This document shows, piece by piece, positions 1-64,000 of a stretch of 64,000 bases of DNA. The stretch spans positions 62,001-126,000 of the forward strand of contig WGME01000009.1 in NCBI GenBank assembly GCA_016125225.1, given 5' to 3'. A model generated the notes under the pieces. The model did no database searches. It saw only the letters and a program-made list of their open reading frames with translations, and was not told where the DNA came from. The position numbers and the translations under genes were made by a program. This stretch comes from a bacterium (GTDB lineage: Bacteria; Planctomycetota; Planctomycetia; Planctomycetales; Planctomycetaceae). Position 1 is the first letter of the stretch; the number at the start of each line of letters is the position of its first letter.

Positions 1-522
1 CAGCTTCGCGACGGGGTCGGGATAGACCGGAGCATCGATGTGATAAAACGTATCGGCTTCACCCCACCAGGCATCTTCGCAGATATGCACGCCCAGTTTG
101 CGGCCGCGGAACTCCATTAGTTCCAGATGATCCGCCGGGCGAAAGTAACGGCGTTCATCGAAGACGTCGTAATTCGGCAGCAGCAGCTTATGAATGGTCT
201 GGACGATCTTGCCGCCGTGTAGCAGACTGCAGGCATTGGCAATGCGGTCAGGCGGCAGACCACGGACCGACGGATGGCCGACCAGCACGCCGATGTCCGG
301 GGGGAGTTGCCCGGCGAGACGTTCCACAGCTCGATCGCAAGCGGCAGCGAACCCCTCGCGTAACAGCAAGTCTTTGGGCGGATAACCGCTCAGCACCAGT
401 TCCGAGGTGACCACCAGTTCCGCCCCCTGCTGGAGGGATTGGCGAACCGCATCGACGACGAGACGAGCATTGCCGACGAGGTCGCCCACGGTGGGATTCA
501 GCTGTGCCAAACCAATTCGCAT
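1..522 (-). CDS. nadE: NAD+ synthetase, glutamine-hydrolysing, N-terminal part (cut by window edge)
   Basis: This reading frame starts at an ATG at 522 and stays open to base 1, giving the first 174 residues. It is the nitrilase-type glutaminase domain of two-domain NAD synthetases, which supplies ammonia for the last step of NAD+ synthesis (deamido-NAD + Gln + ATP to NAD+). The whole catalytic triad is visible: Glu41 in VTSELVLSGYPPKDLLLR, Lys112 in HKLLLPNYDVFDERRYF and Cys148 in GVHICEDAWW. The start MRIGLAQLNPTVGD is typical of the family. The ATP-dependent synthetase domain must lie beyond the left edge. The gene is transcribed away from xylA, so 523-753 is a divergent promoter region. 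The family call is very secure; that the C-terminal domain is present is inferred. Confidence 0.93.
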   Translation of the reverse strand, partial: MRIGLAQLNPTVGDLVGNARLVVDAVRQSLQQGAELVVTSELVLSGYPPKDLLLREGFAAACDRAVERLAGQLPPDIGVLVGHPSVRGLPPDRIANACSLLHGGKIVQTIHKLLLPNYDVFDERRYFRPADHLELMEFRGRKLGVHICEDAWWGEADTFYHIDAPVYPDPVAKL

Positions 523-646
523 AAAGGCTGCCCGATATCTCTGGGGTTTTCCGAAAGTCCGCATGCGTCGGACCATGGCAATTCTAGTGAAATTGCCCAG
601 CGGTTGCCGCTGAGTCTCCGCTGGCTGGTTCGCAACACCGCAACGA

Positions 647-675
647 TTGGCTCACAACCATGCGGCGGCTACACT
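647..675 (+). promoter_or_regulatory. candidate sigma70-type promoter for xylA
   Basis: TTGGCT and TACACT are separated by 17 bases in the divergent nadE-xylA gap, about 80 bases before the xylA start. Each hexamer matches 4 of 6 consensus bases. No operator for a XylR-type regulator was recognised. The call rests on spacing and position only. Confidence 0.3.
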
Positions 676-753
676 ATAAGCAGCGAGATTATCCCATTTC
701 CCCGTGGTCGGGTTCTGACCGCTGGTTCAGCAGCACACCTGTAGGTCTACATC

Positions 754-2064
<1,311 letters not shown>

Positions 2065-2070
2065 CCAAAA

Positions 2071-2160
2071 GTCGAGAGACGAGAGTCCAGAGTCGAGTGC
2101 CAGTCACGAACTTGGGATTTGTAATTTCTGGCTCTTGACTCTCGTCACTGGACTCTTGAC
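2071..2160. repeat. imperfect inverted repeat of GAGTC/CTCTTGACT words
   Basis: Two 33-base arms, 2071-2103 and 2128-2160, are imperfect inverted copies around a 24-base spacer, between xylA and the ABC ATPase gene. Both arms are made of short words such as GAGAGTCCAGAGTC and CTCTTGACTCTCG. A related sequence lies at 36993-37025 before hisF. It could act as a xylA terminator-like hairpin, but there is no T-tract. It may instead be an interspersed intergenic repeat. Confidence 0.55.
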
Positions 2161-2164
2161 TGCC

Positions 2165-3646
2165 ATGCTGCTCACCGTCTCCCGCATCTCGAAACGCTTC
2201 GGAGCCACGCAGGCTTTGGAGGACGTTTCGCTCAATGTGCAGGCGGGGCGTGTGTTGGCGTTGGTGGGGGAGAACGGGGCGGGCAAAAGCACGCTGATGA
2301 AAATCCTCAGCGGTGCTCATCGACCCGACACCGGAGCGATGCTGCTGGCCGATGAACCGTATCAGCCGTCCGGCCCCCTTGCCGCCCGACAAGCCGGCGT
2401 GGCCATGATCTATCAGGAGTTGAATCTCGCCCCGCATCTGTCGGTCGAAGACAACGTGATGCTCGGTCAGGAGGCGTCGCGCTTCGGCATGTTGCAGCGG
2501 GCAAAACAACGGCCGCGCGTCGCCCAGGCCTTGGAATGGCTGGGGCATCCCGATCTCTCGCCGGAAGCGATTGTCGGAGATCTTTCCGTCGGGGCGCAGC
2601 AACTCGTTGAGATCGCCCGCGCCTTGGTGATGGATGCCAAGCTGATCGTCTTCGATGAACCGACCAGTTCGCTGACGCAGCGCGATACTGCCCGGTTGTT
2701 CGATGTCATTCGGCGACTGAGGGACAAAGGGCTGGGCATTGTTTACATCAGCCACTTTCTCGAAGAAGTCCGCACGATTTGTGATGACTATGCCGTGCTG
2801 CGAGACGGCCGTTCCGTGGGTGCGGGGGAACTGACGAACGTTACCGAAGACCAGATTGTGGCCTTGATGGTCGGCCGCACGGTCAACGAACTCTTCCCGC
2901 AAGTGCCGCACACTCCGGGGGAACCCATTCTCGAGATCGGTTCGCTGACCGGACGCAAAGCCCCGAAAGAGGCATCGCTGACTCTGCGGCGCGGCGAGAT
3001 TCTCGGGCTGGCCGGACTGGTTGGTGCCGGTCGCACGGAACTGGTCCGCTGCCTGTTCGGTCTCGATGCCATGAAAACGGGAACGATCTTCGTGGAAGGC
3101 AAGACGCCGAGGCATGGACCACGGGGCCGCATTGCCGCCGGTCTGGGGATGGTGTCGGAGGATCGCAAGCAGGAAGGTCTGGCCCAGACTCGGTCCCTCG
3201 CCGATAACCTCACTTACAGCCGTCTGGCCCCCTATACCCGCTGCGGTTTCCTCAATCTGGGCAAGCGGCGATCCGCTGTCGATCACTGGCTCGACCGGTT
3301 GCAGGTCAAACGGCATTCTCAGGATCAGGCCATCGCCGAACTTTCCGGCGGTAACCAACAGAAGGTTGCGATCGCCCGGGTCCTGCATCAGGATGCCGAA
3401 GTCTTTCTGCTCGATGAGCCGACTCGCGGGATTGATGTCGGCACCAAATCAGAAATTTATCGGTTGATGGGTGAACTCGCCGCTCAAGGCAAAGCCGTGC
3501 TGTTTGTCAGTTCGTATCTGACGGAACTGCTCGCCGTCTGTGATCGCATTGGCGTAATGTCACGCGGCCGGTTGAAAGAGATCCGCGACACCCAGGACTG
3601 GACCGAAGAGTCCATCATGAATGTCGCCGTCTCAGGTGAAGCATAA
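2165..3646 (+). CDS. sugar ABC transporter ATP-binding protein (RbsA/XylG/MglA family)
   Basis: This is a 493-residue double-domain ATPase that powers monosaccharide import in CUT2-type ABC systems. The first half has Walker A GENGAGKST at about 35-43, a signature variant LSVGAQQLVEIARAL near 140 and Walker B LIVFDEPTSSL near 160-170. The second half has a degenerate Walker A (GLVGAGRTEL), as usual in this family, then LSGGNQQKVAIARVL and VFLLDEPTRGID. I prefer the ATG at 2165 because it gives the standard MLLTVSRISKRFG start. The upstream in-frame ATG at 2135 lies inside an inverted repeat. No permease or binding-protein gene is next to it, so in this window it is an orphan. Ribose, xylose or galactose could be the substrate; proximity to xylA favours xylose, but that is inference. 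Confidence 0.9.
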   Translation: MLLTVSRISKRFGATQALEDVSLNVQAGRVLALVGENGAGKSTLMKILSGAHRPDTGAMLLADEPYQPSGPLAARQAGVAMIYQELNLAPHLSVEDNVMLGQEASRFGMLQRAKQRPRVAQALEWLGHPDLSPEAIVGDLSVGAQQLVEIARALVMDAKLIVFDEPTSSLTQRDTARLFDVIRRLRDKGLGIVYISHFLEEVRTICDDYAVLRDGRSVGAGELTNVTEDQIVALMVGRTVNELFPQVPHTPGEPILEIGSLTGRKAPKEASLTLRRGEILGLAGLVGAGRTELVRCLFGLDAMKTGTIFVEGKTPRHGPRGRIAAGLGMVSEDRKQEGLAQTRSLADNLTYSRLAPYTRCGFLNLGKRRSAVDHWLDRLQVKRHSQDQAIAELSGGNQQKVAIARVLHQDAEVFLLDEPTRGIDVGTKSEIYRLMGELAAQGKAVLFVSSYLTELLAVCDRIGVMSRGRLKEIRDTQDWTEESIMNVAVSGEA

Positions 3647-3691
3647 CTCTGTCCAATTTCCGATGCTGCTGCTCATAATTCGGAGTCGGCC

Positions 3692-4642
3692 ATGATTGAT
3701 TTTCAATACCTGCAAACGGGATTGGTCGGCTTGGCCCGGGCGCATCTGGCCGGAACCATGGCGGGCCATCTGGGGGCAGCGGTCACGGCCGGGTATTTCT
3801 TTGGCGAAGACCAGAGCGCTCTGCCAGACGAAGTCTACCGGGGCATCGAAGGCGAGATTCGGCGGGTCATCGCGGGGGAAGAAGCCATCTGGTGGAATGC
3901 CCGACAGGCGGGAGTGACCCCTGCCGACCTGTTCGAACCGTTTCCCATGAGCCCTTCGCAACCGGAGGCGATCCGTTCGATTGCCGTAGCCCTGCGAGAG
4001 AATGTCGGCCAATTGCGGCAATCAGGACACAATGTCATCTTCGCTGCGATTGGATTGCGGGCGCTTCACGATCATCCCGACCTCGCCACACAGCCAGTAA
4101 TTTCCGGGGTGCGCCGGTTGATCGCAGGTTTCAACACCACGCACGGCGGTCGTGGATACTATGGGAAAGCGGCCGGTTGGAAGACCGGCAATCAGGTGCC
4201 GCTCGCCGCTGATGCCAGCTTTCCGGAATACCAGTCGCTGGGCGAAATGGTGGACGTGACTTTGCAGGAACTGGTCGCCACGGCCGCACTCAAACGGCAG
4301 GGCTTCGGCGGCTTGTGGCACATCATCAACCATGCCGCCGCGATTGCGGAGCTCGATCGTCTGGGGTATCACGACCTGGCGACCGAGGCACTGTCGGCTC
4401 ATCATCAGCACATTCAATTGTGGCGAACACTGCCCGATGTCGCCGAGGAATTGGGCCCGATGCCCAAGTCCGCGCATGACCCGTGCGATCCCGTCTATTG
4501 GGCGGGCATGCTGAAACGCGATGAAGCCCGGTTAACCCACCGCATCAAGACTCTGTACGGTTTCTATACACTGCTGCGATTCGTCGAGTCTCCCAAAATT
4601 GAACAGCAGGCCCAAGACGCGTTTCGCTACCTGATGGCTTAG
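3692..4642 (+). CDS. conserved-looking protein of unknown function
   Basis: The 316-residue frame has an ATG preceded by GGAG at good spacing, so it is very likely a real gene. I do not recognise a family. The product is soluble, with no signal peptide or membrane segment. It looks mostly alpha-helical and is rich in His and Trp in its second half (HIINHAAAIAEL, SAHHQHIQLWR, AHDPCDPVYWAGML). A Gly-rich stretch THGGRGYYGKAAGWKTG near residue 150 could be a loop at a binding site. It follows the sugar ABC ATPase on the same strand by 45 bases and could share its transcript. The clustered histidines might bind metal, but no classical metal motif is visible. Confidence 0.75.
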   Translation: MIDFQYLQTGLVGLARAHLAGTMAGHLGAAVTAGYFFGEDQSALPDEVYRGIEGEIRRVIAGEEAIWWNARQAGVTPADLFEPFPMSPSQPEAIRSIAVALRENVGQLRQSGHNVIFAAIGLRALHDHPDLATQPVISGVRRLIAGFNTTHGGRGYYGKAAGWKTGNQVPLAADASFPEYQSLGEMVDVTLQELVATAALKRQGFGGLWHIINHAAAIAELDRLGYHDLATEALSAHHQHIQLWRTLPDVAEELGPMPKSAHDPCDPVYWAGMLKRDEARLTHRIKTLYGFYTLLRFVESPKIEQQAQDAFRYLMA

Positions 4643-4663
4643 GTTCACGCGTTTCCCCTGGAC

Positions 4664-7084
4664 TCACGGAGCGGACGTAATTGACTCCAGTCCGACGTCA
4701 ATATACTGGCCTCCGCCGGTTTGATGACAATGGACTGCGAGAATGTTTTTTCCGGCTTTGAGCGACTGGGCTGCATCACTTGAGACGCGGAACGATTGGT
4801 AGTCCACGGTATAGCCCGTCACCTTTTTCAGCAGAACTCCATTGAGATAAACCTCGGCGTCTTCATCGTGATGCATTCGCACTCGGAGTTCGCCTTGTGG
4901 CAATTCCGTGAGTGTGAACTCGCGACGCAGCCAGATGTCGTTCGACTTCCACGCGGTCTTTACCTGCGATCCCGGCGTGGTGCGTTCGCCAAATCCACCC
5001 GGTGCTTCTTTCCATGCACCTGCGTCAAAATCGACGGCAAACCAGGTCTCCGGCGGGGTTTGTTCGGTGTATCGCCATGATTGAGGGGACTGCTCCGATG
5101 TCGGTACCAGCGTCTGATAAGTCGGCGCGGGTTGCCAGAGTTTCGCATGCGACTTCGCGGCGATGTCCACGGGAATCTTCTCGATTTCCCGATCATAGGT
5201 CATGAGTCCGTTGACCTCGATTTCAACATCGGTGGTTTGCGTGTAGATCGCCGCCGAGAGGCCGTCGCGTTCAATCATGGGATGCAGCCGGTCGAGCAAA
5301 TCGAGATAGGCTTCGGTGAGAGCAGCCGGACTGGCGTAGCTGCGGTAACCCCAGTTTTTCTCGGCCTGCCAGGTATGACCTTTAAGGGGCAAACCGAGCC
5401 CCCCATATTCGCCGAGCACGGCTGCTCGATGTTCTTCGGGCTTGGGGGCAAACGGGCCGGGATAACGGTGGACATCGACCACATCACCGACCGGAAAGTC
5501 GTTGCCACCGGAGGCACAGTTGACGAGCCGCGTGGGATCGTACTCTTTAGTCCACTTGGTGACGGCGACGGTGTCAAATTGGCCCCAGGCTTCATTGAAC
5601 GGTACCCACATGACGATGCAGGGAAACGGTTTCAGGGCATCGATGATGTGCTGCCATTCGCGACGATAATTCGCAGCCGACTCCGGCGAGCGCGTGAGTT
5701 CCGTCCCATCATGTCCGCCGACGGGGTCCCACGTGGCATTGCGATCGCCGCTGGGCATATCCTGCCAGACCAGCAGGCCGATTTTGTCGCACCAGTAGTA
5801 CCATCGTGCGGGTTCGACCTTCACATGCTTGCGGATCATGTTGAAGCCGTATTGCTTGGTCATTTCGATATCGTATTTGAGGGCTTCATCACTGGGGGCG
5901 GTATAAAGACCATCGGGCCAGAACCCTTGATCGAGCGGGCCGTATTGGAAGTAGGGCTGGCCGTTCAACAAGAGACGCGTGACACCCTTGGCGTCTTTGC
6001 CGATGGAAATCTCGCGCAGGGCTGTATAACACTTGACCCAATCGACCATCTCGACGGGCGGTTTGGGTTCCGGGGCTGGATTGGTGAATTGGGGCATCCA
6101 CTCCTGCGCGAAGCCGAGCAGATTCGCATCCTTATCTGGCACCAGGGCAACATAGACATCGATTAAGTGCGGTTGCTCCGGCGACCACAGATGAGGAGCG
6201 ACATCCAGGCCTCGTTGATCGATGTGAATGGTCTGGGCCTTATCGAGATCGAGCAGCCAGGTCCGATTGAAAATGCCTGAGACGACGGGGTGTTGAGGTG
6301 AGGATGAAGGTTGCGAGGACAAGTAGAGGCCAATTTTCCAGCCGGGCTGAGGATTCACAATGTCGGTTTTGATGGTGAACGAGGCCTTTTTGATATCGGT
6401 CTCAATCGCCACGCCACGGATGTACGTCTTCGGCACCGGTTCGAGCCAGACCGTCTGCCAGATGCCCGTGGTCGGCGTGTACCAGATGCCGTGCGGATTG
6501 CGGACCTGTTTACCCCGCGGTTGGTAACCGGCGTCGCTGCCATCGAAGACTGAGACAATGAGTTCGTTCTCGCCCACGGCTTTCAGATGTGCTGTGATAT
6601 CGACCGAGAAAGGATCGTACCCGCCACGATGTTGAGTAACTTCGTGGCCATTCACCCAGACAGTGGTTTCCCAGTCGGCAGCACCGAAGTGCAGTAGAAC
6701 ATTCTTGTCCTTCCAGACGGCATCCGCAGGAATAGTAAAGGTGCGACGATACCACAAAGCCTTCTCTGGACCGACAGGCTTCATCACCAGGGATAAGGCA
6801 GATTCAGCCGGAAAGGGGACGAGAATCTGGCCGTCCCATTCTGAGGGCTGATCTGAATCTCGATCCACGATGGCATAGTCCCACAGGCCATTCAGGTTGA
6901 GCCAGTGTTCACGGACCATTTGTGGTCGAGGATATTCGGAATGAACGTTCAACGGCGAAACGTCTTTCGCCCAGCGAGTCATCAACGGAGCCGACGGTGG
7001 AACCCCTTCGGCGGCGAAAAGACCTGATGACATTGAGACAATCAGCAAGAACGTCCAACCTGTGAGGTAACGCATGGATTTCAT
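4664..7084 (-). CDS. secreted glycoside hydrolase family 2 (beta-galactosidase/glucuronidase type)
   Basis: About 806 residues from the ATG at 7084. The frame is open to 7177, but the later start puts a clear signal peptide (MKSMRYLTGWTFLLIVS to FAAEG) at the N-terminus, so the enzyme should be exported. It has the GH2 order: sugar-binding jelly roll (LNLNGLWDYAIVD, then PFPAESALS and WYRRTFTIP), immunoglobulin-like domain, and TIM barrel. The catalytic acid/base is in MWVPFNEAWGQFD, and LGEYGGLG carries the probable nucleophile Glu. A C-terminal beta-sandwich (RMHHDEDAEVYLNG to GKNILAVHCHQ) looks like an additional carbohydrate-binding module. Substrate cannot be fixed from sequence. It ends only 21 bases from the convergent gene at 3692-4642. 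Confidence 0.88.
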   Translation of the reverse strand: MKSMRYLTGWTFLLIVSMSSGLFAAEGVPPSAPLMTRWAKDVSPLNVHSEYPRPQMVREHWLNLNGLWDYAIVDRDSDQPSEWDGQILVPFPAESALSLVMKPVGPEKALWYRRTFTIPADAVWKDKNVLLHFGAADWETTVWVNGHEVTQHRGGYDPFSVDITAHLKAVGENELIVSVFDGSDAGYQPRGKQVRNPHGIWYTPTTGIWQTVWLEPVPKTYIRGVAIETDIKKASFTIKTDIVNPQPGWKIGLYLSSQPSSSPQHPVVSGIFNRTWLLDLDKAQTIHIDQRGLDVAPHLWSPEQPHLIDVYVALVPDKDANLLGFAQEWMPQFTNPAPEPKPPVEMVDWVKCYTALREISIGKDAKGVTRLLLNGQPYFQYGPLDQGFWPDGLYTAPSDEALKYDIEMTKQYGFNMIRKHVKVEPARWYYWCDKIGLLVWQDMPSGDRNATWDPVGGHDGTELTRSPESAANYRREWQHIIDALKPFPCIVMWVPFNEAWGQFDTVAVTKWTKEYDPTRLVNCASGGNDFPVGDVVDVHRYPGPFAPKPEEHRAAVLGEYGGLGLPLKGHTWQAEKNWGYRSYASPAALTEAYLDLLDRLHPMIERDGLSAAIYTQTTDVEIEVNGLMTYDREIEKIPVDIAAKSHAKLWQPAPTYQTLVPTSEQSPQSWRYTEQTPPETWFAVDFDAGAWKEAPGGFGERTTPGSQVKTAWKSNDIWLRREFTLTELPQGELRVRMHHDEDAEVYLNGVLLKKVTGYTVDYQSFRVSSDAAQSLKAGKNILAVHCHQTGGGQYIDVGLESITSAP

Positions 7085-7353
7085 CCGATCGGAGCGGCGA
7101 AGACAACGTGAGAGGAACCGCCATGCTACCGCAATAGGCCGCAGAGGTCGACTGGTGCGCTCGATAACGATTCTCAATTCGGTTGAGACAATCTCTGGAG
7201 TGGTTTGCAGAAGATGGTGACGTAAAAAATGATGGTCCGAGCCCGGATTTCATAGTTTCCTTCACTTCGACCCTTTAGAATCTGCCCAGCGTCGCTTGAT
7301 GAAATGCCTCAGCCGTTGAGTTTGAAAAATCGGCTCTGCTTGAAGGACCCGCG

Positions 7354-8934
7354 ATGGTACGCGGCATTGGCGCATTGCTGGAGCGATCTCTGCGGATCGA
7401 CGCTCGTGACCGCTGGACTCATGGTATGCGGCTTGTCACGTTGGTTTGCGGTTATGGTGCCCTGATCGCGGCATCCAACGGAAGCCGCTTCTGGGGGGCA
7501 CCCGGCCTGCGATTTTTTGAAACCTGGATGGGGCTGAATGCCTGCCTGATCGCCGTCGCGGGGCTCGGGTATTTTGTCTCTGTGATTACGGAAGAGAAGG
7601 AAGAGGGAACGCTGGGCCTAATGCAGATGGCGGGGATCAGTGGCCTGGGAATCATTCTGGGGAAATTCGGCAGTCGCTTGATCCAGGCTGGGTTGATCAT
7701 TCTTTTGCAACTGCCGTTTGCCTTGCTGGGAATCACGTTGGGAGGAGTGACGATCCAGCAAGTTCAGGCTGCCATGCTGACGTTAATGACGCTGCTGTTC
7801 ATGACGGCAAATCTGGCGTTGCTGTTGTCGGTGGTTAGTCGCAACTCCCGTCAAGCCGGCTTTCGCATGACTTTGCTGATGATCGTGTATTGCGTGGGTT
7901 CGTCAGTCCTCTGGGGCATCTTGCGTTCCTTGCGCTTGTCGCCAACTGGCATTTTGATTGCTGGCTCTGGCATGAGTCCCTTGCCAGCATCGCTGCTTCC
8001 TTTGGGGCAGTGGCTTGCCTGGCTTTGGCGGTCGACAATCTTTTACCGCATGGATGACTGCTTCCGCTCAACCGGCACACCCACATTGATGTCGCCCTTG
8101 GAAATCACAAATTTGACCATCGGTGGACTGGCGTTCGGATTCTCGTGGCTGCTGTTTGGTTGGGCCACGCGTCAACCCGATACCGAACCTCTCACCCGCG
8201 GATGGCTCGGCTTTTCCATCGGCAAACGACGGTATTTCACCCCCGGTCGCTGTTGGGATTCGAGTCTGTTGTGGAAGGAATTCTATTTTCTGCTGGGTGG
8301 CTGGCCGCGCTTGGCTCTGCGGTTGGGACTCTACTTACTCTTCATAGCTGGGACGTGGGTCTGTTGGCATGTCCTTGGTGTCTTTGGAACACCCAACTGG
8401 GGGAATGGGCGAGATCATGCGGTGAGCGCGAGCGTGGTCTTCCTGAACATGTTCCTGGCAGCGGAAGGGGCCTGGTTGGCCAGCCGCCTGTTCTCTGAAG
8501 AAGTGCGTGGGCAAACCTGGTCCACCTTGGCCAGCCTCCCCGTCTCTTTCGGTGAACTCTGTTACATGAAGGTGGCCGCGGCATTCCTCGGGTTACTTCC
8601 GGTTTGCTGTTGCTTGGTCTTTCTGGTCTTTTTTACTTTCACCGGTCAGGCGGATCTCTGGCAAATCCTGGATGATCCGCCCTTCTATGGATTTATCGGC
8701 TTCTTTGTGGCCATGGCTCATCTGGCCTGTTTGTTCTCGTTGTATGTTCGCTGGGGAGCGGTCCCCTTAGCGTTCGCCGTAATATGGCTGCCTTTTATGG
8801 GATGCATTGCTCTGATGGATCGCTTTATCGATGAAGATACGATCGGCGGCGGCATGGTGATGATCTCAGTTGTGACTTGTGTGCTCTGCCACATTCTGAT
8901 TGGACATCGGTTGAAAGAGCTGGCAGCCGCATAA
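7354..8934 (+). CDS. ABC-2 type transport system membrane protein
   Basis: The 526-residue protein has about a dozen hydrophobic segments spread over its full length. A cytoplasmic loop SVITEEKEEGTLGLMQMAG is the hallmark of ABC-2 exporter permeases (EExxGTLxLL). A second similar motif, RLFSEEVRGQTWSTLASLPVS, appears in the second half, so the protein looks like two fused or duplicated permease halves. No ATPase is adjacent, so the partner is unknown. The start ATG gives MVRGIGALLERSLRIDARD, a typical amphipathic N-terminus. It is divergent from the GH2 gene, with 269 bases between. Substrate unknown. Confidence 0.8.
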   Translation: MVRGIGALLERSLRIDARDRWTHGMRLVTLVCGYGALIAASNGSRFWGAPGLRFFETWMGLNACLIAVAGLGYFVSVITEEKEEGTLGLMQMAGISGLGIILGKFGSRLIQAGLIILLQLPFALLGITLGGVTIQQVQAAMLTLMTLLFMTANLALLLSVVSRNSRQAGFRMTLLMIVYCVGSSVLWGILRSLRLSPTGILIAGSGMSPLPASLLPLGQWLAWLWRSTIFYRMDDCFRSTGTPTLMSPLEITNLTIGGLAFGFSWLLFGWATRQPDTEPLTRGWLGFSIGKRRYFTPGRCWDSSLLWKEFYFLLGGWPRLALRLGLYLLFIAGTWVCWHVLGVFGTPNWGNGRDHAVSASVVFLNMFLAAEGAWLASRLFSEEVRGQTWSTLASLPVSFGELCYMKVAAAFLGLLPVCCCLVFLVFFTFTGQADLWQILDDPPFYGFIGFFVAMAHLACLFSLYVRWGAVPLAFAVIWLPFMGCIALMDRFIDEDTIGGGMVMISVVTCVLCHILIGHRLKELAAA

Positions 8935-9015
8935 GGTCGACTTGCCTTACGCCATCAGAAATCCTTAGGGCAGGCGAGGCTATTCGCAATCACATCAGCA
9001 ACAGGAGAACTCTCA

Positions 9016-9375
9016 ATGCCCACTGCGACACTCTGTGAACTGCAGGCCAAGCGTTGCGTGCCCTGTGAAGGGGGCGTGCCGAAGCTCACGCTCGATGAAG
9101 CCCAGGCGTTGTTGCACAGCGTCTCGGGCTGGGAGTTGACCCACAATGGCGAACGCATTCGCAAAGCCTGGGTCGTCCGCCAGTTTCGCGATGCCTTGGC
9201 CTTTTTTCAGCGCGTCGGCTGGCTGGCCGAGCAGGAAGGCCATCACCCCGATTTGCATCTGGTGGGATATCGGAATGTTGCTATCGAAATCTGGACACAT
9301 GCCATCGGCGGCCTGTCCGAAAACGACTTCATTCTCGCCGCCAAGATCGATGCCCTGCCGATTGAAGTGAAGTGA
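9016..9375 (+). CDS. 4a-hydroxytetrahydrobiopterin dehydratase (pterin carbinolamine dehydratase)
   Basis: This 119-residue protein matches the PCD/DCoH family in length and motif. The active-site signature EQEGHHPDLHLVGYRNVAIEI is complete, with the conserved His-His-Pro and the downstream TH...GGLSENDFILAAKID. It dehydrates the 4a-carbinolamine formed when a pterin cofactor is used by an aromatic amino acid hydroxylase, or acts in related pterin metabolism. The start is supported by AGGAGA at 9003-9008, seven bases before the ATG. An N-terminal extension with two Cys (KRCVPCEGG) is also seen in many bacterial members. No phenylalanine hydroxylase is nearby. A PTPS-like gene lies 30 kb away at 38807. 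Confidence 0.93.
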   Translation: MPTATLCELQAKRCVPCEGGVPKLTLDEAQALLHSVSGWELTHNGERIRKAWVVRQFRDALAFFQRVGWLAEQEGHHPDLHLVGYRNVAIEIWTHAIGGLSENDFILAAKIDALPIEVK

Positions 9376-9423
9376 CCTCCCTGCGGCAACGGTTCGATGC
9401 TGATTGTTAGAAACGCGGAGGCC

Positions 9424-10044
9424 TTAGTCGATCTGATATTCGTCCTCTCGCAGTTTGGCTTTGGCCGCGGCGTCCCTCAGTTTCTGCATGACATACGCTT
9501 TGTGGTTGGCAACGGCCTGCTCCGAAAGATCGAGCGCAAGGGCGACCTCTTTGTTCGGCAATCCCCGCACGAACAGAAGTTCGCTGCACATCAGCCGTTC
9601 GTATTCCGCGCGACTGATCCACGTTTGCACCAGTTGTGAGAGGCAATCGCCCAGCACACGGTCGGCCAGTTTGCGCCGTTCCTGACTCCGCGCCAGACTC
9701 GAAACCTTACGCTGACGACTCAACGGATCTTCGGCAGACGTTGAAGTCTCTGCGAGCAACCGCGGCCGCACACCGCGACGCCGTAGGGCATCAACTAACT
9801 TATGGGCGGCAATCGAAAACAGAAACGCTTCTAAGGGTGTGCGGTCATCATAGTTGGGGAACGACGTCAGAAATCCCAGAAAGGTTTCCTGCACGACATC
9901 TTCAGCGGCAGCCGCATCCTGCAAACGTGATTTGGCGAAAGCCAACAACCGCCCCTGAAAACGATCGATCAGCTTTTCCCACGCCTTGGGGTCTTCGCGG
10001 CGTATGGCGGCAATCAGCAGATCATCATCAGAGGATTGGGGCAT
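9424..10044 (-). CDS. ECF-type RNA polymerase sigma factor
   Basis: About 206 residues from the ATG at 10044; an alternative ATG at 10068 lies two bases after the stop of the upstream gene. Region 2 is visible as FQGRLLAFAKSRLQDAAAAEDVVQETFLGFL with the usual AEDVVQETF core, and region 4 as GLPNKEVALALDLSEQAVANHKAYVMQKL, a helix-turn-helix that reads -35 elements. The linker is long and charged (residues about 95-130). It is the last gene of a coupled operon after a Ser/Thr kinase and a polytopic membrane protein, and there is no separate anti-sigma gene. This suggests that the membrane protein or kinase controls it, as inferred for other planctomycete ECF groups. Confidence 0.85.
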   Translation of the reverse strand: MPQSSDDDLLIAAIRREDPKAWEKLIDRFQGRLLAFAKSRLQDAAAAEDVVQETFLGFLTSFPNYDDRTPLEAFLFSIAAHKLVDALRRRGVRPRLLAETSTSAEDPLSRQRKVSSLARSQERRKLADRVLGDCLSQLVQTWISRAEYERLMCSELLFVRGLPNKEVALALDLSEQAVANHKAYVMQKLRDAAAKAKLREDEYQID

Positions 10045-10070
10045 GACGGCACAGCGTACCACGACCATCC

Positions 10071-11720
10071 TCAGACATTAAAGATCACGACATATTCGTT
10101 GAGCACGACCGCGGTGGCCCCCCAACTCAGCAGCACGAGCAGGCCTGCCAGCAGAGGCAGACCCCGCCGAGCTTTTCCGCCCATGGCACGGACAAGTCGA
10201 GCAGAAAGGACCATTCCCAGCGGAGCCAGCCAGAGTGCTCCGAAAGCGACGGCAGCGGCAATCAGTCGCCCTTCTTTCGCGGAAGCCTGGACCTGGGTGA
10301 TGTAAGGTTCGCGGACCTGCGGAGACAGCTCCAAGAGATAAGTCACGCGGTACATGGGTGCCTTAAAACTACCGAAATCGCGTTCCTTCACTCGCAGATA
10401 GCGATCCTTGATGGCCATATGGGTTTGGGGTGTCAGTGAGAGGTTGCGGAGCCGGAACGGAATGTTCGAGATGTACTTCCGGGCATCGATCTCCACGAGT
10501 TGAGCGACTTGATTACGGGCCGAGTCTTCGGCTTCCTGTTCCGTGACATGTTCGCCCCCGGAGAGAATATGGTAGCTGCCATGGACCGGTGCCGGTGGTT
10601 TCTTCTTCAGCCACTCGGGTTCAGGGTCTGTGACGATCTCCGCCGGTTCCTGGTTCAAGGGTGTAAGGGCGGAAGCAATGTCGCCGTCAGAAATGCGGGT
10701 CAAACCGGTGTCGATCGCCACGGTCTGCGGAGCCAGAATCCGGGTATCCGCTGCGTCCTCCGACAGACGCTTCAGAGTCTCTTCTTCGACTTTTTGGATT
10801 TCGCGGATCGCGTGTTGCTCGGTCTGTAAAGTGGCGTGATGGACATTGACGCTGCGGTAACGGTAGGTACCGATGAATCCCAGCAGGACCATTGCGAACG
10901 TGAAGGCCATAATTCCTGCGGCTGATGTTCGTCCTGAATGCCGGTCGTGGGAATGTGTCGATTCCGGGACGTTCGGTCGGCGTAACAACCAAGTGACCAA
11001 CCAGGCGACTAAGAATATCGCTCCCGCAATGAAAATCAGCGACCATGCCGTTAGGTCGGTCTGATAAACCACCGGCGCTGGATACTCCTCGAACGTTGGA
11101 CTGGTTGGCACTAATCCATGCAGCGCCTCACCAATCCGATGCAACTCCGCTTTAGCGGCTTCGCGTCGTTGGACTTCCCGCGCCTGTTGAATGACGGGCA
11201 TCGCCAGTCCGGCGATCAGCACGGCCATCCCGACAGCCACACCCACCGAGACCAGCCAGGCCGCCGTTTTACTTGATCTAGCCGCTGTTGACATTCCAGG
11301 CTCGGCAGAAGTGCGCGGCATCCGCCAATACAAAGCAACCATGCATCCGAACAGCACGTTGAGGCCAAGGATCAGAATCAGTCCCCATGCCATCGGATAG
11401 TGCCTGACAATCACCGGCGCGGGCACCGTAATCTGATGCGGCAGCGTTTGCGTCGCGATCTGGCGAGCCTCTTCCCCAAAGTGTTGCGAGGTCACCATGA
11501 CTGGCGATGAGACATCATGATGAACAACCCCGTAACTGCTGGACACCCCCAGCATCAGAAACAGTAACAAGGCCACGCCGCCACAGATCAGGAAGACCTT
11601 GGGATCGGGCCAGCGGTCGCGATGATGCCAGGCCCAGATGCCGAGCACGATCGCCACGGCCAAGAGCACCGGTGCCAGACAGAATAGACCGAGTAAGAGT
11701 ATGATGGGCATCATAGCCAT
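10071..11720 (-). CDS. polytopic membrane protein between kinase and sigma factor
   Basis: This 549-residue protein has an N-terminal membrane helix (PIILLLGLFCLAPVLLAVAI), about five more in the first half (AWGLILILGLNVLFG, AWLVSVGVAVGMAVL, WSLIFIAGAIFLVAW, GIMAFTFAMVLLGFI) and two at the C-terminus. Between them, roughly residues 285-480 form a soluble, charged, partly coiled-coil region (EQHAIREIQKVEEETLKRL). Its ATG directly abuts the TAA of the kinase gene, so translation is coupled. Its own stop is followed after two bases by a possible start of the sigma gene. I know no family name. Its position suggests that it senses or tethers the sigma factor, which is inference. Confidence 0.8.
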   Translation of the reverse strand: MAMMPIILLLGLFCLAPVLLAVAIVLGIWAWHHRDRWPDPKVFLICGGVALLLFLMLGVSSSYGVVHHDVSSPVMVTSQHFGEEARQIATQTLPHQITVPAPVIVRHYPMAWGLILILGLNVLFGCMVALYWRMPRTSAEPGMSTAARSSKTAAWLVSVGVAVGMAVLIAGLAMPVIQQAREVQRREAAKAELHRIGEALHGLVPTSPTFEEYPAPVVYQTDLTAWSLIFIAGAIFLVAWLVTWLLRRPNVPESTHSHDRHSGRTSAAGIMAFTFAMVLLGFIGTYRYRSVNVHHATLQTEQHAIREIQKVEEETLKRLSEDAADTRILAPQTVAIDTGLTRISDGDIASALTPLNQEPAEIVTDPEPEWLKKKPPAPVHGSYHILSGGEHVTEQEAEDSARNQVAQLVEIDARKYISNIPFRLRNLSLTPQTHMAIKDRYLRVKERDFGSFKAPMYRVTYLLELSPQVREPYITQVQASAKEGRLIAAAVAFGALWLAPLGMVLSARLVRAMGGKARRGLPLLAGLLVLLSWGATAVVLNEYVVIFNV

Positions 11721-13652
11721 TTAGGCAGCCTCCACCGTCACAGGACGGGAACTCATCGGCAATTGCCACGGTGCGGCTAGTTGAGCCGATGCGGAAACGA
11801 CTCCTGCCCAGAGCGTCGCTACTTCCCGGGGGATTCCGATCATGGGGGCAATCAGCAGAGCAAAACCCATCGACCAGAGAATCGGACTGAATCGCAATCG
11901 ATAAGGCCGTTGAGGTTCCAGATCTTTCATCCAGTTGGGAAACCAGAGAGCGACTGCGAAAAATGTCATGTAGGCGGCAACGGTCGGCTCTGCACCATCA
12001 CGCAAGGCATGAGGTCCAATGTACAGAAACAGCGGACGGTGCGGTGAACCATCTCGGATCTCCAGAAAATCGCCGAGTTGTCCACAACCCCAACCGACGA
12101 GCAAGCCTGCGATGACCATCAGCCACGGGGCAGGAATCGCATGACCATGCGGCGTGCGGGCCAGTTGGAAGACTGTTACCACGGCAATGGAACCCAACGA
12201 CGAAATTGCGGCCATCCAGAGTAACTCGTTCAGTTGCCACATCCCGAAACGTTGTCGAACCTGTGCCAGACCGACATAAGCCACCAGCGTCAGCAACACC
12301 GCCGCAAGTTGGGCCATCATCCACGAAGTGCCAATCTGCTCCATCAAGGTAACTTGTGGATTGCCGCGGATTTGATGGGACAATGAAAGGTCGGCAGAAG
12401 GTGGCTGGCTGAAGTACCATAATCCTATCAGCACGGCGGACAACGGACCGATAATCCCCACCAATTCCAGGGCATCGCCCTGACTCATGCGGTTCCACGG
12501 CACGAACACCAGAAACACCACCGGCAGCCACAGCCACCAGGCTTGAACGCCGGTCCGTTTCGGCGCCTGCGTTTTCACCGACGGTGGTGGCGCGGGTTTG
12601 GGGACAGGTTTCGGCTTCGGTCGCAGATGCCGTTCGCGATGCCGATCCATTCGATCGAACACGCGATCCAGTTTGCGGCGGAAGCGTGGTCCCACATGCT
12701 GATAGACTTCGCCGAGAATTCCACGATCAATCGGCCGCGTTTGCATGGCTGGTCGCACCGGGACTTTGGTCGAAGCCGCAGTGACCACGGGAACGCTCCG
12801 CGGAGTGGGATTGGCGGAAGGCACCGGCGGCGGCTCAAACGCCGACTCCGGAATCGGTTCGTACTCTGCGATCCGCCGTAACTCTTCCTCGAACTGCCGC
12901 GCGGAATGAATGCGTTTCGTCGGGTCTTTTTGCAGCGCGCGAATTAAGAGCGGACGATAGCTCGTCGGAATGTCAGACAGATCCGGCTGGGCCGAGAGAT
13001 GCTTCATCAAAATCTCGGCGGTCGTTTCTCCGTCGAAGGGCAGCCGACCGGTCAGCAATTCATACAGCATGACCCCCAAGCTATAGACATCGACCTCGGG
13101 GCCGTATTGTCCCTTGGCGACTTCCGGGGCCATGTAATAAACGGTGCCGACCGATTCGGTATGCTGCCGCCGCGTGCCGCCGCCAATCTGCTTTGACAGG
13201 CCGACATCACCGATTTTGACCTGCCCATTTTCGCGATAAACATTCGCGGGCTTCAAATCACGGTGGACAATCCCCCGGTCATGCAGATACGCCACCCCGG
13301 CGAACATGCCAAGCATCCAGTCGCGGACCTCCTCATGCGGCAGCCCGGACGGAAAGGCGGCCAGCACATCTTCGAGGCTGGCCCCGTGAACGTATTCCAT
13401 AATCACCCAGGTATCACCATCGGCATCGTTGCGGACATCGAAGATGGTGACGAGGTTCGGGTGCTTCAGATTCAGACATTGCCGCACACCCCGGAGCTCC
13501 GTCTCCAGGTCGTGCGTCAACAGTTTCAAGGCGACTTCTTTCCCGGCATCGCTCACCGCGTAATAAACTTCACCAAACCCACCCCGATGAATCCCCCGGC
13601 GGATGGTGTAGCCATCCACGGGTCGGGCATCGGGCTGGTAGGTGAATTTCAT
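11721..13652 (-). CDS. membrane-anchored Ser/Thr protein kinase (PknB type)
   Basis: 643 residues from the ATG at 13652, which gives the common planctomycete kinase start MKFTYQPDARPVDGYTI. The frame extends upstream to 13724 without adding domain sequence. The kinase domain spans about 14-275: glycine loop GGFGEVYY at 24-31, invariant Lys43 in VALKLL, catalytic loop HRDLKPANV at 130-138 and activation segment SVGTVYYMAPEVA. The Mg-binding DFG is DVG (GDVGLS). A Pro/Lys-rich linker follows. The C-terminal half has about eight hydrophobic segments, unusual because most PknB proteins have one. It heads a three-gene operon with a membrane protein and an ECF sigma factor. It may phosphorylate either partner, but the ligand is unknown. 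Confidence 0.9.
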   Translation of the reverse strand: MKFTYQPDARPVDGYTIRRGIHRGGFGEVYYAVSDAGKEVALKLLTHDLETELRGVRQCLNLKHPNLVTIFDVRNDADGDTWVIMEYVHGASLEDVLAAFPSGLPHEEVRDWMLGMFAGVAYLHDRGIVHRDLKPANVYRENGQVKIGDVGLSKQIGGGTRRQHTESVGTVYYMAPEVAKGQYGPEVDVYSLGVMLYELLTGRLPFDGETTAEILMKHLSAQPDLSDIPTSYRPLLIRALQKDPTKRIHSARQFEEELRRIAEYEPIPESAFEPPPVPSANPTPRSVPVVTAASTKVPVRPAMQTRPIDRGILGEVYQHVGPRFRRKLDRVFDRMDRHRERHLRPKPKPVPKPAPPPSVKTQAPKRTGVQAWWLWLPVVFLVFVPWNRMSQGDALELVGIIGPLSAVLIGLWYFSQPPSADLSLSHQIRGNPQVTLMEQIGTSWMMAQLAAVLLTLVAYVGLAQVRQRFGMWQLNELLWMAAISSLGSIAVVTVFQLARTPHGHAIPAPWLMVIAGLLVGWGCGQLGDFLEIRDGSPHRPLFLYIGPHALRDGAEPTVAAYMTFFAVALWFPNWMKDLEPQRPYRLRFSPILWSMGFALLIAPMIGIPREVATLWAGVVSASAQLAAPWQLPMSSRPVTVEAA

Positions 13653-13727
13653 GGCGGCAGATCCCGGGAAAGTGGTCGATTCCAGTGTAACGCGAACCGC
13701 AGCGGTTTGGCTCACGGTTTTCACGTT

Positions 13728-13821
13728 CGTCTTAGCCCCGCGTCAATGACGCGGGGTCGAGCGCTCCGGATGTGATCCATAGAACACATCCCCCCGGTCT
13801 AAATGACCGGGGGCTAAGACG
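13728..13821. repeat. 94-bp compound palindrome (three hairpins inside an outer stem)
   Basis: An outer 12-base perfect inverted repeat (13728-13739 and 13810-13821, CGTCTTAGCCCC and GGGGCTAAGACG) encloses three hairpins. These are 13736-13756 (10-bp stem CCCCGCGTCA, one-base loop), 13768-13791 (GGATGTG/CACATCC) and 13791-13813 (9-bp stem CCCCCGGTC, 5-base loop). It lies between the coiled-coil gene stop and the kinase start, both on the minus strand. It could terminate the upstream transcript, stall ribosomes or polymerase, or be a REP/BIME-type repeat. Some arms overlap, so alternative folds compete. Confidence 0.8.
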
Positions 13822-13826
13822 ATCGA

Positions 13827-14639
13827 TTACTCCATCTTCACAACGGCGGCTGCTTCCGATTCCTTCGGCGAGAAGTAGGCATCGATCTGCTTTTCGATGT
13901 CCTTCGGAGCCGGCGTCGCGCTGTCCGCTTCGACTGGAATCAAACCAGTGAACTGCCCTTCGGCGTCGAGCACCTTCTGCTTGACATCGAGATGACGGTT
14001 CAACTCGTCGATCAACTGGCGGGCATGGCTGAGGTTGGAATCGTCGATCGCCAGCGTGCTGACGGTCTCGGCCGCGCGGATCGTTTCCATTCGGGCCTGC
14101 AGCTGTTCGAGCTTCACTTCCAGCTCTTTCTTGGCGTGCATCATGCCATCGAGCTTGTCCTGATTCGCCTTCAGGTTCTGCTGCCGGGCGACCAGAATTT
14201 TCTGATCGGCAGCCAGAATTTCCTCGGCCGCTTTAAAGCGATCAAACCGGGCCGACAGATCACGGCGGACATCATCCGACGAGTAGCTGTGGTTGGCATA
14301 AACGAAGACCGAACGGCCGCTACCGAGGTCGGTCCGCAGGGCGAGCATGGCGTCTTTCTGCTTGGTCAGTTCGGTGTCACGGCGGGCGATCTGCTGTTCC
14401 AGATGCTCGACTTCGACCTGCTGTTCTGCGATGACGTGCATGCACTTGCGGATATCGGGCACCAGATGATCGACCAGCGACCGGGCCCGTTCAATTTCAA
14501 ATTCGATCGGCACTTCGGCCTTCACCGCCTGACGCACCGAATGGGCTCCCGTGCGGACATAGCTCCACAGGTCGCGACCGAAAACCCAACCTCCCAACAC
14601 CACGGCGAGCGTGGACCCGACGACAATTTTCTTCAGCAT
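13827..14639 (-). CDS. membrane-anchored coiled-coil protein of unknown function
   Basis: About 270 residues from the ATG at 14639 (MLKKIVVGSTLAVVLGGWVFG), which starts with one hydrophobic helix acting as signal or membrane anchor. The rest is mainly long coiled coil: EQQVEVEHLEQQIARRDTEL, a non-coiled insert GSGRSVFVYANHSYSSDDV near residue 130, then AEEILAADQKILVARQQNL and KKELEVKLEQLQARM. The C-terminus is acidic and ends at about residue 270. I do not recognise a named family. Similar anchored coiled-coil proteins are frequent in planctomycetes. The kinase operon lies downstream on the same strand, separated by the compound palindrome. Confidence 0.75.
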   Translation of the reverse strand: MLKKIVVGSTLAVVLGGWVFGRDLWSYVRTGAHSVRQAVKAEVPIEFEIERARSLVDHLVPDIRKCMHVIAEQQVEVEHLEQQIARRDTELTKQKDAMLALRTDLGSGRSVFVYANHSYSSDDVRRDLSARFDRFKAAEEILAADQKILVARQQNLKANQDKLDGMMHAKKELEVKLEQLQARMETIRAAETVSTLAIDDSNLSHARQLIDELNRHLDVKQKVLDAEGQFTGLIPVEADSATPAPKDIEKQIDAYFSPKESEAAAVVKME

Positions 14640-14813
14640 GATGACGTGTCCCCATGACAGGTGCCTGGTCAACGGCCCCACGCCGCACTGACCCATTCAC
14701 CCAGTCCTTCGCACGCCGGTGGAAAATCTTGGGGGATTTTTTGAGAAATTGAAAGACTTGCCACAAGTTGTTGCCGCGACAGCAGATTCGCAGACCAAAA
14801 AACCGGCTCGCAT

Positions 14814-14945
14814 GTGTGCCACTGGCTCTGCCAGTGTTAATGGATGTCGGTCGAAGCTCATGGGGCCAGAGACATGAATCGTGGCAATTCTTCTCGGTGC
14901 CAAGAACTCGACAGTGGAAGCAGGCACTGGCAAAGCCAGTGGCAC
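14814..14945. repeat. REP-like palindrome pair A (two inverted copies)
   Basis: CACTGGC-TCT-GCCAGTG at 14820-14836 and CACTGGC-AAA-GCCAGTG at 14925-14941 are flanked by GTGTGC on the left and GCACCC on the right, so the two copies face each other. A 43-base unit, 14814-14856, is repeated with 35 of 43 identical bases at 15927-15969. The pair occupies most of the 328-base gap before the trypsin-like gene. The layout matches bacterial REP/BIME elements that are associated with RAYT transposases, one of which is 1.1 kb away. Confidence 0.8.
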
Positions 14946-14967
14946 CCGGCGCGGACCATCGCTCTGG

Positions 14968-15873
14968 CTACGGCACCGGTCCGCACAGCGGACCCTGCTT
15001 AACTTCCATCTGTGCAAACATCGCCTCAAATGCTAATAGTTCAGTCGCCTTGATGACGCAGGCAAGATTGATAGGAATGCCCGTTACGGTCTTTCCTAGT
15101 ATGGTTGGAATTGGGGCGGGCACAATAACCCCCTCTGCATTCTGATAATGTCCAGCATACATTATTCCAATCAAGGTGGAATAATGTGCTGTGCCATCGG
15201 GTAACACAGGCAGGTTTACACTGAACGGCCCAGCGTGATACAGGAATACCGGAGACCCACTAGAACCGGGAAAACTAGCAACATCTATCAAGAACTCTGG
15301 GCGACCCTCATAGTTATTTCGTGGTGAAGTTGCTGTCACACCCTTACGGAATATTGGATAATTGTTGTGCGAGTCCCAGAGTCCATTGGGATAACCTACC
15401 ATTAGAATATCCTCGCCCCCCGGAATCAGCGAGAGAAAAGACTCGCTGGCAGTGACGCGGTAGGTCAAGGAGACACAGAACAGATTGAATCCATCTCGCC
15501 GACACTCGCTTACATAGCCTGCCGACAAAATAACAGCGAGATCAATATTGGGATCAGGATGGGGAATCCATCGAGTTGCAATGTGGCGATCAGTGACTGT
15601 AAATGTCGGAAATTCTGGGATATTCGGGCTATCTGCTCTGATATGAAACCGTAGTGTAAGCTGTTCAACTCCTTGAAGAACGTGCTTGTTCGTTACAATT
15701 GCAGGGATGTGAAGGCCGTCTTTTTTGCAGAATTGATAGAAAAAGCCTGTTCCGGTGCAGGTACCGACACCAGGCACCTCTCCTTCTAGTCGTACGACAG
15801 AATATGCGTTTTGATCGGCAGCACGCATCATGCCGAGCCCAGCATCATCCTTAGTGGGTTTAAAACGGTTCAC
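14968..15873 (-). CDS. trypsin-like serine protease
   Basis: About 301 residues starting at a GTG at 15873, chosen because GAGGAG (minus strand, 15883-15888) lies nine bases upstream. The longer frame to 15963 would start inside a REP palindrome. The chymotrypsin-fold triad is readable: His64 in VTNKHVLQG, Asp111 in NIDLAVI, Ser205 in FPGSSGSPVF. There is no evident signal peptide, so it may act in the cytoplasm. It begins with a short polar segment and has no PDZ domain, unlike DegP/HtrA. The gene looks AT-richer than its neighbours and is bracketed by REP-like palindromes, which suggests recent acquisition. It may be a stand-alone protease or a broken remnant of a conflict system; no partner effector is present. 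Confidence 0.8.
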   Translation of the reverse strand: MNRFKPTKDDAGLGMMRAADQNAYSVVRLEGEVPGVGTCTGTGFFYQFCKKDGLHIPAIVTNKHVLQGVEQLTLRFHIRADSPNIPEFPTFTVTDRHIATRWIPHPDPNIDLAVILSAGYVSECRRDGFNLFCVSLTYRVTASESFLSLIPGGEDILMVGYPNGLWDSHNNYPIFRKGVTATSPRNNYEGRPEFLIDVASFPGSSGSPVFLYHAGPFSVNLPVLPDGTAHYSTLIGIMYAGHYQNAEGVIVPAPIPTILGKTVTGIPINLACVIKATELLAFEAMFAQMEVKQGPLCGPVP

Positions 15874-15926
15874 AAACACGATCTCCTCGGCCGGAGTTGC
15901 ACTGTCAAATCGGACCACATTCTCTT

Positions 15927-15969
15927 GTGTGCCACGGGCTCTTCCAGTGCCAATCGACGTCAATCGAAG
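15927..15969 (+). repeat. REP-like palindrome B
   Basis: This 43-base copy matches 14814-14856 at 35 positions and in the same orientation. Its hairpin is less perfect (CACGGGC against CCAGTG). It overlaps the last codons and stop of the transposase gene, a typical place for a REP sequence beside its RAYT. Confidence 0.75.
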
Positions 15970-16538
15970 ACTCCGGGAGGAGGGCCGTGAATGGTTGGAA
16001 ATTCGGGGAATTGCTGCCGGGGTGGCTCACACAGATAGTACCGGGCCGATGACCATGGCCAATCGGTTGCCCGGACACAGAGACCCCGACGGACAGGATT
16101 CTGATGAATATAGTCGATGGCAGACGTGATAGCCGAGGGGCTGAAGAAGTTCCGATCGAAACCAGCTCCTTCCTGCCAGAAACGGAAACTGGTTTTTCCG
16201 GGACGTTCGTGGACAGTCAATTGGCCGACTAACGGAGAGTTCTGGTCGATCAGAATCTGTTTCATGGCTTTCGAGAAAGGCTGCTTGATCCGGGCCAGGT
16301 AACGACCGAACTGCGGCTCGGCCGATCGGGGATTCGCCAGCAAGTGGACGTGTTCGGGCATGAACACGAAAGCCACCAGATCAAACTGCTCAATTCGCCC
16401 GGCCTCGTCCATCGTTCGGGAGAGCTGTTCACGCCCCGAATCGTTCGTGAGTAAGGGCTGTCGTTGATAGCACGAGAAGGTGAACTCGTGCAGATGTCCC
16501 GGTTCATGATAGTGCTTGACCTCCTTACGATGAGGCAT
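15960..16538 (-). mobile_element. RAYT: REP-associated tyrosine transposase (Y1_Tnp, IS200-like)
   Basis: 192 residues from the ATG at 16538, supported by GGTGGAG at suitable spacing. The frame is open further upstream to 16718, but that part crosses a REP palindrome. The HUH motif is His63-Val-His65 in FMPEHVHLLANP. The catalytic Tyr is in SAIDYIHQNPVRRGLC, followed by the family's WPWSSARYY signature. RAYTs are single-copy, domesticated relatives of IS200 transposases that process REP hairpins. Copies B (15927-15969) and C (16585-16611) flank the gene in opposite orientation and copies A lie 1.1 kb away, so this looks like a complete REPtron. No frameshift or missing catalytic residue was seen, so it may be active. 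Confidence 0.9.
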
Positions 16539-16584
16539 AGGTTGTTCTCCACCTGGTGGGGAAGCATACCGAACCGAATGTTCC

Positions 16585-16611
16585 TCGGCACTGGCAGAGC
16601 CAGTGGCACAC
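16585..16611 (-). repeat. REP-like palindrome C
   Basis: CACTGGC-AGA-GCCAGTG at 16589-16605, followed by GCACAC. It is inverted relative to copies A1 and B and lies about 50 bases upstream of the transposase start. Confidence 0.75.
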
Positions 16612-16701
16612 AATCTATTGACCCATGCTGTGGACAGTGTCACACAGCTTCGCGTCACCGATAGGGACACTTTGAGCCAAACAATGCTACCTGGCTCACC
16701 T

Positions 16702-17349
16702 TCACACCGGGCGTTCAAACGTGGTGAGCATCGGCGGGGACTTGATGCGCTGGTAGCCCCAGAATAAGGCGGCGGCTAACGCGACAGCTCCGATGGCGAT
16801 CACGCCGGGCATGCCGATCACTCCCAGCACCTTGGCGATGAGAATCTTCATCCCGGCGCGACGGCCCGACGTGTCGATTTCCGCACCGGAAGCGACATCT
16901 CGGGCGAGCATCACGAAGACCACGGTCGCACCGACGACGCAAATTGTGGCGAACCCGGGGCCGATCAACGCTTGAGCCACGGGAATCGGGCCACGGACTT
17001 CCTCGGCGTTGGGAATGGTGGCACCGATCGCTCGCACCAGGGCCAGTTGCTGGTCGAGTCCAGGCATGGCGACCACATAGTGCTTTTCCGCTCCGGCTTT
17101 GGTGTATCGCACTTGGACGAAGTCGTCGTGTTCCGCCGTCCGCACGCGGGTGATGTCGGCGGCGGGAATGGTCATGGCTTTGTCACCCATCGCCTCATCC
17201 ACGGGTTGGCCACTCTGAACGGCCAGCAGTGCCGCTTGAGCCACTTTGGCCGAGACATTTTCGAGGAGATACAGAGCTTCGCCGTCGAAGACCGTGAGAT
17301 ACTGATTCGATTCGCGGTTGGCAACGAACGTGAGGGGTTGCTGGCTCAT
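16702..17349 (-). CDS. membrane protein of unknown function
   Basis: The 215-residue protein has a soluble N-terminal half (about 1-120) with a beta-rich appearance (YLTVFDGEALYLLENVSAK, DFVQVRYTKAGAEKHYVV), perhaps a PH-like fold. It is followed by two hydrophobic helices, FATICVVGATVVFVMLA near 135 and GMPGVIAIGAVALAAALFWG near 180. The C-terminal tail is short. ATG at 17349 is the only good start. I recognise no family. It lies downstream of the dipeptidase gene on the same strand, separated by 216 bases that include a hairpin. Confidence 0.7.
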   Translation of the reverse strand: MSQQPLTFVANRESNQYLTVFDGEALYLLENVSAKVAQAALLAVQSGQPVDEAMGDKAMTIPAADITRVRTAEHDDFVQVRYTKAGAEKHYVVAMPGLDQQLALVRAIGATIPNAEEVRGPIPVAQALIGPGFATICVVGATVVFVMLARDVASGAEIDTSGRRAGMKILIAKVLGVIGMPGVIAIGAVALAAALFWGYQRIKSPPMLTTFERPV

Positions 17350-17494
17350 GGTGTGGCTTTCTGAACGTCGTTTCTGTGATGGGAGAATTCCCCAGAGAAT
17401 GCACCGTCGTCAGGCACCTGCGAAGAAGAATGCAGCATCCGCCGGGAAATTACAACCGCGCGGATGGCTCAAGCGACGAACTCACCAACAGAAA

Positions 17495-17521
17495 TCCCGT
17501 AGGCCAATCTGACCTACGGGA
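17495..17521. repeat. perfect 9-bp-stem hairpin TCCCGTAGG/CCTACGGGA
   Basis: TCCCGTAGG and CCTACGGGA are separated by nine bases. The hairpin lies about 45 bases beyond the dipeptidase stop on the minus strand, where it is followed only by a weak TTTCTG run. It may end the transcript or be an extragenic palindrome. Confidence 0.55.
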
Positions 17522-17565
17522 CCCTTCAAAATGCTCGTACCGCAGCGTGTGCGGCTTTGGTTGCA

Positions 17566-18630
17566 TCATCCCCACGCGCGTTGGAACAGGTCGACGTAGT
17601 TCTTCCACATGATGCCTTCGATGTCGGCGTCAGAATAACCACGGTCGGACAACAGACCCGCCATCTTCTGCAGGTCGGCGATGGTTTCGAGATCGCTCGG
17701 CGACTGTTCCTTGCCGAAGCCGCCGTCGAGATCCGAACCGATGCCGCAGTGCTTTGCGCTTCCGGCCAACTGACAGATGTGGTCGATATGGTCGACAATG
17801 TGGTGCATCTGTACGGTCGCGGGATCGGAGACACCGATGATCCAGCCGGGGCGGATCATCCAGTTATCGAAGGCAGCGCCGATGACCGCTTTGCGTTCGA
17901 TGAGAGCCTTGATCTGCTCGTCGGTCAGTTGGCGATCGGCATTCACCAGCGAACGGCAGTTGTGGTGACTGGCAAGGACCGGGCCGTGGTAGATCTCTAA
18001 CGCATCCCAGAACGATTCATCGGCGAGATGCGTGACATCGAGCAGCATGCCGACCTTGTCCATCTCCTGCAGCAAGCGTTTGCCGTCAGCATTCACGCCC
18101 CCTTTGCTCCCGGTGCCATAGCAGTACGGGCTGGGGCCGTAGTGGGCCGGGCCGAGAATCCGTAACCCTGCTGCGAACCATTCGGGAATCTGTTCCGGAT
18201 CGAGAATCGGCGGGCTCCCTTCCATGCTGAGGATGAAGCCGATCGGCAGATCCTCACCGGGTTTGGTGAGCCAGTTGTGCACATGGTCGGTGAGCGTGGG
18301 GGCATCGGGAATTTCGCGGAGCACGCCCTTGCGGACCATACCGCGGTAGTACGCCAGCTGCCCCATCGCCATGCCATAAGCGGCTTCGCGCGATTGCGGG
18401 AAGGTGAGCTGTTTGTCTTTGCGATGCAGGCGGGGGAGCAGCGTGCAGATGGTAATGCCGATCTTGCCGCGCTTCAGTTCCGGCCAGGAACAGGTGCATT
18501 CACCGGGGATGATGCCTTCAAACTGGCGTTCAAATTCGCGGATTTTGGCGACGGGCAGCATAAGGTCGCGGGTCCACTCAAGCGCATTCCAAGCCATATC
18601 AAGGTGGGCATCGAAGATCAGCGGGGACAT
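17566..18630 (-). CDS. membrane dipeptidase family protein (peptidase M19)
   Basis: 354 residues from the ATG at 18630 (MSPLIFDAHLDMAWN). The frame runs further upstream to 18783, but that part has no domain content and overlaps the end of the exporter gene. M19 renal-dipeptidase-like enzymes are zinc-dependent and cleave dipeptides. The first metal ligands are His9 and Asp11 (DAHLDMAW), and further ligands sit in LLDVTHLADESFWDAL, VLASHHNCRSL and IGSDLDGGFG. There is no signal peptide, so a cytoplasmic location is likely despite the family name. It is separated by 115 bases from the ABC-2 permease gene on the same strand. Confidence 0.9.
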   Translation of the reverse strand: MSPLIFDAHLDMAWNALEWTRDLMLPVAKIREFERQFEGIIPGECTCSWPELKRGKIGITICTLLPRLHRKDKQLTFPQSREAAYGMAMGQLAYYRGMVRKGVLREIPDAPTLTDHVHNWLTKPGEDLPIGFILSMEGSPPILDPEQIPEWFAAGLRILGPAHYGPSPYCYGTGSKGGVNADGKRLLQEMDKVGMLLDVTHLADESFWDALEIYHGPVLASHHNCRSLVNADRQLTDEQIKALIERKAVIGAAFDNWMIRPGWIIGVSDPATVQMHHIVDHIDHICQLAGSAKHCGIGSDLDGGFGKEQSPSDLETIADLQKMAGLLSDRGYSDADIEGIMWKNYVDLFQRAWG

Positions 18631-18745
18631 CGGGCAGGGCTCCGGAGGGAGGGAAAGAGGCGGGGAGCAAACACCGAACGCTGCACGATGTTGTACGCCA
18701 CTGATATGAGCGCCCGCAAGTGGCACACGCCGCGTGGCACTCAGG

Positions 18746-19969
18746 TCAGTCGACTTGTCGGAACCGCCACCAGCCGCCGGCAAAGAAGACCGTGGCGAAG
18801 CCCAGCAGCACGAAGCAATGATCGATCACCAAGATGGAATCGACACTGTCGTGGGTCAGCACGGCATCAAAGGCCCGGAGCGACCAGGCATGCGGCGTGG
18901 CCAGGCTGAGGGTTTTCATCAGGTCGGGTAGCCAGGCCCGCGGAATGAAGCAACCGCTGATGCCGCCGAGAATCAGGACCAGCGAAGTCCCAAACGCGGA
19001 CACCTGCTGATCGGTCCGCACCCACGCGGCGAGCATCAGCCCTAACGACGTGGCTGCCGCGGACGTGCAGAGAATCACGGGGATCAGGTAAATCGGTTCC
19101 GGTCCCCACGACATATCGAACAGCAATCGACCACTGAGAAACAGCAATGACGTTTGAACAATCGATGCCAGATAGAACGGCAGCGTTTTGCCCACCAGCA
19201 CGGCGACCGGCGGAATTGGGGCGAGTTGCAACCGTCGCAGCGTCCCCATTTCGCGTTCCGCAATGAACGAACGGGCCATGATATTGATCAGGAAGAAGAC
19301 GAACATCACCGTGAAGCCCGGCACCAGGAAACGGTAGACGACATTGCCCGATGAACTCGGTTTCGTTGCTGGAGTCGTCGCTGTTGCTGCATGCGCATCC
19401 TCCGTGGCTGCGGTTTCTTCTTCCGGCTCAGGCAGATAAGGCCGGAATAAAGCATTCCGAGCGGCCACTTCCGGAAAGATCGTGCGGTAAATTTCCCCGA
19501 ACAGGAAGTACTTGATCAGATCACCTTCGGCGAGGGTCGGCCGGACATCGAGTTTCAGGTCGACAACTTCCGGACCAGTGGCAAGCCCGCCCGCATTTCC
19601 GCCCATCATGTCGCGCATGTTGAGTTCATCAACGCGTTCAGTGAATTGCGGTCCAATGGTCAACACTGCCGAGATGTGTTCCTTCGTATCTGTCGCGTCG
19701 ACGGCTGCCTGATTCGCAAACGTCAGCACTTCAAGATCCTGGTGCTTCTTCAGATTCCGAATGACGAGTTCAGAAAGCTCCGACTCGTTCCCATCGATGA
19801 TCGCAATCCGATAGGTATCCGGGTTCTGCTTGGTGGTCAGGAACTGTCCGGTCGACATTCCGAGAATGGCAATGAACAGCAATGGCAACAACAACAGCAG
19901 GACCAGTGCCCGCTTGTCGAGCACCAGCAGCTTCAGGTCCTTACAGGTGATGTCCCAGGCTCCGAGCAT
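18746..19969 (-). CDS. ABC-2 type exporter permease (YhaP/NatB-like)
   Basis: The 407-residue protein has the classical layout: one N-terminal helix (KRALVLLLLLPLLFIAILG), a large extracytoplasmic domain of about 170 residues with an Ala/Thr-rich stretch, and five C-terminal helices (VPGFTVMFVFFLINI, SIVQTSLLFLSGRL, PVILCTSAAATSLGL, GTSLVLILGGISGC, LLGFATVFFAGGWW). The motif AEREMGTLRRLQLAPI after the second helix is the conserved ABC-2 cytoplasmic loop. It follows the ATPase gene by only four bases, so together they form a two-gene exporter of the kind annotated for drugs, sodium or lipid substrates. The substrate cannot be read from sequence. Confidence 0.9.
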   Translation of the reverse strand: MLGAWDITCKDLKLLVLDKRALVLLLLLPLLFIAILGMSTGQFLTTKQNPDTYRIAIIDGNESELSELVIRNLKKHQDLEVLTFANQAAVDATDTKEHISAVLTIGPQFTERVDELNMRDMMGGNAGGLATGPEVVDLKLDVRPTLAEGDLIKYFLFGEIYRTIFPEVAARNALFRPYLPEPEEETAATEDAHAATATTPATKPSSSGNVVYRFLVPGFTVMFVFFLINIMARSFIAEREMGTLRRLQLAPIPPVAVLVGKTLPFYLASIVQTSLLFLSGRLLFDMSWGPEPIYLIPVILCTSAAATSLGLMLAAWVRTDQQVSAFGTSLVLILGGISGCFIPRAWLPDLMKTLSLATPHAWSLRAFDAVLTHDSVDSILVIDHCFVLLGFATVFFAGGWWRFRQVD

Positions 19970-19973
19970 GCCG

Positions 19974-20942
19974 TCAGTCCCTTAAGCGATGCCCCGTCAA
20001 TTGCAGGAAGAGTCGTTCGAGATTCGTCTGCTGTGTTTCGATTCGGTCGACATGCACGCCGGCCTTATCGAGCCGCGTGAGAACTTCCCGCAACACTTCT
20101 CCGCGATCGCCAGAAGAAGCCGGAATGATGACGGTCTGTTCGCCCTCCTGCGGGTGAACGATGTTCGCGAGATCGGTCAGTTGCCCGTTCAGTTTGGGAC
20201 CGGTGACCGTGAGATGCAGGTCGGCCGACATTCCCGACAGCAACGTGTCGATCTTATCAAACGCGAGCATGCGACCATGATCGATGATCGCCACACGTTG
20301 ACACAGCGCTTCCACTTCTTCCATGTAATGGCTGGCATAAATCACGCCCACACCATCAGCGGCGACCGCTCGAATGCAATCCATCAGATGGGACCGCGAT
20401 TGCGGATCGACACCCACCGTGGGTTCATCGAGAATCACAATCCGTGGACCGTGGATGAGTGCGATCGCAAAGTTCAAACGGCGTTTCATACCACCGGAGT
20501 ATTCTCGCGCAGCCCGCTTGCCGGCTTCAATCAGGCCGACTTGCTCGAGCAGATGCTGGCAGCGTTCTTCGAGCAGGTTGCCGCGAATGCCATAAAGTTT
20601 GCCGAAGAACCGCAGGTTCTCCCAAGCATTCAATTCGGGATACAACGCGAGTTCTTGCGGGACAACACCCAGCGATTGCCGCTGGATGGGGTCTTGCGGA
20701 TTGAAGACTTCCCCATCGACGAGAACTTCCCCCGCATCGGGCGTGAGGAGTCCAGCGATCATCAGCATAGTGGTCGATTTGCCCGCCCCATTGGGGCCCA
20801 GCAAACCCAGCACTTCACCGCCGCTGAGCTCGAAGCTCACATCAGCGACAGCCAGATGGCTGCCGTAGCTCTTTTTCAGGTGGCGGACTTCAAGCAACGG
20901 CACGTTGATCAGCTTTCGGGACGTCTCACCAGGTTGGCCCAT
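19974..20942 (-). CDS. ABC exporter ATP-binding protein
   Basis: 322 residues from the ATG at 20942 (MGQPGETSRKLIN). The frame can start at 20966, but the shorter start is more likely. It is a single-domain ATPase with Walker A GPNGAGKSTT, signature YSGGMKRRLNFAIALI (SGG form of the drug/Na exporter group), Walker B RIVILDEPTVGVDP and switch His in IYASHYMEEVE. The C-terminal extra domain (about 80 residues) ends with RIETQQTNLERLFLQLTG, the usual CcmA-like tail. It is cotranscribed with the permease four bases downstream. Lone exporter pairs of this type are common in planctomycetes. Confidence 0.93.
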   Translation of the reverse strand: MGQPGETSRKLINVPLLEVRHLKKSYGSHLAVADVSFELSGGEVLGLLGPNGAGKSTTMLMIAGLLTPDAGEVLVDGEVFNPQDPIQRQSLGVVPQELALYPELNAWENLRFFGKLYGIRGNLLEERCQHLLEQVGLIEAGKRAAREYSGGMKRRLNFAIALIHGPRIVILDEPTVGVDPQSRSHLMDCIRAVAADGVGVIYASHYMEEVEALCQRVAIIDHGRMLAFDKIDTLLSGMSADLHLTVTGPKLNGQLTDLANIVHPQEGEQTVIIPASSGDRGEVLREVLTRLDKAGVHVDRIETQQTNLERLFLQLTGHRLRD

Positions 20943-20985
20943 CGTGCGGACAATACCGCAACACACGTGCCAACGGAGTTCGCCG

Positions 20986-21717
20986 TTAGCTTATCAAGGC
21001 GTAGTGCAACAGGGCACCCATGATCATCGCCGTTGCACCCACTCGCAGATTATCGTTAATTCGCGACGGCACAGATTCTGCCAAAGCTGCCACTAAAGTC
21101 GACCCAAACCCACAGGCCAACGCAATCAGCCAAGTCGTCCCAGGTCGGCACTCTCCCCAGAACGCGGCGGAAGCCAACGGGCCGCCGATCAGCACAAAGC
21201 ACATCAGGCCGGTGATCGTCTTCTTGGGATTCCAGGGCAACCGGCGACCGCCGAAGGTCATGCCACACAACGTTGCCGAGCCATCACCAAATGCGAGGAT
21301 GGTCAACGTCATCATGCCAATCTCTTCCCAACCGTGGAAGACCCACAGACCGACGATGATCGGGAAGGCATAACCAAGAACGGAAGAGCGGCCATCCGCT
21401 TCACCCGGGCGGGCAAACGATGAGAATCGATAGAGGGCGGTGCCCACAATCAAAACCGTGATGCCGATGACCACGTCGGTAATGATCGGTCCCCACGGAT
21501 CGGTATGCGGGATGCCCCAGAGGATGAAGGGAAACAGACCGGGCAGCATGTGCAGCATCCGGCGGCGGACTTCTTCCGTCTCCATCACTCGCGGTGCCGC
21601 GACCGAGGAATAGACTTCCGTCAAAGGCGCCGACATCCCACCGGGGTGGACCGCAGACACGGAGTTCAATGTTCCGGCTGCCTGGCCGTCGAGCGCACTA
21701 TTGAGCATGGAACTCAT
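20986..21717 (-). CDS. phytol/dolichol kinase-like membrane protein
   Basis: The 243-residue protein has a short polar N-terminus and six or so hydrophobic segments. The motif LAFGDGSATLCGMTFGGRRLP, then PKKTITGLMCFVLIG and AALAESVPSRINDNLRVG, is the CTP-dependent lipid-kinase signature shared by SEC59/VTE5 and related prenol kinases (GDGxA..xG; KTxxG; E.....DN). It probably phosphorylates an isoprenoid alcohol or a diacylglycerol-like lipid. The start at 21717 is uncertain, since internal Met codons at residues 28 and 45 could serve. It lies 43 bases upstream of the exporter ATPase gene on the same strand. Confidence 0.72.
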   Translation of the reverse strand: MSSMLNSALDGQAAGTLNSVSAVHPGGMSAPLTEVYSSVAAPRVMETEEVRRRMLHMLPGLFPFILWGIPHTDPWGPIITDVVIGITVLIVGTALYRFSSFARPGEADGRSSVLGYAFPIIVGLWVFHGWEEIGMMTLTILAFGDGSATLCGMTFGGRRLPWNPKKTITGLMCFVLIGGPLASAAFWGECRPGTTWLIALACGFGSTLVAALAESVPSRINDNLRVGATAMIMGALLHYALIS

Positions 21718-22139
21718 CCCCCGGTTTACTGGTGGTGTCGCCGCGTGATTTTCGGCACGGCATCTTTCCGCAGCGAAGCAGTCGCTGGCAGGCGATTGAG
21801 ACGCTTCATCGGCACAACCGGCCGATCTGCTTCCTCAAGAAAATCGTGTGCCGCAAGAACCCTATGCCGGGCACGACTCTCCTTCCCGGCAAGAGGCCGA
21901 CATGCGGCAGCCACCGTAGATCCGTTACAACCGATTCCCACGGACTCGCAGACAAAGTCCGTGGTTCAATTCACGAACAGAATTCGTGCCGCCGTGGAAG
22001 AAAAATGATCGCGGAGAATTCCGGGAAATGAAGCCTATTTGCTCATCAGATCCGGTCGCTGAGCCCCCAACTTGGCCGCTGAAACGCCAGTCTCGGTGAA
22101 AATCAATCGGCTGATGCAAAGAGACTCAGCCGCGGGGCA
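21718..22139. other. 422-bp gap, no feature seen
   Basis: This stretch between the prenol-kinase-like gene and the PQQ gene has only short overlapping frames without domain content. I see no hairpin or promoter worth calling, apart from its being upstream of the prenol-kinase gene. It could hold a decayed gene. Confidence 0.5.
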
Positions 22140-23462
22140 CTACCGAGCAGGATTCGCGAGACAATACAGCAAGTCTTCCCGACGCCCGCCGGCATCGCTT
22201 GAGACGCGGAGGAAGAGTTGATTCTGACTGACGGCCGGGCTGGCAAAACCCTCGTTGCCTAGCTGATTCTCAGCCACCAGTTCAAACCCCTTGGGATCAG
22301 CCTTGAAGACCGTGGTCTTGCCCGACATATCGGTCACGTAAATGTTGTCTCCCACCAGCAACGGCGAGGCACGAAACTTCCCCCCCACGCGATGCTTCCA
22401 GGTTTCTTGTCCGTTCGTGGCATTCAGACACCGGGCAATGCCATCGTCCTGCATCAGATACAGAAAACCATTGGCCGCAAGAAGCGACGGGACATAACAT
22501 TTCTCCTTGGCCCGCCACAAAACCTTTCCAGTCCCATCGACGGCCAGCGTCTCGGCTCCGGGATAGCCACCACTGACAATCACGGCATCATCCGCGACCA
22601 CGGGAGTTCCCACGGTCGATTCTGTAGGGCCATTAACCGACCAGAGTTCTTCGCCCGTCAGTGGATCATACGAGATCACCTTCTGACACCCGCAGATCAC
22701 GGCCTGATCGCGGCCATTCAAGGTGACCACGCGCGGTGAGGCATACGAGGCATTGTTCGGTCGTTTCCGACGCCAGACGATATGCCCCGTCGAGCGATCC
22801 AGACCTGCGATGAAGCCCCCCTCTTCGTGATCAGCCGCAAGGATCACGAGTGACTGATAAACCACGGGAGAAGCCGAGTATCCAAATCGCGAACGGAAGC
22901 CACCGACTTCCTGCCGCCAGAGTTCTTCGCCTTCCAGAGTGAGTGCCGAACACCAGATGCGACGGTCATTGAGGAACAGGGCGAACAAGCGTTCGCCGTC
23001 GCTGGCCAGAGTGCTCGATGCCTGGGTGTTTTCATTGTGCATGGCCTGCTCAAACCCACCTTGAAAGATGACGGTTTGCCAGATCCATTTCCCGTTGGCT
23101 CGGTTGACCGCGAGCACCGATTGCTTCTGGGCGGCGTCATCGGCGGTTTCCAGATAAATGCGGTCGCCGAGAATGATGGGGCTGGAATGTCCGCGACCGG
23201 GCAACTTCGACTTCCAGACCACATTCTCGGTTTCGGTCCAGTTGGTGGGCACCGCACTGGCAGAGGCGATGCCATCGTGATTCAGTCCCCGCCAACCGGG
23301 CCAGTCGCCCGAGGAAAAATGCGGAGCCGGCAGACTCGCGGCAGGTGTTCCCTGCACATCGGTCACCACCTGGATGTTCGTGGTTTGAGGAATGGGCGGA
23401 CGACCGCAACCGAATCCACACATCGTCAGCAGGAGGGTACAACTCGCGACGAGCCCACGCAT
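22140..23462 (-). CDS. PQQ-like beta-propeller repeat lipoprotein
   Basis: 440 residues from the ATG at 23462, chosen because GAAGG lies eight bases upstream. The N-terminus MRGLVASCTLLLTMCGFGCG is a hydrophobic signal with Cys15 and Cys19 as possible lipidation sites, though neither fits the lipobox perfectly. Then comes SGDWPGWRGLNHDGIA, the conserved start of planctomycete outer-membrane-type PQQ propellers. Repeated blades follow (ILGDRIYLETAD, LLVGDNIYVTDM, GQETWKHRVGG, GEELWSVNGPT). Planctomycete genomes carry many such paralogues, generally without a bound PQQ cofactor being shown. It follows the amidotransferase-like gene by 53 bases on the same strand. Confidence 0.88.
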   Translation of the reverse strand: MRGLVASCTLLLTMCGFGCGRPPIPQTTNIQVVTDVQGTPAASLPAPHFSSGDWPGWRGLNHDGIASASAVPTNWTETENVVWKSKLPGRGHSSPIILGDRIYLETADDAAQKQSVLAVNRANGKWIWQTVIFQGGFEQAMHNENTQASSTLASDGERLFALFLNDRRIWCSALTLEGEELWRQEVGGFRSRFGYSASPVVYQSLVILAADHEEGGFIAGLDRSTGHIVWRRKRPNNASYASPRVVTLNGRDQAVICGCQKVISYDPLTGEELWSVNGPTESTVGTPVVADDAVIVSGGYPGAETLAVDGTGKVLWRAKEKCYVPSLLAANGFLYLMQDDGIARCLNATNGQETWKHRVGGKFRASPLLVGDNIYVTDMSGKTTVFKADPKGFELVAENQLGNEGFASPAVSQNQLFLRVSSDAGGRREDLLYCLANPAR

Positions 23463-23515
23463 CGTGAAGACCTTCTTTGCCAAGTTCGTCAACAGAACCA
23501 TGATCGCAGAGAGAC

Positions 23516-24292
23516 TCAGGAATTTGACCTGTCGAGCCGCCCTGCCCACCCGAGCAGTTGCTGCCAGAACTGAGCATACCAGTTTCCGACTTCAATCGCA
23601 GGCGCACCGGCTGCCTGGGCGGTCACACGCTGGTCGCCCCAATCGACGAAGCCGCCCACCCAATGCGGAGCGATGTCCGACAGGAACGTCACCACCCGGC
23701 CTTGACCGAAGGACTGCACCGCCAGACCGCATGAGGCCGAGATCTGTTGCGCGGTCAGTTCGCCAGTCTCAGAAACCTGGCAGTGGCCGAACTGGCGAAT
23801 CGTCAGTAACTGTTGCGCCGCTGTCGGGACCACACGATTCCAACCGCCCACTGTCGGCGGATGCAGAGTCCACGGCAACGACCGCGTGATGGGATGTATC
23901 GCGGCAGCGGCCTCGGCCGTCAACAAGGCAGGCGACGAACTGTTGCAACGATCGTCGGTCGTGGAAATCTCAACTCCCAGATTCTGGCCAATTGGGGTCT
24001 GATCCCAATCGCCACCCAATCCATGGAACGATTCCCAGCCGCCAATCATGATCAGTCCGGCACCCGCTTCGACGTGTTGGACAATCTGATGCTGCAACTC
24101 GGGCTTGGCCTGCATGGCCGGGTAATCACTAAAAATGTAGAGTCGCCGGGGATGGGTGATGGAATAGTACGTCAACGGGATGTGGCTGGGGACATAGTCA
24201 AAAGACCACCCGGCATGGTCCATCAATCCCGCGAGATAACACGCGGCTCCAGAGAGTTCCGTGTCCCCACAGTACAAAATCTCAGCAGTCAT
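23516..24292 (-). CDS. glutamine-amidotransferase-like protein (ThuA-like type I fold)
   Basis: The 258-residue protein begins MTAEILYCGDTELSGAACYLAGLM and includes LYIFSDYPAMQ and GAGLIMIGGWESFHGLGGDW, matching planctomycete proteins annotated as putative glutamine amidotransferases with a class I GAT/ThuA fold. I see no canonical GAT nucleophile motif (GxCxG), so catalysis is doubtful. The C-terminal half has GQGRVVTFLSDIAPHWVGGFVDW, typical of ThuA-like proteins. There is no signal peptide, so it is probably cytoplasmic. It shares a likely operon with the downstream PQQ propeller gene. Confidence 0.7.
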   Translation of the reverse strand: MTAEILYCGDTELSGAACYLAGLMDHAGWSFDYVPSHIPLTYYSITHPRRLYIFSDYPAMQAKPELQHQIVQHVEAGAGLIMIGGWESFHGLGGDWDQTPIGQNLGVEISTTDDRCNSSSPALLTAEAAAAIHPITRSLPWTLHPPTVGGWNRVVPTAAQQLLTIRQFGHCQVSETGELTAQQISASCGLAVQSFGQGRVVTFLSDIAPHWVGGFVDWGDQRVTAQAAGAPAIEVGNWYAQFWQQLLGWAGRLDRSNS

Positions 24293-24661
24293 AGTCGTTC
24301 AGTTCTCACTCGGTCACAAATGAACGGACAGAAACAGGCAGGCCAGTCGATGCGATCACCAGCGTTTCAAGTGCTATCACCTTCGCTGCCGAACATCATA
24401 ACCCGATCGACCTGCTCTCCGCAGTCGTTCACGTGACGATGCGGCCGTTCCGTTCAGAGGATTCCGGAAGGTTCGCAAAGCCTTCCTACCCCGTTCTGTG
24501 GCACAGTTCTGGGCTGTCCGGTTGACCGGCACGCGGTTGCGGCATAAAGTTCAGCGTGCTGTGCTCCGTATTCGAAGTGATAATCTTGCTGTAACCGTCG
24601 GGCGGACATCAGGTTATCGAGCAGCGGTGAGAGTCGTTTGCAGTCAAGGTGAAACCTGTCG
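24293..24661. other. divergent gap upstream of ftsH, 369 bp
   Basis: The promoter region for ftsH (plus) and the amidotransferase-like gene (minus). I see a short GGAAGG/CCTTCC hairpin at 24466-24486, no T-run and no clear promoter hexamers. No small gene stands out. Confidence 0.5.
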
Positions 24662-26698
24662 ATGTCGAACTCTGATCCCAGTTCCAGCAGTGATGACACC
24701 AACGAACCGGGTGCACGCAAGCCCTCGACACCCCGCCGACCTGAACGCGGATCATCCGGAAATCTCTTCTGGTACCTGTTAATCGGGATCTTCCTCGCCG
24801 CGCTGGCATTCTCCTTCGGCAGCCGCGCGCGTCGCGGCGTGGAACTGGAATTCAGCAAGTTCAAAGAGCAATTGAAAGATGGCACGCTTAACAAGACGAA
24901 TGTCATCGGTCTGAAGTTCGAGCAGGGCCGCATCACCTATAAAGACAAAGCGGCCGATGCCAGCAGCAAATCGACTCCCACCACGTACTATGTGAACGTG
25001 GTCTGGATCTCCGACGGGGGACGCGAAAACCTTGAATCGCTTCTCGAAGAGAAGGGGATTTCCTACGACAGCGGCGACATCCCTGCCGAGTGGCTGCCCA
25101 TCATTTACATGGTGCTGATGGTCGGCCTGATGGTCGCTTTCCTGGTCTTCATCTTCCGACGGATGGGCGGGCCGGGAGCGGCAATGTCGTTCGGCCGCAG
25201 TCGCGGTAAGTTCTATGCACAAGAAGACTTAGGGGTCACATTCAACGATGTGGCGGGCATCGACGAAGCCGTCGAAGAGCTGCGCGAAATCGTCGAATTC
25301 CTGCGGAATCCCGGCAAGTATCAGGCACTCGGCGGCCGCATTCCCCGTGGTGTGCTGCTCGTCGGTCCCCCCGGTACGGGCAAGACCTTGCTGGCCAAAG
25401 CGGTCGCGGGTGAAGCAGGTGTCCCGTTCTTCGGGCTCTCGGGTTCCGACTTCGTTGAAATGTTCGTCGGCGTCGGTGCGGCCCGCGTACGGGACATGTT
25501 CCAACAGGCGGCTCAGAAGTCGCCCGCGATTATCTTCATCGACGAACTGGATGCCCTCGGCAAGGTACGCGGCAGTGGGATGCCCGGCGGACATGATGAA
25601 CGCGAGCAAACGTTGAATGCCCTGCTCGTTGAAATGGACGGGTTCTCATCCGATCAAAGCGTGATTGTGATGGGTGCGACCAACCGTCCGGAAACGCTCG
25701 ATCCGGCTTTGATGCGGCCTGGTCGTTTTGACCGGCACGTGCTCGTGGATCGCCCCGATATCAACGGCCGCGAAGCCATTCTCAAAGTCCATGCGGGCAA
25801 GGTGAAACTCGACGACAATGTCGATCTGAAACACATCGCCCGGCTGACGCCCGGTTTCGTCGGAGCAGACCTCGCGAACCTCGTGAATGAAGCGGCCTTG
25901 CTTGCCGCTCGCAATAACAAAACCCGCGTGGGGATGAAGGAATTCGAAGAAGGCATCGAACGCGTGGTCGCCGGTCTCGAAAAGCAGAACCGCATCATCA
26001 GCGAAGATGAAAAGCAACGGGTCGCTTATCACGAAATTGGTCATGCCCTCGTGGCCTGCACCCTGCCTCATGTCGACCCGGTGCATAAAGTCTCGATCAT
26101 TCCCCGCGGCCTTGGTGCCTTGGGCTACACACTGCAGCGGCCGGAAGAAGACCGCATGCTGATCACCAAGACCGAAATCCAGAACCGCATTTGCGTGCTG
26201 CTCGGCGGCATCGCAGCGGAAGAAATTGTCTATGGCGAGAACAGCACCGGAGCCTCGAACGATCTGCAACGTGCGACCGACCTCGCGCGCCGCATGATTA
26301 CCGAGTTCGGCATGAGCGCCAGCCTCGGCCGCGTCCATTACAGTGAAACCACCCGCTCGCCGTTCCTGGGGAATGTGCAGAGCACCGGCGAACATGTTCA
26401 CAGCGAGGTCACGATCCGCGAGATCGACATCGAAATCAAGCGGATCATCGATGCCTGCTACGAAATCGCCCATGCGATTCTCTCACAACGCCGCGAAGCC
26501 ATGGAACACCTCACACGAGAGCTTCGTGAGAAGGAAGTGATGGACGCCTCGCAGATCAAGATCGTGCTCGATCAGTACAAGTCCGGACCTGAACTGGCGA
26601 CCTGGTCTTCGGCGACATCCCGACCCAACCCGCCTACTTTCCAACCGCGCATGCAAGAACCGCCGAGCAGTGAGATCGAATCAAGCCAGATCGGTTGA
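24662..26698 (+). CDS. ftsH: ATP-dependent zinc metalloprotease FtsH
   Basis: The 678-residue protein has the full FtsH architecture. After a charged N-terminus (1-33) come the first membrane helix about 34-52, a periplasmic domain (to about 143) and the second helix about 144-165. The AAA+ module carries Walker A GPPGTGKT at 235-242, Walker [12 protein letters not shown] near 290-300 (the family usually has IDEIDAVG) and the second region of homology [20 protein letters not shown]. The M41 zinc motif HEIGH is at 457-461. It degrades misfolded membrane and regulatory proteins. The N-terminal extension before the first helix is rich in Ser, Asp and Pro, longer than in E. coli. No linked tilS or folate gene was seen. 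Confidence 0.97.
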
Positions 26699-26777
26699 GT
26701 TTTGCTCCGTTTCGATTCTGTAGCTTGCCTTTCCAAGACGAGTGGACATAATTCCACATCAAGGGAAGGCACACATC

Positions 26778-27833
26778 ATGCAGCATGGTTCCCGGCTCGA
26801 TCCGGCCAATCGTTTCTTAAGCACCGAGCAGGTGCCCGATTTCGACCATTGGGATGAAGTCTCCGAACCTCATCCGACTTGGTCGGATCGGAAGATCGAG
26901 TATCTGGCCGATACTTCTCGGTCGTTCGTCACCTCCAATGACTCGCCCGACATCCCGTTCCGTTACAGCGCCAATCCTTACCGTGGATGTGCTCACGGTT
27001 GTGCCTACTGCTATGCCCGCAACACTCATGAATATCTGGGCTTGAATGCCGGGCTGGACTTCGAGACGAAAATTTTCGTCAAGCAGCAGGCACCGCAGTT
27101 GTTTCGCGAATTTCTGGCCCGTGATGCCTGGTGTTGCGAACCCATTATTTTTTGTGGGGTGACCGATTGCTACCAGCCTGCCGAGCGGGAATACCGCTTG
27201 ATGCGGCAATGCCTGGAAGTGGCGCTGGAATGCCGTCAGCCCGTGAGCCTCATCACAAAAAATGCCCTCATCGTGCGTGATGTTGATTTGCTGGCCGAGT
27301 TGGCGAAGCTGCAACTCGTGCATGCCCATATTTCGATCAACTCGCTTGACCCGGAACTGGCACGGGTGATGGAGCCGCGGACGAGCATTCCCGCTGCTCG
27401 ATTGCGGGCCGTTAAAGCCCTGTCCGATGCCGGCGTGCCCGTACGTGTCATGGTCGCGCCGATCATTCCGGGTCTCAATGATCACGAAGCCCCGGCGGTG
27501 ATGAAAGCTGTTCGGGAAGCCGGAGCCCTGGATGCCCGCTATGTGATGCTGCGGTTGCCCCTCACCGTGGAACCGGTCTTCCGCGAATGGTTGACTCGCA
27601 CTCAGGGGGCCAAAGCCGAGAAGGTGGAAGGACTGATCCGGCACATGCGGCACGGCGAAATGAGTTCCGCGAACTGGGGCGAACGTATGCGGGGAACCGG
27701 CCCCATCGCCGAGCAGTTCGCGACGATGTTCGCCGTCTTTCGACAGAAGCTGGGTTTTGGCGACTTGCTAAGGCTCGACACCAGCCAGTTCCGTTCGGCT
27801 GTACAGAGCCATGGGCAACTGCGGTTGTTCTGA
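26778..27833 (+). CDS. PA0069 family radical SAM protein
   Basis: 351 residues from the ATG at 26778, preceded by AAGGGAAGG at 26761-26769. The frame could begin at 26742, but this start has a strong ribosome binding site. The radical SAM cluster motif is C71-x3-C75-x2-C78 (CAHGCAYCYARN). The neighbouring NPYRGC and the downstream IFCGVTDCYQPAEREYRLMRQCLEV, SLITKN and HAHISINSLDPELARVMEPR are the hallmarks of the PA0069/SplB-like group, whose substrates are unknown. A DNA lyase role is possible by homology only. It lies 79 bases after ftsH and could share its transcript. Confidence 0.92.
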   Translation: MQHGSRLDPANRFLSTEQVPDFDHWDEVSEPHPTWSDRKIEYLADTSRSFVTSNDSPDIPFRYSANPYRGCAHGCAYCYARNTHEYLGLNAGLDFETKIFVKQQAPQLFREFLARDAWCCEPIIFCGVTDCYQPAEREYRLMRQCLEVALECRQPVSLITKNALIVRDVDLLAELAKLQLVHAHISINSLDPELARVMEPRTSIPAARLRAVKALSDAGVPVRVMVAPIIPGLNDHEAPAVMKAVREAGALDARYVMLRLPLTVEPVFREWLTRTQGAKAEKVEGLIRHMRHGEMSSANWGERMRGTGPIAEQFATMFAVFRQKLGFGDLLRLDTSQFRSAVQSHGQLRLF

Positions 27834-27973
27834 TAGCAAGTGGATGCCTGATTTCCCTGCGATATGCCGCGAAATAAAGTATACAAATATCCTTTATTAC
27901 GAGCAGTCCTTCGATCCGCGGATAGGCCAATAGTTCCGGTATCTGTACAGCAAAAGGATGCACAAGCGCGACC

Positions 27974-28978
27974 ATGTTTGATCATCAACGATTGACAGAA
28001 ATCTGCGAGCGTTTCGGGATTGATCCTGCAGGCTTACGGTTTATCAGTCATTCGCAGAATGCGGTTTACAGTTACGATGGAGCTGCAGGACGAGCTGTTT
28101 TGCGTGTCTCGGTTGATCGTGGCCGTACATTGGCTCAGATAGAAGCCGAGTTGCTCTGGATACGTGATCTTGCCGAACGCGGTTGCCAGGTATGCCAGCC
28201 ACGCCGCTCGTTGCATGGTCGCTGGTGTGAGCACATGGCATTTGAGGATGGCAATTGCTATGCCGTCTTGTTTGATCACGCCCCTGGTCGACAGCTGGAA
28301 CTGAGTGACCTTGACGCTGGGTTTTATCAGAACTTAGGCCGGCTGACCGCTCGACTGCATGCCGCAAGTTTCGATGTTGCCCCGCCAGAGATCACGCTAC
28401 GGGATCGACCTCGCTGGTATGAGTCGCGACTGCTGACGACCGATATCGAGCGATATTGCCCCACGACAGCGACGCCGTTCAAAGGGGCTGTTGCCAGCCT
28501 GATCGCGGAATTGCGTCCCAGCGTGGAACAGGAACTCGGCATTATTCATGGGGATTTGTCACTCTCCAACATCCATCGTGATGGCGATCAACTCTGGCTC
28601 TTTGATTTTGATAACTGCGAAATCGGCTGCATCTGGCAGGACTTCGCGGTGATTCTTTACGACTCGATTTACTGCCGACTGCTGCATCGAGTGCAAGATG
28701 ACCAACTGGCCGATCGTTGTCAGGAATTATCGATGGCATTTCTCCAAGGCTATCAATCCCTGCGACCGTTGAAAGAATTTTCGTCCGAATTGCTTCGTGG
28801 TTTTCTGATTCTTCGTGAAGCCGTCATTTACACCCACTATTGCCGCATACTTGATCCCGCCACACTTACGAATGCGTTTCGTGCGGGCATGGACGAAATG
28901 CGGCGACACGTGGAAACCGGTTCGACTTCGCTCCCAGCGATGGTATTCTCTGGAATTATTGTTCAGACGCGTGAATGA
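27974..28978 (+). CDS. phosphotransferase of the APH/homoserine kinase type
   Basis: The 334-residue protein has a protein-kinase-like small-molecule kinase fold. Its catalytic Brenner motif is IIHGDLSLSNIHRDG (HGD near 192-194), followed by the metal-binding DFD in LWLFDFDNCEIG at 211-213. The N-terminal nucleotide pocket VYSYDGAAGRAVLRVS (about 31-46) carries an Arg in place of the invariant Lys. The substrate may be an aminoglycoside, a sugar or an amino acid; it cannot be read from sequence. The upstream 140-base gap is AT-rich. Its stop overlaps the next gene's ATG by four bases (ATGA), so the pair is coupled. Confidence 0.82.
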   Translation: MFDHQRLTEICERFGIDPAGLRFISHSQNAVYSYDGAAGRAVLRVSVDRGRTLAQIEAELLWIRDLAERGCQVCQPRRSLHGRWCEHMAFEDGNCYAVLFDHAPGRQLELSDLDAGFYQNLGRLTARLHAASFDVAPPEITLRDRPRWYESRLLTTDIERYCPTTATPFKGAVASLIAELRPSVEQELGIIHGDLSLSNIHRDGDQLWLFDFDNCEIGCIWQDFAVILYDSIYCRLLHRVQDDQLADRCQELSMAFLQGYQSLRPLKEFSSELLRGFLILREAVIYTHYCRILDPATLTNAFRAGMDEMRRHVETGSTSLPAMVFSGIIVQTRE

Positions 28979-29550
28979 CTCAGAGTTCAGAGAAACGAAG
29001 TACCATGCCTGCTGAGATCACCATCCGTCCGCGCGCAGACTATTCCGATGACCAATGGGCCGCGTCGGGGCGGTTGAATTCGGCCGTGTATTCTCCCGAA
29101 GACGTGGCGAACTGGCCGGGGCGAGTGATTGAATGGTCGCGGCCTACCTGGCATGCGCTGCTATGGAATGCCGATCAGACCGAGGCGATGGCGAATGCCT
29201 GTCTGCAGGTGCGTGCTGGCTTGCTTGCCGGGGAACCGGTCACGATCGGGGGCATCGGTGGTGTGATGACACATCCACAGCATCGCCATCAAGGGCATGC
29301 CCCTGCCGTGATCAAGGCGAGTCTCGATTATTTCCATGCCATGGGAAATGTCGACTTCGGATTGTTGGTCTGTGAGAAGTCTCTGGTCGCGTTGTATGAA
29401 CATCTCGGCTGGCAATACTGGCCGGGCAGGATGTGGGTGCTGCAGCGGGGCGAGCGTGTCCCCTTCACGTTCAATATGCCGATGATCCATCCTCTCAATC
29501 GCGTACCCGAACTCGCTGGTGAGATCGATCTCTGTGGTCCGCCGTGGTAA
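28975..29550 (+). CDS. GNAT family N-acetyltransferase
   Basis: The 191-residue protein has the GNAT core. Motif A is GGIGGVMTHPQHRHQGHAPAVI near residues 82-101, with QHRHQGHA in the acetyl-CoA pyrophosphate loop. Then come VDFGLLVCEKSLVALYEHLGWQYW and the following strand WPGRMWVLQRG. The start at 28975 overlaps the preceding stop, but Met11 (29005) would also serve. It resembles aminoglycoside 2'-N-acetyltransferase-type relatives. Coupling to an APH-type phosphotransferase suggests a two-gene unit modifying one small molecule, which is inference. Confidence 0.8.
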   Translation: MTQSSEKRSTMPAEITIRPRADYSDDQWAASGRLNSAVYSPEDVANWPGRVIEWSRPTWHALLWNADQTEAMANACLQVRAGLLAGEPVTIGGIGGVMTHPQHRHQGHAPAVIKASLDYFHAMGNVDFGLLVCEKSLVALYEHLGWQYWPGRMWVLQRGERVPFTFNMPMIHPLNRVPELAGEIDLCGPPW

Positions 29551-29615
29551 CGTGACAGCATCGAGTTCAATCTCCCCGTTCGTCGATGGATTCTGCTCAC
29601 AATGATGAGGTGATC

Positions 29616-30746
29616 ATGCGGTTCTGTTCTCTCGTCTGGATGTCTTCTGCCTGGCTGCTATGTTCTTCCCTGGTGACCGCACAAGAGACCAAATGGCAAT
29701 GGTCGGCCGAGGCACTGCAGCCGTTCTGGCAGGGAGCCACGGTCTATGGCGAATCAGTGCTGTTTCTCAAAGACCCGGAAGCTGAAACCGCCGATGCTGT
29801 GGTTCTGTTCCCCATCAACCAAATCGTTTCGATCAAGAGTTCAGCGGGCGATATCACCTACGAAGAAGGTCGCGACTATCTCTGGAAGCCGGGTTCGCAC
29901 GAATTGCTGTTGACCAAGGAGTCGCGCATTCCGTCGTTCCTGCCGAGTGAACTACGACGGCAGCCGGGCACGCAACCATATGCCCTGACGCATCGCGATG
30001 GCAACGGTGAAATTCTCTTTGGCGGGCGACTGGAATACGCGGCGATGCAGGTTTGTGTGACCTATGAGCATGGTCCGATCTCCTGGAACGGACCGTTGCC
30101 GAAGTTCGATGCCACGGTGTTGCCACGCACCATTGAGAAACTCAAATCGAAGCAACCGGTTTCACTGGTGGTCCTCGGCGACAGCATTTCCGCGGGGGCC
30201 AATGCCTCGGCGATGTACGATGCGGCTCCCTATCAGCCAGCGTATCCGGAACTCGTGCGGCTCAATCTGGCGAAGCAGTTTGAGACCGAGGTGACATTGA
30301 CGAATCTGTCTGTCGGCGGCAAAGACACCCCCTGGGGTGTGACGCAAGTCCCCGCAGTGCTCGCAGCCCAACCCGATCTCATCGTCATCGCGTTCGGCAT
30401 GAATGATTCCGCCGGTCGACCCGCGAAAGAGTATCAGGAATTCACGCGGCAGATGCTCGAACAGATCCGCAAGGACCGCCCGGAGACGGAATTCATTCTC
30501 GTCGCGTCGATGCTGGGCAATGCGGACTGGACGCGATTGAAGCAGGAACTTTTCCCGGCCTATCGCGATGCCTTGGCAGAGTTGTGTGGACCGGGGATTG
30601 CCCTCGCCGATGTCACCGCCATCTGGACCGAGTTCCTGAAACGCAAGCTCGATTGCGACCAGACGGGCAATGGCGTGAATCACCCCAACGACTTCGGCCA
30701 TCGTGTGTATGCCCAGGTAATCTCGGCGTTGCTGATTCCGGAGTGA
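29616..30746 (+). CDS. secreted SGNH/GDSL hydrolase
   Basis: 376 residues from the ATG at 29616, supported by GATGAGG a few bases upstream. A signal peptide (MRFCSLVWMSSAWLLCSSLVTAQ) precedes an N-terminal domain of about 165 residues and then the SGNH hydrolase domain. Ser190 lies in VVLGDSISAGANASA, the oxyanion block GMNDSAGRP is near 261-269, and the catalytic His is in GVNHPNDFGHRVYAQ. Such enzymes are esterases that often deacetylate polysaccharides. The N-terminal beta-rich domain probably binds carbohydrate, as in other planctomycete SGNH proteins. A hairpin repeat follows the stop by 24 bases. Confidence 0.88.
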   Translation: MRFCSLVWMSSAWLLCSSLVTAQETKWQWSAEALQPFWQGATVYGESVLFLKDPEAETADAVVLFPINQIVSIKSSAGDITYEEGRDYLWKPGSHELLLTKESRIPSFLPSELRRQPGTQPYALTHRDGNGEILFGGRLEYAAMQVCVTYEHGPISWNGPLPKFDATVLPRTIEKLKSKQPVSLVVLGDSISAGANASAMYDAAPYQPAYPELVRLNLAKQFETEVTLTNLSVGGKDTPWGVTQVPAVLAAQPDLIVIAFGMNDSAGRPAKEYQEFTRQMLEQIRKDRPETEFILVASMLGNADWTRLKQELFPAYRDALAELCGPGIALADVTAIWTEFLKRKLDCDQTGNGVNHPNDFGHRVYAQVISALLIPE

Positions 30747-30764
30747 TGTCGGGTCAGGACATCG

Positions 30765-30794
30765 CAAAGCCGCCACCGCCGTGTGGCGGTCTTT
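30765..30794 (+). terminator. hairpin repeat CCGCCAC/GTGGCGG after the SGNH stop
   Basis: CCGCCAC (30770-30776), a 6-base loop and GTGGCGG (30783-30789) are followed by TCTTT. The same AAAGCCGCCACCGCCG hairpin occurs on the minus strand after the SMP-30 stop at 32096-32119. It is a plausible intrinsic-type terminator, but the T-run is short. Confidence 0.5.
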
Positions 30795-30820
30795 CCCGGT
30801 CGCGATCCACAAATCCATTC

Positions 30821-30850
30821 GGCCACAAAGAGGCACAAAAGACGCAAAAA
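30821..30850. repeat. CACAAAGAGGCACAAAA intergenic repeat
   Basis: The 30 bases at 30821-30850, GGCCACAAAGAGGCACAAAA followed by GACGCAAAAA, resemble CACAAAG-type low-complexity intergenic sequences that recur in many bacterial genomes. It is seen once in this window, so its repeat status is from recollection. Confidence 0.3.
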
Positions 30851-30917
30851 GTACGGGTCGGAATAGATAATCACTGGATCGCCGGTCCTCGCACGACCGC
30901 AAAATGCGGACAAGTTC

Positions 30918-31940
30918 ATGCGACCAACGTTTCGAGCCATTCTTGTGTCAGGAATGTTTGCGCTCGGGCTGCCATCGGGCCTACAAGCGGCTGATCTGGA
31001 AGAGGCGAAGCGGCAACTCGCGGCCTGGCAACAATCGTTCCAGTCGATTCGCATCAAGGCCCGCATCTCGTCGGAAGCCGCCACGAATTATCGTTTTGAA
31101 GGCAGCAAAGTCACGAAAGACTGGAGGGATTACGATTGGATCTGGGAAGCGTCTGGCCGCTTTCGCTTCGAGAGTGTCGGTGGCCACGATGGGGGGCACC
31201 GTTCACGCAGTCTCCGCCTGGCCAACCTTGCCAAGAAATACACCTGCTCTTTCGACGGCGACAGCGAGTTCGCCCGCGAGGTGATGATTCAGGACATAAT
31301 TTCTGTGAACGTTTCTCAGGGCGGATTCGATCAACCGATGTGGATTTTATGGGATAGCGATTCCCATTCCTGGATTGGTGATCGGATTCCCAGCGTCTCC
31401 GAAGCGGTCGTCACAGCCGATGGCATGCTGGACGTGTCAGGCGATCCGCTGGGTTTTTCTGACGGTTATTATGGTTCCAGGTATGTCGTCACACTCGACC
31501 CCGAGCATGGGTATCTGCCACAGCGGTTTCGTTACGAACCCCATAACCATGATCGCTACACGGTCGAAGAGTTTCAGGAAGTTCAACCGGACTTCTGGTT
31601 TCCCCAACGGGGCCGGATTCTCGATGTCATGACGATCGACGGGCAACCGAGAGAGTTTCTGCAATCCTGGGAGATCTCACAGGTGGAACTCAACCCGGAA
31701 CTGCCGGACAGCCTGTTCTTTCCCCCGATGCATGATGACACCATTGTGACAAATCATATCACTGGGCAAAAATACCGTTACGGTGATCCCATCACCGTGC
31801 TGATCACTGAAGTACCGCGACGACCTGCCGAACACGAATCCGATCCCGGGCCCAACTGGATACTCATCATCACACTAAGCGTGATATCCGTGCTGCTCTG
31901 GCGTGGCGTCAAAGGGTTATACGCTCGTCGTAACCAATGA
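30918..31940 (+). CDS. secreted, membrane-anchored LolA-like protein
   Basis: The 340-residue protein starts with a signal peptide (MRPTFRAILVSGMFALGLPSGLQAA). The body looks like the open beta-barrel of LolA-type planctomycete proteins: EAKRQLAAWQQSFQSIRIKAR, VTLDPEHGYLPQRFRYEP, then SWEISQVELNPELPDSLFFPP. A C-terminal hydrophobic helix NWILIITLSVISVLLWRG ends near residue 335, followed by a short basic tail, so it is probably anchored in the membrane. Lipid or lipoprotein binding is possible by fold, but sequence identity cannot confirm it. Its stop is followed by 179 bases that contain a terminator for the opposing gene. Confidence 0.7.
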   Translation: MRPTFRAILVSGMFALGLPSGLQAADLEEAKRQLAAWQQSFQSIRIKARISSEAATNYRFEGSKVTKDWRDYDWIWEASGRFRFESVGGHDGGHRSRSLRLANLAKKYTCSFDGDSEFAREVMIQDIISVNVSQGGFDQPMWILWDSDSHSWIGDRIPSVSEAVVTADGMLDVSGDPLGFSDGYYGSRYVVTLDPEHGYLPQRFRYEPHNHDRYTVEEFQEVQPDFWFPQRGRILDVMTIDGQPREFLQSWEISQVELNPELPDSLFFPPMHDDTIVTNHITGQKYRYGDPITVLITEVPRRPAEHESDPGPNWILIITLSVISVLLWRGVKGLYARRNQ

Positions 31941-32054
31941 GACCTGTCAGACCGGGAAGTGTTGAGTCTTCCGACCACTTCAGCGAGGCACAATTCGAAG
32001 GGATTGTGAAGGAGTTGTATCACCGTCCGATCTGTAGGTGACTGCACGGTCGAG

Positions 32055-32086
32055 AAAAACAGACCGCCGGGAGGCACCGGGGTCTG
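32055..32086 (-). terminator. rho-independent terminator of the SMP-30 gene
   Basis: On the minus strand CAGACC, CCGG, six loop bases, CCGG and GGTCTG form a hairpin with one bulge, followed directly by TTTTT. It lies about 34 bases beyond the stop of the SMP-30 gene, after a second hairpin (32096-32119). Confidence 0.7.
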
Positions 32087-32095
32087 CTTGAGAAA

Positions 32096-32119
32096 TCCCG
32101 CCACTCGGCGGTGGCGGCT
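32096..32119 (-). repeat. hairpin repeat CCGCCAC/GTGGCGG after the SMP-30 stop
   Basis: CCGCCAC and GTGGCGG (32098-32104 and 32111-32117) surround a 6-base loop. The stop codon lies at 32120-32122, so the hairpin starts almost directly after it. It is a second copy of the hairpin at 30765-30794 and differs at only a few positions. Confidence 0.6.
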
Positions 32120-33094
32120 TTAGGGATGATACCCCTTCGCCGTGGTGGCGATTCGGTAGAGACCTTCACCGGCGGTAATGTAAAGCACGTTCGCTTCCTT
32201 GCCGGTTCCGAAGGTGCAGTTCGTCGGCAGCGGCTCCGTCTTGATGAACGCGACTTCTTCACCCTGCGGTGAGTAAACGGCGATGCCATGACGCGATTCC
32301 TTACGAATGGCGGCATAGACGCGGCCGGTGGTGTCGACGGTCATGCCATCGATGCCCATTTCATCACCGAAGTTGACGATGACAGTCTTTTCTCCTAGCG
32401 AACCATCATCGGCGATGGGAAAGGAATTGAGCGTAAACCGCGGCGGCTTCGGTTTGGTCCCTTCCGGTTCGAGGCCAGTGGCACCGTTGTCGGTCTCGGC
32501 GACATACAGCGTTTTGCCGTCGGGGGAAATGATCACACCATTCGGCTTGCTGATGTTGTTGGTCGCACGGACCACGCTGCCATCGGGATTGATGCGGTAG
32601 ACACTCATCAGGTCGAGTTCGAGCGGTTCCGAGCCGACATAGCGCGGGTCGCTGAAGTAGACCCAGCCCTTGGGATGCACGGCGAGATCGTTCGGTGAGT
32701 TGAAGACCTTACCGTTGAACTTGCCGGCGACGACGCTCATTTCCCCTTTGGGGCTGAACTCGCAGACCGCACGGTGACCTTTCACGGCCCCACAGGCGGC
32801 GAGCAGTTTGCCTTCGGGAGTGAAGAAGATGCCGTTGCTTTGACCACTATCGGCAACAAAGACCGACGTGGTTTTGGTGGCGGGGTCGAAGGTCATGATA
32901 CGGCCGGGCTTCATCCCGCCGATCGCAATATCACTGAAGAAGATCAGGCCATCGGCACGGGCGGCCACTCCTTCTGTAAACTCGCCCTCATTCCATAACT
33001 CTTCGAGTTGAGCATTCGGAGCGACGATTGGGTCAGCCGCCGAGACGACCAGCGGACACAAGCAGAGTAACCAGCAAGCAAACGGACGCAGCAT
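32120..33094 (-). CDS. secreted SMP-30/gluconolactonase family protein
   Basis: The 324-residue protein starts with a signal peptide (MLRPFACWLLCLCPLVVSAAD). It has the six-bladed propeller of SMP-30/gluconolactonases. Recognisable parts are EGVAARADGLIFFSDIA, the metal-site blade NSPNDLAVHPKGWVYFSDPR, ISKPNGVIISPDGKTLYVAETD and GIDGMTVDTTGRVYAAI. It hydrolyses sugar lactones in the family's known members and here would act outside the cytoplasm. It lies 50 bases after the Hsp70-like gene on the same strand. The transcript end is marked by a hairpin plus T-run. Confidence 0.92.
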   Translation of the reverse strand: MLRPFACWLLCLCPLVVSAADPIVAPNAQLEELWNEGEFTEGVAARADGLIFFSDIAIGGMKPGRIMTFDPATKTTSVFVADSGQSNGIFFTPEGKLLAACGAVKGHRAVCEFSPKGEMSVVAGKFNGKVFNSPNDLAVHPKGWVYFSDPRYVGSEPLELDLMSVYRINPDGSVVRATNNISKPNGVIISPDGKTLYVAETDNGATGLEPEGTKPKPPRFTLNSFPIADDGSLGEKTVIVNFGDEMGIDGMTVDTTGRVYAAIRKESRHGIAVYSPQGEEVAFIKTEPLPTNCTFGTGKEANVLYITAGEGLYRIATTAKGYHP

Positions 33095-33144
33095 TCGGAT
33101 TCTCTCCCGGAGACCCAGAGATGGCGATCCCTGGGCTTCGATGG

Positions 33145-34938
33145 TTAGGTGTCGGCATCATCCCTGACACTGAATTCCAGTTTCCAGCGTCCCTCGCCGC
33201 GCGTGCTGACGCACCACAGTTCGAGCATGCCGAGTTCTGTGATGCGGCTGTGAAACGTGACGGGAACATAATGATCGTCTTCAGCGTCATCTTGCGGGAG
33301 AGTCGCTTCCAGGGCATCGGTTTCGCTGAGTTCTTCGGGGGACCAGGCGGTGAGGCGTGAACCTGGCTCGTCTTCTTTACGGACAGACGAACTGAAAAAG
33401 CGGAAATGGGCGGGCTGACCGACAATAAGGCCGATCGCTTCGGAGGGCACGTCGAGTTCCGTCCCTTCTTCCATGCCAAAGGGGACCACACATAGCGCGC
33501 GGAGCGGTCGCGGTGCCCCGGGAATGGCGAGTCCGGCGGTTTCGATCCCCACATAGTACGACCGGGCCGTACCGCCACGGATGCGGACACCGCCGTTGCG
33601 TTTGGCCCAACCATAAAACGCCGCGCCGCGTGCGACGGCATGATCGAGATCGTGTTCGCCAGCGAGAATCTGCGGAGCGGGGGCTTCGCTGAACCAGCTT
33701 CCCAGGACCGTCATCAATTGTGATCGCAGGGAGTCGGCTTTGAAGACGCCGCCGTTGAACAACACATGGGTGGGGTGTACTGCGCTTCCCTCGTCGCCGT
33801 GACTCCGCAGGAAGGCCGCAATGTGCCGGGTGATAGCAGTATCGGCTTCATAGGGCAAACCGAGTTCCTGAAAGCCCGACATTCGCGGCCGTTGCGGTTC
33901 ATCGCCCACGGCACAGTTCGGCAGAAAACCGTTGGAGAGCAGATCGAGGACCGCATCGCGATCGACTTCGACCGTCACCGTTCCGCCGATCAGTTTGCTG
34001 CCACGGCCCAGCACCGAGATGGGATGCTTCTTAGGCCCTTCTTTGGCCAACAGCGTTTCTTTAGCAAGTCGGCAGGCATGCCACAGGGAAACCGATTGCC
34101 AGGGATCGAGCTGCGTGCCCTTCTTGGCGAACAGCCCGGCGACATGATGCGCGAGCAACAGGTCCATGTTGTCGCCACCGACCAGCAGATGACTGCCGAC
34201 GGCGATGCGTTGCAAGGTGAGTTCGCCGCCTTCTTCCGCGACGCCGACCAGAGACAAGTCTGTTGTGCCGCCGCCGACATCGCAGACCAAGAGCGTCTCG
34301 CCGACTTTGAGCAACTTCCGCCAGCGATCTCCGGTGCTGGCCAGCCAGGCATAGACCGCCGCCTGAGGTTCTTCGAGCAAAACCAGCGTATCGGGCAAAC
34401 CCGCAGCGAGGGCGGCTTCCCGAGTCAGTTCGCGGGCACTGGCATCGAACGACGCCGGCACCGTGAGAATTACCTGCTGATCGCTGATCGGGGCTTCGGG
34501 AAAGGCCTGCGTCCAGGCGGCAATCAAGTGTTCGAGGTAACGCCGAGCGGCGGTGACCGGCGAGACTTTCGGGACGTCATCGCCCGCTCCCCACGGCAGA
34601 ATGGCCTGATGCCGATCCACCTTGGAATAGGCCAGCCAACTCTTCGCGGCACCGACGGTCCGTTCGGGCAAGTCGGCCGATTGTCGCCGAGCCAGATCAC
34701 CCACGGCGAAATCACGACCGCTCGCCCACGGGACATCATAGGCCTGCGTGGCGGCTTCGGCCTTGGTGCCGAGATACAGGAACGAGGGCAACAGCGGCCG
34801 GGCTTCCACCGTGCTGGGAGCCGTCAGCTGCGGAATCGGCAACACCTTCACATCGGGCTGTTCGGCATCGAGAGCCGCATACGCCAACGCGGAATTCGTG
34901 GTTCCGAGATCGATTCCAACAATGTACTGGGCAGGCAT
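33145..34938 (-). CDS. solitary Hsp70-family protein (DnaK-like)
   Basis: 597 residues from the ATG at 34938 (MPAQYIVGIDLGTTNSALAY). The actin-type ATPase domain is complete: phosphate-1 DLGTTNS, phosphate-2 VCDVGGGTTDLSLVGV, connect-2-like LVGGDNMDLLL, and the adenosine motif ILAGEHDLDHAVARGAAFYGW. The C-terminal part (about 470-597) is not the classical peptide-binding domain but a distinctive extension PRPLRALCVVPFGMEEGTEL, seen in the divergent Hsp70 group often annotated as Hsp70 family protein. No dnaJ or grpE lies nearby, so its co-chaperone is unknown. It precedes the SMP-30 gene on the same strand. Confidence 0.9.
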   Translation of the reverse strand: MPAQYIVGIDLGTTNSALAYAALDAEQPDVKVLPIPQLTAPSTVEARPLLPSFLYLGTKAEAATQAYDVPWASGRDFAVGDLARRQSADLPERTVGAAKSWLAYSKVDRHQAILPWGAGDDVPKVSPVTAARRYLEHLIAAWTQAFPEAPISDQQVILTVPASFDASARELTREAALAAGLPDTLVLLEEPQAAVYAWLASTGDRWRKLLKVGETLLVCDVGGGTTDLSLVGVAEEGGELTLQRIAVGSHLLVGGDNMDLLLAHHVAGLFAKKGTQLDPWQSVSLWHACRLAKETLLAKEGPKKHPISVLGRGSKLIGGTVTVEVDRDAVLDLLSNGFLPNCAVGDEPQRPRMSGFQELGLPYEADTAITRHIAAFLRSHGDEGSAVHPTHVLFNGGVFKADSLRSQLMTVLGSWFSEAPAPQILAGEHDLDHAVARGAAFYGWAKRNGGVRIRGGTARSYYVGIETAGLAIPGAPRPLRALCVVPFGMEEGTELDVPSEAIGLIVGQPAHFRFFSSSVRKEDEPGSRLTAWSPEELSETDALEATLPQDDAEDDHYVPVTFHSRITELGMLELWCVSTRGEGRWKLEFSVRDDADT

Positions 34939-35074
34939 CAGGCAACGCTTCTGGCAGTTCACAAGTTCAAACGGCCCGGGACTGTCCGAACCTGCCGGAT
35001 AGTCTAGCCAATTGCAACCCGTTATGCCTCAATCCCGCCCAGACAATCTTGCAGCGGAAACGTCGCCAGGGTTC

Positions 35075-35737
35075 TCAGCGTTTCGGCAAGGTCGGCAGGA
35101 ATTCGCTACCCACCAGGTCTTCGCCGGTCTGAATGACCACTTTGCTGGGAATGAGCTTCGTCCCGGCGACTCGGCCGGTGATCTCCGCCTGCTGGCCTTC
35201 CTTAATCGAAGCGGCGTCGGTAAGCACGACCCGAATTTTGTGATTCGGCTCCAGATAGACCGGCATCTTCGACTTCGCGTTCACCTTCAACTGCAGCACC
35301 TTGTATTTCTCATCCGCCGGTGCTTCCAACTCGACCACTTCACCAGAAACGATATAGCTATTCTGACTTTGCCCTGGCTTGGGGGGAGCTTTCACGGCTT
35401 TCGCGGGCACGGGCTTGCCAGAGTACTGCGGGTAGGCGTCGATATTGGTCGCGAAGAGCGACTTGTTGCTTTCGGTCGCCTGCGTGCGAATCAGGACCCC
35501 TTCAGCCAGAAAGGTGTCATCGCCATTGGCAACAATTTCGACTTCCACTTTGGGAGTGAGCTGAAACTGATACTCCGTGGAACTCGCCGTATCGACCACG
35601 GTAAGGATGGTCGTCTTGCCTTTGGTTTCGACCGACTTCACTTCGGCAATCAAGTTGGGTGAGTCCTGCGCCGAGACAGGGGCGAAACCCAGAACAACCA
35701 GCCAGAGCAGCGAACACAGGCAGGACAAGCGTTTCAT
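35075..35737 (-). CDS. secreted protein of unknown function
   Basis: The 220-residue protein has a signal peptide (MKRLSCLCSLLWLVVLGFAPVSAQ). The rest is beta-rich, with two similar halves: NLIAEVKSVETKGKTTILTVV, then NSYIVSGEVVELEAPADEK. These are separated by a Lys/Pro linker (KAVKAPPKPGQSQ) near residue 110-125. Both halves could be OB-fold-like domains, since AEITGRV and IRVVLTDAASIKEG look like OB strands. I recognise no family. It is followed by a 136-base gap before the Hsp70-like gene. Confidence 0.65.
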   Translation of the reverse strand: MKRLSCLCSLLWLVVLGFAPVSAQDSPNLIAEVKSVETKGKTTILTVVDTASSTEYQFQLTPKVEVEIVANGDDTFLAEGVLIRTQATESNKSLFATNIDAYPQYSGKPVPAKAVKAPPKPGQSQNSYIVSGEVVELEAPADEKYKVLQLKVNAKSKMPVYLEPNHKIRVVLTDAASIKEGQQAEITGRVAGTKLIPSKVVIQTGEDLVGSEFLPTLPKR

Positions 35738-35876
35738 GGCAGCGTTTCCGGAGAGGAGCTTCGAAAGGGAGTGGGCTCATTGAAGCCGATGTCCATGGGG
35801 CGGGTCAACCGTCCACCACCATTCCGGAATTTGACAGTGGCTCTGTAGATGAGGTCGGCCGACTTCGAGATGTCGA

Positions 35877-36926
35877 TTACTTCGGCTGCAATTCACTCAG
35901 TGTGATGTGATCGCTCAGCACAGGTTTGCCATAGAGATCGCGAATCTGCAGGGTGATGCCGACGGGTTGCGTGTCCCAGTCAATTTCGATGACGCCGAAG
36001 TTCATCAGCCGATAAATCTCTCCTTTGCGGTGGGCATTCCTCTCATCGGTGGGTGAACCCGGCTGGTTCAGGCTGCTCGATGTGACATCGTACAACGGGT
36101 AACCAATCAGCGCATCATTCCGGCTGATTTCGGCATGGTGTCGATCACCACTAATCAATAGCACGCCGTTGGCTTTGGTTTCACGTAACAGGCGGAACAA
36201 CCGTTCGCGCTCGGCGGGGAAGTTGCCCCACTTTTCCCACTGATGTTCGTTTGGCAAAACCTGAATGCTTGAGGCGATGATCCGTAAGTCGGCGGGTTGC
36301 TCCAATTGCGTTTTCAGCCAGGCCCATTGCGTTTCGCCGAGGACGGTTGCCCCGGTATCGGTATTATCCGTGTAGGGGCCGTAGTAGGGTTTGCCTTTCT
36401 CACGCGGGATGCCATGTGACTTGAGTGGGCTGCGGTGATAGCGGGTATCGAGCAGAATGATCTGCGTCCGCTTCCCTTCCGGACCATACAGATACGACCA
36501 GTAGACCCCTTCTTGTTTTCGTCGGGGTGAGTCGGCTGGTTCGCCAAACACATCCAGAAACAACTGCTGCGATTCCTTTTTGATCGCGAACTCGGCTCCG
36601 GCGTCGTTCTTGCCGTAGTCGTGATCATCCCATGTGGCGAGCACCGGGCAATTCGCCCGCAGCTCCTGGAACTTCGGTACTGCTCCCAGTTGATCCCATT
36701 TGGATTTGAGCACGGCAAGGTCATCGCTGTCACCATAGATATTATCGCCGATCATCAGGAAGACATCATGCTGGGCGTCGACAATATCCTCCCAGATCCA
36801 CATCTGTTTGTTCTGGTTACAGCAGGAACCGAACGCAATGCGCTGGAGCGGTGTCTGCGGATCAGCGGCCGAAGCCAGCAGCGGTGTCATGACACATAAC
36901 AGAGAAACGATCGGAATACGGAACAT
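35877..36926 (-). CDS. secreted PhoD-like alkaline phosphatase
   Basis: The 349-residue protein starts with a signal peptide (MFRIPIVSLLCVMTPLLASAAD) and is a PhoD-type metallophosphatase. Motifs are IAFGSCCNQNK, the metal-binding FLMIGDNIYGD, ATWDDHDYGKNDAGAE, the DTRYHRSPLK strand and the distal metal site LLISGDRHHAEISR. It lacks the N-terminal beta-domain of long PhoD enzymes, as in shorter planctomycete members. It probably cleaves phosphate esters or diesters in the periplasm or outside. The gene is divergent from hisF; the 141-base gap holds a GAGTC-word repeat. Confidence 0.9.
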   Translation of the reverse strand: MFRIPIVSLLCVMTPLLASAADPQTPLQRIAFGSCCNQNKQMWIWEDIVDAQHDVFLMIGDNIYGDSDDLAVLKSKWDQLGAVPKFQELRANCPVLATWDDHDYGKNDAGAEFAIKKESQQLFLDVFGEPADSPRRKQEGVYWSYLYGPEGKRTQIILLDTRYHRSPLKSHGIPREKGKPYYGPYTDNTDTGATVLGETQWAWLKTQLEQPADLRIIASSIQVLPNEHQWEKWGNFPAERERLFRLLRETKANGVLLISGDRHHAEISRNDALIGYPLYDVTSSSLNQPGSPTDERNAHRKGEIYRLMNFGVIEIDWDTQPVGITLQIRDLYGKPVLSDHITLSELQPK

Positions 36927-36992
36927 GCGAGTTCTTTCTACCGTAAGATGCGGATTACTGGTATCAAATCGGCCGCCAGCAGCAAACGTCCT

Positions 36993-37025
36993 CTGGCTCT
37001 TGACACTTGGCTCTCGACTCTCGTC
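36993..37025. repeat. CTCTTGAC/CTCTCGACTC intergenic repeat, second copy
   Basis: CTGGCTCTTGAC at 36993-37004 is identical to the start of the right arm at 2128-2139, and the following bases use the same words (CTCTCGACTCTCGTC). The two sites are 35 kb apart, each in an intergenic gap. Confidence 0.5.
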
Positions 37026-37067
37026 TGATTACGTTAGCAACATTCTGTGAAAGGGCGAAGAAGACCG

Positions 37068-37856
37068 ATGCTCTCCAAACGTATCATTCCCTGTCTTGAT
37101 GTTCACGCCGGGCGAGTCGTCAAGGGGGTCAATTTTCTGAATCTTCAGGACGCCGGCGATCCTGTCGAAGTCGCGGCGCGCTACGAAGCCGACGGGGCCG
37201 ACGAACTCGTATTTCTCGATATCACGGCCAGCCACGAAGAGCGGGACATCATTCTCGATGTGGTCCGCCGGACTTCGGAAGTCTGCTTTATGCCTTTGAC
37301 GGTCGGTGGAGGCATCCGCACGCTCGATGATATCCGCCGGTTGCTCTCCGCTGGTTGCGACAAGGTTTCCATCAACTCCATGGCGGTGAAAGATCCCAAT
37401 TTCATCCGCGAAGCCGCGCTCCGATTTGGCAGCCAGTGCATCACGGTCAATATCGATCCCAAGCGAGTCATCAAAGACGGCCGCGAAGTGTGGGAAGTCC
37501 ACATCAATGGCGGCCGCGTGCCGACGGGATTGGAAGCGGTCGCCTGGGCCCAGGAAGTGGAACGGTTGGGTGCCGGGGAGATTGTCCTCACCTCGATGGA
37601 CGCCGATGGTACCAAAAACGGTTATGACCTGCCGATGACCCGTGCGGTGGCTGATGCGGTCAGCGTTCCCGTGGTCGCCAGTGGGGGAGCGGGTAACCCA
37701 GAGCATCTGTATCAGATTCTCACCGAAGGCCATGCCCATGCGGCTTTGGCGGCGAGCATTTTCCACTACGGCATGTTTCCGATCGGCGTAACGAAAGAGT
37801 ACCTCGCCGAACGCGGTGTCCCGGTCCGCTTCAATAGCCTCGCCGGTGCGACGTGA
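37068..37856 (+). CDS. hisF: imidazole glycerol phosphate synthase subunit HisF
   Basis: 262 residues from the ATG at 37068 ([12 protein letters not shown]). A GTG at 37047 in the same frame would add seven basic residues not typical of HisF. It is the cyclase subunit that uses ammonia from HisH to close the imidazole ring in histidine biosynthesis. The two catalytic Asp are in [14 protein letters not shown] (Asp11 of the family) and [13 protein letters not shown]. The phosphate-binding loops [13 protein letters not shown] and [13 protein letters not shown] are intact. It overlaps the next gene by four bases. No other his gene is within the window. Confidence 0.97.
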
Positions 37857-38803
37857 CAGCATCGAGTGCCAGGACGCTCGCCGAGCAAATCGAGTTAGCC
37901 TGTCTGCTCGAGGCGACGGCCCGCAAACCGGGAAATGTTCATCCTGGGGCGTCGTTTGATGATCTGACATATACCGATTTCGTGAATGCCGCCACCGCGT
38001 GTGCCCTGCCACTCGCAGAAGCAGCCGCCGTAGGCATCGGCTCGGCGATCCTCAACGCCGTTCGTGAAACAAGGGCCGTTTGCCAGACGAATGTGAATCT
38101 CGGCATCTGTTTGTTGGTCGCTCCGATTGCGGCCGTTGAAGAGATGCAGCAGTCTGATCGGGAGTTGCCTGAGCGTTTATCTGCGACCACGATCGCCGAT
38201 GCGGAGGCCGTCTATACCGCGATTCGTCTGGCCACCGCCGGTGGTCTCGGGCAGATTGACGAACATGATGTCTCAGCGGTTCCCACGATTTCCTTGATGG
38301 AAGCCATGCGGCTGGCTGAGGAGCGCGACGCCATTGCCACGGAATGGGCACACGGGTTTGAGGGCATTCGTGGCGAACTGACAAAATGGCTCGTCGCAGC
38401 CTGGGACCATGCCCAACAGCATCCGGCGTCAATTGATCTCAATGGCATCGTGGTGCCTGCGTGGGAACTGGCGATTCTGCAAACGCAATTACGGTTCCTC
38501 ACTCGTGGCGATACACTGATCGCAAGGAAATGCGGTCGTGATGTGAGCGATGCAGCCGCACAGCAGGCTCAGGCCATTCTTGCTGCCGGTGGTTGGGTCA
38601 ACTCGACTGGTCGCGAATTGATCACTCGTTTCGATGGCTGGCTGCGTGGCGATGGTCATCGCCGCAATCCGGGGACCACGGCCGATCTGCTGGCGGCTTG
38701 TCTCTTTTACGTGATTCGGAAAGGATGGATCACACCGCCGACGCGTGCCGAGGTTTTGCAGCATGCAGAACGAGTTGCCTCCGCTTCCTCAAAGAAGTTA
38801 TAG
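37853..38803 (+). CDS. CitG-like protein (triphosphoribosyl-dephospho-CoA synthase family)
   Basis: The 316-residue protein starts at a GTG that overlaps the hisF stop (GTGA). The N-terminal motif [23 protein letters not shown] is the conserved CitG/MdcB signature, and [22 protein letters not shown] and [13 protein letters not shown] are further family blocks. In enterics CitG makes the citrate-lyase prosthetic group precursor, but no citrate or malonate lyase gene is here. CitG-like genes in planctomycetes and methanogens have been linked to tetrahydromethanopterin gene clusters, so a role in pterin or C1 metabolism is possible. The coupled PTPS-like gene downstream favours this. Confidence 0.82.
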
Positions 38804-38806
38804 ACC

Positions 38807-39322
38807 ATGTCCGCAGATCGCTTCCGGGTTCGTGTCACAAAAGATCATCTGGTCTTCAGTGCCGCCCATTTTATTACTTTCAACGGCAACATCTGCGAAC
38901 GGCTGCATGGTCACAACTGGCGGGTCTCGGTCGAAGTCGAAGGTCTGCTCGACGAGAATGGCTACGTCTTTGACTTCATCGCTTTGCGAGATGCCACACA
39001 GAAACTGGTCAACGAACTTGATCACCGGATGCTGTTGCCCACGCAGCATCCCATGATTCACGTCACGGCAGACGATCGCGAAGTCACCGTACGGTTCGAG
39101 GAACGCCGCTGGGTCTTCCCGTTGGAGGATTGCATTCTACTTCCGATCGCGAACACCACGGCGGAACTCATTGCTCATTGGATGGCTGGGCGATTGCGAA
39201 CCGTGATTCAAGCGGCCTCCAAACATTATGTCGATCGGCTGCGAGTCGATGTTGAAGAGAACTTCGGTCAATGGGCTGGGTGTGAGTTGCTGGTTGATGG
39301 TTGGCCAGGAATGTTACATTAA
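38807..39322 (+). CDS. 6-pyruvoyl-tetrahydropterin synthase / QueD-like protein
   Basis: The 171-residue protein has the T-fold zinc site: His21 in FSAAHF, then His34 and His36 in CERLHGHNWRV. The catalytic Cys30 sits four residues before the HGH motif, as in QueD and PTPS-related enzymes. The downstream NTTAELIAHWMAG and VDRLRVDVEENFGQWAGCE match the conserved Glu helix. It could act in queuosine, biopterin or methanopterin synthesis; sequence alone does not decide. It starts three bases after the CitG-like stop, so the genes are translationally linked. At 171 aa it is longer than typical QueD (about 120-140) because of the insert VTADDREVTVRFEERRW near residue 87. Confidence 0.85.
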   Translation: MSADRFRVRVTKDHLVFSAAHFITFNGNICERLHGHNWRVSVEVEGLLDENGYVFDFIALRDATQKLVNELDHRMLLPTQHPMIHVTADDREVTVRFEERRWVFPLEDCILLPIANTTAELIAHWMAGRLRTVIQAASKHYVDRLRVDVEENFGQWAGCELLVDGWPGMLH

Positions 39323-39403
39323 CAGAGAGGCAACGCCGAGCGCTGTCGGTGCACTCACGAACGTGAGGTGACTCCCCGTGAATGGTTGAAAGGTGACGCA
39401 TCA

Positions 39404-40405
39404 ATGCGGTGGATCGTTTGCGCGTGGTTTTGTCTTTCATCAATGGTCACCGCGGCCGAACCGGTTACAGTCGACTGGGTACAGGTCACACCGAAGGCCG
39501 CCTGGCAACCCCGCGATTCCAGTGGTGAACTTGTCTTCCAGGATCGCCTGTGGATCTTCGGCGGTTGGTTCGATTCCTATTCTCCCCCGCCACGTGATGT
39601 CTGGTCGTCGTCCGATGGCCAACTCTGGGAACAGATCTCTCCGGAAGCCCCGTGGAAGTACAGCGATCTGCCGATGACCGCCGTCTTTCGCGATCAGATG
39701 TGGTTCCTGGGTGGGTGGACCAACGGCCGGTTGCCGGGTCATGGTGCCACCGCGGAGATCTGGTCTTCAACCAACGGCCGCCAATGGAACCTCGCAACGA
39801 ACAAGCCGGGCTGGTCGCCGCGACTTGCCGCTGGAATCACGGTGCACAACGATCGCCTGTGGATCATCGGCGGGCATGAGAACTATTACTTCGGCGACGC
39901 GTCGAACTTGAAGAATGACGTCTGGTCTTCTGCCGATGGCAAGACCTGGGAACAGGCGACCGAACATGCCCCCTGGTCACCGCGGGCGTATCATCAGGTC
40001 GTGACACATGCCGGGAAACTCTGGGTCTTCGGCGGCGGCAACTATGTGCCGGAGTATCAGGCACACAATGACGTCTGGTGTTCGACGGATGGCAAGACCT
40101 GGGAACAGGTGACCGAACATGCCCCGTGGTCGCCACGGCTCTGGTTCTCGGCGACGACCTATCGCGACCACATGTGGGTCATCGGCGGCTGGTCGAATCA
40201 TCCCGCGAAAAACTGGGGCGATGTGTGGTACTCACGCGATGGCCAAGACTGGAAAGAATTAAAGTCAAACGTCCAATGGAAAGAACGGCACGAACATTCC
40301 ACGTTCGTCTTTCAGGGCAAGCTCTGGATCGCTGGCGGCCATGCTCAGCCTTTGAATAGCGAAGTGTGGACGCTGGAATTGCCGCATGACTTCGCAAAGA
40401 AGTAA
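39404..40405 (+). CDS. secreted kelch-repeat propeller protein
   Basis: 333 residues from the ATG at 39404, supported by AAAGGTGA; an upstream in-frame start at 39368 would place charged residues before the signal. The signal peptide MRWIVCAWFCLSSMVTAAE is followed by about six kelch blades. Each has RLWIFGGWF, LWVFGGGN or MWVIGGWS and the tail DVWSSADGKTWEQ. The APWSPR motif recurs three times. The fold is a galactose-oxidase/kelch propeller, probably for binding carbohydrate or protein outside the cell. No catalytic Tyr-Cys motif of galactose oxidase was seen. Its stop is four bases from that of the opposing gene. Confidence 0.87.
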   Translation: MRWIVCAWFCLSSMVTAAEPVTVDWVQVTPKAAWQPRDSSGELVFQDRLWIFGGWFDSYSPPPRDVWSSSDGQLWEQISPEAPWKYSDLPMTAVFRDQMWFLGGWTNGRLPGHGATAEIWSSTNGRQWNLATNKPGWSPRLAAGITVHNDRLWIIGGHENYYFGDASNLKNDVWSSADGKTWEQATEHAPWSPRAYHQVVTHAGKLWVFGGGNYVPEYQAHNDVWCSTDGKTWEQVTEHAPWSPRLWFSATTYRDHMWVIGGWSNHPAKNWGDVWYSRDGQDWKELKSNVQWKERHEHSTFVFQGKLWIAGGHAQPLNSEVWTLELPHDFAKK

Positions 40406-40409
40406 TGCG

Positions 40410-41126
40410 CTACGGAATAATATACGCCAACCCCAGGACGGCTTTGCCTTGAAGCAAGGCCCCTTTCAGACTGAGCGGGACCAGATAGGTCCGATAGGGG
40501 ACGCAGCTTCCAGGACGATCATCGCCCAGCGTATAGATTTCTACCCACGGATAATCGACACCCATCATGTAGGGCACCGCTGCAACGCGGCCGTAGAAGT
40601 GCGCGGCGGAAACAAACGGCTGCAGCAGTTCGTCTTCCGGCATCCACGCACACAGGCCGGTGTTACAGGTCAGCTTGTTGTGCTTGAGTCCCGGCGCACC
40701 GTAATAGTAACCCATCCGTTCGAGATTGGGCTCTTCAAAGTACAACGGGCGATGTCGCATCGCCGAGGCTTCCCAGTCGAACGGCTCGAGGCACCAGCCG
40801 CGTCCCAGTCCACCGGGTTGAGGTGCGACACCCGCTTCAGCCAGCCGAGGTCGAGCCAGATTTTCTGGAGCATTCAGTGTGGGTGCCGACAGGCTCGCCT
40901 GCAGATCGCCGATCGGCCGATCTTGCAGCAGCGCATCGGTCACACTCGATTTAACCGCTGCGGGGGAAGATTCCGCAGGGACGGGGGGTAATGCATCTTG
41001 GGCCGACAACGCCGACCCCTGGCCCACTTCTGCGAGCCCGAACAGTCCAAGCATGACGATGCGGCAAATCGTGACCCAAGTGGGCCTGGCAGTAGCAGAG
41101 GGTGAATTGAAGTGAATTGACTGCAT
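40410..41126 (-). CDS. secreted planctomycete-type protein of unknown function
   Basis: About 238 residues from the ATG at 41126 (GGAGGGG nine bases upstream; a GTG lies one codon earlier). A signal peptide (WVTICRIVMLGLFGLAEVGQG) leads to a Pro/Ala-rich segment of about 65 residues, then a compact domain beginning GRGWCLEPFDWEASAMRHRP and continuing RPLYFEEPNLERMGYYYG. Several Cys (CLEPF, CNTGLCAW, GSCVPY) could form disulfides. The motif RPLYFEEPNLERMG looks like one I associate with planctomycete surface proteins, but I cannot name the family. It is divergent from the giant gene. Confidence 0.7.
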   Translation of the reverse strand: MQSIHFNSPSATARPTWVTICRIVMLGLFGLAEVGQGSALSAQDALPPVPAESSPAAVKSSVTDALLQDRPIGDLQASLSAPTLNAPENLARPRLAEAGVAPQPGGLGRGWCLEPFDWEASAMRHRPLYFEEPNLERMGYYYGAPGLKHNKLTCNTGLCAWMPEDELLQPFVSAAHFYGRVAAVPYMMGVDYPWVEIYTLGDDRPGSCVPYRTYLVPLSLKGALLQGKAVLGLAYIIP

Positions 41127-41338
41127 CACAAGGCCCCTCCGGAACCCGGCCGGATGAAGTTACGATCGGACTATGTCCTTTCGTTGTTCGTCTTGTCACG
41201 GCTGCTGCAACCAGTTCATTCCGACTTCCAGGTAAAAGCTGCCCAATCGACAAGGTTTTACGCAACAATTGAAGTGCGAGTGAATCGCCGCAGTCCGGGT
41301 GTCGTACAGTAGTCGATAGACGATTCGGGCAAGAAGTA

Positions 41339-41369
41339 TTGGACATCGATTCCCCGGCGACTTTAGACT
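41339..41369 (+). promoter_or_regulatory. candidate promoter of the giant gene
   Basis: TTGGAC at 41339-41344 and TTTAGA at 41362-41367 are separated by 17 bases. This is a fair but unproven sigma70-like pair. It would give a leader of roughly 185 bases that includes the hairpins at 41426-41535. Confidence 0.3.
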
Positions 41370-41425
41370 AAATCACATCGCTGGGTGGATTTGTACACTT
41401 TTTGTGGGGCCCCCTAACTCCACCG

Positions 41426-41535
41426 GAAGCTGATGCGTTCAGCTTCTTCTTCGACCCATGCCAGCGCGCACGGTGCGTGACCGTTGCCGCGCGGCAACGG
41501 CGAAGTGGGGTGATTTGCCGGTTACCGTGGGTAAC
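41426..41535 (+). promoter_or_regulatory. hairpin-rich leader before the giant gene
   Basis: Three strong inverted repeats lie within 110 bases, ending about 25 bases before the start. They are GAAGCTGA/TCAGCTTC (41426-41446, 5-base loop), the perfect 20-bp palindrome CCGTTGCCGC+GCGGCAACGG (41481-41500), and GTTACC-GTG-GGTAAC (41521-41535). GGGGCCCC at 41406-41413 is a further small palindrome. I do not recognise any known riboswitch. The block could be a structured 5' UTR or a protein-binding site. Confidence 0.5.
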
Positions 41536-41560
41536 TCGACAGGTCGGGGAACACAGCGAC

Positions 41561-44500
41561 ATGCCGATAGCGCAATGGTTTCAGCAGTGGCTTTCGTCAC
41601 GGCGGGTTCGCTCCGCGCCGCACGATCCCCTTGCGCCCTATGCCCAACTCAGCGTGCAGCGGCTGGAAGACCGCCGCGTGTTGTCGGTCTCTGTAACCAC
41701 ACCGACAATGACGGATGTTGTCGTCGATATCACCGGGATGGACGACGTCACCATTTCATTTGATGGTGTCGACACGCTCACGATCGACAGCCTGGATGAT
41801 GGTACCGATACGACCATCATGTTTGACCCCACGATGCAGTCGTTGATCATTAATGGCGACAACATTGATGTGCAGACGGTGACGCTGACCGGGATGGACA
41901 CCCTCAGCCTGGTTTCGCTGACAATTACCGACGGCGTCGATGATCTCGATATCAATACCACGGTCGCGGCATCTCAAAACATCTCGATCGATGTCGCCAA
42001 CACAATTGACATCGGTGCGTCGGGCGGGCTGACGACCACCACCGGCAGCATCACTCTCGAAGCCGGTATGGGGATCACCCAGAACGCCGCGGCCACCATC
42101 GATTCCGGCATGGAGGTGCACCTCACGAGCCTGAATGGCAACATTCAGACAGGAATTATTACCGCGGTCGATGATATCCAACTGACGACCGATAATGGTT
42201 CGGTGACCACGGACGGGGCGTTGGATGCGGGGGGACTGGTCGATATCGATGCCCTCTCCGTGACGATCAACAGCACCATTGATGCCGATGGCATGGTCAC
42301 CATCGACGCCACCGATGGGGCGATTACGGTCTCCGATACCATCTCCGCCGGCAACGACATTGATCTGACTGCCGAGGGAGCCACCGGCAGCATCACGGTC
42401 AACGGCGGCGCGACCGTGACCACCATCGGTAGCGACATTCGCCTCTTTGCCGATCAGACGATTCACATCAGCGCTGATGTCATGACCGACGGCATGGGCA
42501 CCATCACCTTGAGCGGCCATTCCGGGGCGATGGATGAAGGCGCTCTCAATATTTTCATCGATAACGACGCCACCATCAGCACAGAAAACGGCGATCTCAC
42601 GCTGGATGCCGATCAGGGCACCCAGCAGGCGGGAACCTTCAGTGGCATCGTGATCGATGGTATGGGCACCTCGGTGGAAGTCACGGGCACCGGCAGCTTG
42701 AGCCTGTACGGCCGCGGTGGTGACGATACGGCGAATCAGCACGGCATCGTCATTCAAAATGGGGCCATGGTGACTGCGGGAACCACCGGAACCGCAGTGA
42801 TCGAAGGGTTCGGCGGCACTCTCTCCTCCTCGGCTGTCGGCGTGATGGTGACTGGTCCGAATTCGGCCCTCACATCCTCTGGCGCGAACGTGGAAGTGAG
42901 CGGTGAAGGTGGCGGCAACGGAGGGTTTGGATTTGGTGTGTACGTCGTTGATGGCGGGCAAATCAGCGCGACAGGGGCTGGTTCCGTCACCGTGGCAGGA
43001 ACGGGCGGAACCGGAGCGGGCCTCGCCAACATCGGCGTCTTCGTCACCGGTACTAATTCTCTGATCACTGCCAGCGGCGGAGACGTGGAAGTCACGGGCA
43101 TTGAAGGCGGTGGCGCTTCAGCCGTGGCTATCGGTGTTGCCTCGGAAGGGACCATTTCTCAGACCAGCAACGGCCAGATCACATTGATCGGCGACAGCCT
43201 GACCATCGACGATCTCTCGTTTGTCGATGCCGGGACGGGAACGGTCAGCATCCAGCAGTACACAAGTACGGTCGAAATCGACCTGGGTTCGACCAGCGAT
43301 GTCGCAGGCGGACCGCTGGCGATCTCCAGCGACGAACTTGCCCGCATTACCGCTGGAACGCTGGTCATCGGTGATGCGAATTCCGGCACCATTACGATTT
43401 CGGATGCCATCGATCTGTCCACAATATCGACGCTGGAGTTGATCACCACCGCCGATATCTTTGATGGAAACGCCACCGGCATCGACATCACCGTGGCCAG
43501 CCTCGTGCTGGTGGCGGGGACAGGGATCGGCAGCAGCGATGCCCTGGAACTGGCGGTCACCAATCTTGCCTTCCGTAATACTGCCTCCGGCGATGTGCAG
43601 ATTGAGAACACCGGGGCACTCACCCTCACCACCGTGGGGACTCTGGATGGCACGACGGGTTTTGAGCTGGGCAACTTGGGGGGCGGCACCACAGCAGTCA
43701 CTGCTCATAGTCCGGTGACCATCGCGGCCGACGTCACCTCCGTCGGTTCCATGACCATTACGGCCGGCGAATCCAATGATGCCCCAAATTACGATGACGA
43801 TCTGACGATCAATACCGGTGTCACCGTTTCCGTGACCGGGGGAGCTTCTGAGCTTATTCTGCAGGCCGGTGATGATGTCATCATCGACGGGGCCGCGACT
43901 TCGAATCTTAATCTCATTGTGACGGCCGGGTTCAATGACCTGGACAGCAGCGGAGCGATCGTGCTGTCGGGCACATTAACAGCCACAGAACTTACCACTC
44001 TAACAGCGGTCACGGGGATCACCGATTCCACCGGGGCGCTCATCACCACCAGCGAACTGGAAATCCTCGGCAGTGGTGATGTCATCCTCGATGAAGAGCA
44101 TCAGACCGCGTATCTCGCGGCGAATCTGGATGGTGCCCTGACCTATCTGGATGCCGATGGATTTGATGTATCCCTCATCGACACGACGAACGGCATCACG
44201 TTAACGGCGAATACCGCGGAACTGCACCTCACAACCACCACCGGCGTAATCGGTCTCGATGCCAATGTCACCACGGACGGCAACCAGTTCTACCACAGTG
44301 ATGTTGAACTGCTGACCGACGTTGCTCTCGCGGCCAATTCGGGCAACATCGATTTCGAGGGAACCGTCGATGGCGCTTATCAACTCAGCATCACCTCCGG
44401 AAACGACGTTACGTTTGATTTAGCTGTCGGTTCAACGGATGAACTCGGGTCCATCGATATCAACGTCTCTGGCAAGGTTACGGTCAGCGACGCCGTGCAA

Positions 44501-47500
44501 CTGGCTGCAGCGGGCCCCCTGCTGGGCACCTTCACCGTCTTTGCTGATGAATTTGAACTCACCGGTTCAATCGATACTCAGGACGGCGATCCACTGGGTG
44601 GTGGAGTCTTTATACTGGCAAACAACATCCGTCTGGGTGGCGATATTACCACCGACGAAGGCAATGTCGACCTGGTCGGGCCCGTTATCCTGTTCGACAC
44701 CACGACGATCACGACTGACGAGGGCTCTGTTTCATTCCTCGACACGATTGATGGCGACGCGGGGGGCGAGAATCTCACAGTGACCAGCACTTCGGGGGGC
44801 GTCATACTGACGTCTGCGGAAGTAGGCGGCACGACTGCGGCTGGTAATCTGGCCTTCACATCTAATGCGCCAGCCGGAACGATCGTCCTTTCGGGGGACA
44901 TCACATCCGAGGGTAACGTCACGCTTTCAGCAGAATCCGTGCTCGTCTCAGGGACGATTGACACGACCGGCGCTACTGTGGGCGACGTGACCATTACCAG
45001 CACGTTTCTTACAACTTTGACTGGCGACATCACCACGACCAATGGCAACATCGAGCTGAATGGGTTCACGCGGCTCGATAACTCCCTCACATTAATGAGT
45101 GGTTCCGGCAACATTTCGATCAATGGTTTTCTGGATTCGAACGATCTGGGTGGTGCCCCGGTTGATGGCCTGACAATTATCGCCACCACGGGTGATGTCA
45201 TCATCGAAGCCGATCTGGGAAGCGGCACCACCCCCGGCAGCGATACCGATGGTTTGGTCTCATTGGCCGTCACGGCTGGCGGCGACTTCTATGCCAGTGG
45301 CACCTGGGTGATCGACAGCACCGTCACCTTTACTTCCGCGGTCTACCTGCTCGACGATCTTTCCATCACGGCCAATGGTGATGTGACCTTTGAGCAAACG
45401 GTCGATGCCGACCCGATGGCCACGTCATCCGCATTGGATGTCAATGGTGACAACATCGATTTCCAGGGTATCGTCGGCGGGCAAACGGCTCTCACTTCAT
45501 TAACCGTGGATGCATCCGGAGATCTCTCCGCCGCCGATGATGTCACCGTTGTCAATGACATCGCTTGGACATCGGCTGGCAACACGGGCATTACCGCCGA
45601 CGGGGCGATCACTTCGGAGATGGGTTCCATTACCCTGACCGCAAATGGACTGGGCAGCATCGACATTGCCGGGAATGCCACGGCCGCGACCGATTTCTCG
45701 GCGACAACAGCGGCAGGCGACATGACCTTCCAGGGCATGGTCGAGGCCACTGCTGGTAGTGTCGAATTCACCAATGCAGGCCAGCTTGTTCTGGAGCAGT
45801 CCACCACGGCCGGAACCACGGTCACTCAAAACGGTGCGGGCAATGTCACTTTGGGTGGCGATATCAACGCCGGTGATGCCGTCAGTTTTGCGAGCGATGT
45901 GGTTCTCACGGCCGACGTCATGATCACTTCGGTCACTGGCGGGGTCACGTTCGCGGGCACGGTCGATGCCGACAACACCAACGGCATGAACACCGAAGGT
46001 TTGGACATTGATGCCGGAGATGGACTGGTCGATTTTCAGGCCGCGGTTGGCAACACGACGGCGCTCGACTTCCTGACGGTCACGACCACGGGCAACATCA
46101 ATGCCGATTCCACGCTCGACACCACGGGAACCATTGACCTCACGGCCGATCAGATCACCCTCGATGCCGCCGTCACCGCTGGCGATCAACTGAAACTGAC
46201 CGCGACCACGGGCATCACCGCAGCGGATGATCTGCAGGCCGAGACCGCCATCGCCATCATGGGCAATGTGACCACGGGCGGCAATCTGCTCACGAACAAT
46301 GGCACGATCACCGTCACCGGCAACGTCACCCTCACGGCAGATGTGCGGTTTGATAGTGACATCGATGATGCCAATAACGACACCACGTCGGATATTACCG
46401 TCACGGGAACTATCGATCTCGCAACGTTCATGTTGACGCTGGATGCGGGAACCGGCAGCGATATTGACCTGCAGGACAACGTCACGGGCACCGGTGACCT
46501 GATTGTGGAAGAAGGCGACGAGCAAACCTACTCCACCATCGCGGTCAACGATTTCACCATTCTCGATGCGACCACCAGCATTGTGTTGACAGGAACGGTC
46601 ACTGCGACCACAGCAGGAATGGATGCCGGCGACATCTCGATCTGCAGCAGTGGCACACTGGAGATTCAGGACACACTCACTGCCGATGGCATGGTCGATT
46701 TGAAGGCCGCAAGCGGCATCAAGCTCGATGCCGGTTTCACTGTCAACGACATTACATTCCAGTCGGCCGTGTTGCTGTGCGATGACGTGACCATCGACGC
46801 CACCGGCGACGTGGTGTTCCAATCGACCATCGACAGTGCGGTCAGCCTGCAGCATTCGCTGACCGTGAATACCTCGGGCTTGACCGACTTCCAGGGCGAA
46901 ATCGGCGGAGGCACGAATCAGGAACTGGGCACGCTCACCACCGATGCCGCAGGAACCACGCAGATCGGTGCCGATGTCACCACCGCGTTCGATCAATTCT
47001 ATAACGATGCCGTCACGCTCACGGCCGATGTCACACTCACCGGAACCGACAATAACACGTCCGGCGAAGCCATCGAATTTGGCAGCACGCTGACCGGTGG
47101 CAACTTTGATTTGACCATCTCTGGCGGTGCTGCGTTTGCAGATGCCGTGACCGGGTTGGGCGTCTTCCAGGCCGATCGTATTGACACCGAATCGACTTTC
47201 GCGGCGACATCCGTGACGGTCACGGGAACCAGTGATCTCGGTGATGATGTCACCACGACCGCGTTTCAGGATTACCAGGGCAATGTCACTCTCACGGCCG
47301 ACGTCGTGCTGGAATCGACGGGCGACGATCAGATCACCCTCAGTGGCACGGTCAATGGAGCCTTTGCCCTCAACGCGAATACCGGCGGCACCACCACTTT
47401 TGAAGAGGACGTGGGTGGTATAACCGCTTTGACGTCGTTGATGACCGATGCCACGGGCAGCACGGTGATCGATACGGCGAATGTCAAAGCCAATGTGATC

Positions 47501-50500
47501 GACTTCGGTGATGCCGTTACGCTCGATCAATCGGTGACGATGACCAGCACGACGTCGGTGACGTTCCAGTCAACAGTAGAAGGCAATGCCGGAACGGAAG
47601 ACCTGACGGTTAACAGTAGTGGTACGGTTGATTTCGACGACGAGATTTCAAACCTCAACGATGTCACCGTGAATGCGGACGGTGTGACGACGTTCTCGGG
47701 CGATATCGACATTGCGGGCACGCTGTCGACGGATGCGAATGGCACGACCACGATCGATACGGCCAACATCGCGGCCGATGTGATTGACTTCGGTGATGCC
47801 GTCACGCTTGATCAATCGGTGACGATGACCGGCACAACTTCCGTAACGTTCCAGTCGACAGTGGAAGGCAATGCCGGCACCGAGAATCTGACGGTCAACA
47901 GCGACGACACCGTCGATTTCGGCGATGCGATATCGAACCTCAATGATGTGACCGTGAACGCGGACGGTGTGACGACGTTCTCGGGCGATATCGACATTGC
48001 GGGCACGCTGTCAACGGATGCCAATGGTTCAACAACGATCAATACGGCCAACATCACGGCCGATGTGATTGACTTTGGTGATGCAGTCACGCTTGATCAA
48101 TCGGTGACGATCACTGGTACGACCTCGGCGACGTTCCAGTCGACGGTGATGGGGAACGCCGGAACTGAAAATCTGACGGTCAATAGCAACGGCACGGTCG
48201 ATTTCGACGACGAGATCTCGAATCTCAACGATGTCACCGTGAACGCCGATGGCGTGACGACGTTCTCGGGCGATGTTGACATCGCTGGAACTCTGTTGAC
48301 CAATGCCAACGGCACAACGACGATCGATAGAGCCAACATCGCGGCCGATGTGATCGATTTTGGCGATGCCGTTACACTCGATCAATCGGTGACGATCACT
48401 GGTACGACCTCGGTGACGTTCCAGTCAACAGTGGAAGGCAATGCCGGGACGGAGAACCTGACGGTCAACAGCGACGGCACGGTCGATTTCGACGACGAGA
48501 TCTCGAATCTCAACGATGTCACCGTGAACGCGGACAGTGTGACGACGTTCTCGGGTGATATCGACATCGCGGGTACGCTGTCGACCGATGCCAATGGCAT
48601 GACGAAGATCGATACGGCCACGATCGATGCCAGCGTTGTGCAATTCGGTGATGCCGTCGAACTCTGTCAGGATCTGGCCATCACCGCCGGGCAGATTACC
48701 TTTGGCAGCACGCTCGATGAAGCCGTTTCCTCGGCCGGATCGAATCTCACGCTCACGATCACTGACCCGAATGTGGCGGCCGGAGATATTACTTTCACGG
48801 GGGCCGTGGGAAGCAGCATTGCCCTGGATAGCCTGACTATCACCGCGGCGAATGATGTGTTGTTCACTTCGACTGTGGAAGTGATCGGCGACCTCGAACA
48901 GCAGGCGGGAACCGGCACCACGGCGTTGAATGGCACGGGTACCACGGGCATTGGTGGACAACTGCTCGTCACCACCGACACAGTCACTTTTAGCACGGCC
49001 GATGCGGTGACGGTGGGGGCTGTGGTCATCACGGCTCAGAACGCCATCACGTTCAACACCAGTGCCGGGCTGAATGCCGGGGCTTCGACCATCACTTTGA
49101 AAGCCAATCAGGACAACACCGGCAGCCAGGGCCTGACTCAAGCCGATGGCACGGTCATTCAAACCACCAATAACAGTGCCACAGCAATTGTGATCGATGT
49201 TGATGGCACGGGTTCCGCTGCCATCAGCGACTTGCGTGCCGACACCGTGACCGGCGTGGTCACGATCACGGTGGGTGGTGCGATCACGGATAATACGGCG
49301 GGTGAGGCGGCGAATATCACTGCAGCCGCGACGGCTCTCACGGCAGTCACGGGGATCGGCGGCAGCGGGGCCAGCGACATCGATACAGATGTCTCCAATC
49401 TCGAAGCCCTGACCGATACCGGCGGCATTACCATCGAAGAGGCCGATGATGTCACCATTGGTAATGTGAATGGCACACTGGGCGGCGTCGATGTGACCAC
49501 TTCGGGGGCCATCCGCATCACGGCGAACGGTTCGCTCACGGTCGCCGAACAGGTCTCCGGCTTCGATGCCATTTCGCTTACTGCCCTGGGGAGTACGAGC
49601 GATCTGACGATTCTGATGAACTCCGGCGTGACGACCGATAACGGTGCGATCACGCTCTCCGCCGATCGCACGGTGACCATCAGCGAAGACGTGAGCACCG
49701 GCGGCTCGGGGACAATTTCCATCACCGGAAACAGTGCGGCCGGGGCTCGGAACATTGTCGTCGATAGTGGTGCCATCGTGTCGGTTGCCAATGGGACTTT
49801 GCTGCTCGATGCCGATCAGGGCGCGCAACAGACCGGCAACTTTGTCGGCATCAGCATCAATGGGGCGATGCTGCAATCGACGGGGTCGGGAAACATCACA
49901 CTCTCCGGTCGTGGGGGTGATGACAGTGGCGGATCGCAGTTCGGGATCGCGGTCACCAACAGCGGGCTGGTGACCACTTCCGGAACCGGCGACGTTACAT
50001 TCATGGGGATTGGCGGCACCAATGCCGGCGGGCTGAACCACGGGATTGTGATCGATAATGCGTCCGTAACAGCCACCGGGACTTCAGCCATTGATCCCGG
50101 CGATATCGCACTCACCGCAACCGCCGGCAGCAATGTTAATAGTGTCGCCATGCTGCTTTCCAACAACGGCACGCTCTCGGCGGTGAATGCCAATTTCGCC
50201 GCGGGGGCTTGCGTGACGCTCACGTCGCTGGGCGGCGATGTTACTGAGCAGACCGGTTTCACCATCACCGCCGATAATCTGCAACTCCTCGGTGGTGGAG
50301 TGTTCACGCTCGATCGGAGCAACGATGTCGACGTGCTGGCCGCCGACATTGATGACGCGTTGACCTTCGTCGATATCGACGACCTTATCATTGGCACGGT
50401 GAAAACCACGGTCGGCATTACAACCACCGGCGACGATGTCGAGATCACCGCGACCGGAAATCTCACGATTGATGACGATATCGATACGTCCCCGGGAAGC

Positions 50501-53500
50501 GGCGGTGTGATCTCGGTCACTGGGGCCACGCTGAACGCCCAGCTCATCGCCGGGGCGGGTGACATCACATTGACGGGGGGCAATCCCGACCTGATCATCA
50601 ATGTCGCGCAATCATCGGCCACCACGATCACCTACTCGGCGACCCGCGATGTGATCATCAACGCGACCATCACCACCACCGGGATGGGGGCTGACGTGAT
50701 TGTCACCGCCGACAGTGATCTCAACGGCGTGGGTGGCGTGCAGGTGACGCAGAATGGCCAGATCAATTCGGCCGATGCGATCACGCTGACAGGTAGCGAT
50801 CTCTTCGCGACGGCGACATCGAACGACAGCCTTCGCATCGATGCCGATGGCACGAACGACCAACTGCTCGCCGTGGGCGACATCACCCTGTTGAGTGGCA
50901 CGGCGGCACCTGCGGGGGCGGATATCGTCATCAATGGCCGCATGCATTCCACGACCGGCGACATCGAAATTGATGCTCTCGATACCATTCTGGCTCAAAC
51001 GCGGATTGCTGCGGATGCCGGGTCGGTCACGTTCCAGGATGCGGTCGTATTGACAGGCGATTTCACCGTCGTCGCTGGGACTGATGCGGTCTTCGCGGCC
51101 ACGGTGAATGATGACACGGATACCGGAACCACATCGAACCTGACGGTCTCGACGGCTGGCACCACAACATTCACCGGAGCAGTCGGGAATCTGTCGGCGA
51201 TTGATTCACTGACCACGAATGCCGGCGGGACAACGGAACTCTGCGGCGGCAGCGTGACGACGGTGAACGGGCAGACGTATGCCGACGCCGTCATCCTCTG
51301 TGCGAATACCACCCTAACCAGTAACAGCAGTGGTGCGATTGAATTCCAGAATACCGTCAATGGAGATGGCGTTGCGGATCGATCGCTGGCCGTCAACACT
51401 TCCGGATTGACCGATTTCCAGGGAACCGTCGGCAATTCACAGGCCTTAGCGAGCTTGATAACCGACGCCGCGGGAACGACACAGATCGGCGGCGGCAGCA
51501 TCCGCACGGTCGGGGCACAAACCTATAACGATGCCGTGCTGCTCACGAATGATGCCCTGCTCACCAGCACTACCAGTGGCAATATCACGTTTCAGAAAAC
51601 GGTGAATGGGGTCCGGAACCTGACAATCAATACGGCGGGCACCACGCAGTTCAATGGCGTCGTTGGTGGAACAACGGCCCTGCTCAGCTTGAATACCGAT
51701 GCCGCCGGGTCAACGGTCATCAACACATCAGCGGTCACGGCCGGGGTGATCAATTTCGATGATGCCGTAACGATCAATACTACCACTACGATCACCGGCA
51801 CCACGAGTGTCGATTTCGCCGACACCATTGCTGGAAATACTGGAGCGGAAAGCCTGACGGTGGTCAGCAGCGGTGCCGCGTCATTCCACGATACCGTTAC
51901 GAATCTCACGAACTTCTTGATCAATGCCACGGGGCAGACCACCTTCGAGGGTGACATCAATATCAACGGGACGTTGACGACCAATGCCGCCGGGTTGACC
52001 CGCATTGATACCGCCAACATCACGGCGGGAACGGTCACCTTCAATGATGCCGTGGAACTGGCCCATGATGTGACCATCACCGCCGGAACAATCCGCTTTG
52101 CGAGCACGCTGAACGAAGCCGCCGTGCAAACGGGTTCCGATCTCACACTCACCATCACCAACCCCGCCTTAACCACGGGCGACATCACGTTCAGCGGAGC
52201 CGTCGGCGCGACCACGGCGCTCGACAGCATTACCATCACCAATGCCAACGATGTCACCTTCAGCAGTACCGTGCGTCTCACGGGCGATCTGCTGCAACAG
52301 GATGGCACGGGCACCACCACTTTCACCGGCACTTCGGGCACGGGAATTGGCGGCCAACTCAACGTCAGCACGAATGCCATCACGTTCAACACGACCGATG
52401 TGGTGACGGTGGGGGCCGTGCAACTCACAGCCGACAACGGCATCGCCTTCAACTCCAATGCCGGACTCAACGCCGGAGCAGCAACCATCACCATCCTGGC
52501 CAATCAGGATGGAACCGGCAGCGAAAGCCTGACTCAAGCCAGTTCAGCCATCATCCGCACGACCAACCAGACGACGGCTGCCGTGCATATCGAAGTCGGT
52601 GGCACGGGCAATGCGAACATCGGTGATATTCGAGCCGGAACAACAACCGGAGTGGTGTCCATCACGGCCGGCGGTTCCATCGTCGACAACTTGACCGGTG
52701 AAGCGGCCAACATCACGGCTCATGCAGCCGCATTGCGTTCGGCCAGCGGTATCGGCAGTGCTGACGACATCAACACGGTTTTGGATCAGTTGGCCTTTTC
52801 CTGCACCGCGGGATTGGTGAACGTCTCCAATAGCGGCAATCTTACGTTGACCACGGTCGATGGGCTGACGACGTCGCTCGCTTTCTCAGGCGGCACGGTG
52901 TTCGCATCAGCATCTTTGACCATCGCCATGACAACTCAGGTCGGCGGCACGTTCAACTTTATCGCGGGTGACAGCACCAGCCTCGTCAATGATCTCACGA
53001 TCTCTGCGGATATTACTCATCTCACTGGCATCGGCGAAATCACGTTCCAGGCGGGCGATGACATCATTCAGACCGCAGGAACAATCACCGTTACTGATGG
53101 CAACTCGGCCACTCTCAGCCGGGTCAACATGATCGCCGACCACGAAGCGTCCGGAGCGGATGGAGATCGCGGCGGCATCACGCAAACAGGGGGCAACATC
53201 CTTGCGGGCGAACTGCAGATTCGGTCGTATGATGCCGTCGATATGAATCAGGCGACCAACGATGTGGATGTTCTGGCCTCCGTCGTAACAAATAACGGCC
53301 AGGCCTTCACCTATCGCGATGCCGATGATCTCACGATTTCGCAGGCGTCCGGAGGGGGCGGTGTTGTTGGGATCACCACCAACAACGGAAATGTCACCGT
53401 AATCACCGGTGGGCTGTTGACCCTCGGCGTTACCGGAGAAGACATCGCGGCCGGTAACGGTACGGTGGTCATCAACACCCAGGGTGGTTTCACGGAATCG

Positions 53501-56500
53501 ACGGGTTCCGTGATCACCGCGAATCAACTGCTCTTCCTCGGTACGGGCATTTTTACAGCAGATCAGAGCAACGACGTTAATGCGCTTGCCGCGAATATCG
53601 ATGGAACGCTGACGTTCCGCGATGTCGACGATCTGGTGATCGGCACGGTCAACAATACCGTGGCGATGACCACCACCAGCGGGATCACGACTGCGAACGA
53701 TGATGTGAAAATCACCACCGTCAATGGCAACCTGACGATCGGTGATAACGTCGGAACGGCGGGACAGGATGACATCAATCTCGGCACGGGCGATCTTACG
53801 TTGAATGTCACCGGGGCGGTAACCCAGTTGGCGGGCGATGCCATTCTGGCCAACGGGCTGCTGCTCTTCGGCACGGGCACGGTGACCCTGAACGAAACCA
53901 CCAATAACATTGGCACCCTGGCCGCCAGTTATGACGGGGCCATCGCCTACACCGACAGCAATGCTCTCGTCATCGGCACGGTAACCGATAACCCCACGAG
54001 CGTGACCGCCAGCGGCATCAGCACATCCAACGATGATGTGAAACTGACCGTCCTTGCCGGAGGCTTGACGATTGGTGACGCCGTCGGCTCAGCGGGACAG
54101 GACGACATTAACCTGGGCACGGGCGATCTCACGCTGAACGTCGTCGGCAATGTCACGCAACTGGCGAACGATGTGATCACCGCCAGTGGTCTGCAGTTGC
54201 TCGGCTCGGGCACGGTGACGCTCAATGAATCGAATAACAACGTCGCCACGCTTGCCGCGAACTATAACGGGACCATCGCCTATTCTGACAGTAACACGCT
54301 GGTGATTGGGACCGTGACTGACGGAACGGTCGGCGTAACAACGAGTGGCATCACCACCTCGAATGACGATGTCAAACTCACGGTTCTCGCCGGTGGTTTG
54401 AACATCGGTGACACGGTCGGCACGAATGGGCAGGACGACATCAATCTCGGTACGGGCGATCTCACGCTCAATATCGTCGGCAATGTGACGCAATCATCGG
54501 GTGATGTGATTCTCGCGGGGGGCCTGCAACTCCTCGGAACCGGCGTGGTGACACTGAACCAGTCGGGCAACAACGTGGCCACTCTCGCCGCGAATTACAA
54601 CGGCACGATTGCCTATACCGATGCCAACGGCCTCATCATCGGCACGGTCATTGATGATGCCTCGCTGATGACGACGAGCGGCATTACCACCTCGAACGAT
54701 GATGTCAAGTTGGCCTTGCTGACTGGTGGTCTGACGATTGGTGATGCCGTCGGCACATTGGGCCAGGACGATATTCAACTCGGCACTGGCGATCTCACCC
54801 TCAACGTCGTGGGGGCGATCACACAAACGGCTGGTAGTGCAATCACCGCCAACGGCCTGCAACTCCTCGGCAGCGGCACGATCACATTGAACGACACGGC
54901 CAACGACGTCAGCATCCTCGCCGCGAACTACAACGGTACAATCGCCTACACCGACGCGAATGCCCTGACGATTGGCACGGTGACTGACGATGCAAGCTTG
55001 ATGAAGACCTACGGCATCAAAACATCGAATGATGATGTGACGCTGACCACTGGCGGTGCGCTGACGCTCACCAATCAAGTCCCTGTCGGTACGAATCCGC
55101 CTAGTATCAATCTTGGTGCCGCGACATTAACGCTTGATTCGCAAGCCGGTGTCATCTTCGATTCCGGAGTCGTTTATGCGGACGAAGTTCTCCTGCTGGG
55201 TGTCGGCGACTTTGAAGTCAATGGCGCATTCTCTGTCATTGCTGCGGATGTGGAAGGCAGCGTCTCTGTCAGCAGTCTGCTGGAGCTGTCTGTTGACACT
55301 GTCAACGGTGTCTCTGGAATCACGACCGGTGGGCCGGGCGCTGGCGGCGATGTCACCATATCGACGGTGAACTTTCTGAACATCAATGAAGTCATCGATA
55401 CCGGCACCGGCACAGGGGGAATTATCGTCGTCACTGGAGGTGTGCTCAATGCCACCCTGGTCGCAGGAGCGGGGAACATCACGCTGAACGGCGGCGTGGG
55501 AACGGGTGGAAATGTCAGTGATATTTTCATCTTTGCACCACAGCTTTCGCAGACGACACAAATCTACGAGACAGAAGATTCTATCTACATCTATGCAGCC
55601 GTCTCGGCGACAGATCTGCAACTGACGGCCGATGTCGATATTGTGATCCTGGCGACTGTTTCCAGCACGGTGGGTGATATTACGATTACCGCCGATGCCG
55701 AACAGAATGGAATTGGCGGGGTGCTAATCACGACGGCCGGGCAAGTGAACTCAGCGGCCGATGTCACCATCGATGGTTCTGACCTGTCAAGCACCGCCGC
55801 TTACGATGGCATCGTCATTGAAGCCGATGGCCTCAATGATCAGGTGCTGGCCGTCGGCGATATCACGTTCGGCCCGAATCAGGACATCTATGTTTCCGGC
55901 CAGATTCATTCCACCGACGGCGATATTCACTTCACAACCGACAACAATTATCTGCAGTCGACGATTCAAGCCGATACGGGGTCTGTCACGTTCGATAATG
56001 CCGTGTTTCTGATTGGTGATCTGCAGGTGACGGCCGGGGCGGATGTCACGTTCTCTTCGATCATCCAAGACGATGCAAATAGTCTGACTTCATCGAATCT
56101 CACGATCACCGCAGCGGGTGTTACACGCTTCCTGGCGAATGTGGGACCGATCTTTACGATCGATTCACTCACCACAAATGGCGGTGGAACGACGGAAATC
56201 TGCGCGAATATCACCACGGTGCACGACCAGACCTACACCGACGCCGTGGTGCTGTGTGCCGATGTGATTCTGACGAGCCAGATGGCGGGGACGATCACGT
56301 TTGTGTCGACGGTTGATAGCGACACCGTGACGCCGCGGGCATTGACGGTGAATACATCCGGGTTGACGGACTTCCAGGCAGCCGTGGGGCAAACTCAGGC
56401 GCTCCGCACCCTCACCACCGATGCCACCGGCACCACGCAAATCGGCGGCGGTCTGGTCCGGACGACCTCCACGCAAACCTACAACGATGATGTGGTTCTC

Positions 56501-59500
56501 ACCAGCAACGCCACGCTGGAAACCATCGCCGCGAGTGCGAATGGGGCAGACCTGCGGATCGTCGGCACTGTGGATACGCAGGGCTTCGATCTGACGATAG
56601 ATGCCGGTACGCAAGGCGATATCACTTTGCAGTCGGCTGTCACCGGCGGTGGCACATTCACCGTCCTGCATGGCGACGTGCAACAGTTCGCGGCCATCAC
56701 CGTGGACGAACTCGAAATCCAGTCGGCCACCACCTCGGTCACCTTCCACAACGCTGTGCTGGTGACGAATAACGTCACAGTCGAAAGCAGTGGCAGCATC
56801 ACGCAGGTAAGCACGCTGGATGCCGGAGTGGATGTCATGTTCGCTGCCGACACCAGTATCGATATTCAGGGGGCACTGACAGCCGGTGACAATGTGACTC
56901 TGGATTCTGGCACATCAACGACCATCACGGCACCGGTCACCGCGACGGCAGGTACGATCGATATCAACGCGGGAACCTCAATCTCGGCGACCGCAGCTTT
57001 GATGGCCGATATCGATGTGCTGTTGACTGCCGGGACTGCCATCAATCTGACGGGAGCAGTCACTGCGAGCACGAACGACATTACTGCGAACGCGGGTACG
57101 ACATTCAACGCCACGCAACCTCTGATGGCCGGTCATGATGTCACCGTGACATCAAACGACGAAATGACCATCAGTGGCATGATCGATGCCGGGAACGTTG
57201 TGCTGCTGACATCGAATCTGGCATCAATTGAACTGAGCGGCGAAGTAACCGCCGGGGTCGATGTGACGATTGACTCGGCCACCTCGACGTCCATCACCGC
57301 GCCGGTCACCGCGACCGCAGGTTCTATCGACATTGATGCCGGCACTTCGATCACCGTCACGGACAGTCTGCTGGCCGATATCGATGTGCTCTTGAACGCC
57401 GGTTCGTTCATCGACCTCACCGGAACCGTTACCGCGACTAACAATGATGTCATCGCCATCGCCGGTACCACGTTCGATGCCACCCAGCCAATCACGGCGG
57501 GGCATGACGTGCAGATTACCGCGAACGACGAAATGACCATCAGTGGCACTGTCGATGCCGGGAATGATGTGGCGCTGACTTCGAATCTGGCATCGATTGA
57601 ACTGAGCGGCGAAGTGACGGCCGGGGTGGATGTGACGATTGACTCGGCCACATCGACGACCATCACCGCGCCGATTTCCGCAACGGCCGGCACAATCGAT
57701 ATCAACGCCGGGACCACCATTTCTTCCACGGGAGCCATGACTGCGGGGGATGCGATCGCCCTGACCGCGGTGGATGGGACTACGCTGAGTGCAACGGCCG
57801 ATCTGATCGCCGGACCGGGCGGCATCACCATCACCGGAAGTTTGACCACGGCTGCTGATATGCGGTCGAACAACGGAGCGATCCTGCTCACCGGTCCGGT
57901 GACGTTGACGGGCGATGTTGTGTGGGACAGCGATCGCTTCGAAACCGGCGGGGCGGCGATCACCGTTCAAGGCACCCTCGCCACGGCCGATTTCAACCTC
58001 ACGGTCGATGCCGGAGCGACGGGCGATCTCACGTTCCAATCCTCGCTCACCGGCGGCGGCGATGTCACCATCGAAGATGGCCGCGTAATCCGCTTCGAGA
58101 ATGTGGTCACTGTCGACAACCTGTCGATTCAGGATGCGACCACCAGTGTGACGTTTGTCGATGTGCTCACGATTGCTCAGAACTTGACGGTGACCAGCGG
58201 CGGCACAATCACCCAGCAGTCCACCACGACCGTGGGGAACGATGCGACCTACACGGCCCACGGACAGGTCCGCGTGCAGGATGATCTCATCGCGACATCT
58301 GATGTCTCGCTGACATCACAGGTGGGCGCCGTCACCATCACCGCTCTGGTGACCGCCACCAATGGAAACTTGACGATCTCGGCAGGGACCAATGTCACCT
58401 CGAATAGTGCACTCTTTGCGGGAACAGACCTTGAGATCACTGCGGTCCAAGGCGTTTCGCTGACCAACACTGTGGATGCCGGGAACGATGTGACCATCGA
58501 TGCGGGCACGGCTTTCTCAGCGACCCAAACGCTGGACGCGGGCCATCAACTTTCAATCACCGCCGGCACCACGCTGACGCTCGCGGAGACAGCCGATATC
58601 ACGGCAGGTGTGGGGGGCGTGGTGCTGACCGCTCCGCAGATCATCACCGCCGCCGAGATCACGACAGACAGTGGCGATGTGCTGATCACCGGTGCCGTGC
58701 GTCTTACCGGTGACGTGACGATGAATACCGGTGCTGCGGGCGAAATCCAGGTTACGGGTACGATCGACGGCACGACCGCCTTCACACAGTCGTTATTCCT
58801 CACGACGAATGCGGGTGACATCTCGATCACCGGCAATGTGGGAACCACGACTGCCTTGAACGATATCATCATCACGACTGCGGATGACGTCACTTTCGGT
58901 GGGGCGATTTCAGCGGATCGACTGCTGCAACAGAGTGGCACCGGCGCGACCAGCATCGTCGGTGCGGTCAACACTTTCGGCAGTGATGGCATTCAACTGA
59001 CGACGACTTCGATTCAGTTCGCAGCCGGCACAGCCTCGATGGATAGCCACGGCAATGTCATCATTCTGACGGCCGATGCCATCACGTTGCCGACGACGTT
59101 CACGAACGCCATCGGTTCCACGGTCACCCTGCAAACGCTGACGGACACGACGTCAATCGGCCTGGAAGATGCCTCCCAGGATCTCAATTTCACCGACGCG
59201 CAGCTCGATACCATCCACGCCGCAAATCTCGTCATTGGTTCATCGACGCAAACGGGTGGCATCAGCGTGGGGGCCGATGGGCAGGTCTCACAGGATGAGA
59301 ACCTGACGTTGCTGACGGCGAACAGCATTTCGGTCTCGGGCCCACTTTCCGCGACGACGAGCAATACCATTCTGCTCGACGCTGGAAATGATATTTCGAT
59401 TACCGGTTCCATCTTGGTGCTGTCGGGCAATCTCACGGTGCTGGCCGATGATGACATCACCTTCGGTGCCGCGGGGCTGGTCCAGTCGCAATCGGGCGAT

Positions 59501-62500
59501 GTGGTGCTCACGGCCGATGCCGATGGCAACGCCAATGGTTCCGGCGGAGCGATCACCATGGCCAACGGCGCGGTGATCGATTCCGGACTGGGCTCACTGA
59601 CACTGACTGCCGACGAGAACATTACGCTCGGCCAGATCACCACCGACAACGCCACCACGTCGGCCATCGTGCTCACCTCGACATCCGGCGGCATCGTGGA
59701 TGGTGGTGACGCCGATGTCGATATCGTTGTTACAAATGCCACCGGCGTGGTGACCATCAGCGCGGTCACCGGGGTCGGCAGTGCCGCAGGTGGCGGAGCC
59801 GATGCGGCGATCGAAACGCAAATCAATCAGCTTTCGATCGTCAACAGCACTTCGGGCAATGTGGGAATCGACGAAGTCAACGCGATCACCATTCTGGGTG
59901 TCGAGCAGAATGGACCGGGAGCTGTGACGCTCACATCCGGTGGCACGATGACGGTTGGTTTGAGTGGACCGGGCATTCAGACCCAGGGTGGCAACATCAC
60001 GTTGATCACCACGGGCAACTCGTCCGATCTGGTCCTGAACGCCGCCGTCACATCGCGAGGCGGTGATATCAGCATCACCGTGGGTGATGATTTCACGCAA
60101 GCCGTCACGGCCCCCGTTACCTCGGCGGGCGGTGATGTGACCATGACCGTCGCTGGCAATTCGATGCTGGCGGGACTGCTGAACACGGACGGTGGCAACT
60201 GGTCGGCCGATGTCACGGGCAATCTTATGCAGTCCACCTCGGCCCCGGTCACCACCAACGGCGGCGATATCGACCTGAGGGTGGGCGGAAATCTCGGCCT
60301 GACTGCGAGTATTTCGACTGCGGGTGGCGAGGTCTCGCTCGATATCACCGGCAACACCACGATCGCCGTCACCGCACCGATCAGCACAGCGGGTGGCAAT
60401 CTCACCGCGATGATTGACGGTACGACCAATCTCGCCTCCACCATCACAACAGCCACGGGCGATGTCGCATTCACAATCGGCGGCGATCTGAACATGGCGG
60501 CGACGGCGAATGTCCTGACCGCGAATGGAGATTTCACAGCCACCGTTAACAATGCCGTCACCATGCAGAATGGTGCGGTCATCAGCACCGCGACCGGTAG
60601 AATTCAGGTCCTGGCTGGCAATGACATCACGCTCGGTCAGCTCATTACCACCAACAGCACGGCCTCCGCCGTCGTGCTGACCAGCACGACAGGTGGTCTG
60701 ATCGACGGGGGCGACACCGGCGGAGCGGACATCATCGCAAACTCCACAGGGGCGATGGTCACCATTCAAACCGCCAGCGGTGTGGGTTCCGCGACGGGTA
60801 ACGGAGCCGATGCGGCGATCGAAACGCAAATCGATCGACTGGAGCTTACCAACACGACCACCGGCATGGTCCAGATCGATGAAGTCGACGCACTCCGCAT
60901 TCTCGAACTGACGCAATCCGCCACCGGCAGCGTGACGGTGAACACCGTCGGCAATCTGCTGGTGGTGGGAAGCCAGCCCGGTATCTCCGCGACATCGGGC
61001 ACGGTGACTTTGAATGCCACAGCACCTACGGCGAGCGTTACGGTCGATTCCCGCGTGCTCACGACATCGGGAGCGATCATCATCAATGCAGCCGATGATG
61101 TGCGGATGGGTGCGGCGGCCAGCATCGTCACCACATCGGGAAATGTCACCATCACGGCAGATGCTGACGGTTCGCTGAATGGAGCCGGTGGCGAAATCTT
61201 CCTGGCTGATGGGTCGGTCATCAACGCGGGCAGCGGCAACATTGCGATGCAGGCCGACCAGAACATCACCGTGAGCCAGTTACGCACCACCAACATGGTC
61301 TCGCTCACCTCGACATCGGCGGGCATCGTGGATGGCGGGGATAGCACTGGAGCCGACATTATTGCCAGTTCGCTGGTCGTTCAGTCGGTGACCGGCATCG
61401 GCTCGGCCAATGCCATGGAAACGGCGGTGTCGCTGTTCGCTGCCAATAATACGACATCGGGAGCGATCCAGATCGACAATAACACCGGTGGTCTGCTCAC
61501 CATCGGGCAGGTGGGCACCGTCATCGGGATTACTAACACGGGGACCGCGGCGGCCAATATCACGCTGACGAATAATGGCGGCATCAATGTGAATGGCATG
61601 GTCCGCAATTCCACCGGCGGCGACATCAACCTCACTGCAACTCCCGGTACTGCGAACCTCACCGTCAACGCGGTCATCACTTCCACTCGTGGCAGTGGAG
61701 ACATTCATCTCGTCGCAGGCAACAATCTCGTCATCAACGATTCCGGTAGTGCCGTCGATATCTCGGTGGTCAATGGCGGCGAGATTCTGGGAGAAGCCGG
61801 CGGTGATGTGACGATTGGTAGCAACGTCGTCATTCAATCCGCAACTGGCGTGGTCACCAATACCGAACCCGTGTTGATGGACGTTATTACCCCCCAGATC
61901 AGTGCTCTGGGGATCGGCACGATCACCATGACGGTGCAGCGTCCGCTGGAAGTGGGCACGGTCATCATCATCGACTGGGGGGATGGCACCGTTGAAACCT
62001 TCGTCGTCACTGACGAAGGTGAAACGACATTGACCTTTACGCATCAGTATCTCGGACCACCCGACCCGGCCAACCCGGCCGCCGATATTCCGTTGACTGT
62101 GACGGTGATCAACCCGAGCTTTACGTCGGGTACCATGCCATCGCCGACGGCCGGCACCAATCAGGTCACAACGTTGCCGTATGTGCCCAACATTCGCTTC
62201 TATGCGAATGGTGACACGCCTGCGGACGACCCGGTCGGAGATCTGAATCAAACAACGGTGACTTCCGTGTTCAAAACGCCGGGCGATGGTTTGGCGACCT
62301 TCGCGTTCGATTTGACCCCGCCGGTGGAATTGCTCGATTTCCCGCAACCATCGGTTCCTGATGCGTCTTTGCTGAATGTCTCGCAGCCTCCGGTACAGGG
62401 GAATACAACGCACGATGTGGCTGGCCAAGTCGAGCAGCGACAACTTGAAGAGCGCGTGGTGCTGCTCGAAGTACTGTCGCCGAACGGCGAGCTGCGTGAA

Positions 62501-63061
62501 ACGGTTCTGCTGCCCGAAGATGTGCTCGATAACCTGGATGGTGTGATCGGCAATCTTCCCGACGGCCGGTACCGCTTCCTGCTGAGAGAACCGGGCGAGA
62601 CACAAACACGTCTGCTGCAAGACGTGGAAGTGCATGAAGGGAAAATCACCGACGATCTGGAATCTCTCCAGAACCGTCCGCGCTCATTACGGAACACCAT
62701 GCCGCAGAATCAGGATCTTCCGGCAACGCCCGCCGACCCTGCGGGGACCGAAGGTAATTCCACTCCCGCAGATGCCCTCGACCCGGAAAATGCCTCGGTG
62801 GATTCGGTCAGCCAGCCGACATCGACGGTGCTGTCCTGGCGTGGACAGCGGGCCTGGAGACAGGCCACGACCCGGTTGTTTGGCGCTGTGAGCGACTCCG
62901 TGGACACTGATAACCATCAGTTTGGCGAGTCCGAAGCCGATGATTCGCACACACCGGAATGGAATGCTGACGAGACGGTTCCCCTGGCGGTGACCTCAGC
63001 GACTTCGGGCCGCTTCAGCCGCACAGCCCGATTATTCCGAAAGTATGCATCACAAGAGTAA
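41561..63061 (+). CDS. giant beta-helical surface/exported protein, 7,166 aa
   Basis: I use the ATG at 41561 (MPIAQWFQQWLSSRRVRSAP). The 53 codons upstream to 41402 lack signal character and include the leader hairpins. Residues about 30-42, LSVQRLEDRRVLS, are the planctomycete extracellular-protein signature and probably direct export. From about residue 45 to 6,770 the chain is a right-handed beta-helix-type repeat, rich in Thr, Asp, Gly and Val and poor in Lys, Arg and Cys (about nine Cys seen), as in filamentous haemagglutinin-like adhesins. A PKD-like domain (DWGDGTVETF near residue 6,805) and a non-repetitive region of about 300 residues ending in a basic tail (FSRTARLFRKY) follow. No export partner (TpsB) is beside it. 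Role in adhesion, cell-cell contact or biofilm is inference. Confidence 0.88.
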   Translation: MPIAQWFQQWLSSRRVRSAPHDPLAPYAQLSVQRLEDRRVLSVSVTTPTMTDVVVDITGMDDVTISFDGVDTLTIDSLDDGTDTTIMFDPTMQSLIINGDNIDVQTVTLTGMDTLSLVSLTITDGVDDLDINTTVAASQNISIDVANTIDIGASGGLTTTTGSITLEAGMGITQNAAATIDSGMEVHLTSLNGNIQTGIITAVDDIQLTTDNGSVTTDGALDAGGLVDIDALSVTINSTIDADGMVTIDATDGAITVSDTISAGNDIDLTAEGATGSITVNGGATVTTIGSDIRLFADQTIHISADVMTDGMGTITLSGHSGAMDEGALNIFIDNDATISTENGDLTLDADQGTQQAGTFSGIVIDGMGTSVEVTGTGSLSLYGRGGDDTANQHGIVIQNGAMVTAGTTGTAVIEGFGGTLSSSAVGVMVTGPNSALTSSGANVEVSGEGGGNGGFGFGVYVVDGGQISATGAGSVTVAGTGGTGAGLANIGVFVTGTNSLITASGGDVEVTGIEGGGASAVAIGVASEGTISQTSNGQITLIGDSLTIDDLSFVDAGTGTVSIQQYTSTVEIDLGSTSDVAGGPLAISSDELARITAGTLVIGDANSGTITISDAIDLSTISTLELITTADIFDGNATGIDITVASLVLVAGTGIGSSDALELAVTNLAFRNTASGDVQIENTGALTLTTVGTLDGTTGFELGNLGGGTTAVTAHSPVTIAADVTSVGSMTITAGESNDAPNYDDDLTINTGVTVSVTGGASELILQAGDDVIIDGAATSNLNLIVTAGFNDLDSSGAIVLSGTLTATELTTLTAVTGITDSTGALITTSELEILGSGDVILDEEHQTAYLAANLDGALTYLDADGFDVSLIDTTNGITLTANTAELHLTTTTGVIGLDANVTTDGNQFYHSDVELLTDVALAANSGNIDFEGTVDGAYQLSITSGNDVTFDLAVGSTDELGSIDINVSGKVTVSDAVQLAAAGPLLGTFTVFADEFELTGSIDTQDGDPLGGGVFILANNIRLGGDITTDEGNVDLVGPVILFDTTTITTDEGSVSFLDTIDGDAGGENLTVTSTSGGVILTSAEVGGTTAAGNLAFTSNAPAGTIVLSGDITSEGNVTLSAESVLVSGTIDTTGATVGDVTITSTFLTTLTGDITTTNGNIELNGFTRLDNSLTLMSGSGNISINGFLDSNDLGGAPVDGLTIIATTGDVIIEADLGSGTTPGSDTDGLVSLAVTAGGDFYASGTWVIDSTVTFTSAVYLLDDLSITANGDVTFEQTVDADPMATSSALDVNGDNIDFQGIVGGQTALTSLTVDASGDLSAADDVTVVNDIAWTSAGNTGITADGAITSEMGSITLTANGLGSIDIAGNATAATDFSATTAAGDMTFQGMVEATAGSVEFTNAGQLVLEQSTTAGTTVTQNGAGNVTLGGDINAGDAVSFASDVVLTADVMITSVTGGVTFAGTVDADNTNGMNTEGLDIDAGDGLVDFQAAVGNTTALDFLTVTTTGNINADSTLDTTGTIDLTADQITLDAAVTAGDQLKLTATTGITAADDLQAETAIAIMGNVTTGGNLLTNNGTITVTGNVTLTADVRFDSDIDDANNDTTSDITVTGTIDLATFMLTLDAGTGSDIDLQDNVTGTGDLIVEEGDEQTYSTIAVNDFTILDATTSIVLTGTVTATTAGMDAGDISICSSGTLEIQDTLTADGMVDLKAASGIKLDAGFTVNDITFQSAVLLCDDVTIDATGDVVFQSTIDSAVSLQHSLTVNTSGLTDFQGEIGGGTNQELGTLTTDAAGTTQIGADVTTAFDQFYNDAVTLTADVTLTGTDNNTSGEAIEFGSTLTGGNFDLTISGGAAFADAVTGLGVFQADRIDTESTFAATSVTVTGTSDLGDDVTTTAFQDYQGNVTLTADVVLESTGDDQITLSGTVNGAFALNANTGGTTTFEEDVGGITALTSLMTDATGSTVIDTANVKANVIDFGDAVTLDQSVTMTSTTSVTFQSTVEGNAGTEDLTVNSSGTVDFDDEISNLNDVTVNADGVTTFSGDIDIAGTLSTDANGTTTIDTANIAADVIDFGDAVTLDQSVTMTGTTSVTFQSTVEGNAGTENLTVNSDDTVDFGDAISNLNDVTVNADGVTTFSGDIDIAGTLSTDANGSTTINTANITADVIDFGDAVTLDQSVTITGTTSATFQSTVMGNAGTENLTVNSNGTVDFDDEISNLNDVTVNADGVTTFSGDVDIAGTLLTNANGTTTIDRANIAADVIDFGDAVTLDQSVTITGTTSVTFQSTVEGNAGTENLTVNSDGTVDFDDEISNLNDVTVNADSVTTFSGDIDIAGTLSTDANGMTKIDTATIDASVVQFGDAVELCQDLAITAGQITFGSTLDEAVSSAGSNLTLTITDPNVAAGDITFTGAVGSSIALDSLTITAANDVLFTSTVEVIGDLEQQAGTGTTALNGTGTTGIGGQLLVTTDTVTFSTADAVTVGAVVITAQNAITFNTSAGLNAGASTITLKANQDNTGSQGLTQADGTVIQTTNNSATAIVIDVDGTGSAAISDLRADTVTGVVTITVGGAITDNTAGEAANITAAATALTAVTGIGGSGASDIDTDVSNLEALTDTGGITIEEADDVTIGNVNGTLGGVDVTTSGAIRITANGSLTVAEQVSGFDAISLTALGSTSDLTILMNSGVTTDNGAITLSADRTVTISEDVSTGGSGTISITGNSAAGARNIVVDSGAIVSVANGTLLLDADQGAQQTGNFVGISINGAMLQSTGSGNITLSGRGGDDSGGSQFGIAVTNSGLVTTSGTGDVTFMGIGGTNAGGLNHGIVIDNASVTATGTSAIDPGDIALTATAGSNVNSVAMLLSNNGTLSAVNANFAAGACVTLTSLGGDVTEQTGFTITADNLQLLGGGVFTLDRSNDVDVLAADIDDALTFVDIDDLIIGTVKTTVGITTTGDDVEITATGNLTIDDDIDTSPGSGGVISVTGATLNAQLIAGAGDITLTGGNPDLIINVAQSSATTITYSATRDVIINATITTTGMGADVIVTADSDLNGVGGVQVTQNGQINSADAITLTGSDLFATATSNDSLRIDADGTNDQLLAVGDITLLSGTAAPAGADIVINGRMHSTTGDIEIDALDTILAQTRIAADAGSVTFQDAVVLTGDFTVVAGTDAVFAATVNDDTDTGTTSNLTVSTAGTTTFTGAVGNLSAIDSLTTNAGGTTELCGGSVTTVNGQTYADAVILCANTTLTSNSSGAIEFQNTVNGDGVADRSLAVNTSGLTDFQGTVGNSQALASLITDAAGTTQIGGGSIRTVGAQTYNDAVLLTNDALLTSTTSGNITFQKTVNGVRNLTINTAGTTQFNGVVGGTTALLSLNTDAAGSTVINTSAVTAGVINFDDAVTINTTTTITGTTSVDFADTIAGNTGAESLTVVSSGAASFHDTVTNLTNFLINATGQTTFEGDININGTLTTNAAGLTRIDTANITAGTVTFNDAVELAHDVTITAGTIRFASTLNEAAVQTGSDLTLTITNPALTTGDITFSGAVGATTALDSITITNANDVTFSSTVRLTGDLLQQDGTGTTTFTGTSGTGIGGQLNVSTNAITFNTTDVVTVGAVQLTADNGIAFNSNAGLNAGAATITILANQDGTGSESLTQASSAIIRTTNQTTAAVHIEVGGTGNANIGDIRAGTTTGVVSITAGGSIVDNLTGEAANITAHAAALRSASGIGSADDINTVLDQLAFSCTAGLVNVSNSGNLTLTTVDGLTTSLAFSGGTVFASASLTIAMTTQVGGTFNFIAGDSTSLVNDLTISADITHLTGIGEITFQAGDDIIQTAGTITVTDGNSATLSRVNMIADHEASGADGDRGGITQTGGNILAGELQIRSYDAVDMNQATNDVDVLASVVTNNGQAFTYRDADDLTISQASGGGGVVGITTNNGNVTVITGGLLTLGVTGEDIAAGNGTVVINTQGGFTESTGSVITANQLLFLGTGIFTADQSNDVNALAANIDGTLTFRDVDDLVIGTVNNTVAMTTTSGITTANDDVKITTVNGNLTIGDNVGTAGQDDINLGTGDLTLNVTGAVTQLAGDAILANGLLLFGTGTVTLNETTNNIGTLAASYDGAIAYTDSNALVIGTVTDNPTSVTASGISTSNDDVKLTVLAGGLTIGDAVGSAGQDDINLGTGDLTLNVVGNVTQLANDVITASGLQLLGSGTVTLNESNNNVATLAANYNGTIAYSDSNTLVIGTVTDGTVGVTTSGITTSNDDVKLTVLAGGLNIGDTVGTNGQDDINLGTGDLTLNIVGNVTQSSGDVILAGGLQLLGTGVVTLNQSGNNVATLAANYNGTIAYTDANGLIIGTVIDDASLMTTSGITTSNDDVKLALLTGGLTIGDAVGTLGQDDIQLGTGDLTLNVVGAITQTAGSAITANGLQLLGSGTITLNDTANDVSILAANYNGTIAYTDANALTIGTVTDDASLMKTYGIKTSNDDVTLTTGGALTLTNQVPVGTNPPSINLGAATLTLDSQAGVIFDSGVVYADEVLLLGVGDFEVNGAFSVIAADVEGSVSVSSLLELSVDTVNGVSGITTGGPGAGGDVTISTVNFLNINEVIDTGTGTGGIIVVTGGVLNATLVAGAGNITLNGGVGTGGNVSDIFIFAPQLSQTTQIYETEDSIYIYAAVSATDLQLTADVDIVILATVSSTVGDITITADAEQNGIGGVLITTAGQVNSAADVTIDGSDLSSTAAYDGIVIEADGLNDQVLAVGDITFGPNQDIYVSGQIHSTDGDIHFTTDNNYLQSTIQADTGSVTFDNAVFLIGDLQVTAGADVTFSSIIQDDANSLTSSNLTITAAGVTRFLANVGPIFTIDSLTTNGGGTTEICANITTVHDQTYTDAVVLCADVILTSQMAGTITFVSTVDSDTVTPRALTVNTSGLTDFQAAVGQTQALRTLTTDATGTTQIGGGLVRTTSTQTYNDDVVLTSNATLETIAASANGADLRIVGTVDTQGFDLTIDAGTQGDITLQSAVTGGGTFTVLHGDVQQFAAITVDELEIQSATTSVTFHNAVLVTNNVTVESSGSITQVSTLDAGVDVMFAADTSIDIQGALTAGDNVTLDSGTSTTITAPVTATAGTIDINAGTSISATAALMADIDVLLTAGTAINLTGAVTASTNDITANAGTTFNATQPLMAGHDVTVTSNDEMTISGMIDAGNVVLLTSNLASIELSGEVTAGVDVTIDSATSTSITAPVTATAGSIDIDAGTSITVTDSLLADIDVLLNAGSFIDLTGTVTATNNDVIAIAGTTFDATQPITAGHDVQITANDEMTISGTVDAGNDVALTSNLASIELSGEVTAGVDVTIDSATSTTITAPISATAGTIDINAGTTISSTGAMTAGDAIALTAVDGTTLSATADLIAGPGGITITGSLTTAADMRSNNGAILLTGPVTLTGDVVWDSDRFETGGAAITVQGTLATADFNLTVDAGATGDLTFQSSLTGGGDVTIEDGRVIRFENVVTVDNLSIQDATTSVTFVDVLTIAQNLTVTSGGTITQQSTTTVGNDATYTAHGQVRVQDDLIATSDVSLTSQVGAVTITALVTATNGNLTISAGTNVTSNSALFAGTDLEITAVQGVSLTNTVDAGNDVTIDAGTAFSATQTLDAGHQLSITAGTTLTLAETADITAGVGGVVLTAPQIITAAEITTDSGDVLITGAVRLTGDVTMNTGAAGEIQVTGTIDGTTAFTQSLFLTTNAGDISITGNVGTTTALNDIIITTADDVTFGGAISADRLLQQSGTGATSIVGAVNTFGSDGIQLTTTSIQFAAGTASMDSHGNVIILTADAITLPTTFTNAIGSTVTLQTLTDTTSIGLEDASQDLNFTDAQLDTIHAANLVIGSSTQTGGISVGADGQVSQDENLTLLTANSISVSGPLSATTSNTILLDAGNDISITGSILVLSGNLTVLADDDITFGAAGLVQSQSGDVVLTADADGNANGSGGAITMANGAVIDSGLGSLTLTADENITLGQITTDNATTSAIVLTSTSGGIVDGGDADVDIVVTNATGVVTISAVTGVGSAAGGGADAAIETQINQLSIVNSTSGNVGIDEVNAITILGVEQNGPGAVTLTSGGTMTVGLSGPGIQTQGGNITLITTGNSSDLVLNAAVTSRGGDISITVGDDFTQAVTAPVTSAGGDVTMTVAGNSMLAGLLNTDGGNWSADVTGNLMQSTSAPVTTNGGDIDLRVGGNLGLTASISTAGGEVSLDITGNTTIAVTAPISTAGGNLTAMIDGTTNLASTITTATGDVAFTIGGDLNMAATANVLTANGDFTATVNNAVTMQNGAVISTATGRIQVLAGNDITLGQLITTNSTASAVVLTSTTGGLIDGGDTGGADIIANSTGAMVTIQTASGVGSATGNGADAAIETQIDRLELTNTTTGMVQIDEVDALRILELTQSATGSVTVNTVGNLLVVGSQPGISATSGTVTLNATAPTASVTVDSRVLTTSGAIIINAADDVRMGAAASIVTTSGNVTITADADGSLNGAGGEIFLADGSVINAGSGNIAMQADQNITVSQLRTTNMVSLTSTSAGIVDGGDSTGADIIASSLVVQSVTGIGSANAMETAVSLFAANNTTSGAIQIDNNTGGLLTIGQVGTVIGITNTGTAAANITLTNNGGINVNGMVRNSTGGDINLTATPGTANLTVNAVITSTRGSGDIHLVAGNNLVINDSGSAVDISVVNGGEILGEAGGDVTIGSNVVIQSATGVVTNTEPVLMDVITPQISALGIGTITMTVQRPLEVGTVIIIDWGDGTVETFVVTDEGETTLTFTHQYLGPPDPANPAADIPLTVTVINPSFTSGTMPSPTAGTNQVTTLPYVPNIRFYANGDTPADDPVGDLNQTTVTSVFKTPGDGLATFAFDLTPPVELLDFPQPSVPDASLLNVSQPPVQGNTTHDVAGQVEQRQLEERVVLLEVLSPNGELRETVLLPEDVLDNLDGVIGNLPDGRYRFLLREPGETQTRLLQDVEVHEGKITDDLESLQNRPRSLRNTMPQNQDLPATPADPAGTEGNSTPADALDPENASVDSVSQPTSTVLSWRGQRAWRQATTRLFGAVSDSVDTDNHQFGESEADDSHTPEWNADETVPLAVTSATSGRFSRTARLFRKYASQE
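47290..49375 (+). repeat. left copy of the long duplication
   Basis: This block aligns with 51541-52770. From 48350 to about 49375 the two run collinear at a constant offset of 3,396 bases. For the region before the tandem array the offset is 4,251, larger by 855 (three 285-bp units). Confidence 0.85.
47495..48634 (+). repeat. four tandem 285-bp units in the giant gene
   Basis: Unit starts at 47495, 47780, 48065 and 48350 are exactly 285 bases (95 aa) apart. Each unit begins VIDFGDAVTLDQSVT and contains NLNDVTVNADGVTTFSGD (residue D in the last). Residues about 1979-2358. Copies differ at few residues, which suggests recent amplification. A diverged relative (VVQFGDAVELCQ) follows at 48635. 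Confidence 0.95.
51541..52770 (+). repeat. right copy of the long duplication
   Basis: It contains one 95-residue unit (VINFDDAVTINTTTTITG at 51746) where the left copy has four. Then it matches the left copy through TFSSTVRLTGDLLQQDGTG and GQLNVSTNAITFNTTD to about 52770. Confidence 0.85.
53438..55050 (+). repeat. 333-bp (111-aa) tandem array in the giant gene
   Basis: The phrase DDINLGTGDLTLN (or close variants) recurs at 53771, 54104, 54437 and 54770, spaced exactly 333 bases. A diverged copy precedes the first, and the last is worn down (DVTLTTGGALTLTNQ). Each unit also has GTIAYTDANALVIGTV and GGLTIGDAVG. Residues about 3960-4497. Confidence 0.92.
56921..57720 (+). repeat. 369-bp (123-aa) tandem array in the giant gene
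   Basis: TTITAPVTATAGTIDINAG at 56921 recurs at 57290 (SITAPVTATAGSIDIDAG) and at 57659 (TITAPISATAGTIDINAG), 369 bases apart each time, with shared GHDVTVTSNDEMTISG segments. Two full units and the start of a third. Residues about 5121-5390. Confidence 0.9.
61910..62140 (+). other. PKD-like domain in the giant protein
   Basis: The segment VGTVIIIDWGDGTVETFVVT (DWGDGT near residue 6,805) with ETTLTFTHQYLGPPDPA is typical of a PKD-type immunoglobulin-like domain. It follows the beta-helix and precedes the C-terminal tail. Confidence 0.7.
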
Positions 63062-63184
63062 GATGAAGTTTATCTGCTGCGAAATTGCAACGCTTGTTTC
63101 CTTTCGGGATGGTATGACATCCGGGGGCGAGTCTATTAGTCGATCGGTACGTACAGGCAATCAGGATCGGCAGGGGGCGATTCC

Positions 63185-64000
63185 ATGTTGAAGTGTCCGC
63201 GATGCGGTGTTCGGGTGAAAGGCCCCGATCTGCTCACGGGCATTTGCTCGGCGTGCCAGCAACGGCTGTCGGTCAGTGAATCGGGTGATTTCCAGGACGG
63301 CGCCAAAACGTTCATCTCTTCTGAAGGGGTGTCGCCGGGCGAGCTCGGTTCTTCGCTGGAATCCTCGGACCCGCAATCCCCGTCCGACTCTGCCGCCAAG
63401 TTGTTGTCAGCCTCGCTGGACCAGAGTTTTGACTTGGGCCTCACCCCTGCGGTCGGAGCCGACGGCGTTAACGACCGTGATACGGCTACGCTCGATTCCG
63501 GCATGGGGAGTGACCAGTCGTCCGAGTCTGCCGAAGAAGCCCAAACCTACATCTCTGATGACTGGGTCGAAGCCCCTCCCGCAGCCCCGGCAACACCGTC
63601 TGCTTCGTCCGATGCCACCATCGAGCGCACCATCGCAGCCGATCTGGAATACGATGCGAATCGTACTCAAGAGGGGGATGTGGTTCACCCGGGCGACCCC
63701 GAAGCCGGACAACGGACGCTGAACGAGGATCTGCGGGCGCAGGTCAATCGCATTGACCGGACCATCATGCAGGATGTGTCCGAGGCCGTTGCCGATGATC
63801 GCACGATCTCGGGTACGGCATTCACCGGGAATGAGGCCGCGGCGGATAAGACCTTCATCTCCGATGAAGTCCCTGAAGCACTCCTGAAGACGCTGCAATC
63901 GAATTTTGATGACGGAGAATCGTCGGAGCAGCCCACACGGACCATTAAGGGTAAAGAACGCGACGGTGATACCGATCGGATCAAGAGTCCCAAGAGCACG
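63185..64000 (+). CDS. zinc-ribbon protein with repeated threonine motifs, N-terminal part (cut by window edge)
   Basis: From the ATG at 63185, 272 codons stay open to the window end. The product starts with a zinc ribbon: Cys4, Cys7, Cys21 and Cys24 in MLKCPRCGVRVKG and TGICSACQQRL. An acidic, Ser/Asp-rich region follows, with seven short motifs around Thr: KTFIS at 41, QTYIS at 120, RTIAAD at 148, RTIMQD at 192, RTISG at 206, KTFIS at 222 and RTIKG at 252. They look like phosphorylation sites. I infer the N-terminus of a large Ser/Thr kinase or a kinase-regulated protein; the kinase domain, if any, lies beyond the window. Gap from the giant gene is 123 bases without another feature. Confidence 0.6.
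   Translation, partial: MLKCPRCGVRVKGPDLLTGICSACQQRLSVSESGDFQDGAKTFISSEGVSPGELGSSLESSDPQSPSDSAAKLLSASLDQSFDLGLTPAVGADGVNDRDTATLDSGMGSDQSSESAEEAQTYISDDWVEAPPAAPATPSASSDATIERTIAADLEYDANRTQEGDVVHPGDPEAGQRTLNEDLRAQVNRIDRTIMQDVSEAVADDRTISGTAFTGNEAAADKTFISDEVPEALLKTLQSNFDDGESSEQPTRTIKGKERDGDTDRIKSPKST

Follow-up and report, generated by a model that had tools for sequence, protein, structure and literature searches.

The palindrome cluster ahead of the 21.5-kb giant gene exceeds chance for this stretch's composition and coincides with an unusually stable predicted fold, behind a promoter sequence that recurs in relatives, and its stems are not conserved. The window, as the whole 64-kb stretch of DNA analysed is called here, probably contains at this point an ordinary, rapidly diverging structured 5′ UTR, transcribed from a recurring sigma70-type promoter, with any action most likely generic. 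Neither a conserved riboswitch nor a regulon operator finds support.

Under this favoured reading, the transcript of the giant gene would start from the sigma70-type promoter at 41340–41369 and carry a 5′ UTR of about 185 nt, folding into a stable three-way junction and a hairpin just ahead of the start codon. The fold would act generically, if at all, slowing 5′ decay of the 21.5-kb mRNA and tuning ribosome loading; ligand sensing or binding of a dedicated regulator would be a less likely role for the leader than such generic action. Structured 5′ UTRs of bacterial mRNAs are generic stabilising or translation-tuning leaders. The window leader resembles them in its length behind a sigma70-type promoter, its stable stems and the hairpin near the start codon, whereas here the transcript and any effect on stability or translation are predictions.

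Predicted promoter, start codon and locus

The predicted promoter follows the pattern TGGACA-N15/16-TTTAG[AC]CT, found at 17 sites in 170 genomes of the family. Genomes G000, G002 and G026 possess exactly one such site each, always upstream of a giant gene, and G026 shares this arrangement with the other two despite belonging to another genus. Many of the other family matches examined sit shortly before unrelated open frames, so the pattern looks like a generic promoter type. From the recurring promoter we predict a transcription start near 41376, which probably places the hairpins inside the 5′ UTR of the giant gene mRNA. The earlier note had assigned them to the leader of this gene, and both the recurring upstream promoter and the orthologue-matched start at 41561 make that assignment plausible.

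G002, of the same genus, contains the true orthologous locus, with the same N-terminus and the same divergent neighbour. The open frame of the giant gene extends up to a TTG at 41402; homology with relatives begins at the ATG at 41561, and in the G002 orthologue an in-frame stop precedes the ATG by 10 codons. A coding leader read from the TTG was rejected on these grounds, and the palindromes are most likely non-coding. The conserved N-terminus ends in RLEDRRVLS, a motif common to other giants of the family. Searches of Pfam and NCBIfam yielded no family match for the scanned parts of the protein.

All 29 planctomycete genomes available at the time are reported to carry giant genes (PMC5177795), and the gene downstream of the window leader, at 21.5 kb, resembles them. 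A term search of that paper turned up nothing on promoters or upstream regions. For one planctomycete giant gene, the present analysis supplies a predicted promoter and a start codon, both backed by sequence.

Table 1. Features of the giant gene locus (coordinates of the window).
Feature	Position	Strand	Remarks
Divergent neighbouring gene	40410–41126	−	Divergent in G002 too; marks the conserved locus
Predicted sigma70-type promoter TGGACA-N18-TAGACT (= TGGACA-N16-TTTAGACT)	41340–41369	+	Extended −10 CTTTAGACT
Predicted 5′ UTR, about 185 nt, unusually stable fold	41376–41560	+	MFE −84.4 kcal/mol, z −3.3
Inverted repeat GGTGGATTT / AACTCCACC	41384–41392 with 41416–41424	+	Fifth pairing; 8/9 pairs, 23 nt between arms
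Palindrome GGGGCCCC	41406–41413	+	CCCC can pair with GGGG at 41546–41549
Predicted three-way junction around two main hairpins	41417–41511	+	MFE and centroid nearly agree
Hairpin GAAGCTGA-TGCGT-TCAGCTTC	41426–41446	+	5-nt loop; best-defined stem, −13.1 kcal/mol alone
Perfect 20-bp palindrome CCGTTGCCGCGCGGCAACGG	41481–41500	+	10-bp arms, no loop
Hairpin GTTACC-GTG-GGTAAC	41521–41535	+	3-nt loop; 25 nt ahead of the start codon
Giant gene, ATG start, 21.5 kb	41561–63061	+	Start agrees with the G002 orthologue of the same genus

Palindromes and predicted fold of the leader

Four palindromes within 41406–41535, including the perfect 20-bp one, had been described before and were found exactly where they had been placed (Table 1). 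The inverted repeat adds a fifth pairing, and its 3′ arm also pairs with 41505–41511 in the MFE fold. The rarity of the palindrome arms was assessed by dinucleotide shuffling, with the palindromes picked after the fact: a 10-bp arm arose in none of 2000 shuffles of 41376–41560 and two arms of at least 8 bp in 0.05% of them, the corresponding figures for the whole intergenic region being 0.4% and 0.2%. Since this test was chosen post hoc, a few equally palindromic leaders should be expected by chance across the 6.35-Mb genome. Base composition alone leads to an estimate of about 8 perfect 20-bp palindromes in the whole genome.

Stability of the leader is above the expectation from its composition, as in a generic structured 5′ UTR. 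The MFE fold of 41417–41537 (121 nt, z −3.2) consists of the three-way junction and a hairpin at 41520–41536; z-scores of −3.2 or lower occur in about 1.6% of 256 background stretches of the 64-kb window, and the whole leader at 41376–41560 (z −3.3 against shuffles) belongs roughly to the top 2% of the stretches sampled. The 20-bp palindrome forms no hairpin of its own in the predicted fold, its arms pairing with neighbouring sequence instead. A weak Shine–Dalgarno (SD)-like GGGG at 41546–41549 is predicted to be paired and can pair with the CCCC of GGGGCCCC. The minus strand of the leader reaches a z-score of −4.3 versus −3.3 for the plus strand; because both strands fold equally well, the leader sequence bears no sign of selection at the RNA level, and the excess folding stability could reflect palindromes at the DNA level rather than RNA. 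A GC-rich stem followed by a T run was found nowhere in 41100–41700, and an intrinsic terminator or attenuator was rejected on this basis.

Conservation of the leader and alternative readings

The leader of the G002 orthologue is also strongly folded (z −3.9), above the background of its own region. The stems of the window leader are absent from it, the two leaders do not align, and their predicted fold shapes are no more similar to each other than to shuffles. G002 is the sole same-genus orthologue in the collections searched: the third genome of the genus (G001) yielded no match to the N-terminus of the giant gene, and a search of genome contigs for further close relatives returned only G002, with no hits among viral contigs. 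Apart from the window, a covariance model built on the fold of this single sequence retrieved just one match from the 170 family genomes, weak and partial (G062, E 0.027). The earlier note had made its proposal depend on stems kept in close relatives, and as far as the single relative shows they are absent; the covarying homologues that it suggested looking for did not appear in convincing form with this model in the family genomes. Neither the one same-genus orthologue nor the 170 genomes provided a conserved or covarying stem. A striking palindrome cluster can evidently occupy a leader without any stem conservation.

These results bear on the possibility that the leader is functionless, being one of the few GC-rich palindromic leaders that a 6.35-Mb genome would contain by chance. 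Its unconserved stems, the similar fold z-scores elsewhere in the window and the post hoc choice of palindromes are all compatible with such an origin. However, the shuffle statistics are strong and the orthologous G002 leader is unusually stable as well, and we regard chance as an unlikely explanation.

That both orthologous leaders are structured may hint at more than a generic function. One reading of this kind is a lineage-specific cis-regulatory RNA, in which the three-way junction would hide or expose the start region in response to a signal, the SD-like GGGG at 41546–41549 pairing with GGGGCCCC. The well-defined fold, the paired SD-like bases and the highly structured G002 leader are consistent with this mechanism. 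However, neither stems nor shape are conserved, no homologue emerged from the 170 genomes, a U-tract terminator and an Rfam match are lacking, plus-strand folding is not in excess and the SD-like motif is weak; taken together, this makes such an RNA distinctly improbable. We further speculate, with comparably little confidence, that in this genus the leaders of giant surface-protein genes remain strongly folded although their stems turn over fast, selection acting on stability and not on shape. If true, leader folding would act generically, as a brake on very long mRNAs or as their stabiliser.

The compact multi-branch fold predicted for the window leader recalls the riboswitches and cis-regulatory RNAs collected in Rfam 15. 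Unlike these, it has no conserved or covarying homologue, and no Rfam 15 family matched it; membership in a known RNA family was rejected accordingly.

Copies of the palindromes within the genome were also sought. The hairpin at 41426–41446 is unique at up to 3 mismatches, and the 20-mer at 41481–41500 has only two weak 3-mismatch copies elsewhere, near the control level. A regulon operator, with the same palindrome ahead of several genes of the genome, was rejected, as neither sequence recurs beyond chance. An operator private to the giant gene, with the 20-bp palindrome binding a dimeric repressor as a roadblock about 105 bp past the predicted start, would fit its perfect symmetry, rare in shuffles, the equal folding of both strands and the divergent intergenic region, but appears very unlikely given the near-control number of genomic copies, its absence from the G002 orthologue and a position unusually far downstream of the promoter.

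Comparison with further giant-gene leaders

Folding of 38 giant-gene leaders produced z-scores mostly between about −2 and +1, with those of G124, G149 and G168 also low. These scores do not support leader structure as a trait common to giant genes, since most of the 38 leaders are not unusually stable. With stems unconserved, no relative in the covariance-model or Rfam searches, no genomic repeats beyond chance and most other giant-gene leaders not unusually structured, the earlier suggestion of a specific structured RNA element or operator finds no support, and we continue to favour a generic structured 5′ UTR. Proof that leader folding controls giant genes would be relevant to the question of how bacteria sustain the cost of mRNAs above 20 kb.

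Genus g38 (leaders L058–L071) possesses a promoter-like sequence TTGACAT...AAAGATAAT, with small changes, upstream of the giant gene in 8 of 11 aligned leaders. An AAGGAG SD before the GTG start is likewise conserved in many of the g38 leaders compared, while the leader between the promoter-like site and the SD has diverged, in keeping with the favoured reading; the leaders are mostly not unusually structured.

Two related giant genes, in G124 and G168, have strong leader hairpins (L016 and L035; z −4.1 and −2.5). One of the hairpins, AAGTTGCGCA/TGCGCAACTT, pairs best in G124; another, GTCAGGGGACGCCCTGAC, is present in both leaders.

A separate element in the window, at 13727–13826, is a REP/BIME-like dispersed element made up of two strong hairpins of the TTAGCCCC...GGGG type, inverted relative to each other. 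Its pattern occurs at 9 genome sites with at most 3 mismatches versus 0 for the reversed control, and these sites carry compensatory changes in the stem.
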